In this document: positions 1 to 39,399 of the stretch, one piece after another
Layout of the letters: every line of letters starts with the position of its first letter
Numbering within the stretch: position 1 is the first letter of the stretch
From: an uncultured Bacteroidota bacterium
Lineage (GTDB): Bacteria > Bacteroidota > Bacteroidia > B-17B0 > Aurantibacillaceae
Assembly (NCBI GenBank): GCA_903928655.1
Contig: CAIYSA010000483.1
Coordinates: forward strand, 1-39,399
Direction of reading: 5' to 3'
Length of the DNA: 39,399 nt
The notes under the pieces: generated by a model
Seen by the model: the letters and a program-made list of their open reading frames with translations, nothing else
What the model was told of the DNA's origin: nothing
The model's database searches: none
Made by a program: the position numbers and the translations under genes

Positions 1-1
1 A

Positions 2-526
2 TATGTCAATAGATTAACAGACCACTATTTACTAAACACAAAACTAACTAAGACATCATTTAGTAATGAAGATGCTTGGACAAGCTACAGAATAGCAGAA
101 GCGTTTTATAACACAAACAATAAAGAGAAGGCCTTAATTTACTTTAGAAAAGCAAATGCTCTTGCGCCATTAGCATTAGACTTTAAAAATAAACTTGCAT
201 CCGTTTTAGCAGCAAATGGGTTAATTGCAGAAGCAGAAAAAGAATATCAAGAATTATTAAATGAATATCCAAAACATGTTTCGGCTTTAACAAATTTGGG
301 TTACATCAAATTAACTAAAGGTGATATTAAAAGTTGCGAACTATATTATTTTAAAGCACTAGCGTTAGATCCAGATTATGAGCCATTGCTTTTAAACTTG
401 GCAGGTTTTTATGCCTACAAAAAAGATTACAAACAATCGCAAAATTATTTATTACGTTTGTTGAAGAAGAATCCAAAAAATCTACAAGCTAAACAAGCCT
501 TAGTACAAATAAATAATTTGATTTAA
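2..526 (+). CDS. TPR-repeat protein, 5' truncated by the window edge
   Basis: The reading frame of ORF 296..526 stays open upstream to the window start; TPR-like units (KALIYFRKANALAP, ALTNLGYIKLTKGDIKSCELYYFKALALDPDYEP). Confidence 0.75.
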   Translation, partial: YVNRLTDHYLLNTKLTKTSFSNEDAWTSYRIAEAFYNTNNKEKALIYFRKANALAPLALDFKNKLASVLAANGLIAEAEKEYQELLNEYPKHVSALTNLGYIKLTKGDIKSCELYYFKALALDPDYEPLLLNLAGFYAYKKDYKQSQNYLLRLLKKNPKNLQAKQALVQINNLI

Positions 527-531
527 TAATT

Positions 532-1587
532 ATGCCAACTATAAAATCAACTACTTACAATATTCATGTTGAACATGATAGTTTCGATGCGTTAAATAAA
601 TTTCTTTCAAAAAAGGAATACACGAAATACATTATTATTTGTGATGAAAACACAAGTCAATATTGTTTATCAACTTTATTATTTGGTTGCGAAACATTGA
701 CTGCTGCGGAAATTATTGAATTAGAAAGTGGAGAAAAAAATAAAACGATTGAAACTTGTATGCAAGTTTGGGGTGCTTTAACAGACATTGGTGCAGATAA
801 AAAAAGTTTAATTATTAATTTTGGGGGAGGAGCAATTAGTGATTTAGGTGGATTTGTAGCTTCAACTTATAAAAGAGGTATTGATTTTATAAACATCCCT
901 ACTACACTGCTTTCGATGGTTGACGCAAGTGTTGGAGGGAAAACAGGTGTTGATTTTGAAGGAATAAAAAACCATATTGGGGTAATTTATGAACCTAAAG
1001 GTGTTTTTGTAAATCCTGCTTTTTTAGAAACTTTATCAGAAAGACAAATTAAAAATGGGTATGCCGAAATTATTAAAATAGCATTCATTGCGGATAATGA
1101 ATTTTGGAAAACATTAAAAAAAATAAAAAATTACAAAGAATTTTATACGGAAAATATTATTATAAAAGCAATTGAATTAAAAAATGTAATTGTAAAAAAA
1201 GATTTATATGAAACTAATTTACGAAAAAGTTTAAATTTTGGACATAACATTGGGCACGCTCTAGAAAGTGCATTAATAAAGCAAAATAAGGATATTTTAC
1301 ACGGTGAAGCTGTGGCATTTGGAATGATAATCGAATCTGAAATTGCAAACCGTTTAAAACGTATTTCAAAAAAAGATTTAGAATCCATAGTAAATTATAT
1401 CAAATCTATTTACAAAGAAATTAAACTTTCAAATCCTACAAAAAAACTAGTGTTAGAATTTTTAAGACATGATAAAAAAAATGATGGTACACATTTATGT
1501 TTTGCGCTACCTAAAAATGTGGGAAGCTATGAATTGTGTTGCGATGTTACAATGGAGATTATTGAAGAATTTATTTCTAGAGGATAA
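532..1587 (+). CDS. aroB: 3-dehydroquinate synthase
   Basis: GGGAISDLGGFVASTYKRGIDFINIPTTLLSMVDASVGGKTGVDF and LNFGHNIGHALE motifs; 351 aa. Confidence 0.96.
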   Translation: MPTIKSTTYNIHVEHDSFDALNKFLSKKEYTKYIIICDENTSQYCLSTLLFGCETLTAAEIIELESGEKNKTIETCMQVWGALTDIGADKKSLIINFGGGAISDLGGFVASTYKRGIDFINIPTTLLSMVDASVGGKTGVDFEGIKNHIGVIYEPKGVFVNPAFLETLSERQIKNGYAEIIKIAFIADNEFWKTLKKIKNYKEFYTENIIIKAIELKNVIVKKDLYETNLRKSLNFGHNIGHALESALIKQNKDILHGEAVAFGMIIESEIANRLKRISKKDLESIVNYIKSIYKEIKLSNPTKKLVLEFLRHDKKNDGTHLCFALPKNVGSYELCCDVTMEIIEEFISRG

Positions 1588-1590
1588 ATC

Positions 1591-1660
1591 AAAAATTTAG
1601 CTTCATATTTTAATTTTCAGCGTAGAAATTGCGAAAAATTAAAAAATATTAAAGCTTTTT
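1591..1660 (+). terminator. possible imperfect hairpin downstream of aroB
   Basis: agcttcatattttaatttt is roughly complementary to aaaattaaaaaatattaaagct, followed by a T run. Confidence 0.3.
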
Positions 1661-1748
1661 AGAAAACGGGTTAATTCGTAAATATCTGTATTTCAATTAA
1701 TTAAAATAAAAAGCAGATTAAAATTTATTGAAAACTCATTTAAAACAT

Positions 1749-1777
1749 TTGATAATCAAATAAATACCCTATATTTG
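1749..1777 (+). promoter_or_regulatory. Bacteroidota-type promoter for rpsF operon
   Basis: TTG (1749-1751), 18-nt spacer, TATATTTG (1770-1777), matching the TTG/TAnnTTTG consensus; about 28 nt upstream of the rpsF ATG. Confidence 0.65.
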
Positions 1778-1804
1778 CCACCCTAATTTAAAAAAATAAT
1801 AACA

Positions 1805-2173
1805 ATGGAAAAACGCTATGAGACGGTCTTCATTTTAACTCCCGTTTTGTCTGAAGATCAGGCAAAGGAGGCCGCAAAAAAGTTTGAAAAGGTTCTAACA
1901 GACCTAGGAGCAAAAATTACACACCACGAAAACTGGGGTCTAAAAAAATTGGCTTACCAAATTCAAAAAAAATCTACAGGATTTTATCACTTAATTGAAT
2001 ACACAGGAAAAGGCACTGAAGTTGCTGATCTTGAGTTACAATTTAAACGTGACGAAAGAGTTTTAAGATTCTTAACCGTATCTTTAGACAAACACTCTGC
2101 AGCTTGGGCTGACAAACGTCGTGGAAAGGCTAAAGAAGCAAAAGTTGCTAAGGCTAAAAAAGTAGAAGCATAA
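1805..2173 (+). CDS. rpsF: 30S ribosomal protein S6
   Basis: [23 protein letters not shown]..., followed by rpsR and rplI. Confidence 0.96.
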
Positions 2174-2198
2174 TTGGTAATTAAAAAAATTAGAAAAA

Positions 2199-2462
2199 AT
2201 GGCTAAAAATGAAGTTCGCTTTTTAAATCCTCCAAAGGTAGAAGCAAAAAAGAAAAAGTATTGCCGCTTTAAAAAACTAGGCATAAAATATATTGATTAT
2301 AAAGATCCAGATTTTTTATTGAAGTTTGTAAATGAACAAGGTAAATTGTTGCCTCGTCGTTTAACAGGAACTTCTTTAAAGTTTCAACGTAAGGTATCTC
2401 AAGCAGTTAAACGTGCGCGTCATATTGCTATTATGCCTTATTTAGCAGATTGTTTAAAATAA
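2199..2462 (+). CDS. rpsR: 30S ribosomal protein S18
   Basis: [63 protein letters not shown]. Confidence 0.97.
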
Positions 2463-2476
2463 TAATAGAGGAAAAA

Positions 2477-2923
2477 ATGGAAATTATATTAAAACAAGAC
2501 CTTAAAGGGTTAGGATTTAAAAATGATATTGTTAAAGTTAAGAACGGATACGGTCGTAACTTTTTAATCCCTCAACGCATTGCAGTTTTGGCTACAGAAA
2601 GTAACAAAAAAATGCAAGCGGAAGAAATTAAACAAAGCTCATTTAAAGAACAAAAATTTAGAACTGGAGCTACCGAACTTGCTGCAAAACTTGCTGACGT
2701 AACTGTTAAAGTCGGAGCTAAAGCTGGAGAATCTGGAAAAATATTTGGTTCTGTTACGAATATACAGTTAGCTGAAGCTTTGAAAAAAGCTGGTTATGAA
2801 GTAGAACGTAAAAACATTGAAATGAACGAAGATGCTATTAAAGCATTAGGCACTTATACTGCTAAAGTTCGTTTATTTAAAGAAATTACAGCTACAATTA
2901 ATTTTGAAGTAATAGCTGAATAA
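2477..2923 (+). CDS. rplI: 50S ribosomal protein L9
   Basis: MEIILKQDLKGLGFKNDIVKVKNGYGRNFLIPQ is the canonical L9 N-terminus; the supplied ORF starts at 2450, but the ATG at 2477 is the likely start. Confidence 0.96.
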   Translation: MEIILKQDLKGLGFKNDIVKVKNGYGRNFLIPQRIAVLATESNKKMQAEEIKQSSFKEQKFRTGATELAAKLADVTVKVGAKAGESGKIFGSVTNIQLAEALKKAGYEVERKNIEMNEDAIKALGTYTAKVRLFKEITATINFEVIAE

Positions 2924-2942
2924 TTTTAAAATTACTCTTTTT

Positions 2943-2974
2943 AAAAAACCTATCATTTATGATAGGTTTTTTTT
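2943..2974 (+). terminator. Rho-independent terminator after rplI
   Basis: cctatca-ttta-tgatagg stem followed by tttttttt. Confidence 0.85.
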
Positions 2975-3013
2975 ATGCTATCAAAAAAAAACATAACTTT
3001 AAAAAAAATTATT

Positions 3014-3325
3014 ATGGAAAATCAAGAAACTGAAAACCAACTAAACATTGAACTTTCTGAAGAAATAGCTGAAGGAATATATTCTAACCTTGCAATAATT
3101 ACTCATTCTCCAACTGAATTTGTTGTAGACTTTATCAGAGTCATGCCAGGAGTGCCAAAAGCAAAAGTTAAATCTCGTATCGTACTTACGCCTCAACACG
3201 CAAAGCGTTTAATGAAAGCTCTAGCAGATAACGTTCAACGTTTTGAGCAAATGCATGGTAAAATTAAAGATAGTGAAATGAACGCGCTTCCTTTAAATTT
3301 TGGCGGACCAACAGCACAAGCATAA
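3014..3325 (+). CDS. DUF3467-like protein
   Basis: SEEIAEGIYSNLAIITHSPTEFVVDFIRVMPGVPKAKVKSRIVLTPQHAKRLMKALADNVQRFE; the ORF opens at 2975 but ATG 3014 (MENQET) is the likely start. Confidence 0.8.
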   Translation: MENQETENQLNIELSEEIAEGIYSNLAIITHSPTEFVVDFIRVMPGVPKAKVKSRIVLTPQHAKRLMKALADNVQRFEQMHGKIKDSEMNALPLNFGGPTAQA

Positions 3326-3386
3326 ATAAAAAAGTAATTTCAAAACTATTACAAATCTTTTTTGTTAAAGCAGTAAACTATTATTA

Positions 3387-4400
3387 ATGAAACCAACTAC
3401 CGCTATTTTATTGCTTAATTTAGGTACGCCTGATAGTCCTAAAAAGGGCGATGTTCGAAGTTATTTAACTCAATTTCTGAACGACCCTCGTGTAATTGAT
3501 ATTCCTTGGTTAGCTCGTACAATATTAGTAAATGGAATAATAGTTCCATTTCGATCCGGGAACTCATCTAAATTATATAAAGCAATTTGGGACGATAAAA
3601 CAGGCTCTCCATTATTAATGCATAGCCAAAATTTAGCTGAAAAATTACAAGATGAAGTTGGCTCTGAATACAAGGTTGAATTAGCAATGCGTTACAAAAA
3701 CCCAAGCATGGAAAGTGTTTTGGCGCGAATGAAAAAAGAAGGTTATCATAAAATCATAATTTTCCCATTATTTCCACAATACGCATCAAGTAGTACTGGT
3801 AGTGCATTACAATTAGCTATGGAAATCATAAGTAAGTGGTGGGTAATACCAGAATTAAAAATTATTTCACAATATTATACAAATTCAGATTACATTAATT
3901 GTATTGTTAACAGAGCAAAACAACACAATTTAAACGATTATGAACACATTGTTTTTAGCTATCATGGTTTGCCTGAAAGACAAGTTGATAAAGTTTATGA
4001 AGATGGGTATTTATGCAAAGATCATAATTGCGAAACCGAAAATAATGATACTAATTATTTTTGTTACAAATCAGCGTGTTATAAAACAACAGAAATGGTT
4101 GTAAAGCAATTAAATATTCCAAAAGAAAAATACACACTCTCCTTTCAAAGCAGATTAGACAATAAATGGTTGACTCCTTTTAGTGATAAAGTTATTGAGG
4201 ATTTAGGAAAAAAAGGAATAAAAAATATTTTGGTTTTTTCACCAGCATTTACAGCAGATTGCCTTGAAACCATATATGAAATTGGAATTGAATATCAAGA
4301 AATTTTTCATAAAAATGGCGGCCATAAAATTCAACTTGTTGAAAGTTTAAATAGCGGCGATGATTGGGTAAAAACAGTTAAAAATATAGCGCTTAATTAA
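3387..4400 (+). CDS. hemH: ferrochelatase
   Basis: LLLNLGTPDSPKKGDVRSYLTQFLNDPRVIDIPW, FSYHGLPERQ, SFQSRLDNKWLTPF, FSPAFTADCLETIYEI. Confidence 0.95.
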   Translation: MKPTTAILLLNLGTPDSPKKGDVRSYLTQFLNDPRVIDIPWLARTILVNGIIVPFRSGNSSKLYKAIWDDKTGSPLLMHSQNLAEKLQDEVGSEYKVELAMRYKNPSMESVLARMKKEGYHKIIIFPLFPQYASSSTGSALQLAMEIISKWWVIPELKIISQYYTNSDYINCIVNRAKQHNLNDYEHIVFSYHGLPERQVDKVYEDGYLCKDHNCETENNDTNYFCYKSACYKTTEMVVKQLNIPKEKYTLSFQSRLDNKWLTPFSDKVIEDLGKKGIKNILVFSPAFTADCLETIYEIGIEYQEIFHKNGGHKIQLVESLNSGDDWVKTVKNIALN

Positions 4401-4473
4401 ATTTAAAAACTCTCATCTATACTATAGTTTCTGTTTTTACGTTTTATCAAAATAAACTATCTTAGAAATAGAT

Positions 4474-6204
4474 TTGAAACACTTCATTTTTTATATCCTT
4501 TGTTTTGCAAGTTCTTTTTTAGGCCTTGCACAATTTAAATATAAACTATTGGTTGTGAATACAGATAATGAACCAATTTTCAAAAAAATAAATTACAAAA
4601 AAGAATTTCAAAGCCTTACCCAATTAAATAAAGAGATTAATTCTATTTACATATCCCTTATTAATGAAGGTTATATTATTGCTAGTGTAGATAGCTTAAA
4701 ACATGATTCACTTAATTATACTGCCTATATATACGCAGGAAAAAAGCATGCTTGGCTAAATTTAGAATACAATAAAAACCAACAAGAAGTGATTACAAAA
4801 TTAGGATACAGTGAACATTTTTTTAGCAAACGCCCTTTTAAATACACAGAATTAGGTAACCTAATGGAAAAAATTGTTGTGTATTATGAGAATAACGGAT
4901 ATCCATTTGCATTAGCAAAACTAGATAGTATCCAGTTTGAAAACGAAAAAGTTTCTGCAAATTTAATTATAGAAAAAAATGTATTTATTAAACTTGATAG
5001 CCTTGTTTTAGAAGGTAATGTCATTGTAAATCAAAAATTTTTAAAAAGATATTTAAATATAAAAAATGGAATGCCATATAATGAAGAAACATTTAAAGAT
5101 GCATCTAAAAAACTAAAACAATTACCTTTTTTAAATGAAACTAAACCAGCTATTTTACGACTTACTGATAAACAAAATAAATTGTATTTATTTTTAGATA
5201 AAAAAAATGCTTCGCAATTTGATGGTATCGTAGGTATTTTACCAAACGACAAAGGGCAAACATTAATTACAGGCGACATAAAGATAAAACTTGTAAATTC
5301 TATAATTAAAAATGGAGAAACATTTGACCTAAATTGGCGAAGACTTCAAAGCCAAACTCAAGATTTAAAAGCAAGAATAATTTACCCGTATTTATTTGGC
5401 TTACCTGTAGGCGTTGATTATGCAATTAAACTTTATAAAAAAGACACCACATTTATTGATATAAATAATATTATTGGTTTTAATTATTACTACAGTGGCT
5501 TAAACCATATAAAAGCATTTTACAAACAAAGAAATGCTAATTTAATATCAACTAATGGCTTGACAAGTATAACAATACTTCCAGAATATGCGGATATTAC
5601 AACAAAAAGTTATGGTTTAGGTTTTGTTTTTGAAAAATTAGATTACAGATTTAATCCCAAAAAAGGAATCAGTTTTAATGCTCAAGGTTCAATAGGGAAT
5701 CGTCAAATAAAGAAAAATCCAAAAATAAATGATGTGGCTTATTCAACTGTTCAGCTAAAATCCTCCCAATATCAATTAGATGGAGAATTGATTGGATATT
5801 TTACATTACACAAAAATAACATTTTAAAAATATCAGCACAATTTGCTTCTCTTTTCGGAAACCAAATTTATAAAAACGAACTATTTAGAATTGGCGGATT
5901 AAGAACTTTAAGAGGATTTGACGAAGAAAGCATTTATACATCTACCTATATAATTCCAACTATTGAATACCGTTTTTTGTTTGAAAAAAATTCGAATATA
6001 TTTGTTTTTGCAGAAGGCGCTTGGTACGAAAACAATTCAAATAATAACTATGTTAATGACACTCCAATAAGCCTAGGCGCAGGAATTAATTTTGATACAA
6101 AAGCTGGCATCTTCAATTTGGGTTATGCAATTGGAAAACAAATGGGAAATACTTTTGATTTAAGAACAGGTAAAATACATGCCGGACTTACCGCCTTATT
6201 TTAA
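4474..6204 (+). CDS. Omp85/BamA-TamA-like outer membrane protein (TTG start)
   Basis: Signal peptide, POTRA-like N-terminal half, C-terminal beta-barrel with FRIGGLRTLRGFDEESIYTSTY (xRGF Omp85 motif). Confidence 0.75.
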   Translation: MKHFIFYILCFASSFLGLAQFKYKLLVVNTDNEPIFKKINYKKEFQSLTQLNKEINSIYISLINEGYIIASVDSLKHDSLNYTAYIYAGKKHAWLNLEYNKNQQEVITKLGYSEHFFSKRPFKYTELGNLMEKIVVYYENNGYPFALAKLDSIQFENEKVSANLIIEKNVFIKLDSLVLEGNVIVNQKFLKRYLNIKNGMPYNEETFKDASKKLKQLPFLNETKPAILRLTDKQNKLYLFLDKKNASQFDGIVGILPNDKGQTLITGDIKIKLVNSIIKNGETFDLNWRRLQSQTQDLKARIIYPYLFGLPVGVDYAIKLYKKDTTFIDINNIIGFNYYYSGLNHIKAFYKQRNANLISTNGLTSITILPEYADITTKSYGLGFVFEKLDYRFNPKKGISFNAQGSIGNRQIKKNPKINDVAYSTVQLKSSQYQLDGELIGYFTLHKNNILKISAQFASLFGNQIYKNELFRIGGLRTLRGFDEESIYTSTYIIPTIEYRFLFEKNSNIFVFAEGAWYENNSNNNYVNDTPISLGAGINFDTKAGIFNLGYAIGKQMGNTFDLRTGKIHAGLTALF

Positions 6205-6256
6205 ATTAAAAATATGAAATACTAAAATTTTTAGTTAAACTTGTGCGCTAATAAAA

Positions 6257-9200
6257 GTGAAATTATTTAAGGCCATAATACTGTTTCTGTTTTTGGGTTT
6301 ACATCATGTAAACGCACAAAAATTGAACTTACAAAAAATCTCAATTAAAGATGGTCTTTCACAATCAACAGTGAGACAAATTGAAAAAGATGACTTTGGT
6401 AATTTATGGTTAGCAACAGGATACGGCTTATCAAAATATAATGGTAAAACATTTGAAGTATTTACTACCTCTGATGGAATGCCAACAAACGAAATAACCA
6501 ATTTACTTTATTACAAAACCAACTTATTTATTGGTACTAAAAAAGGCTTATGTTTATTTGATGGGGCCAAAATAAACTACAATCCTCTTCTTCAAAAGAT
6601 TAAAGGAAATGTAAAAAAAATAATTCCTCATAATAATATAGTACATATTATTACAACACGTGGTTATTATTTACTTGATAATTCAAATTCAGAATTCAAA
6701 CTTGATTCTATCGCAATTCCATCAATTTTAGGACAAAATCCAACAGATGCAGAATTTGACGAGGATGGAAATTTATGGATTTCCACTTCAAAACACGGCA
6801 TTTACTTTATTGAAAACAATATATCAACTAAAATTCAAAAATTTAATTTAATACAAAATGCTAGTTCATCAACAACAATAAATAAAAAACTTACACGAAT
6901 CGCTAATTTCAACTCTACTAATTTGCTAAAAGGTAATGCGGTAATGTCCATTGAATTTGATGCAAATAAAAACTTACTTGTTAGTGATTGGGGAAATGGA
7001 ATTGCATTACTGAAATTTGATTTAAGCAACAGTGTATTTAATGCAGAATATATTGTGTTTGACAGTTTGGTAACTAATAATTTAAATGTTTTAAGGTATA
7101 CTAATATCCAAAGAGATAATGCAAATTCAATATACTTAGCAACAGACGGGTCTGGCTTTCTTAAAATTCCTTTGGATCAGAATACAAATGAAAATAATTA
7201 TAAAGCGAAGGATTTAAAAATAATTTATAGCAATAATGGTTTTTTTGGAAACAATCCTTTGTGCTTTTTAAAAGATGAATTTGAAAATCTTTGGGTTGGA
7301 ACTTTGAACGATGGATTAATATTAATTTCAGAAAATAGTTCGTTAAGCTACAAACAAAAAGATGGGCTTGAAGAAGAAAAAGTAATTTCAATTTATAACA
7401 CTTCAGACAGTGCAATTTGGCTAGGAACATACGGCGGAGGCGCGTTTAAATTTAAAAATAAAAAATTTACACGAAGTTTTTGGGATCAAGGAATTAGTGA
7501 ATCAATTATTAAATCAATTATTGAGGATGATTTTGGCAATGTTTGGCTAGGAACTTCAGGCGGTGGAATTAGTATTATTTCAAAAGAGAATTCAAAAAAA
7601 GAACTACAAGTATCTAAAGTAATCTCAGAAATAAATGATTTGCAATCCAATTTTGTAAACTACTTATATAAATCTAAAAACGGTGCAATTTGGGTTGGTT
7701 ATCAATCTCAAAACACCATTGATAGAATTGTATTAAACAAAGACCTTACATACACAATTACACATTTTCCAATTACAAATTTAAATACACTAAACGTTAC
7801 TTGCCTTTTAGAAGATGATGAACATGATATTTGGATTACAAGCAACGAAGGTGTTTGGAAATTAAAAACAATTAGTGGCAAAGTAGATAACGACCTCAGT
7901 ACATACAAAAACATTTTGTGCGCATCTAAAGACTGGAATGGTAATATTTGGCTAGGAAGTTCTGATGTTGGTATAATAATTTTAAAAAACAAATTAAGAT
8001 CAAGGTATTTCGACAACAATGCTTTAACAGAATTTGAAAAAATAAATACAACAAATGGACTAAATAGCAATAACATTAACACCATTTTGTTTTCAAAAGA
8101 TAAAGTTTGGATTGTTACAAATAATGGAATTAACGAAATCAAAATTGATACATACCTAAGTAAAATTATTGACATAAAATCACTAAGTGTAGGGCAAGCG
8201 TTTGCTTCTTATGACAATAAACCAAATAGCTCAATATTAGATAAAGAAAACAACTTATACATAGGGTCAGTTGATGGATTAACAGCATACAACACCGCTA
8301 ATTCGAATAATGAAGTTAAAAAAACAAGAATCCCTTTTGAGATTTTTATTAATAAAATTTTAATAGAAAATAAAATAATAGATTGGACAAACCCTGCAAA
8401 CTTTTCTGCAGGCGAATATTCTAACTTCAAATTCAATGAGTTTTTTAATTGGTATAAAATACCCAAAAATCTAGAACTAGATTATACTCATAATACCATT
8501 CAATTAATTCTAAATACAAATTCGATTTCAAATCAAAAACAAATTAATTACACTTATAAATTAATTGGATATGATAAAAAATGGAATATAGTTTTTAATT
8601 CAAACGAAATCACCTACAGAAACTTACCTGCTGGCGATTACATATTAGTTTTAAAAGCATCCTTAAGTAACGACTTTAGTAAATCGAAAGAATTTTCATA
8701 TCAATTTACAATTAAACCGCCCTTTTGGCAATCAACTTTATTTTATATCGTTATCACAATTTTAATTTTAATGATACTTTATTATTTAATTTTTACTCGT
8801 GAAACAAGAATGAAACGCGAAAAATTAAAATTAGAATTAATTGTAAAAGCTCGAACTGCGGATATTGAAAAGAAAAGTATTGAAATTGAATTACAAAACA
8901 CTTTAATACAAGGTATAAATAAAGACTTAACAGACAGTATAAAATACGCACAACGAATACAACAAACCATTTTGCCAGATACTAACTTACTTAATAATTA
9001 CTTTAGCGCAAATTTTGTTTTTTATAAACCACGTAACATTGTAAGCGGAGATTATTATTGGATTAAAGAAATTGATGGGCTCATTTACATAGCAGTTGTT
9101 GACTGCACTGGCCATGGTGTTCCCGGAGCTTTTATGTCACTTATTTCTAGTAATATTTTAAACGAGGGTTTAGATTTAAATTTAACCTTACACAACCCTG

Positions 9201-9676
9201 TTGCTATAATTGAACATTTGAGAAAACAAATCAAGCTAAAACTTACTACTAATAACAATGATCAAATTAACGATGGTTTAGATATTTCCCTTATCTGCTT
9301 CAATAAAGAAAAACAAATAATAGAATATGTAAATGCAAACAGACCGTTATACATTATATCAAACAATGAATTAACAACTATTCCTTCTGAGAACATTAGC
9401 ATTGGAGGGTTTGCCGACTTTAAAAAAGATATTCCATCAAAAACAATCTCTGTAAAAAAAGGAGATCAATTGTTTTTATTTACTGATGGAATTACTGATC
9501 AATTTGGCGGTATTAAAAACAAAAAGTATAATCCAACTCGTTTACGCCAATTTTTATTACTCAACAATCATTTACCATTGCCTAAACTAAACGCAAAATT
9601 AAAAAACGAAATTACTGAGTGGCAAGGCAGTTATGATCAAACTGACGACATCCTTCTGATTGGTTTAACCATTTAA
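6257..9676 (+). CDS. Two-component-regulator-type propeller + Y_Y_Y + TM + SpoIIE/PP2C phosphatase (GTG start)
   Basis: Repeated GNLWLATGYGLSKYNG / IWLGTYGGGAFKF blades; NYTYKLIGYDKKWN...TYRNLPAGDYILVLKAS (Y_Y_Y); TM near residue 840; SGDYYW, DCTGHGVPGAFMS, FTDGITDQFGG, DQTDDILLIGL (PP2C/SpoIIE). Confidence 0.9.
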   Translation: MKLFKAIILFLFLGLHHVNAQKLNLQKISIKDGLSQSTVRQIEKDDFGNLWLATGYGLSKYNGKTFEVFTTSDGMPTNEITNLLYYKTNLFIGTKKGLCLFDGAKINYNPLLQKIKGNVKKIIPHNNIVHIITTRGYYLLDNSNSEFKLDSIAIPSILGQNPTDAEFDEDGNLWISTSKHGIYFIENNISTKIQKFNLIQNASSSTTINKKLTRIANFNSTNLLKGNAVMSIEFDANKNLLVSDWGNGIALLKFDLSNSVFNAEYIVFDSLVTNNLNVLRYTNIQRDNANSIYLATDGSGFLKIPLDQNTNENNYKAKDLKIIYSNNGFFGNNPLCFLKDEFENLWVGTLNDGLILISENSSLSYKQKDGLEEEKVISIYNTSDSAIWLGTYGGGAFKFKNKKFTRSFWDQGISESIIKSIIEDDFGNVWLGTSGGGISIISKENSKKELQVSKVISEINDLQSNFVNYLYKSKNGAIWVGYQSQNTIDRIVLNKDLTYTITHFPITNLNTLNVTCLLEDDEHDIWITSNEGVWKLKTISGKVDNDLSTYKNILCASKDWNGNIWLGSSDVGIIILKNKLRSRYFDNNALTEFEKINTTNGLNSNNINTILFSKDKVWIVTNNGINEIKIDTYLSKIIDIKSLSVGQAFASYDNKPNSSILDKENNLYIGSVDGLTAYNTANSNNEVKKTRIPFEIFINKILIENKIIDWTNPANFSAGEYSNFKFNEFFNWYKIPKNLELDYTHNTIQLILNTNSISNQKQINYTYKLIGYDKKWNIVFNSNEITYRNLPAGDYILVLKASLSNDFSKSKEFSYQFTIKPPFWQSTLFYIVITILILMILYYLIFTRETRMKREKLKLELIVKARTADIEKKSIEIELQNTLIQGINKDLTDSIKYAQRIQQTILPDTNLLNNYFSANFVFYKPRNIVSGDYYWIKEIDGLIYIAVVDCTGHGVPGAFMSLISSNILNEGLDLNLTLHNPVAIIEHLRKQIKLKLTTNNNDQINDGLDISLICFNKEKQIIEYVNANRPLYIISNNELTTIPSENISIGGFADFKKDIPSKTISVKKGDQLFLFTDGITDQFGGIKNKKYNPTRLRQFLLLNNHLPLPKLNAKLKNEITEWQGSYDQTDDILLIGLTI

Positions 9677-9693
9677 TTATCTCTTAGGATAAT

Positions 9694-11742
9694 ATGGCAA
9701 GCTTTAAATCAATTCCTTTATTAAAAATAATATTCCCTTACCTACTCGGTATACTATTTGTATTGCAATTTGGAATATTACCAGCAACAGCAAAATGGTT
9801 TGTTATATCAACTATTTTTGTTTTAATAACATTTATCGTTTACTATTTAGCGAAAAACAAAACGGGTTTCAAAAAAATAATTTATATTATTTCAATCAAT
9901 GTATTTTTATTTATTCTTGCTCACCAATCTTTCTATTTATACAATGCTAAAAACGATTTAACGAACTACACAAACTATGTAAGTTCCAAACAACAACAAT
10001 CTGTTGTGGTTATATCAGAAGTGCCAGTAGTAACTGAGAAGGGACTTAAATTAGCGGTAAACTTAAAATATATTAATGCTAATTCAAAATGGAAAACTAC
10101 AACTGGTAAAACCATTATTTACTTAAAAAAAGATTCATTAAATACCTATAACGTTGGCGATTATTTATTTTTAAATACAAAGTGGAGCTATATTACTGAA
10201 CCAAAAAATCCAAATGAATTTAATTATAAACGGTATTTAGAAAACAAAAATATTTTTAATATCATTTATTCTGATTCGAAACATGTACTAAAATACAATG
10301 GATTTGGCACGGACGATTCATATATTTTGATTGGCGAAAAAATTAAATCCAAAATAGTAATTAGTTTAAGAAACAGCAATTTGTCAGAGAATGCCTTTTC
10401 AATTTGCTCTGCATTATTAGTGGGCTTCGACGATGAAATTAATAAAGATGTACTAACAAGTTTTTCGCATTCGGGCACATTACACATTCTTTCTGTTTCA
10501 GGAATGCATACAGGCGTTATTTGTGGAATTATTTTATTTATTTTTTCATATTTAGATAAAAACGATAAGCATAAAAAAATAAAATGTGTAGTAATTATTA
10601 CAGTATTATTTTTATTTACAACTATTACCGGATTTTCACCCTCAGTTCTTAGAGCGAGTTTAATGCTAAGCTTAATTGTTTTAGGAAAAACATTTCAAAA
10701 ACAAAGTAATAGCTATAATACGTTATTACTTTCTGCATTCATTTTATTGGTCGTAAATCCGTTATTAATTATTGATGTTGGTTTTCTACTAAGTTATTTC
10801 GCGGTATTTGGCATCATGTATTTATTCCCAATTTTAGATTCTCTTTTTTATGTAGAAAACAAAATTTTAAAGTGGTTTTGGAGTAGTTGTTTAATTTCAA
10901 TAGCCGCAACCATTTTTACCTTACCAATTACACTTTACTTTTTTCATCAATTCCCTATTTGGTTTGTGTTTTCAAATTTAGTAATCATTCCAATTAGCTT
11001 ACTCGTTATGCTCTTTGCATTATGTGTAGTTGTATTTACAAAAGTAATTTTTTTAAAATCACTGTTTGTAGTAATTACAAATGCTACCGTGTCAATTATG
11101 ATCTATCTATCAAACCTTACTGATAATGCCCATTACGGTTATATCGATTATATATCTTTTGGTAAACTAGATGTTCTGTTTTTAAGTTTCCTAATAGTAT
11201 CAGTGCTGATATTAATTTCTAATAAACAATATAATTACTTTATGACTAGTTTATCCATTTGCATAGCATGGATATTTTTAACAATCGCACAAAATTATAC
11301 GCAATTAAAACAACACGAATTAATTGTATTTAACGTGAAACAAAAATCTTTTTTTGCCACTCGTATTGGAAACAACGTGTATTGTGATTTAAACAAAATT
11401 ACTAAATCTGATTTTGAACGTTATATAAAACCCTATTTACTAAGCTACAAAAAACTTACACTCATTGATTCCAAAAAACAATGCATCACTATAAATAACC
11501 GTACTTTTATAAACTTAACAAGCACTAAAGATTCGCCCCCTAAAATTGATGTTAACTTTATTTTAATAAGCAATAATTCATTAGTAAATTTAACTGATTT
11601 TAAAGATTCAAAACCTTTAATAATTGTAGATGGCAGCAACACTTACAAAACCATTACTAAATTAAAAAAACAATGTGCAAGCAATCATTTAAAATTTTAC
11701 AATGTAAAAGAAAATGGTGCATTGATTTTAAATGCTTATTAA
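9694..11742 (+). CDS. comEC: ComEC/Rec2-family protein
   Basis: DUF4131-like N-terminus; GFDDEINKDVLTSFSHSGTLHILSVSGMHTGVICG and GFSPSVLRASLM motifs; many TM helices. Confidence 0.85.
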   Translation: MASFKSIPLLKIIFPYLLGILFVLQFGILPATAKWFVISTIFVLITFIVYYLAKNKTGFKKIIYIISINVFLFILAHQSFYLYNAKNDLTNYTNYVSSKQQQSVVVISEVPVVTEKGLKLAVNLKYINANSKWKTTTGKTIIYLKKDSLNTYNVGDYLFLNTKWSYITEPKNPNEFNYKRYLENKNIFNIIYSDSKHVLKYNGFGTDDSYILIGEKIKSKIVISLRNSNLSENAFSICSALLVGFDDEINKDVLTSFSHSGTLHILSVSGMHTGVICGIILFIFSYLDKNDKHKKIKCVVIITVLFLFTTITGFSPSVLRASLMLSLIVLGKTFQKQSNSYNTLLLSAFILLVVNPLLIIDVGFLLSYFAVFGIMYLFPILDSLFYVENKILKWFWSSCLISIAATIFTLPITLYFFHQFPIWFVFSNLVIIPISLLVMLFALCVVVFTKVIFLKSLFVVITNATVSIMIYLSNLTDNAHYGYIDYISFGKLDVLFLSFLIVSVLILISNKQYNYFMTSLSICIAWIFLTIAQNYTQLKQHELIVFNVKQKSFFATRIGNNVYCDLNKITKSDFERYIKPYLLSYKKLTLIDSKKQCITINNRTFINLTSTKDSPPKIDVNFILISNNSLVNLTDFKDSKPLIIVDGSNTYKTITKLKKQCASNHLKFYNVKENGALILNAY

Positions 11743-11754
11743 GAAAATAATATC

Positions 11755-12744
11755 ATGAAATTAAGAATAGGAGATACCGTTAGTTTTTTGAATGAAGTTG
11801 GCCAAGGAACCATTACGCGCTTTAAAGATAAAGATACCGTGTTTGTTGAAATGCCTGATGGCTTTGAAATTCCATACCTCATTAAAAAACTAGTGCCCAT
11901 CCACACCGAATTAATTATGAATCCAGAAGTTGAAAATTTGGATTTAGTGGTTGAAAATGTGTTATCCGATTCAGTGTATTTTATCATAGAGCCGGACCAT
12001 GAAATGCCCATGTTGGTGACAGATTATAAATTTTATTTATTTAATTCTTCTTCATATAACATTTCGTTTACTTATTCGGTTAAAGATGAAGAATACTTCC
12101 AAACCCTTAAGCATGGAGAATTAGGACCTTATCAAAAAATATATTTAAGACAGGTTAAGAAAAACTTTTTAAAAGAATTTGTGTTTCATAAAATAGATTG
12201 TTTGTTTTTTAAAAACATGCATTATAAAATACAAGCACCCATTTCTGAAATATTGCACGTGAATGAAAAAACATTAACACAATCTAATTTATTAACTCAT
12301 GATGAATTTAATTTTTCGGTATATGCTTTTATTTTAAAAGATGACTTTGCGGAAATTAAAAAAGTTGAACAAACCCTCAACCACGAGGATATTACACGCT
12401 TAAAATCCATTAAAGAATTTAAGCAACCGCAAAAAAAATCAGTTGCCAAGCAACGCATTAAAGATTTAACCAAAGAAATTGATTTACACATTGAAGAACT
12501 AATTGACTCTCATAGCAGCTTAACTAACGGCCAAATATTAGCCATACAAACCGAACGCTTCGAAAAAGAATTGCGTTATGCTATAAACAATGGCATTAAA
12601 AAACTGATTGTGATACATGGCGTTGGAAACGGAAAACTAAAAGCTGAAATTGCTGACATCTTAAACTCAATTGAAGATGTGACTTTTTATGATGCATCCT
12701 ATAAAAATTATGGCTTTGGAGCTACAGAAATTTTGATACATTAG
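11755..12744 (+). CDS. DUF2027 + C-terminal Smr domain protein
   Basis: IGDTVSFLNEVGQGTITRFKDKDTVFVEMPDGFEIPYL N-terminus; Smr domain EIDLHIEEL...RYAINNGIKKLIVIHGVGNGKLKAEI. Confidence 0.85.
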   Translation: MKLRIGDTVSFLNEVGQGTITRFKDKDTVFVEMPDGFEIPYLIKKLVPIHTELIMNPEVENLDLVVENVLSDSVYFIIEPDHEMPMLVTDYKFYLFNSSSYNISFTYSVKDEEYFQTLKHGELGPYQKIYLRQVKKNFLKEFVFHKIDCLFFKNMHYKIQAPISEILHVNEKTLTQSNLLTHDEFNFSVYAFILKDDFAEIKKVEQTLNHEDITRLKSIKEFKQPQKKSVAKQRIKDLTKEIDLHIEELIDSHSSLTNGQILAIQTERFEKELRYAINNGIKKLIVIHGVGNGKLKAEIADILNSIEDVTFYDASYKNYGFGATEILIH

Positions 12745-12830
12745 GAACAACGAATATACTAGTAACACGATACAAGAATGTTTTGTTTATTAAAAGTTCT
12801 TATAGAAAAGTTTAAGCAAATACAAAAAAC

Positions 12831-13505
12831 ATGAAACGAATCATTTCAATAATATTATTATTTAATTCCTGTCTGCATTTTTCTCAAACAGACACCATTC
12901 GTTGGGACTATCAAAAATTGGACTCGATAAATAATACATATAAAGATGGATATCATATTTTCAAAAAAGGGAATAAGATGATTAAAGAAGGGAATTACAA
13001 AGACAATTGTGGATTTGGAATTTGGAAATACTATTACAATGAAGGAAATATAGAATCGCTAATAGAATATGTTTGCACAGATAATAATAGAAGTGGTGAA
13101 AGTGGTAAATACATTGAATACTATAAATCTGGGAATATTAAAACAGAAGGAAGGTACCGAAAAGAAAAGAATGATAGTGTTACCTGCATTCAATGTTACG
13201 ACAAAGAACAACTCAAGAAAATTGAATGGGCCGAATTTAGCCCTTCATTAAAAGTTGGTGAATGGAAAGAATATTTTGAAAACGGAAAAATAAAATCCAT
13301 TGGAAAATATTTTGCTGGAGTGCATCAAACTTTTAATACAGCATGGAGAAAGGAAGACTCTAATAAAATGAAAATTGGAGTTGGAGCAATTGGCACAGAA
13401 TATTTAAAAGATGGCGAATGGAAAATCTACAATGATGCAGGGAACTTATTAAAAATAGAATACTACAAACAAGGAACATTTATTGGTGATGAGACATTTG
13501 AATAA
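12831..13505 (+). CDS. Secreted MORN/YwqK-like repeat protein
   Basis: Signal-peptide-like N-terminus; repeats such as GIWKYYYNEGNIESLIEY, GKYIEYYKSGNIKTEGRY, GEWKEYFENGKIKSIGKY. Confidence 0.7.
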   Translation: MKRIISIILLFNSCLHFSQTDTIRWDYQKLDSINNTYKDGYHIFKKGNKMIKEGNYKDNCGFGIWKYYYNEGNIESLIEYVCTDNNRSGESGKYIEYYKSGNIKTEGRYRKEKNDSVTCIQCYDKEQLKKIEWAEFSPSLKVGEWKEYFENGKIKSIGKYFAGVHQTFNTAWRKEDSNKMKIGVGAIGTEYLKDGEWKIYNDAGNLLKIEYYKQGTFIGDETFE

Positions 13506-13557
13506 AGCTATTTCTTAATTAACATCCTTATTGGCATCACAACCAAGAGATAAAAAA

Positions 13558-14055
13558 ATGACACAATACAAATTCGAAAATAACACATTAAAATTAAGTG
13601 TAAAAAAATCATTATTCTTAATCCGAGCAATCATGTTCTTTTTTGCATTTCTATTTTTCGTATCACCAACAATTGCAATGATCAGTTCAGTTGTAGACGG
13701 AAAAGATTTTCATTTTGGATTTATCATCGGCATTGGCACTTTTGGTTTAATGGGATTTTATCTTTTACGAATTGCTTTATGGAATAGCTTTGGCTCAGAA
13801 GAAATTAAATTTGATAAAAATACGGTTACCTATGAAGCCGATTATGGCTGGTTTAAAGACGGGATTAAGACCTTAGAAATTATACCATTAGTCTTTTCAA
13901 TTAAACAAATTGGTTACGAAGAAGATAATATCGGGACTTTAATTATTGGTGAAGGCGATGAAAAAATTGAAAGTGTAACAAAAATGCCTCTTGATGAATT
14001 AGAAAAATTAATTAAAACACTAAATAGGTACGTCGTTGTTGGCATTATGACCTAA
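13558..14055 (+). CDS. Hypothetical membrane protein (start may be 13531)
   Basis: ORF with two hydrophobic segments (LIRAIMFFFAFLFFVSPTIAMI, FIIGIGTFGLMGFYLLRI). Confidence 0.6.
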   Translation: MTQYKFENNTLKLSVKKSLFLIRAIMFFFAFLFFVSPTIAMISSVVDGKDFHFGFIIGIGTFGLMGFYLLRIALWNSFGSEEIKFDKNTVTYEADYGWFKDGIKTLEIIPLVFSIKQIGYEEDNIGTLIIGEGDEKIESVTKMPLDELEKLIKTLNRYVVVGIMT

Positions 14056-14087
14056 TAAAAAATGATTAATGTTAAATAAAAATTATA

Positions 14088-14318
14088 ATGAGCGTTTTTG
14101 GAGATATTGCGGAAATAGTGCTTGAATTTGTTGGCGATGTTTTAATAGATTATATACTTAAACCTATATTAAAAAATATAGGCGCTTCCGTTAGATGGTT
14201 GTTTTATTTAGGAAATAAAAGTTATAAGGAAATTTATTTAAAAAAACATAACACCCTATATGGTTTTATGATAATAGTTTCTTCAATATTATTGTTTATT
14301 TATTTACGTTTCTTTTAG
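14088..14318 (+). CDS. Small hypothetical membrane protein
   Basis: 76-aa ORF with C-terminal TM (LYGFMIIVSSILLFIYLRFF). Confidence 0.45.
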   Translation: MSVFGDIAEIVLEFVGDVLIDYILKPILKNIGASVRWLFYLGNKSYKEIYLKKHNTLYGFMIIVSSILLFIYLRFF

Positions 14319-14380
14319 CTATAAAATCATTATATCGCGAGTTGTATTAAGCACAATATCATAAAAAATTATATTAAAAT

Positions 14381-14584
14381 ATGAAAGCCTTAAAGATTAT
14401 TTCTGGAGTATTATTATTTATAATAGGACTCGGTCAATTAATAAAAATAATATTGATATATACTGAACTTCCATTTAAGTCTTGGGCAATAGGTTCCGAA
14501 TTTGTACCTATTGGCTTTATTGTTGCGGGAATTGCAATTTTTATTAATGGAATAAAACGAACAAAAGAAATCCCTAAACCTTAG
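14381..14584 (+). CDS. Small hypothetical membrane protein
   Basis: 67-aa ORF with two TM segments; 3' end overlaps the convergent gene by 11 nt. Confidence 0.45.
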   Translation: MKALKIISGVLLFIIGLGQLIKIILIYTELPFKSWAIGSEFVPIGFIVAGIAIFINGIKRTKEIPKP

Positions 14585-15635
14585 CCACCAACATAAACGA
14601 ATAATTTATTCCTAAATATTGGTTGATGATTAAAACATGTTTAATGGCTGTTGGTGCTTTTTGAGAAATAGATATAGCTTTTGGTAGGTTTTGTTTTTCA
14701 ATTAATTGAGTGGCTAACCATAAGGCAAAAGCAGAAGCCGTGTGGTATTCGCCACTTAAATGTTTAAAATAGGCAGGGCAACTTTCTTTTTCAATAGTTG
14801 GCAAAAGCTCTTGTAATTTTTTATCAAAGTTTACATCTAAACTAAAGCCCATAAGCGTTACATCAATATCGGCTAACGTTAAACTATACATTTTTAAAAA
14901 TGCAGTCAGTTTATCCAAAATATCTTCAGTAGTTTTTGGTTTGTAAAGCGTTTGTATGCCTTCTACGCAAGCTACTGATTTTTCCGTTTGGTGTTTATTC
15001 AAAACAAAAAACGCAGCGCCTTCACCCATTTGTGTGCCTGATGTTTCTGATTTCCAATATGGCACAGCAGTGTTTTGTTCTTGAAACTTTTTTGCTCTAC
15101 GGTATAAATTCACATAGTTTGGTGTGTGCTCTTCAATGCCACCAATCAAAATAGATTCTTTGCCTTCGTTAAATAACATCATGGCATCTTGCAAACAACT
15201 CTCAAAAGAAAAACCACGATGCACATACGTGAAATTATAATTATGGCATTTCATAATTAAAGCAATTTGAGAACCAACCGTGTTGTGTGTAGATTGTATA
15301 AAAGAAGTTGGTGTTAAAAATTGCTCATCATTATTTAATAAGGCTAATAAAAAACGTTCGCTGTCTTCAAAACAACCCAAACCTGTTCCGGTAATAATAG
15401 CATCTACATTTGTTACACCAGCATTTTTAATGGCAATGCTAGCGGTGGTAACACCCATTTTTATAGCTCTTCCCATTCGGCGAAGTAAATTGGGCGCAAT
15501 GTATTCTTTATAAGATGGTTCAATCGCATTATAATAATCAACACTTGGCGGCGCAACGGTTTCAAAAAACCATGACTCGTCAATGGTGTTTTGTGCCGAA
15601 ATGCAACCTGTTCCGTTTATGTATGCTTTAACCAA
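14574..15635 (-). CDS. Ketosynthase-like protein lacking catalytic residues (chain-length-factor-like)
   Basis: KS-like N-terminus (INGTGCISAQ, VTNVDAIITGTGLGCFEDSE), ILIGGIEE, GEGAAFFVL; the nucleophile region reads YVHRGFSFES instead of TACSS and the HGTGT motif is absent. Confidence 0.8.
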   Translation of the reverse strand: MVKAYINGTGCISAQNTIDESWFFETVAPPSVDYYNAIEPSYKEYIAPNLLRRMGRAIKMGVTTASIAIKNAGVTNVDAIITGTGLGCFEDSERFLLALLNNDEQFLTPTSFIQSTHNTVGSQIALIMKCHNYNFTYVHRGFSFESCLQDAMMLFNEGKESILIGGIEEHTPNYVNLYRRAKKFQEQNTAVPYWKSETSGTQMGEGAAFFVLNKHQTEKSVACVEGIQTLYKPKTTEDILDKLTAFLKMYSLTLADIDVTLMGFSLDVNFDKKLQELLPTIEKESCPAYFKHLSGEYHTASAFALWLATQLIEKQNLPKAISISQKAPTAIKHVLIINQYLGINYSFMLVAKV

Positions 15636-15641
15636 ACTAAA

Positions 15642-16835
15642 TTATATTTTTTTAAAAATAAGAGATGAACAATTTCCTCCAAAACCAAATGAGTTTGAAA
15701 GGATAGTGTTTATAGGTGTTTGCAACAACTCCGTAACCGGCACTAGATTAGTTTCTGCTATGGGTGTTGTAAAATTTAAATTCGGAAATATTAATTGGTG
15801 TTGTAATGATAAGGTTGAAATAACAGCTTCAATACTTGCCGCTGCTGCTAAAGTATGGCCAGTAAAGGCTTTGGTTGAACTAAATTTTGGAATGTGATTT
15901 CCAAAAACAGTTTTGGTGGCAATGCTTTCCGACAAATCATTATTTGGTGTTCCAGTACCATGCATGTTGATGTAATCAATGTCGCGGGTTGTTAAGCCAC
16001 ACATTTCTAAAGCTTGTGTAATGGCTAATGTTGCGCCGTAACCTTCGGGCGATGAAGCCGTTTGGTGATACGCATCATTTGCATTGGCATAACCAATAAC
16101 TTCAGCCAAGGCTTTTCCATTTCTTTTACGTAATGCGTCTTCGCCTTCTATGACTAAAAATGCAGCGCCTTCTCCTAAGTTTAATCCTTTTCTGTTTTCA
16201 TCAAATGGTTTGCACCATTCTTTATCTAAAATCATTAAGGTATTAAATCCATTAAATGTAAATTTTGATAAAGCATCCACACCACCAACAATAGCTCTAT
16301 CAAGCAATCCGTTTTTTATCATTCTACTGCCAAGCATCACAGCGTTAGCAGCCGATGAACACGCTGTTGAAATGGTAGTTACATAATCTACATTACCAAT
16401 ATAATCTGCAATGCGTTCTGTGCTATCGCCACAATCGTGCGTGTCTAATACATTTAAGTGATCGTCTTTTTCAAACATTTCTTTATAAAACATTTCTGTT
16501 TTACTCATGCCTGCAACTGTTGTAGATGAAATAACACCAGTACGCAAACCATCCTTCGTGTCAATACCCGAATTGATAACGGCTTCTTTAGCGGCTAACA
16601 TTGCCAAATACGAATTACGGTTTAAATCAGGAGAATTGTCTTTTACCAAATCCATTAAATCAGCATTTGATAATTTAACTTCTCCTACTAAAAACTCGTC
16701 TTTATAACGCGTGGTTAAATAATTAATTTTACCAATACCAGTTTTGGATTGACTTAAAGACAAAAAAGATTCAGACACATTGTTTCCAATAGCCGAAATC
16801 ATTCCTATTCCAGTAATATAAATGCGTTGCGACAA
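15642..16835 (-). CDS. beta-ketoacyl-ACP synthase II (FabF-like)
   Basis: ISTACSSAANAV (Cys), NMHGTGTPNNDLSE (His), KAFTGHTLAAAASIEA (His), NSFGFGGNCSSLIF. Confidence 0.93.
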   Translation of the reverse strand: MSQRIYITGIGMISAIGNNVSESFLSLSQSKTGIGKINYLTTRYKDEFLVGEVKLSNADLMDLVKDNSPDLNRNSYLAMLAAKEAVINSGIDTKDGLRTGVISSTTVAGMSKTEMFYKEMFEKDDHLNVLDTHDCGDSTERIADYIGNVDYVTTISTACSSAANAVMLGSRMIKNGLLDRAIVGGVDALSKFTFNGFNTLMILDKEWCKPFDENRKGLNLGEGAAFLVIEGEDALRKRNGKALAEVIGYANANDAYHQTASSPEGYGATLAITQALEMCGLTTRDIDYINMHGTGTPNNDLSESIATKTVFGNHIPKFSSTKAFTGHTLAAAASIEAVISTLSLQHQLIFPNLNFTTPIAETNLVPVTELLQTPINTILSNSFGFGGNCSSLIFKKI

Positions 16836-16844
16836 AATGATTCC

Positions 16845-17102
16845 TTACGATTTACCGTTAGCTTTAATGTATTCTGCCATCGTTCTAAGCGATTGAAAAA
16901 TTGTTTTTCCATCTTTAGGATCTTCAATTTTAATGCCGTAATGTTTTTCTAATAAAACAATTAACTCTAAAGCGTCAATAGAATCTAAACCTAAACCGTC
17001 TCCAAATAAAGGAGAATCAGGATTAATTTCTTCTGGTTTAACTTCAGCTAAATTTAATTGCTCAATGATTTGTCCTTTTAATTTTTCTATTAATGCGTCC
17101 AT
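16845..17102 (-). CDS. Acyl carrier protein
   Basis: GDGLGLDSIDALELIVLLEKHYGIKI: phosphopantetheine Ser in the DSIDALEL motif; 85 aa. Confidence 0.92.
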   Translation of the reverse strand: MDALIEKLKGQIIEQLNLAEVKPEEINPDSPLFGDGLGLDSIDALELIVLLEKHYGIKIEDPKDGKTIFQSLRTMAEYIKANGKS

Positions 17103-17737
17103 TATGTTTGATTATATATTTGTGTAACAACTAGTTGATTAAGAGGTTTAAAAATAGTGTTTTTATTTGTATTATTTTTTGTTTCAACTAAAAAAATAAA
17201 CGCTTCATAAGCAGTATCATCAACCTCAACCCAACCGCAAATAGCAGAAGAAGCATTGTCATGTAAAACAAGTTCCGTATAATTTACTAGTAAATGGGCA
17301 TCAAATTTTTTAGAAACAAAAAAAGCATTTTCCCCCGTCACTTTATGCCTAATGGCAAGTTCGCCAATACTGATATTTGGAAGGGTATAAACAAAAACAG
17401 CTGGTGATGGAAAATAATTGGTTTTATCGTCAATCGAATGTTGATGTAATTTATCCGTTTGCAAACTCGAAGCCGAATTTGAAATTACGATGGCCGTTTT
17501 AGTCAAATCATTTTCAGAAATAAAAGCAGTGTTTTGTAAAGCAAACTCCGTACACAAAAAACCTAATTTGCATTGCAAATCCATTTTATGAAACTTTGGA
17601 TAGCTAATTTCCATTGACTTGTAGGCTTCAGATAAAAATTCGGGAAGTGTGGCATTTTTTTCAGAACTAAACACTGGCGTTCCGTTTATTGAAACAGAAT
17701 TATTTTTTATATGTGCGTACGAAATGATATTGTTCAT
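17102..17737 (-). CDS. KS-like half protein (N-terminal thiolase-fold-like), probably non-catalytic
   Basis: TAIVISNSASSLQTD...YFPSPAVFVYTLPNISIGELAIRHKVTGENAFFVSKKFDA resembles the first half of a ketosynthase; TAATG overlaps with both neighbours. Confidence 0.65.
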   Translation of the reverse strand: MNNIISYAHIKNNSVSINGTPVFSSEKNATLPEFLSEAYKSMEISYPKFHKMDLQCKLGFLCTEFALQNTAFISENDLTKTAIVISNSASSLQTDKLHQHSIDDKTNYFPSPAVFVYTLPNISIGELAIRHKVTGENAFFVSKKFDAHLLVNYTELVLHDNASSAICGWVEVDDTAYEAFIFLVETKNNTNKNTIFKPLNQLVVTQIYNQT

Positions 17738-18870
17738 TATATTTTAGAAAATAAAGCTGCTGCATTACAACCTCCAAAACCAGAAGCCGTTTTTATAAAC
17801 GATTGAAATGATTTTTTTTCAAATGAATCAATCACTGAAATTTTCCCAGAAACACCAAGGCTTTCGAAGCCTTCCGATTTAATCAAGGTTTGATTTTTTA
17901 AAGATTCTAAAGATAAAATAGTTTCTAAAACTCCTGCAGCACCAAGTGTGTGTCCATAATATCCTTTTAAACTATTTACCGGAACACCTGATAATTCAGC
18001 TCGTTCGATAGCAATAGATTCCATCTCATCATTAAATGGTGTAGCTGTTCCATGTGCCGAAATAAAACCTATGTCAGTTTTGTTTGTCACATTTAATTGA
18101 TTTAAACATTGAAACAATCCATCACCCGTGCGTGATGGCCCCGAAATATGATTGGCATCATTTGCTGAAAAGCCACTAATGATTTGGGCTTCATAAGGTT
18201 TTGCTAATTCTTTATTATTGGTAATTAAAATGGTTGAAACAGCTTCGCCTAAATTAATCCCAACTCTATTGGTATCAAACGGCTTACTGGGCTCATTACT
18301 TAAGGCGTTAAATGATTTAAAACCGCTCAACGTAAATTCAGATAAAATATCGCCACCACAAACAATCACGTTATTGTAAGCACCACTTTCTATATAACGC
18401 TTAGCTATGATTATGGCTAAAAGGCCAGATATACAAGCGTTTGACAAAACAACTGGAGTATGTTTAAAATTAAAATGCTGTTGTAATACATTTGCAAAAC
18501 TCCACAAATAGATTCTATTTTTATCAATAGCTGAGAAATTATTTTTTTCTAATAAATCAATATTTCCTTTAGTGGTTGAATAGATTAATAATGTTTTTTC
18601 GTCAGCAGGATTAACGCCACTTTGAGCCATCACATCTTGTATAGATAATATACTGAGTTGTTCGAGCTTTGTGTAGTAATCTGTATTTTCAATGCTTGAG
18701 AAACGATTTTTTAAAAGTGTTTCGTCAATTTTTGCAACACAAAAGGTTTCAATAGAAAATGGTAAGATTGTTTTTTTTACAGCAAGCTCCGAATTTAAAA
18801 TGGCATTATAATTTTCGTCAGTAGAAAATCCTAAACCACTTATAATATTATTGTAAGACGCAAAAACCAT
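17737..18870 (-). CDS. beta-ketoacyl synthase
   Basis: LSNACISGLLAII (Cys), SAHGTATPFNDEMES (His), LKGYYGHTLGAAGVLE (His), ASGFGGCNAAALF. Confidence 0.9.
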   Translation of the reverse strand: MVFASYNNIISGLGFSTDENYNAILNSELAVKKTILPFSIETFCVAKIDETLLKNRFSSIENTDYYTKLEQLSILSIQDVMAQSGVNPADEKTLLIYSTTKGNIDLLEKNNFSAIDKNRIYLWSFANVLQQHFNFKHTPVVLSNACISGLLAIIIAKRYIESGAYNNVIVCGGDILSEFTLSGFKSFNALSNEPSKPFDTNRVGINLGEAVSTILITNNKELAKPYEAQIISGFSANDANHISGPSRTGDGLFQCLNQLNVTNKTDIGFISAHGTATPFNDEMESIAIERAELSGVPVNSLKGYYGHTLGAAGVLETILSLESLKNQTLIKSEGFESLGVSGKISVIDSFEKKSFQSFIKTASGFGGCNAAALFSKI

Positions 18871-18878
18871 TTATAACT

Positions 18879-18886
18879 CAAATGTA
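18879..18886 (-). promoter_or_regulatory. -7 promoter element (TACATTTG on minus strand) for the KS cassette
   Basis: Plus-strand CAAATGTA, 8 nt upstream of the start codon at 18870; no well-placed -33 TTG found. Confidence 0.4.
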
Positions 18887-18913
18887 AAAATTTTAACCGA
18901 AAAACATGGAAAC

Positions 18914-18946
18914 AAAAAAACCTCTTCAGTTTCCTGAAAAGGTTTT
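18914..18946 (-). terminator. Rho-independent terminator after rpmF
   Basis: Plus strand caaaaaaacctcttcagtttcctgaaaaggtttt: hairpin with ttcag/ctgaa core and cct/agg stem, T run on minus strand, just 3' of rpmF. Confidence 0.75.
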
Positions 18947-18970
18947 AAATAGTATAAAACATATTTAAAA

Positions 18971-19162
18971 TTAAGCTTTAACAGCTTTTTCCATTACAAC
19001 TTTTCCTTTGTAATATAATTTTCCTTCAAACCAGTGTGCACGGTGAAATAAATGAGCTTCGCCGGTTGTAGTATCTTTTGCGATAGTCATATGAGGAGCT
19101 TTGTATGTAGCACGACGTGAATCTCTTCTTGATCTGGATAGTTTTCTTTTTGGATTAGGCAT
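18971..19162 (-). CDS. rpmF: 50S ribosomal protein L32
   Basis: [25 protein letters not shown]. Confidence 0.95.
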
Positions 19163-19173
19163 GGTATTTAATT

Positions 19174-19701
19174 TTAATTATTGTTAAACTTTATATTCTT
19201 TAATTGATCCCATTTAGGGTCAGTTTTTTCACTCTCTTCTTCTATTTTTAATTCGTTAAACTTAGCAAGTGTTTCTTTGTCACATTCAACTTCATTATCA
19301 TCTTCTTCGCAAGGCACTCTGCGCGAAGGTAATGCTAATTCAATGTATTCATAAAGATACTGCGTGAATTCAATCTCGTCTAATCCATCTCTCAGTACTA
19401 ATATTTCATCATTACTTTCTTCAGGATTACCATGCTTTACAATTAATTTTTCATTACCACTTATTTGGCAATTATAATCAACTAAACAGCGGTCGCAACT
19501 CAATTTTACAACACCTTCAAAACTAAATAAAACATGCATTAAGCTGTTCTGTTTAATTAAATTAGCTTTAACACTAATTTTTGCAGATGTTATTTCACTA
19601 TCACTAAATTGTTCAAAGAACTTTTCATTCACTTCAAATTCAAATTGGTGCTCGCCAAACGATAAACCGCCAAACTGTATTTTGTACTGACTCTTACCCA
19701 T
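19174..19701 (-). CDS. DUF177 (YceD-like) protein
   Basis: [32 protein letters not shown], adjacent to rpmF; ORF extends to 19725, but [10 protein letters not shown] at 19701 is preferred because a promoter element overlaps the longer start. Confidence 0.85.
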
Positions 19702-19722
19702 AACTAATTCCAAAATGGACGG

Positions 19723-19730
19723 CAAATATA
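19723..19730 (-). promoter_or_regulatory. -7 promoter element (TATATTTG on minus strand) for DUF177-rpmF
   Basis: Plus-strand CAAATATA overlapping the 5'-most ORF start at 19725. Confidence 0.5.
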
Positions 19731-19770
19731 CACTTTTTTTTTATTTTATAAACTTTTCAACAAAAATAAA

Positions 19771-20388
19771 TTAAAGATTGGACGAAATCAAACATTTAGG
19801 TACAAACCACCTTTTTTCATAAAACTTCATGTTTATACCTTCATTTTCGCAAGTTACATAGATATGATTAATATTTCGTTTCAAATACCAAGCTTTTCCC
19901 TCTTTAATTTGTGTAATTACTGTGTTCAAAAGCTCATCTCTTGTAGATTTTCCTATATGTTTCCAAATTTCAAATCCTAATTCATTATTTCGCAAATCCA
20001 TTTCGCAAGCTAAACTATCAGTTCTTTCTCCAAATTCTAATTTCCCTTTATAGAACTTCTTTTTATTCCCTTTTTCGTGGGCAATTCCTAATTTTTTTAG
20101 CTTGTTTACCTTCACATACCTACATAAATAAGCCATCACATAAGTATGCCTAAACGCATCGAGTTTTCCTCCATATTCTAAAGTATCTAATCGTTTTTGA
20201 GATTTTACACTATTGTAAACCAACATCGCCTCCGGTAAATTTATTTTTATTTTCAAAGCTGCTAGTGGATGCCAAAATGCCCAACGGAATTCATATTTAC
20301 TAATATCGTGTTGACAAAAAACCTCTTGTGTAACAAAAATGCAAAGCAATAAACTTCCAAAGACTTTGATATACACTGATTTTAACAT
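19771..20388 (-). CDS. Secreted/exported protein, possibly DUF6973-like
   Basis: Signal peptide; GGKLDAFRHTYVMAYLCRYV...LGIAHEKGN...CEMDLRNNELGFEI resembles a DAFRH/AHE/MDLxNNxxG pattern. Confidence 0.6.
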   Translation of the reverse strand: MLKSVYIKVFGSLLLCIFVTQEVFCQHDISKYEFRWAFWHPLAALKIKINLPEAMLVYNSVKSQKRLDTLEYGGKLDAFRHTYVMAYLCRYVKVNKLKKLGIAHEKGNKKKFYKGKLEFGERTDSLACEMDLRNNELGFEIWKHIGKSTRDELLNTVITQIKEGKAWYLKRNINHIYVTCENEGINMKFYEKRWFVPKCLISSNL

Positions 20389-20441
20389 GATTATGTTAGC
20401 AATACGGTTTAATAAAGGTCAAATTTAAACAATCCGTTTCA

Positions 20442-20449
20442 TAACTTTG
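20442..20449 (+). promoter_or_regulatory. -7 promoter element TAACTTTG
   Basis: TAnnTTTG match ending 6 nt before ATG 20456. Confidence 0.35.
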
Positions 20450-20455
20450 AAATTA

Positions 20456-20728
20456 ATGGAATTTAAGAACAATACAGTAAGTCGTTTTTTCACAAAAAAA
20501 GATGTTGGTGGAGCAGAGAGCATAAATGATTTACGCGATAAAGAATTTAGTGGTAAAAGCCTTACCGCTGAGGAGAAATACGCCTTAGCAAATTTTGATA
20601 AATACCGTTTATCAATTTTAAATGCAGAAGAAGATGACGAAAAATTTAACTTATTATATCGCCAAATTCAAGTAATTTCAAACTTAGGTGATTGGCGAGA
20701 ATTTTTAAAAGAAGAATTTTCTAAATAA
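20456..20728 (+). CDS. Hypothetical protein
   Basis: 90-aa ORF (MEFKNNTVSRFFTKKDVGGAESINDLRDKEFSGKSLTAEEKYALANFDKYRLSIL); the supplied ORF opens at TTG 20447, ATG 20456 preferred. Confidence 0.65.
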   Translation: MEFKNNTVSRFFTKKDVGGAESINDLRDKEFSGKSLTAEEKYALANFDKYRLSILNAEEDDEKFNLLYRQIQVISNLGDWREFLKEEFSK

Positions 20729-20833
20729 GGCCTCTAAATTCCAAAAGCGTAATCACGTCCAAACCTTATTATTAAGCATATAAGCCAAATTCAAATCATA
20801 AACAAAGGGCTTTCGGGTTTAGATAAAATTTTG

Positions 20834-20841
20834 TACGTTTG
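20834..20841 (+). promoter_or_regulatory. -7 promoter element TACGTTTG for fbp
   Basis: TAnnTTTG match 20 nt upstream of the fbp ATG. Confidence 0.45.
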
Positions 20842-20861
20842 TTCAAAATAAAAACAGAATT

Positions 20862-21875
20862 ATGTACGCTACCACATTAGGTCAATTTATCATCGAAAAA
20901 CAAGCTGATTTTCCATTTGCTAAAGGTGAACTTTCTCGCTTATTACGAGATATTGCTATTGCCGGAAAAATTGTAAATAGAGAAGTAACAAAAGCTGGTT
21001 TAGTTGAAATACTTGGCGAAACAGGCGATACTAACGTACAAGGCGAACGTGTTAAAAAATTAGATATTTTTGCTAATGATCAATTTATTGCTGCTTTAAA
21101 AGCTGGTGGCGAATGTTGTGCAATTGCAAGTGAAGAAAACGAAGACATTATTCCTATTGATTCTGAAATTTCAAAAAATGCACGTTATGTAGTTGCAATG
21201 GATCCATTAGATGGTTCATCTAATATTGATGTTAACGTTTCTATTGGTACTATTTTTTCTATTTACCGTCGTACGAGTTTAAACGGGCCCGGCACTTTCG
21301 AAGATTTTATGCAACGTGGTACCGAACAAGTTGCTGCGGGTTATATTATTTATGGATCTTCGGCAATGTTAGTTTACACAACTGGTAAAGGAGTTAATGG
21401 TTTTACATTAGATCCAAGTATTGGAGAGTTTTGTTTATCACATCCAAATATGCAAATGCCAAAAGAAGGAAAAACATATTCTATCAACGAAGGAAATTAT
21501 TTACACTTCCCTGATGGCGTAAAAAAATACATTAAATATTGCCAAGAAGAAGATTTAGCAACTAATCGTCCATATTCTAGTCGTTACATAGGTTCTGGTG
21601 TTGCTGATATTCACCGAAATTTAATTACAGGCGGAATTTATATTTATCCAAAAACAACAAAATCACCAAAAGGAAAATTACGGTTATTGTACGAATGTAA
21701 TCCTTTAGCATTTATTATTGAACAGGCCGGTGGCATTGCAAATGATGGATACAACAGAATAATGGATCAAGATATTACCGAATTACACCAACGCACACCA
21801 TTGTTTTTAGGCTCAACAGCAATGATGAAAACAGCAATGGAGTTTATGGAAAAATATAAAGAAACTACAGTATAA
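20862..21875 (+). CDS. fbp: Fructose-1,6-bisphosphatase class I
   Basis: [69 protein letters not shown]. Confidence 0.96.
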
Positions 21876-21961
21876 TTTAGTCCTTTAAGTTTATAAATTC
21901 CTATAATTTCTTACTACTATTATTTTAGTATTTCACATTTTATTTATTATCTTAGCTCTTA

Positions 21962-23341
21962 GTGGCTGCAATTAACATTCCCGATAAAGAAGTAAAAGAC
22001 GCATTTTACAAATCAACTGAGCGCTTTCACATCATTGCGTGCTGGGTTGGCATTGTACTTAACCTCATTTGGTTTGCCAGCGATTATTTTGTAGTTCCTG
22101 ATTATTGGCTTCCGTTTTTGATTTTCAGAATTACTATTTCTGGTATTACTGTATTAGCTTTAATTCTAAAGCAACGATTAAAAATCAGTATTTACTTTTG
22201 CGTATTTGTTCTAGTACTTGGTATTTCTATACAAAACGCTTATATGTGGAGCGTAATGGATTTAGCTCATCTTCAAAAACACACCTTTGCATATATTGCC
22301 CTTTTTATAGGCGTTGGTATGCTTGTGTTGTGGGACATTAAATTGTCAATCATTATTTTAATTGCAACTATTATAAGTAACATTATATTTTATAAAATTA
22401 ATAGCACACTTACTATTGATGAGTTTTTAATAAACGGAGGCTTGTTAACCCTTTCTGTTGCTGTGTTTTGCGTTTTTTTAATAAGAACACGATACCGATT
22501 AACTTTAAACGAAATTCGTATTAGGTTGGAACTAGCAAAATCAAAAGAAATCATTGAAGAAAAACATGAAGAAGTACTACTTCAAAAAAAAGAAATCACA
22601 GATAGTATAAATTATGCGCGAAGCATTCAGCGTGCATTTATACCTACCGAAGAACAATTTAACTCATCCTTTAAAGATAGCTTTGTATATTTTAAACCAA
22701 AAGATATTGTTAGTGGCGATTTTTATTGGGCTTATCAAAAAGATAATTTACTGTTTTATGCCACTGCAGATTGTACTGGCCATGGCGTACCTGGTGGGTT
22801 TATGACGATGTTAGGCTTGTCTTTTTTAGATGATATTATTGAAAGTAAGGCCACAACAAATCCTGCATCTGCTTTAAATTTAATTAGAGATAAAATAGTT
22901 AATACGCTGAAGCAAAGCGGAAACATTGGTGAAAACAAAGATGGAATGGACATCGCCATTTGTTGTATTGATAAAACAAAAAACGAATTGACATACTCGT
23001 CGGCAAATAACTCCCTTTATATGATTAGAGATAACGAACTCACTATTTATAAAGGAGATAAGCAGCCTTGTGGTTTTTACCATGAGAACAAACCATTCAC
23101 GGCACATACAATTTCTTTAAAGCCTAACGATTGCATCTATACATTTACAGACGGTTTTGCAGATCAGTTTGGAGGGCCAAAGGGAAAAAAATTCAGATAC
23201 AAACAGTTTGAAGAAATATTACTTAATAATGTGAACGATTCATTTTCTGTTCAAAAAAACAAATTGTCTTCTGCTTTTGAATCGTGGAAAGGCGATTTAG
23301 AGCAGGTTGATGATATATTAGTAATTGGGATAAAAATTTAA
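21962..23341 (+). CDS. Multi-TM membrane SpoIIE/PP2C phosphatase (GTG start)
   Basis: N-terminal hydrophobic helices, coiled-coil linker DSINYARSIQRAFIP, then VSGDFYWAY, DCTGHGVPGGFMTML, FTDGFADQFGGPKGKKF, EQVDDILVIGI. Confidence 0.88.
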   Translation: MAAINIPDKEVKDAFYKSTERFHIIACWVGIVLNLIWFASDYFVVPDYWLPFLIFRITISGITVLALILKQRLKISIYFCVFVLVLGISIQNAYMWSVMDLAHLQKHTFAYIALFIGVGMLVLWDIKLSIIILIATIISNIIFYKINSTLTIDEFLINGGLLTLSVAVFCVFLIRTRYRLTLNEIRIRLELAKSKEIIEEKHEEVLLQKKEITDSINYARSIQRAFIPTEEQFNSSFKDSFVYFKPKDIVSGDFYWAYQKDNLLFYATADCTGHGVPGGFMTMLGLSFLDDIIESKATTNPASALNLIRDKIVNTLKQSGNIGENKDGMDIAICCIDKTKNELTYSSANNSLYMIRDNELTIYKGDKQPCGFYHENKPFTAHTISLKPNDCIYTFTDGFADQFGGPKGKKFRYKQFEEILLNNVNDSFSVQKNKLSSAFESWKGDLEQVDDILVIGIKI

Positions 23342-23559
23342 ATCTCCTTATCTACTTTGGGCTTTAAAACACCATACATCCTATAACTTCTGTAAACAGC
23401 ATAAGCTAAAAAAATAATTGCTAGAATATAGCGTTTAACACCAAAAACTCTATCCGACATTAAATCGGTAAAAAAAAACACAAAGAAACCTGTAATGGTC
23501 AATAAAACCATTAATGTACTAAAACTTAAATTTATTAATTCGATTGGTGATTTTTTCAT
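23338..23559 (-). CDS. Small hypothetical membrane protein
   Basis: 73-aa ORF with two TM segments; TAA overlaps the convergent stop of the phosphatase gene. Confidence 0.6.
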   Translation of the reverse strand: MKKSPIELINLSFSTLMVLLTITGFFVFFFTDLMSDRVFGVKRYILAIIFLAYAVYRSYRMYGVLKPKVDKEI

Positions 23560-23670
23560 AGTACTAAATATACTTTTAATTTTAAGTTGACGTGATTTAT
23601 TTTTTGTTATGCGAAATGAAAGCGAAAAGTAATACAGTATGGTAATTTATAATAATCTCCATTTTTGTCC

Positions 23671-23790
23671 CATCGAGCGAAGTCGAGATGTTATGTTGGT
23701 TCTCGGCACCGCTCGAACAGACAATCAAACATAACTCTGAACTCGATTCAGTGAATTCAGAGATACTGAATCGAGTTCAGCATGACACGC
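23671..23790. repeat. Palindromic intergenic element (REP/MITE-like)
   Basis: Perfect 15-bp inverted repeat ctgaactcgattcag (23737-23751) / ctgaatcgagttcag (23766-23780), 14-nt loop, preceded by catcgagcgaagtcgagatg and gttatgtt...aacataac; more GC-rich than its surroundings. Confidence 0.7.
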
Positions 23791-23818
23791 CGCAAACCAT
23801 TAAATAAATTTTATGCAA

Positions 23819-23851
23819 AAAAATCCCTCTTGATTTCTCAAAAGGGATTTT
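23819..23851 (-). terminator. Rho-independent terminator after tonB
   Basis: aaaaatccct ... agggattttt hairpin just 3' of the minus-strand tonB stop. Confidence 0.75.
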
Positions 23852-23865
23852 TATAAAATTATTTT

Positions 23866-24669
23866 TTATTTCAAAGAATAAGAAATCGGCATATTTGCTC
23901 TAACAGGAACCGTTCTACCGGTTTGTTTTCCTGGTTTCCATTTTGGCATAGATTTTACAACTCTAACCGCCTCTTTATCACATTCACTGCAACCTGGAAC
24001 TCCTTTTAAAACTTTTACATCTATAATATCACCTGTTGGCGAAACCACAAAACTTACAAAACACTTTCCTTGCAAGCCAGCATCTCTAGCCATTTGAGGA
24101 TATTGAATATTATTTTGCACAAACTTCATCATTGCGGCTGGTCCACCCGGAAATTCGGGCATTTCCTCTACAATTAAAAAAGGCTCTACCACTTTCTCTT
24201 CAATTACACCATCTCCTTTTCCATCACTAGGCACAACAACTGCGTCTCCATCACCTTCTTGGGTTACTGTACTAACATTTGTTTCAACCAACTTATCTTG
24301 TGGTGGCGGTGGATCAGTTTCAACTGCATCATCCTTAATAACCGGCGGCACAAACTTCACTGTTTCCAATACTGGAGGTGGCGGTGGCGGTGGTGGTGGT
24401 GGTGGTTCATTTTTATCAGCAGGTGGTGGTGTTAAATCTATTGCTGTCATGTCTAAAATCTGCTCTTTTTCAACTTCCGTTCCTTTTAAACCTAACAAAA
24501 ATTTAATTCCCATTCCTGCTACCAAAACTCCAATCATACAGCCAAGTACAATGGTTACAGTCCAATTGTATTTGCGTCGAATTTCATACGCACCATACTC
24601 TTGGTTTCTTCCTTCAAAAACAATATCGTTTCTGCTATCGTCGGACACATTATTCCAATTTGCTACCAT
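23866..24669 (-). CDS. tonB: Energy transducer TonB
   Basis: TM anchor, proline-rich linker, C-terminal EEMPEFPGGPAAMMKFVQNNIQYPQMARDAGLQGKCFVSFVVSPTGDIIDVKVLKGV. Confidence 0.93.
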   Translation of the reverse strand: MVANWNNVSDDSRNDIVFEGRNQEYGAYEIRRKYNWTVTIVLGCMIGVLVAGMGIKFLLGLKGTEVEKEQILDMTAIDLTPPPADKNEPPPPPPPPPPPVLETVKFVPPVIKDDAVETDPPPPQDKLVETNVSTVTQEGDGDAVVVPSDGKGDGVIEEKVVEPFLIVEEMPEFPGGPAAMMKFVQNNIQYPQMARDAGLQGKCFVSFVVSPTGDIIDVKVLKGVPGCSECDKEAVRVVKSMPKWKPGKQTGRTVPVRANMPISYSLK

Positions 24670-24670
24670 A

Positions 24671-25309
24671 TTATTTTCCTATTTTAGTTTGTAACAGTGC
24701 ATATTCAGACGCCATCATTTCAACTCCTAAAACTCGCTTTCCTACGTTACAAATTTTTAATTCGTCTAACATATCAATTGCGTTTCTGTAAGTAGCTTGA
24801 TCATCTGTTTTAATTAAAGCGGTTATAGCCAATGTATTTCCAGTTACATCACTTGCCATACGTTTAAATGTAGTGTCAGCTAATGTTTTTGCTTTGTTTT
24901 GAGCTGCTAACTTATCAATTTCATCATTAGCCCATTTGTTTTGCTCCATTAATAATTTATGCAATCCTTCCGAACTAAAGTTAGTTTCCTTCAATTCTGT
25001 AGCTGGTTTACCTTTAGGATTATCGGCCGCATAAAACTCACCAGCATAATAAAATATTTTATCGTCTTTCGTTAATAAAAAGGTGACACCGTTTTTTAAT
25101 TCAGGTTGAGGCCCTGGAGGTGGTTCAGCTGGTAAGCTTAACTCCATACTTTTTGGTTTACTGAAGGTTGATGTTAAAACGAAAAACGTTAGTAACAAAA
25201 ACGCTAAATCTACCATCGGAGTCATATCTACTCGGGTGCTTTGCTTCTTGGCACGCTTTTTACCGCCTTTGCCATGTCCGCCGCCGCCACTTTCTGCTAT
25301 TTCTGCCAT
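24671..25309 (-). CDS. exbD: Biopolymer transport protein ExbD (second copy)
   Basis: STRVDMTPMVDLAFLLLTFFVLTSTFSKPKSMELSLP. Confidence 0.92.
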   Translation of the reverse strand: MAEIAESGGGGHGKGGKKRAKKQSTRVDMTPMVDLAFLLLTFFVLTSTFSKPKSMELSLPAEPPPGPQPELKNGVTFLLTKDDKIFYYAGEFYAADNPKGKPATELKETNFSSEGLHKLLMEQNKWANDEIDKLAAQNKAKTLADTTFKRMASDVTGNTLAITALIKTDDQATYRNAIDMLDELKICNVGKRVLGVEMMASEYALLQTKIGK

Positions 25310-25336
25310 GTTTTAATTTTTTTTAATGTTAATATA

Positions 25337-26017
25337 TTAATGTGCTTTAGCTGGTGCAACCGTTGACCCGCCTTCCATTGATGTAATTAAATTGAATGTG
25401 TAAATTTTCATATCAGTAAAAGTTTTAAAAACATCTTTTACATAAATATATTTTGCTTTACCATCTGCTTTTATTGCATAACGAGGTTTTTCTCCTTTAA
25501 ACTCAACCCCATCTGCTAAAGCTTTATCCTTATTTGTGGTATAAATTACATTTAACTCAGTAGCCGAAATTTGAATCCAATCTCTCAATTGATTATTCAA
25601 TGAATCTAATGGTACACCTTTTTGCGGTTGAAACTTTAATCTTTCTGCTTCAGAAGCATCTAAGTAACGAGGTAGATCTTTAATTTCTACACCAAAACTA
25701 GATAATCCTTCAAATTTTTTAGCTTGTTTATCGTTAAACTTTACGCCATACTTAGCAGACATTTGCGTTAAAGTATTACGACGAGCTTGCCCATTTCCAA
25801 CACCAAAAAACGCACGACCATTATTATCAACTGTAACTAAAACCGTATTTTCAGGCAAAGTTTTGTCAGAAACCGAAGATGGTGGGTCTACAATAACAGG
25901 CTCAGCCATACGGAATGAAGCCGTAAGCATAAAGAATGTTACCAGTAAGAAAGCTAAATCCACCATTGGCGTCATGTCTATCGACGGTGAGCTTTTGTGT
26001 ATTTTTATTTTTCCCAT
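25337..26017 (-). CDS. exbD: Biopolymer transport protein ExbD (first copy)
   Basis: SPSIDMTPMVDLAFLLVTFFMLTASFRMAEPVIVDPP. Confidence 0.92.
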   Translation of the reverse strand: MGKIKIHKSSPSIDMTPMVDLAFLLVTFFMLTASFRMAEPVIVDPPSSVSDKTLPENTVLVTVDNNGRAFFGVGNGQARRNTLTQMSAKYGVKFNDKQAKKFEGLSSFGVEIKDLPRYLDASEAERLKFQPQKGVPLDSLNNQLRDWIQISATELNVIYTTNKDKALADGVEFKGEKPRYAIKADGKAKYIYVKDVFKTFTDMKIYTFNLITSMEGGSTVAPAKAH

Positions 26018-26094
26018 GTTTTTTAATTTAGTTTAGAATGTTAATGAGTTTAGAAAGTGAGACTGTTCAACTTTCTTAACTATTGAACTTTAAT

Positions 26095-26898
26095 TTATTT
26101 TCCAGTTGATTGGAATTCTTGAATAATAGAGAATCCAGCCTCATCCATTGCATAAGTAACTTGATCAACTCTTGTTGAGAAGAAGTTGTAAGCCATAATT
26201 GCTAAAGCAGAAGATAAGATACCAACTAATGTATTAACTAAGGCTTCAGAAATACCCGTTGCTAATGCAGCAGTATCAGGAGTTCCAGCTGCAGCTAATG
26301 CACCAAACGCACGAATCATACCTACAACTGTTCCAATTAAACCAACTAATGTACCAATAGATGCACACGTAGAAATAACTGATAAATTTTTAGATAACAT
26401 TGGTAATTCAAGAGCTGTTGCTTCTTCTAAAGCTTTAGAGATTGCAGCAACTTTTGATTCTTTATCCATACTTGCATCGTTTTGAACGAATTGGTATTTC
26501 ATTACACCTTCACGAACTACGTTACCTAATGAACCTTGTTGAACATCACATGCAGCAATTGCTCCATCAAGATCTTTAGCTGCAATTAATTCTTTAATTT
26601 TAGAAACAAACTTATCTGTTTGTCCTCTTCCGTTTGCTTTTTGAATTGTAATAAAACGCTCAAAGAAAAAGCAAATTACTGTAAATAAAGTTCCTAATAA
26701 AATTGGAACAATAAATCCACCCTTGTACATAATACCAAAGAAGTTTAATGGATGCCCTTTTTCAGGACCTTCAGCGTCAAAATTTCCCACTGCACCTAAT
26801 ACAAATTTGTAAACAACAATACCTATTACTAAACAGATAACGATTGCTAAAGCTGAAACGATTAACGGAAAACCGCCTGATGTTTTTTTGTTACTCAT
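26095..26898 (-). CDS. exbB: MotA/TolQ/ExbB proton channel family protein
   Basis: LSVISTCASIGTLVGLIGTVVGMIRAFGALAAAGTPDTAALATGISEALVNTLVGI. Confidence 0.95.
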   Translation of the reverse strand: MSNKKTSGGFPLIVSALAIVICLVIGIVVYKFVLGAVGNFDAEGPEKGHPLNFFGIMYKGGFIVPILLGTLFTVICFFFERFITIQKANGRGQTDKFVSKIKELIAAKDLDGAIAACDVQQGSLGNVVREGVMKYQFVQNDASMDKESKVAAISKALEEATALELPMLSKNLSVISTCASIGTLVGLIGTVVGMIRAFGALAAAGTPDTAALATGISEALVNTLVGILSSALAIMAYNFFSTRVDQVTYAMDEAGFSIIQEFQSTGK

Positions 26899-26948
26899 AA
26901 TTGTGTTTTTTAGTTAGTTACTTTTTTTATAATTTAAAAGATTGACGC

Positions 26949-26956
26949 CAAACATA
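26949..26956 (-). promoter_or_regulatory. -7 promoter element (TATGTTTG on minus strand) for the exbB operon
   Basis: Plus-strand CAAACATA about 50 nt upstream of the exbB start. Confidence 0.4.
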
Positions 26957-27188
26957 ACAAAAAGGTTTTTAAATAAAAAATATCTTATGCTATCTTTTTG
27001 TTAATGTTTCAAAACAACTCTTTTTTTTATGAATGACGCGTTTTGGTTACAAATATTATACTTTTTAGTTAAAATTTAAATATAAGTTTGTAAGTGGCTG
27101 TTATGACTTGATAAGTGGCAGAATACATAAGATTATTTAGAATATGCAGAATTACTAATTTTAAGTTCCTATTTTTGAGACATTTAAA

Positions 27189-27935
27189 ATGATTAGGATA
27201 TTTAAATTTTTACCAGTTACAATTATTTATGCGTTAAGTATCATTTGTACTTGCGTATTTACAAACGGGCTAATTCTTGCTATATCACTAACTGTATTAA
27301 CTATTTTGTTTTCAATTTTTCAATTTTTTGGCGCCTATTTAATTGGGCTAAACTTTCATGTAAATTCCGTTAATTCACTTGATACAATTGACAAAAAAGT
27401 AATGTTAACCTTTGATGATGGGCCTTATCATTCAACATTAAGCGTTTTGGAAGTTCTAAAAAAAAACCAAGTGAATGCTCTGTTTTTTTTAATCGGGAAA
27501 AACATAAATGACAATGAATACATTGTAAAACAAATTATTGATGACGGCCATTCTATTGGTAATCATAGCTTTTCTCACCATTTTTGGTTTGATATTTGGA
27601 GCACAAAAAAAGTTATTACCGACATAGCGCAATGCCAAGAAATAATTGAAAAATACCAGCCTAATAAAAATTTATTTAGGCCGCCATATGGCGTTACGAA
27701 TCCAAATATTGCTAGAGCACTAAAAAAATTAGGATTAAAATCAATTGGTTGGAATATTAGAAGTTACGATACATCTATAAAAGATATTGAAAAAATAAAT
27801 GTGCGAATTTTATCTCAGTTAAAACCTGGCGCCATTATCTTATTGCATGATAGATTGGATTTTATGCCTGAATTACTGGAAAAACTCATTCCTGCAATAA
27901 AACAAAAAGGATATGAGTTTACTTCTCAAATATAA
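27189..27935 (+). CDS. Polysaccharide deacetylase family protein (NodB)
   Basis: VMLTFDDGPYHSTLSVLEVLKKNQVNALFFLIGKN, DGHSIGNHSFSHH, FRPPYGVTNPN, GAIILLHDR. Confidence 0.93.
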   Translation: MIRIFKFLPVTIIYALSIICTCVFTNGLILAISLTVLTILFSIFQFFGAYLIGLNFHVNSVNSLDTIDKKVMLTFDDGPYHSTLSVLEVLKKNQVNALFFLIGKNINDNEYIVKQIIDDGHSIGNHSFSHHFWFDIWSTKKVITDIAQCQEIIEKYQPNKNLFRPPYGVTNPNIARALKKLGLKSIGWNIRSYDTSIKDIEKINVRILSQLKPGAIILLHDRLDFMPELLEKLIPAIKQKGYEFTSQI

Positions 27936-27976
27936 AATAACTTAAATCGAAATTTTAATACTTTTGTTTTCTCATT

Positions 27977-29185
27977 ATGATCAGCGAAATGGAAAAAAAA
28001 TTAATCATAAAACAACAGTTTAAAAAATTAAAATGTTGTGTGTTAATTCCTACGTACGATAATGAAAAAACTATAGAGCAAGTTATACACTCAACCTTTG
28101 AATATTGTGATGACGTTATAGTTATTAATGATGGCTGCACAGATTCGACCGTAGATATTTTAAAAAAATTTCCAGATTTAATTGTTATTAATCACCCAAT
28201 AAATAAAGGTAAGGGGCTTGGGTTAAGAAATGGATTTGCAAAAGCAGTTGAGTTAGGTTTTGATTACGCAATTAGTATAGACAGCGACGGGCAAAACTTT
28301 CCAAGTGATTTTGAAAAATTCTTAACTAAAATTGAGCAAGAGCCTGGTAGTTTAATTATTGGAGCAAGAAATATGACAACTGAAAACGTGCCAACTAAAA
28401 GTACATTTGGCAATAAATTCAGTAATTTTTGGTTTTGGGCAGAAACAGGCATTTCATTACCAGACACACAAAGTGGTTTTAGATTATACCCTGTTCAACG
28501 ATTAAAAAAAATATGGTTATTTACAACCAAATTTGAATTAGAAATTGAAGTAATTGTAAAAGCTGCCTGGCGCGGAATAACAGTAACATCGATTCCTGTA
28601 GGTGTTTTCTATGCTCCACCTGGCGAACGAATTTCTCACTTTAAACCTAGCGTTGATAGCACACGTATCAGTTTTTTAAACACCTATTTAGTAATACTAG
28701 CCGCACTTTTTTGGCGTCCAGTTATGCTTGTTAGAAGTATGACAATAAAAAACTTTAAAAAAACTTGGCAAAATGAAATTGTTGCAGCTCACGAAAGTGC
28801 AGAAAAAAAAGCCCTTTCGGTGGCTGTAGGTTTGTTTTTTGGCATCGTCCCCATTTGGGGTTTTCAGTTTGGATTAGCAATATTATCAGCAGTCTATTTT
28901 AAATTAAATAAATTTATTGTTGGCTTATCGGCACAAATTAGCTTTCCTCCTTTAATTCCTTTAGTATTATATTTTAGTGTAAAAACTGGCGAATTCTTTT
29001 TAAATGAAAATGTTCACATAAGTTTAGATAAATTACTTAGTATAGAAAACTTAAAACAAACCATGTCAAATTTATACGTCTACTTTATTGGAGCTACAAT
29101 TTTATCAATATTAATGGCAGTTGCAGGGTTTATTGTTACTTGGATAGCTTTAAAACTAGTTGGATATAAACACAAATCGAATTAA
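27977..29185 (+). CDS. Glycosyltransferase family 2 fused to DUF2062
   Basis: CVLIPTYDNEKTIEQVI...VINDGCTDSTVDIL...SIDSDGQNFP (GT2); C-terminal KKALSVAVGLFFGIVPIWGFQFGLAILSAVYFKLNKFIVGLSAQISFPPLIPLVLYFSVKTGE (DUF2062). Confidence 0.88.
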   Translation: MISEMEKKLIIKQQFKKLKCCVLIPTYDNEKTIEQVIHSTFEYCDDVIVINDGCTDSTVDILKKFPDLIVINHPINKGKGLGLRNGFAKAVELGFDYAISIDSDGQNFPSDFEKFLTKIEQEPGSLIIGARNMTTENVPTKSTFGNKFSNFWFWAETGISLPDTQSGFRLYPVQRLKKIWLFTTKFELEIEVIVKAAWRGITVTSIPVGVFYAPPGERISHFKPSVDSTRISFLNTYLVILAALFWRPVMLVRSMTIKNFKKTWQNEIVAAHESAEKKALSVAVGLFFGIVPIWGFQFGLAILSAVYFKLNKFIVGLSAQISFPPLIPLVLYFSVKTGEFFLNENVHISLDKLLSIENLKQTMSNLYVYFIGATILSILMAVAGFIVTWIALKLVGYKHKSN

Positions 29186-29793
29186 TGGATAACCCAAATC
29201 GGTATTTTATTATTTACAAACCATACAAAATGGTGTCGCAATTTGTAAGCCCAGACAAGGTAAATTTGTTAGGAGATTTAGATTACGATTTCCCGGAAGG
29301 TATTCATGCCATTGGTCGATTAGACAATAATTCAGAAGGCTTACTTATTTTAACAACAAACAAAAAAGTAACCGCATTATTATTTCAAGGTGAAGTGCCG
29401 CACAAACGCACCTATTTAGTGCAAGTAGAAAAACACGTAACGCCTGAACGTTTGTTGCAATTGCAAACAGGAATTGAGATAAGAATAAAAGGTGGCGATT
29501 ATTACACAACCTTGCCAAGCGATATTACTATTGTAGAAAAACCAAAAGACTTACCGACGCGTGGCCATGCCTATAGAGAAGATTTGCCACACACATGGTT
29601 GCTTATTTCACTAACTGAGGGGAAATACCATCAAATTCGCAAAATGGTTTCTAACGTTTACCATCATTGCAAACGATTAATACGAACCAGTATTGAAGAT
29701 TTAGAATTAGGAGATTTACAGCCTGGCGAGGTAAGAGAAATAGAAGAAGAAGAGTTTTTTAGAAAATTGAAAATAGAAAATTGGAGGGATTAA
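29185..29793 (+). CDS. rRNA large-subunit pseudouridine synthase (RsuA/RluE-like)
   Basis: YFIIYKPYKMVSQF, GIHAIGRLDNNSEGLLILTTN, LTEGKYHQIRKMVSNVYHHCKRLIRTSI; overlaps the previous stop. Confidence 0.9.
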   Translation: MDNPNRYFIIYKPYKMVSQFVSPDKVNLLGDLDYDFPEGIHAIGRLDNNSEGLLILTTNKKVTALLFQGEVPHKRTYLVQVEKHVTPERLLQLQTGIEIRIKGGDYYTTLPSDITIVEKPKDLPTRGHAYREDLPHTWLLISLTEGKYHQIRKMVSNVYHHCKRLIRTSIEDLELGDLQPGEVREIEEEEFFRKLKIENWRD

Positions 29794-29830
29794 TTTTTTT
29801 GACAAAAAATCTTAAAATTATTTCAATCCT

Positions 29831-29859
29831 TTGTTAGTCTCTAAAATTTATTAGTTTTG
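29831..29859 (+). promoter_or_regulatory. Bacteroidota-type promoter for DUF3098-uppP
   Basis: TTG (29831-29833), 18-nt spacer, TAGTTTTG (29852-29859); same spacing as the rpsF promoter. Confidence 0.55.
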
Positions 29860-29878
29860 TATTATTAAATAAAAAAAC

Positions 29879-30118
29879 ATGAAAACAACCTTTGGCAAAA
29901 AAAACTATCAACTATTAATAGGGGGCATTGTAATTTTAATTATAGGGTATCTTTTAATGATTGGCGGCGGAAGCGAAGACCCAAATATTTTTAACCCTGC
30001 TATATTTGATGCTCAACGCTTAACAATTGCTCCAATAGTTTGCTTAATTGGTTTTGGAGTTATTATGGTTTCTATTATGTGGCGTTCAAAAAAATCTACC
30101 GAAGTAGCAAAAAGTTAG
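29879..30118 (+). CDS. DUF3098-like membrane protein
   Basis: FGKKNYQLLIGGIVILIIGYLLMIGGGSEDPNIFNPAIFDAQRLTIAPIVCLIGFGVIMVSIM. Confidence 0.85.
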   Translation: MKTTFGKKNYQLLIGGIVILIIGYLLMIGGGSEDPNIFNPAIFDAQRLTIAPIVCLIGFGVIMVSIMWRSKKSTEVAKS

Positions 30119-30140
30119 TTTTATTTAATTTTCTCAATCA

Positions 30141-30932
30141 ATGACTTATTTTGAAGCATTTATTATTGCGGTAATTGAAGGATTAACCGAGTTTTTACCT
30201 ATTTCTTCTACTGGTCATATGATTTTGGCTTCATCATTAATGAATATTCAAAATCCTAAATTTGCAGAGACTTTTGAAATTGTTATTCAATTAGGTGCAA
30301 TTTTGGCTATATTGTTTATTTACATTAAACGGTTTTTTGTTGGAATAAACATTTACATCAAACTTTTTGTAGCCTTCCTTCCAACTGGTATAGTTGGTAT
30401 TTTAGCCTACAAAACAATTAAACTATATTTATTTAATCCTTATACAGTTAGTATATCACTTATTGTTGGTGGAGTTGCCTTACTTTTGCTTGATAAATGG
30501 AGTGCTCAAAAGGAATCAAGATATAAAGAAATTGAAGATATTAGTTTTATTGATGCTATTAAGATTGGATTAATACAATGCGTATCAATGATTCCTGGAG
30601 TTTCTAGGTCTGCTGCAACTATTTTTGGGGGAATATTTTCTGGTTTTAATCGTCAACAAGCCGCCGAATTTTCATTTTTATTAGCAATTCCAACGATGTT
30701 TGCAGCCTCAGGATACGACTTACTAAAAGAGAAAGATAACATTCACAGCGATGATGCTTTAATTTTATTATTCGGGGCATTAATTGCTTTTATAGTAGCG
30801 TTTTTTGCAGTTAAGGGATTTGTTGCATTTTTAAATAAATACGGATTTAAACATTTTGGATATTATAGAATTATACTTGGAGTGCTATTTTTAATTTATG
30901 CTATGAATACAGGTTTAAAACTAACAGCTTAA
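30141..30932 (+). CDS. uppP: Undecaprenyl-diphosphatase (BacA/UppP)
   Basis: VIEGLTEFLPISSTGHMILAS and QCVSMIPGVSRSAATIFGGIFSGFNRQQAAEFSFLLAIP. Confidence 0.96.
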   Translation: MTYFEAFIIAVIEGLTEFLPISSTGHMILASSLMNIQNPKFAETFEIVIQLGAILAILFIYIKRFFVGINIYIKLFVAFLPTGIVGILAYKTIKLYLFNPYTVSISLIVGGVALLLLDKWSAQKESRYKEIEDISFIDAIKIGLIQCVSMIPGVSRSAATIFGGIFSGFNRQQAAEFSFLLAIPTMFAASGYDLLKEKDNIHSDDALILLFGALIAFIVAFFAVKGFVAFLNKYGFKHFGYYRIILGVLFLIYAMNTGLKLTA

Positions 30933-31051
30933 TTTAACTATTTTTATTGCTGCTAAATTAGCGGGCATCATTAATGTGTTTTACTTCTATTCCAATAATC
31001 AGCAATTCTAACTAACTTTTTCAGTATCTTTACATTCCAAATTTTATAACA

Positions 31052-32293
31052 ATGGCAAAAGCAGGTCCTATAGTATGTTCGTTTTGCGGACGAGATAAAA
31101 AAGAAGCAAAAATTTTAATAGCAGGAATCACTGGTCATATTTGTGATAGTTGCATTTCACAAGCTTTTAAAATAGTAAATGAGGAAGCTGGAGCTAAAGG
31201 AAACGAGCAAGTACAACACGCCCTAAATGTGCTGAAACCATTAGCTATTAAAGCTCATTTGGATGAATATATAATTGGTCAAGATGAAGCGAAAAAAATA
31301 TTAAGCGTAGCGGTTTATAATCACTTTAAGCGTATTGCGCATGCATCTAACGCTAAAGACGAAATTGAAATTGATAAATCAAATGTTATTTTAGTAGGAG
31401 AAACAGGAACTGGTAAAACATTACTAGCACGCACCATTGCAAAATTATTAAACGTACCTTTTTGTATTGCTGATGCTACTGTATTAACAGAAGCTGGTTA
31501 TGTTGGTGAAGATGTTGAAAATGTATTAACGCGTTTATTACAAGCTGCAGATTATGATTTGCCAAGCGCAGAACGTGGCATTGTATTTATTGATGAAATT
31601 GACAAAATAGCTCGTAAAAGTGATAACCCATCTTTAACACGTGATGTAAGTGGCGAAGGCGTGCAACAAGCGATGTTAAAATTATTAGAAGGTTCGGTTG
31701 TAAATGTGCCACCACAAGGCGGGCGTAAACATCCTGATGCTAAAATGATACAAGTAAATACAAAAAATATCTTATTTATTTGCGGTGGTGCTTTTGATGG
31801 AATCGATAAAAAAATTGCTCAACGTTTAAATACACAAGCTATTGGTTATTCAGCTTCGGTAACTAAGGAAGAATTTGATAAAAGTGATATGTTACAATAT
31901 GTATCACCACAAGATTTAAAAGCATTTGGTTTAATTCCCGAATTAATTGGTCGTTTACCAGTTCTTACGTATTTAAAACCTTTAGATAGAAAAACATTGC
32001 GTTCTATTTTAACAGATCCTAAAAATGCACTCATTAAACAATACCAATATTTATTTAAATTAGAAGGTATTAAATTAGAATTTGATGATGACGTATTAGA
32101 TTTAATAGTTGATAAAGCTCTTGAGTTTAAATTAGGGGCTCGTGGCTTACGTGGTATTTGCGAATCCATTATGGTTGATTTTATGTTTGACGCGCCAAGT
32201 AACGAAAAGCATCCTAAAAACTTAACGATCGATTTAAACTACGCTTCTGAAAAATTAAAAAGTGCACGAATTACACAGTTGTTAGTGGCTTAA
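31052..32293 (+). CDS. clpX: ATP-dependent Clp protease ATP-binding subunit ClpX
   Basis: Zinc-binding [17 protein letters not shown]...[46 protein letters not shown]. Confidence 0.97.
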
Positions 32294-32329
32294 GGATTGC
32301 AGATTGAAAGATTTGAAAATTTCAGATTA

Positions 32330-32378
32330 AAAAAAGGTGTAAACTAGAAAACTATAAAGTTTCTTAATTACACCTTTC
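32330..32378. terminator. Bidirectional terminator between clpX and the amidohydrolase gene
   Basis: aaaaaaggtgtaa...ttacacctttct with inner agaaaact/agtttct pairing; lies between convergent genes. Confidence 0.7.
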
Positions 32379-32393
32379 TCATTTTAAGCATTT

Positions 32394-35300
32394 CTAAAAC
32401 CCACTCTCTTCGCTGTCGCAGTGAAAATGATTTTGTTTTTTAGCAACTGGTTTAATGACTTTAGCTCCTTTATTTTTTTCGGTAATTAATTTAGCGATAA
32501 TACGAGCGCGCTCTTTCTTAATATCTTCACGGAGTTTAGCATCATCGTCCACACTAAAATAAATTTGTCCGTCAATAATTGTAGTGTTTACTTTTGCATA
32601 AATACTTAATGGATTGTCTGTCCACAAAACTAAATCGGCAACTTTCCCAACTTTTATACTTCCAACTTTATTATCAATGTGCAACATTTTTGCAGGATTA
32701 AGCGTTACTAATTTCAACGCCTGAACTTCTGATAATGTACCATACTTAATTGCTTTTGCAGCTTCCTGATTTAAGCGTCTTCCCATTTCAGCATCATCAG
32801 AATTGATAGCTGTATTGACACCCATTTTAGTAAGCAAAGCAGCATTATAAGGAATTGCATCCATCACTTCCATTTTATAAGCCCACCAATCGGCAAACGT
32901 AGAAGCATTTGCGCCGTGCGCTTTCATTTTATCTGCAACTTTATAACCTTCTAAAATATGCGTAAATGTATTTACTTTAAACTTCATACTGTCAGCGACA
33001 TGCATTAACATATTAATTTCACTTTGCACATAACTGTGACAAGTGATAAAACGTTTGTTGTTTAATATTTCAACAAGCGCATCTAAATCTAAATCTCTAC
33101 GAGGCGATACGACATTTCCTTTTTCAATTTGTTTTGGAGTTAATTTTCCAAAATCTTCCATTTGTTTTTTATAGGCTGTAGCCCTCGTAAAATAATCATA
33201 ATACAATTGTTCAACTCCCATTCTCGTTTGCGGAAACCGGTTTGCTTCGCCCCAATTAGAGCGTTTAACATTTTCGCCTAAAGCAAATTTTATAAAACCA
33301 TCTGCTTTTTCATATTTAAATTCATCAGGATTTTTTCCCCAACGCAATTTAATTAAACAACTTTGTCCACCAATTGGGTTTGCCGAACCATGCAGTAATT
33401 GTGCTGTTGTTACACCACCTGCAAGCTGCCGATAAATATTAATATCATCAGGATTTATAACATCGTCCATTCTAACTTCTGCAGAACTAACATCTGCGCC
33501 TTCGTTAACGCTAGCTAACGCAATATGCGAATGTTCGTCGATAATACCAGGAGTTAAATGCATCCCCTTTCCATCAATAATTTTAGCAAAGGCTGTTTTC
33601 TGAGCATCTATATTAGGTGCAATACGAACAATTTTTCCGTCAACAATATAAACATCATGGTCTTTTAAAATAGAATCTTGTTCGTTAGTCCAAATAGTTA
33701 CGTTTTTTATTAATACAGCATCATAACGCTTTTTAAACTTTTGCCAAGTATCGCGTATAATTCCATCACTTTCAACTTCTGCTTCACCATAAGCAGTAAA
33801 AGGATAAATCACTTTACCAATATTTAATTTTTCTTTCGGTTTTGGTTCTTTGGTTTTAGCGGTATCAATTGGTGTAATATTTATCATTTCAAAAGTTGTC
33901 CAACTACCATCCGCTAACTGACCTTGCCCAGAAAATGATTTTTTCACCTCATCATAATTTCCATTTAAACGATACGCTAATGTAGAATCATAAGGAAAAC
34001 TAAGTGTCAATAAATTATTTTTGAAAGTAATATTGGTTTTAGCTTTAGAGCTGTCTTTAAAGGCCATTCCAGAGTAACCATCTTGATCTTTATTAATATT
34101 AATTTTATAAATGCTTTTACTAATTGATAAATTATACGTTCCATTAATTGCTGGAATAGATAAATCATTGTATTCATGCTTAATTCCATTGCTCCATGTT
34201 TCGTAAATAATGGCATCATCTTCAAAAATGTTTTTAGAAGTGATTATGAAATTAGCAAGCATTCCTTGTTTTAAACTACCAATTTTATCTTGCACGCCAA
34301 TAAAATTTGCGGGGTTTGTAGTTAATGCTTTCAATGCCGTTTTCTCTGATAAACCATATTTAATAGCTTTTCGCAGGTTCTTCAAAAAACTAGCCTTGTC
34401 TTTTAAATCGGCAGTTGTAATACAAAACTGAACAAAGTTTTTTTCGAGCATGGCTAAGTTTGCTGGAGCCATTTCCCAATGCTTTAATTCGGTAAGAGAT
34501 GCTTGTTCGGCATCATAAGGGTCTTCCACATCGATAGCTTCTGGAAAATTAATTGGAATAATAAATTTTGAAAATGTATTTTGAATATCAAACAACCTTT
34601 GGTATTCATTACCGCCACCTTTAATAATATATTTTGTTTTAAACTCTTCAGCAATGTTTTTTCCTCTGATATCATTGTATTTATCGCCTCCTTCAAATAC
34701 AGAAGGCAATTCTTGCATTTTATTAAAAGCATCTAATGTGATGTTATATTCTGTTTTGATTGCATTAATTTTATACCATTGCGCATCATAATAGGTTTGA
34801 CGCAATAAAGCAATTGCTCCCATTATTGAAGAAGGATAATCTTGCGGAGAAGTTCCTTTCCTTAACGAATAAAAACCTGCGGCTCTGTCTTTAATAATTG
34901 TTTCGTTCTCTTTAGCATTAGCAAGGCAAACCAAAGCACCACTTCCGCGAACAATACCATCTTTTTGAAAAGTAAGAACGGCACCAAAACCTTGTTTACG
35001 AAATTCATCTGCTTTTGATTGATTATGCAAAAATAACTTATGGGCTTCAACATCGCTTTTAATAGCTTGGTTGGCACCGAACGCCCCTTTTTTCGGTGAA
35101 TCGACATTGTCTGTTTTTTTTACTTCAGGCATTCCATAATCACTGTATAAATCAATAAATGCCGCATAAATATGCTTTCCTTTCAAATTTACCGAAACAG
35201 CTTCCTTAGGTAATTGCAATTTTTCGGCAGCACCAATTATTTTTCCATCCTGCACTATTAATGTTGCATTAGTAATTATGATATCAGCATCAACATGCAA

Positions 35301-35429
35301 TGTGCAATTAGTAAATACATAAATAGTGTGGGTTCCATTTGGCGCACCATTAGTATTAAAGGTAGTTTGTCCTAAAATCGTATTCACAAAAAATACGACT
35401 GCAATAAAGGTTGAAATAAAATAACGCAT
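32394..35429 (-). CDS. Secreted tandem amidohydrolase-family protein (1011 aa)
   Basis: Signal peptide; C-terminal half has GMHLTPGIIDEHSHIALAS, FITCHSYVQSEI, NTAINSDDAE, NPAKMLHIDNKVGSIKVGKVADLVLW; N-terminal half has a related TLIVQDGKIIG...HIYAAFIDLYSDYG and TTNPANFIGVQDKIGSLKQGMLANFII. Confidence 0.85.
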   Translation of the reverse strand: MRYFISTFIAVVFFVNTILGQTTFNTNGAPNGTHTIYVFTNCTLHVDADIIITNATLIVQDGKIIGAAEKLQLPKEAVSVNLKGKHIYAAFIDLYSDYGMPEVKKTDNVDSPKKGAFGANQAIKSDVEAHKLFLHNQSKADEFRKQGFGAVLTFQKDGIVRGSGALVCLANAKENETIIKDRAAGFYSLRKGTSPQDYPSSIMGAIALLRQTYYDAQWYKINAIKTEYNITLDAFNKMQELPSVFEGGDKYNDIRGKNIAEEFKTKYIIKGGGNEYQRLFDIQNTFSKFIIPINFPEAIDVEDPYDAEQASLTELKHWEMAPANLAMLEKNFVQFCITTADLKDKASFLKNLRKAIKYGLSEKTALKALTTNPANFIGVQDKIGSLKQGMLANFIITSKNIFEDDAIIYETWSNGIKHEYNDLSIPAINGTYNLSISKSIYKININKDQDGYSGMAFKDSSKAKTNITFKNNLLTLSFPYDSTLAYRLNGNYDEVKKSFSGQGQLADGSWTTFEMINITPIDTAKTKEPKPKEKLNIGKVIYPFTAYGEAEVESDGIIRDTWQKFKKRYDAVLIKNVTIWTNEQDSILKDHDVYIVDGKIVRIAPNIDAQKTAFAKIIDGKGMHLTPGIIDEHSHIALASVNEGADVSSAEVRMDDVINPDDINIYRQLAGGVTTAQLLHGSANPIGGQSCLIKLRWGKNPDEFKYEKADGFIKFALGENVKRSNWGEANRFPQTRMGVEQLYYDYFTRATAYKKQMEDFGKLTPKQIEKGNVVSPRRDLDLDALVEILNNKRFITCHSYVQSEINMLMHVADSMKFKVNTFTHILEGYKVADKMKAHGANASTFADWWAYKMEVMDAIPYNAALLTKMGVNTAINSDDAEMGRRLNQEAAKAIKYGTLSEVQALKLVTLNPAKMLHIDNKVGSIKVGKVADLVLWTDNPLSIYAKVNTTIIDGQIYFSVDDDAKLREDIKKERARIIAKLITEKNKGAKVIKPVAKKQNHFHCDSEESGF

Positions 35430-35544
35430 AACTTTTTAGATATATAACAAATATAGCATTATAGACAAACCATAAAAACGAGTTTATAGCTTTTAATTAA
35501 GGATAAATTGTTAATTTTGAAATTCAAACCCTAATTTAAAAAAT

Positions 35545-36150
35545 ATGGCAACAGGAATGCTTCATACACACTACTTAATGGTAGTATTATTTACACTTAT
35601 TTACTTAATTAAAACTATTTTATTATTAAGTGATAGAGATGAACTTTTAGAAAAATTTAAAAAGAAAACCAAAATTGCTGAAATGGTTGTAAGCTTTGGT
35701 TTTTTAGCAACTGGCATTTTTTTAATGACACAATTACCAGCCATTAACATGTATCATATTATCAAAATAAGCCTTGTGTTTTTATCAATACCATTGGCAG
35801 TTGTTGGTTTTAAAAACAAGAATAAAGTATTGGCATCCTTCTCATTTTTTTTAATAGTTGCTTCATTTTCTTTAGCCTATAAAGCAAAGGAAGCAAAAGC
35901 AGGTAAAAAATCAATGGCTATGACTGGGAAAGAACTTTTTGAAGAAAAATGCTCACTATGTCACGGCAACGACGGAAAATTAGGATTATCTGGCGCTAAA
36001 GATTTATCGCTTACTGCATTAAACCACGAGGGAATTGTTGGAATTATTACAAATGGTAAAAATGCAATGACCTCATACAAATCTACTTTATCAGTCGAAC
36101 AAATTGAAGCAGTGTCTTCATATATTGAAACTGATTTAAAGGGAAAATAG
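35545..36150 (+). CDS. SirB-like multi-TM domain fused to C-terminal cytochrome c
   Basis: Four hydrophobic helices (MLHTHYLMVVLFTLIYLIKTILLL...), then KELFEEKCSLCHGNDGKLGLSGAKDLS (CxxCH) and a distal NAMTSYKSTLSVEQIEAVSSYI. Confidence 0.8.
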   Translation: MATGMLHTHYLMVVLFTLIYLIKTILLLSDRDELLEKFKKKTKIAEMVVSFGFLATGIFLMTQLPAINMYHIIKISLVFLSIPLAVVGFKNKNKVLASFSFFLIVASFSLAYKAKEAKAGKKSMAMTGKELFEEKCSLCHGNDGKLGLSGAKDLSLTALNHEGIVGIITNGKNAMTSYKSTLSVEQIEAVSSYIETDLKGK

Positions 36151-36164
36151 AACTAAATTTTTTA

Positions 36165-37364
36165 ATGAAAAAAGAACTAAACGTTACCGAAAAAGAAACT
36201 GAAACTGCCGTTTTAATTGGTGTTATAAACAAACAACAAAACGAAGCCCTTTCTTTTGAATACCTCAATGAATTGGCATTTTTAGCTGAAACATATGGTG
36301 TAATTACAAAAAAAACGTTTACTCAAAAATTAGAAAAAGCTGACAAAGCTACTTTTATTGGAAAAGGAAAATTGGCTGAAGTAAAAGCTTACATCATTGA
36401 AAATAAAATAACAGTTGTGATTTTTGATGATGAATTGTCACCATCTCAACAACGGAATTTAGAAACCGAATTAGGCGTAAAAATAATTGATAGAACGAAT
36501 TTAATTTTAGAAATATTTTCGCAACGTGCACAAACAGCTCATGCTCGCACGCAAGTTGAATTAGCAAAACAAAAATATTTATTACCACGCTTAACTGGTA
36601 TGTGGACTCACTTAGAAAGACAACGAGGCGGAACAGGAACTCGTGGTGGAGCAGGTGAAAAAGAAATTGAAACTGACCGACGAATTTCTCGCGACAGAAT
36701 TGCTCAGTTACAAGAAGATTTAAAAATTATTGATAAACAAATGGCTACGCAACGAAAAAATCGTGGTGAATTTGTAAGGGTTGCATTAGTTGGTTATACC
36801 AATGTTGGCAAGTCAACAATAATGAATTTAATCAGTAAAAGTGAAGTGTTTGCTGAAAACAAATTATTTGCAACGCTTGATACAACCGTAAGAAAAGTAA
36901 CTATAGAAAATTTATATTTTTTATTGTGCGACACCGTTGGCTTTATTCGTAAACTGCCAACACAATTAGTTGAAAGTTTTAAAAGCACTTTAGATGAAGT
37001 TCGTGAAGCAGATTTATTAATTCATGTTGTAGATATTTCTCATCAAAATTTTGAAGATCACATTAATGTAGTTAAGCAAACCCTTATTGATATTGGCGCT
37101 GGCGATAAACCAACTATTTTAGTTTTTAATAAAATTGATGCGTTTACTTTTGTGAAAAAAGATGAAGATGATTTAACTCCATCAACCAGAGAAAATGTTT
37201 CGTTAGAAGAATTGAAAAATACTTGGATGAAAGATTTGAATGAACAATGCTTATTTATTAGTGCTCAGCAAAAAATAAACATAGAAGATTTAAAAAAAGC
37301 AATTTACGATACTGTAAAAGCCATACATATTAAACGATTCCCTTATAACAACTTATTTTATTAA
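36165..37364 (+). CDS. hflX: GTPase HflX
   Basis: ERQRGGTGTRGGAGEKEIETDRRISRDRIAQLQEDL, VALVGYTNVGKSTIMNLI, DTVGFIRKLPTQLVESFKSTLDEV. Confidence 0.96.
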   Translation: MKKELNVTEKETETAVLIGVINKQQNEALSFEYLNELAFLAETYGVITKKTFTQKLEKADKATFIGKGKLAEVKAYIIENKITVVIFDDELSPSQQRNLETELGVKIIDRTNLILEIFSQRAQTAHARTQVELAKQKYLLPRLTGMWTHLERQRGGTGTRGGAGEKEIETDRRISRDRIAQLQEDLKIIDKQMATQRKNRGEFVRVALVGYTNVGKSTIMNLISKSEVFAENKLFATLDTTVRKVTIENLYFLLCDTVGFIRKLPTQLVESFKSTLDEVREADLLIHVVDISHQNFEDHINVVKQTLIDIGAGDKPTILVFNKIDAFTFVKKDEDDLTPSTRENVSLEELKNTWMKDLNEQCLFISAQQKINIEDLKKAIYDTVKAIHIKRFPYNNLFY

Positions 37365-37388
37365 TTCATTTAAATATACATCCCAATT

Positions 37389-37817
37389 ATGAAAATTGCC
37401 ATTGGAAGTGATCACGCAGGTTTTGAATTAAAAGAGCAACTCATTGCATACTTAAACGAAAAAAAGATTGAAGTAAACAACAAAGGTTGTTATAGTTTAG
37501 ATAGAGCTGATTATCCTGATTTTGGTCACGCAGTAGCTCTTTCAGTTTTAAGTAAAGAAGTTGACTTTGGAATTTTAATGTGTGGTAGTGGAAACGGTAT
37601 TAACATGACTGCTAATAAACATGCTGGCATTAGAGCGGCATTATGTTGGAATAGCGAAATTGCAAGCTTAGCAAGACTACATAACGATGCTAATATTTTA
37701 GTTTTACCTGCTCGTTATATTACCGTTGACGAAGCAAAAAAATGTGTGGATGCGTTTTTTGAGAATGCATTTGAAGGTGGCCGACATGCAGATAGATTAG
37801 CAAAAATAGATTGTTAG
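37389..37817 (+). CDS. rpiB: Ribose-5-phosphate isomerase B
   Basis: KIAIGSDHAGFELKEQLIAYL, GILMCGSGNGINMTANKHAGIRAALCWNSEIASLARLHNDANILVLPAR. Confidence 0.95.
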   Translation: MKIAIGSDHAGFELKEQLIAYLNEKKIEVNNKGCYSLDRADYPDFGHAVALSVLSKEVDFGILMCGSGNGINMTANKHAGIRAALCWNSEIASLARLHNDANILVLPARYITVDEAKKCVDAFFENAFEGGRHADRLAKIDC

Positions 37818-39355
37818 ATACATTTAAAAATACTGGGTTAGAAAAAGAATACGTATTGAACGCATTCTTTTTTTTGTTTTTGGGAATAATCATTTTCCAT
37901 CGCTTTATTTTATTTTTTAGCATCAAGCTCGATTATATTGACAATGATGAAGTTGTAATTTGGCTTGGCGCAAAGCATTATTCAGAAGGTTTGTTTTATG
38001 TTCCTCGCTTTTACGGACAGAGTTATCATACCATGATGGATGCATTTTTTTCTGTTCCTCTAATTAAATATGGCGTACCAGTTTATTATGCAGTTCCAAT
38101 TTTAACCCAACTTATTTATTTAACGCCATTCATTTTTTCGGCGTCTTACTTATTTTATAAAAAGAAAAAACAAACAGCCATCATTGTTTTATGTATTATG
38201 TTATGCATGCCAGTTGGCTATGATATTATGAATACCATCACCAGAGGATTTGCCAATGGTTTATTTTTTACCACATTTTTAATTATTAGTTTGTATAATC
38301 CTCACAATAAAATTTATATTGGTATTAATGTATTTATGGCTTATGTGGGCTATTTAGTTTTGCCAAATTCGGTATTAGTTACATTGCCTATTTTGTTTTA
38401 TTTGTTTTTATTAAATTACAAAGACAAATTATTTTATGTTGCATCAGCTGTTGCAATACTATGCGGAATGCCCATTGATTATTTATTAAATCATTTTTAT
38501 AAAATACATCCGGAGGCAGAAATTTCTAAATATAAAACAGAATTTGGTTTTAATTATTTAATAGATTCTCTTAAGCATTTAGATGCGCAGTTTACACACA
38601 TAGGTTTTTTTGTTGAGGAATCAGCTATGATAACTCTTATTGTTTTTGGAGTATTGGGAGTTTTTCTATTTAAAAAATCTCGTAACCATTTTTACGCCTA
38701 CCTAGTTTTTATTTGCATTTTAATATTAGGGTTTAGTACTAACAAATCTACAGATGGTTCAATGTGGCCGTTTTACTCGTATAGCCGTTTATATTTAGGG
38801 ATCCCCATTATTATTTATTTATTTATTTCAATGCTAAATCCCATTTCAACTAAATTTATTTATTTCATTTGCTTTATCACAATCAGTTTTACAGTTTATA
38901 AATACACCACGTTTAAACAAAAAATCGCTTATCATGTCGATGAGAAAAAATGGGATCATTTAAATTTGATTTCCTTAAAAGATTTAAAAGGCTGTTTAGA
39001 AGTTTATAAAAACCAATGCCAAACAAACAAGGTTAAAAATCTACTTATAATAGATCATGTATGGCGTGATGATTTTATTAATTATGCAGGCCCAGCATTA
39101 TATAACGATTACCCAAATACATTTAAACCGTCATTCGAAAGAAGATCATGGAGAATTGCGGAAGAAAAAAATCGTATTCATTCAACATTTCAAATATATT
39201 CGGCTAACTGGAATTTGGACAGCAGCTTTTCTCATGGCCATCCAGATATAAACATTACAAGAATAGATAATTATGGTTCTTTTTTAATTAAAAACAATCA
39301 CTTAACAACACTTCAATTCCTAAAAAAAATTGGAGCAACAATGGAAGGGTTTTAA
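37811..39355 (+). CDS. Multi-TM membrane protein, possibly GT-C glycosyltransferase-like (TTG start overlapping rpiB)
   Basis: About ten hydrophobic helices; early acidic loop KLDYIDNDEVVIWLGAKHYSEG resembling the first luminal loop of GT-C/GT39 enzymes; family not certain. Confidence 0.55.
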   Translation: MLDTFKNTGLEKEYVLNAFFFLFLGIIIFHRFILFFSIKLDYIDNDEVVIWLGAKHYSEGLFYVPRFYGQSYHTMMDAFFSVPLIKYGVPVYYAVPILTQLIYLTPFIFSASYLFYKKKKQTAIIVLCIMLCMPVGYDIMNTITRGFANGLFFTTFLIISLYNPHNKIYIGINVFMAYVGYLVLPNSVLVTLPILFYLFLLNYKDKLFYVASAVAILCGMPIDYLLNHFYKIHPEAEISKYKTEFGFNYLIDSLKHLDAQFTHIGFFVEESAMITLIVFGVLGVFLFKKSRNHFYAYLVFICILILGFSTNKSTDGSMWPFYSYSRLYLGIPIIIYLFISMLNPISTKFIYFICFITISFTVYKYTTFKQKIAYHVDEKKWDHLNLISLKDLKGCLEVYKNQCQTNKVKNLLIIDHVWRDDFINYAGPALYNDYPNTFKPSFERRSWRIAEEKNRIHSTFQIYSANWNLDSSFSHGHPDINITRIDNYGSFLIKNNHLTTLQFLKKIGATMEGF

Positions 39356-39399
39356 TACTTAACAAAAAACACAAAGTTACTGGTAAAATAATTTATTTA

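What the first reader, a model, noticed from the sequence alone, without database searches (positions are those of the whole stretch)
14574..15635. KS paralog lacking catalytic residues, chain-length-factor-like
Both neighbouring KSs keep Cys-His-His (TACSS/NACIS, HGTGT/HGTAT, GHT). In this protein the nucleophile region reads YVHRGFSFESC, the first His motif is replaced by LMGFSLDVNFD, and only an EYHTASAF-like His remains. An active KS beside a dead KS recalls KS-CLF heterodimers of type II PKS and aryl-polyene systems.
Basis: partly seen in the sequence, partly recalled or inferred. Interest (0 to 1): 0.6.

Follow-up and report, generated by a model that had tools for sequence, protein, structure and literature searches.

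The report
Chain-length-factor subunit for flexirubin pigment
This gene most likely makes the catalytically dead partner of a neighbouring enzyme that together build the polyene chain of a flexirubin-type yellow-orange bacterial pigment; the pigment genes are known, but this one has been listed simply as another synthase.

Summary
ORF 14574-15635 (-), 353 aa, is a ketosynthase (KS) homologue without the catalytic residues. The Cys site is Gly141; the first His is gone; the second His site is Glu296.
It is the last gene of a tight five-gene operon: KS1, a 211-aa half-KS, ACP, KS2, this protein. The same order occurs in most of 80 Bacteroidota loci, inside flexirubin clusters; it probably corresponds to FlxO. 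The host genome also has TAL, KR, DarA, DarB, dehydratase and exporter genes on other contigs.
Its closest solved relative is ApeC, the chain length factor (CLF) of the aryl-polyene KS-CLF heterodimer ApeO-ApeC. Its partner is most likely KS2 (15642-16835): the two occur in exactly the same 21 of 41 genomes, are adjacent in 77 of 80 loci, duplicate as a pair, and are fused in one genome. KS1 has its own partner, the half-KS; three natural KS1/half-KS fusions and a confident model (pTM 0.93) support that.
The direct structural test of the KS2:CLF heterodimer was inconclusive (pTM 0.55). Verdict: the CLF reading is well supported; interest moderate.

The parts
14574..15635 (-). CLF353: KS-fold protein without catalytic Cys/His/His; proposed chain length factor (probable FlxO equivalent, by gene order)
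15213..15215 (-). Gly141 codon, the position of the catalytic Cys in active KSs
   Evidence: profile alignment; residue counts
14748..14750 (-). Glu296 codon, the position of the second catalytic His (GHT)
15642..16835 (-). KS2: active ApeO-type ketosynthase (C159, H292, H327), proposed partner of CLF353 (probable FlxN equivalent)
   Evidence: natural KS2-CLF fusion in L087
16845..17102 (-). Acyl carrier protein, NCBIfam PRK09184 (above cut-off), GLDSIDAL attachment motif
17102..17737 (-). half211: 211-aa half-KS without Cys; proposed half-size CLF-like partner of KS1
   Evidence: natural KS1-half211 fusions in L079, L080, L108
17737..18870 (-). KS1: second active ApeO-type ketosynthase (C146, H273, H307)
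27189..27935 (+). Polysaccharide-deacetylase-like gene; relatives carry its homologue directly after CLF353 (FlxP position)
27977..29185 (+). GT2 + DUF2062 protein, same domain pair as the glycosyltransferase in the Chitinophaga-type flexirubin cluster

Best explanation
The protein is the chain length factor of a highly reducing type II polyketide synthase that makes the aryl-polyene part of a flexirubin-type pigment. It pairs with the adjacent active ketosynthase KS2. KS2's Cys-His-His would do all decarboxylative condensations on malonyl-ACP; the dead subunit would complete the dimer, cap the shared substrate tunnel (limiting chain length) and help dock the ACP through its invariant Arg52-Arg53. 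Shown here: loss of catalytic residues, ApeC-type relationship, strict partnership of KS2 and CLF genes, flexirubin gene context. Inferred: physical heterodimer, tunnel capping, chain-length control, ACP docking, and the pigment itself.
For: Catalytic residues absent in 96 relatives while both KS neighbours keep them in all homologues. Best PDB relative of the family profile is ApeC 6QSP_B, E 1.8e-10; 7F28_A, AntE (6SMO_C) and the CLF part of PfaC (6RIW) also match. Shared signatures with ApeC: RR(M/L), (T/S)PT.F..S.HN, SF(E/Q); Arg52 and Arg53 are 96/96, and the paper PMC8358021 proposes the equivalent ApeC Args for ACP contact. Tree: CLF353 with EcApeC, KS1 and KS2 with EcApeO. KS2 and CLF353 occur in the identical 21 of 41 genomes and are adjacent in 77 of 80 loci. 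One natural 763-aa KS2-CLF fusion (L087) and pairwise tandem duplications in L081, L099, L105 and L127. Context: DarA, DarB-like KSIII, TAL, KR, KS, ACP, dehydratase and exporter elsewhere in the genome, matching flxA-flxY/dar of Chitinophaga pinensis (PMC3992019).
Against: The window KS2-CLF pair folded as one chain gave pTM 0.55 and low confidence at the expected interface loops, so no heterodimer was shown. ApeC is half-size; this protein keeps a full second lobe. Two loci (L101, L128) have the CLF gene without KS2 next door. The ApeC grouping joins two long branches, and hhalign probability to E. coli ApeC alone was 88%. Pigment production by this organism is unknown.
Confidence: 0.85

Rival explanations
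1. CLF353 pairs with KS1 (17737-18870) instead of, or as well as, KS2.
For: KS1 is also an ApeO-type active KS in the same operon.
Against: KS1 has its own partner: three natural KS1-half211 fusions, none with CLF353, and a confident fused model (pTM 0.93) whose best PDB match is the PfaC KS-CLF. KS2-CLF occurs without KS1-half211 (G035; L045), and the two duplicate as KS2-CLF units.
Confidence: 0.06
2. CLF353 is a homodimeric enzyme with a different activity, for example a KSQ-like malonyl-ACP decarboxylase that supplies starter units.
For: It keeps a full KS fold, and Lys291, Gly295 and Glu296 are almost invariant, so the old active-site region is still under constraint.
Against: KSQ-type decarboxylases (own knowledge) carry a conserved Gln at the Cys site and keep His; here the Cys site varies (G/A/S/V/T/N/D) with no Gln, and both His are lost. 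Flexirubin starts from tyrosine-derived coumarate (PMC3992019), and an aromatic amino acid lyase gene is in the genome.
Confidence: 0.05
3. It is a decaying paralogue of KS2 on its way to loss.
For: All catalytic residues are gone and the C-terminal lobe shrinks in some relatives (313 aa in L046, 294 aa in L047).
Against: dN/dS 0.04-0.10, no stops inside any orthologue, presence locked to KS2 in 21/21 genomes, many invariant positions.
Confidence: 0.01

Closest known systems
ApeC (CLF of the aryl-polyene ApeO-ApeC complex; PDB 6QSP, 7F28)
   Same: Best PDB match of the family profile (E 1.8e-10); no catalytic Cys; shared RR, (T/S)PT.F..S.HN and SF(E/Q) motifs; partner is an ApeO-type KS; same broad kind of polyene pathway.
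   Different: 353 aa with two thiolase-like lobes instead of about 205-240 aa with one; gene sits directly after its KS partner rather than far away; starter pathway is tyrosine-derived coumarate.
FlxO (with FlxN) of the Chitinophaga pinensis flexirubin cluster (PMC3992019)
   Same: By gene order before the deacetylase FlxP, probably the same gene; the cassette with deacetylase, LolA, dehydratase, GT2 and exporter recurs in Chitinophaga-labelled MAG loci L072/L073.
   Different: The paper lists FlxO as a putative beta-ketoacyl synthase and shows no function. I did not compare with the C. pinensis DSM 2588 sequence itself. In the window's genome the pathway is scattered over several contigs.
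Full-length CLFs of actinomycete type II PKSs (Act CLF 1TQY, ishigamide Iga12) and AntE (6SMO_C)
   Same: Two-lobe KS fold, no catalytic Cys, encoded beside its KS; AntE is a weak profile match (E 2.3e-4).
   Different: No conserved Gln at the Cys position; belongs with the ApeC branch; Bacteroidota.
PfaC KS-CLF (6RIW)
   Same: Natural one-chain KS-CLF; CLF part is a weak profile match; L087 has an analogous KS2-CLF fusion.
   Different: PfaC is a large fatty-acid-type PKS; here the subunits are normally separate genes.

Membership tests
Chain length factor of a type II PKS (general) | KS-fold paralogue lacking the catalytic Cys and His residues | tested here: met
   Gly141 at the Cys site, Glu296 at the second His, no His in the first motif; 96 relatives
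Chain length factor of a type II PKS (general) | Encoded with, and dependent on, an active KS partner | tested here: met
   Identical presence in 21/41 genomes; adjacent in 77/80 loci; fused in L087; duplicated as a pair
Chain length factor of a type II PKS (general) | Forms a heterodimer with the KS | tested here: inconclusive
Chain length factor of a type II PKS (general) | Sets product chain length | not testable with these tools
   Needs in vitro reconstitution or mutants
ApeC-type (aryl polyene) CLF | Sequence relationship to ApeC above other KS/CLF chains | tested here: met
   6QSP_B best of 41 PDB matches, E 1.8e-10; tree (long branches)
ApeC-type (aryl polyene) CLF | Conserved Arg-Arg surface pair proposed to contact ACP | tested here: met
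   Arg52-Arg53 invariant in 96/96, aligned with the RR of ApeC (PMC8358021)
ApeC-type (aryl polyene) CLF | Half-size, one thiolase lobe, as in the solved ApeC structures | tested here: not met
   353 aa with both lobes in the model. A feature of known ApeC, not of CLFs in general; so filed as an ApeC-related full-length CLF, not as ApeC
Actinomycete aromatic type II PKS CLF | Gln at the Cys position | tested here: not met
   G/A/S/V/T/N/D/C at position 141, no Gln
Active KAS I/II ketosynthase | Cys-His-His triad | tested here: not met
Flexirubin (flx/dar) pathway | TAL, KR, DarA, DarB, dehydratase, exporter present in the genome | tested here: met
   TAL/KR/KS/ACP/acyltransferase on C50, DarA C281 (60% identity), DarB-like C51, dehydratase C508 (37%), exporter C40 (48%)
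Flexirubin (flx/dar) pathway | Pigment is produced | not testable with these tools
   Organism known only as a draft genome here

The most novel reading that the evidence does not exclude
The flexirubin polyene synthase uses two separate KS-CLF heterodimers encoded in one operon: KS2 with a full-length ApeC-like CLF (this protein), and KS1 with a half-size 211-aa CLF-like protein. The pairs would divide the elongation of the polyene, or serve different acyl chains of the pigment.
Probability: 0.6. Interest if true: 0.55.

Novelty: new member of a known kind. Interest (0 to 1): 0.38.

Why it matters
Flexirubins are a long-used marker pigment of Bacteroidota, but in the papers found here the elongation enzymes of their polyene synthase are only lists of 'putative ketosynthases'. 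Assigning KS2/CLF and KS1/half-KS pairs makes the pathway directly reconstitutable and testable. A full-length relative of ApeC, with shorter members of 313 and 294 aa, also suggests how the half-size ApeC could have arisen from an ordinary CLF.

Tried and rejected
Structural heterodimer test: KS2 and CLF353 are in one frame with a single TAA between them, so the pair was folded as one chain; pTM 0.55 and Foldseek to PfaC KS-CLF at TMq 0.46, rmsd 21.5 A. Treated as inconclusive, because the 3-residue linker may block docking and no second attempt was allowed; the natural L087 fusion would have been the better query. KSQ-like decarboxylase and decaying-paralogue readings were rejected on residue variability and dN/dS. 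half211 has no sequence match in the PDB by single-sequence search and only weak profile similarity to CLF353 (E 0.001), so its exact ancestry is open. My first count of residues said the Cys site is never Cys; the full count shows one (L105). One search fetched a broad E. coli CFT073 stretch to reach the aryl-polyene cluster; it also contained a gene annotated as an enterotoxin, which was not read or used; one search took the pigment cluster region and its sequence alone was used.

Full report
OBSERVATION. The ORF at 14574-15635 (-) is real: 353 aa, TTG start, lying 6 bp after the stop codon of the upstream ketosynthase. It is a ketosynthase homologue by Pfam (ketoacyl-synt 27.2 bits, Ketoacyl-synt_2 26.9 bits, both above cut-off). 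Orthologues at 64-76% identity occur in 16 other genomes of the genus and family, with no internal stops. Close pairs give dN/dS 0.04-0.10, against 0.03-0.05 for KS2, so it is a functional gene.

CATALYTIC SITE. In profile alignment the KS2 nucleophile Cys159 aligns with Gly141. Over 96 relatives that position is G46, A28, S14, V2, T2, N2, D1, C1; the single Cys is in one copy of a tandem duplicate (L105) that still lacks the His residues. The first His motif (HGT) is replaced by a G-x-(N/S/D)-G pattern. The second (GHT) is replaced by G-E-(Y/F): Glu296 is E90/D6. Lys291 and Gly295 are invariant. KS1 and KS2 keep Cys, His, His and Lys in every homologue examined (79 and 91 sequences).

OPERON. 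The genes run KS1 (17737-18870), half211 (17102-17737), ACP (16845-17102), KS2 (15642-16835), CLF353, with overlaps or gaps of 9 bp or less. The ACP passes the curated cut-off of PRK09184. half211 is a 211-aa protein matching only the N-terminal half of FabF-type enzymes, with no Cys at the nucleophile position.

RELATIVES. A scan of species genomes gave 562 encoded relatives; the 80 best kept are from Flavobacterium, Aquimarina, Maribacter, Zobellia, Arenibacter, Chitinophaga-labelled and other Bacteroidota MAGs, and two Chlorobi MAGs. In 63 of 80 the order is exactly KS1-half211-ACP-KS2-CLF353. KS2 is immediately upstream of CLF353 in 77 of 80; of the other three, L094 is at a contig end and L101 and L128 are true exceptions. 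Among 41 genomes near the window, CLF353 and KS2 occur in exactly the same 21; half211 is in 20 of these. KS2-CLF pairs therefore exist without half211 (G035), but not the reverse in this sample.

PARTNERS. One locus (L087) has KS2 and CLF353 fused in one 763-aa ORF. Three loci (L079, L080, L108) have KS1 and half211 fused (580-604 aa). Four loci carry two tandem KS2-CLF353 pairs. No KS1-CLF353 fusion was seen. Together these point to KS2:CLF353 and KS1:half211 as the working pairs.

STRUCTURE. The natural KS1-half211 fusion from L079 was modelled with pLDDT 91 and pTM 0.93. Its best PDB match is the one-chain KS-CLF of PfaC (6RIW; TMq 0.73 over 766 columns), against about 0.57 for single KS chains: it adopts a KS-CLF-like pseudo-dimer. 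The window's KS2 and CLF353, read as one chain through the single TAA between them, gave pLDDT 82.5 but pTM 0.55, and the arrangement did not match PfaC. The folds of both halves are clear, with all the KS strands and helices of both lobes in CLF353, but the dimer was not resolved. I count this as inconclusive.

WHAT IT IS RELATED TO. A profile of 15 CLF353 sequences finds ApeC (6QSP_B, E 1.8e-10) as its best solved relative, then FabF-type KSs, a second ApeC-sized chain (7F28_A), AntE (6SMO_C) and the CLF part of 6RIW. [quoted passage not shown] The corresponding Arg52-Arg53 are invariant in 96 of 96 here. In a maximum-likelihood tree CLF353 groups with E. coli ApeC, and KS1 and KS2 group with ApeO; the ApeC and CLF353 branches are long, so I lean on the shared motifs as well. 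CLF353 keeps a complete second lobe. Related proteins of 313 aa (L046) and 294 aa (L047) have a shortened one, which suggests, without proving, stepwise truncation towards ApeC.

PATHWAY. PMC3992019 describes the C. pinensis flexirubin cluster flxA-flxY, with FlxC, FlxI, FlxL, FlxN and FlxO as putative ketosynthases and a polysaccharide deacetylase in flxP-flxU. In most relatives of the window a deacetylase follows CLF353 directly, so CLF353 is probably FlxO and KS2 FlxN; this is an inference from order, not a sequence comparison. In the window the deacetylase and a GT2-DUF2062 gene are 12 kb away (27189-29185). Elsewhere in the same genome are TAL, KR, a further KS, ACP and acyltransferase (C50), DarB-like KSIII and BtrH-like genes (C51), DarA (C281), a dehydratase (C508) and an exporter (C40). 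Contigs C50, C51 and C281 carry unrelated genes on both sides, so the pathway is genuinely dispersed. PMC8253772 reports that in the Xenorhabdus aryl-polyene system ApeR initiates and ApeO-ApeC elongates; by analogy the C50 KS may initiate here and KS2:CLF353 elongate.

MECHANISM. Most likely KS2 performs every condensation and CLF353 completes the dimer, lines and closes the polyene tunnel and helps dock the ACP. The loss of catalytic residues in CLF353, its ApeC relationship and its gene-level tie to KS2 are shown. The heterodimer, tunnel and chain-length role are inferred. The role of KS1:half211 (a second elongating pair, or one for another acyl chain) is open.

NOVELTY. Within the papers searched, only one combined 'flexirubin' with 'chain length factor', and the passages read there do not assign one to flexirubin synthesis; the library lacks most subscription journals. 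The genes and pathway are known; the subunit assignment and the second KS/half-KS pair appear new. I rate it a new member of a known kind, moderate interest.

Noticed in passing
17102-17737 (-): A 211-aa half-ketosynthase without Cys, probably a half-size CLF-like partner of KS1; naturally fused to KS1 in L079, L080 and L108, with a confident pseudo-dimer model.
   Followed up: yes
G000 contigs C50, C51, C281, C508, C40 (L057, L058, L146, L147, L141): Flexirubin-type genes (TAL, KR, KS, ACP, acyltransferase, DarA, DarB, BtrH-like, dehydratase, exporter) are scattered over several contigs instead of one cluster; the loci carry unrelated flanking genes.
   Followed up: partly
L081, L099, L105, L127: Tandem duplication of the KS2-CLF353 pair as a unit in Bacteroidales-type MAGs: two KS-CLF pairs of the same type side by side.
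   Followed up: no
L046 (G035:C44) 2750-10334: A smaller cluster with a tryptophan-halogenase-like FAD protein, a DUF1702 protein, KR, ACP, KS2-like, a short 313-aa CLF and a FabA-like dehydratase: possibly a halogenated relative of the pathway without KS1 and half211.
   Followed up: partly
L126: A Flavobacterium-like flexirubin locus in a record titled Bifidobacterium breve MAG: probably a mislabelled or contaminated bin.
   Followed up: no
window 6257-9676 and 21962-23341 (+): Two proteins share a C-terminal stretch (YAQRIQQ / VDCTGHGVPGAFM-like) resembling SpoIIE-type phosphatase domains; not analysed.
   Followed up: no
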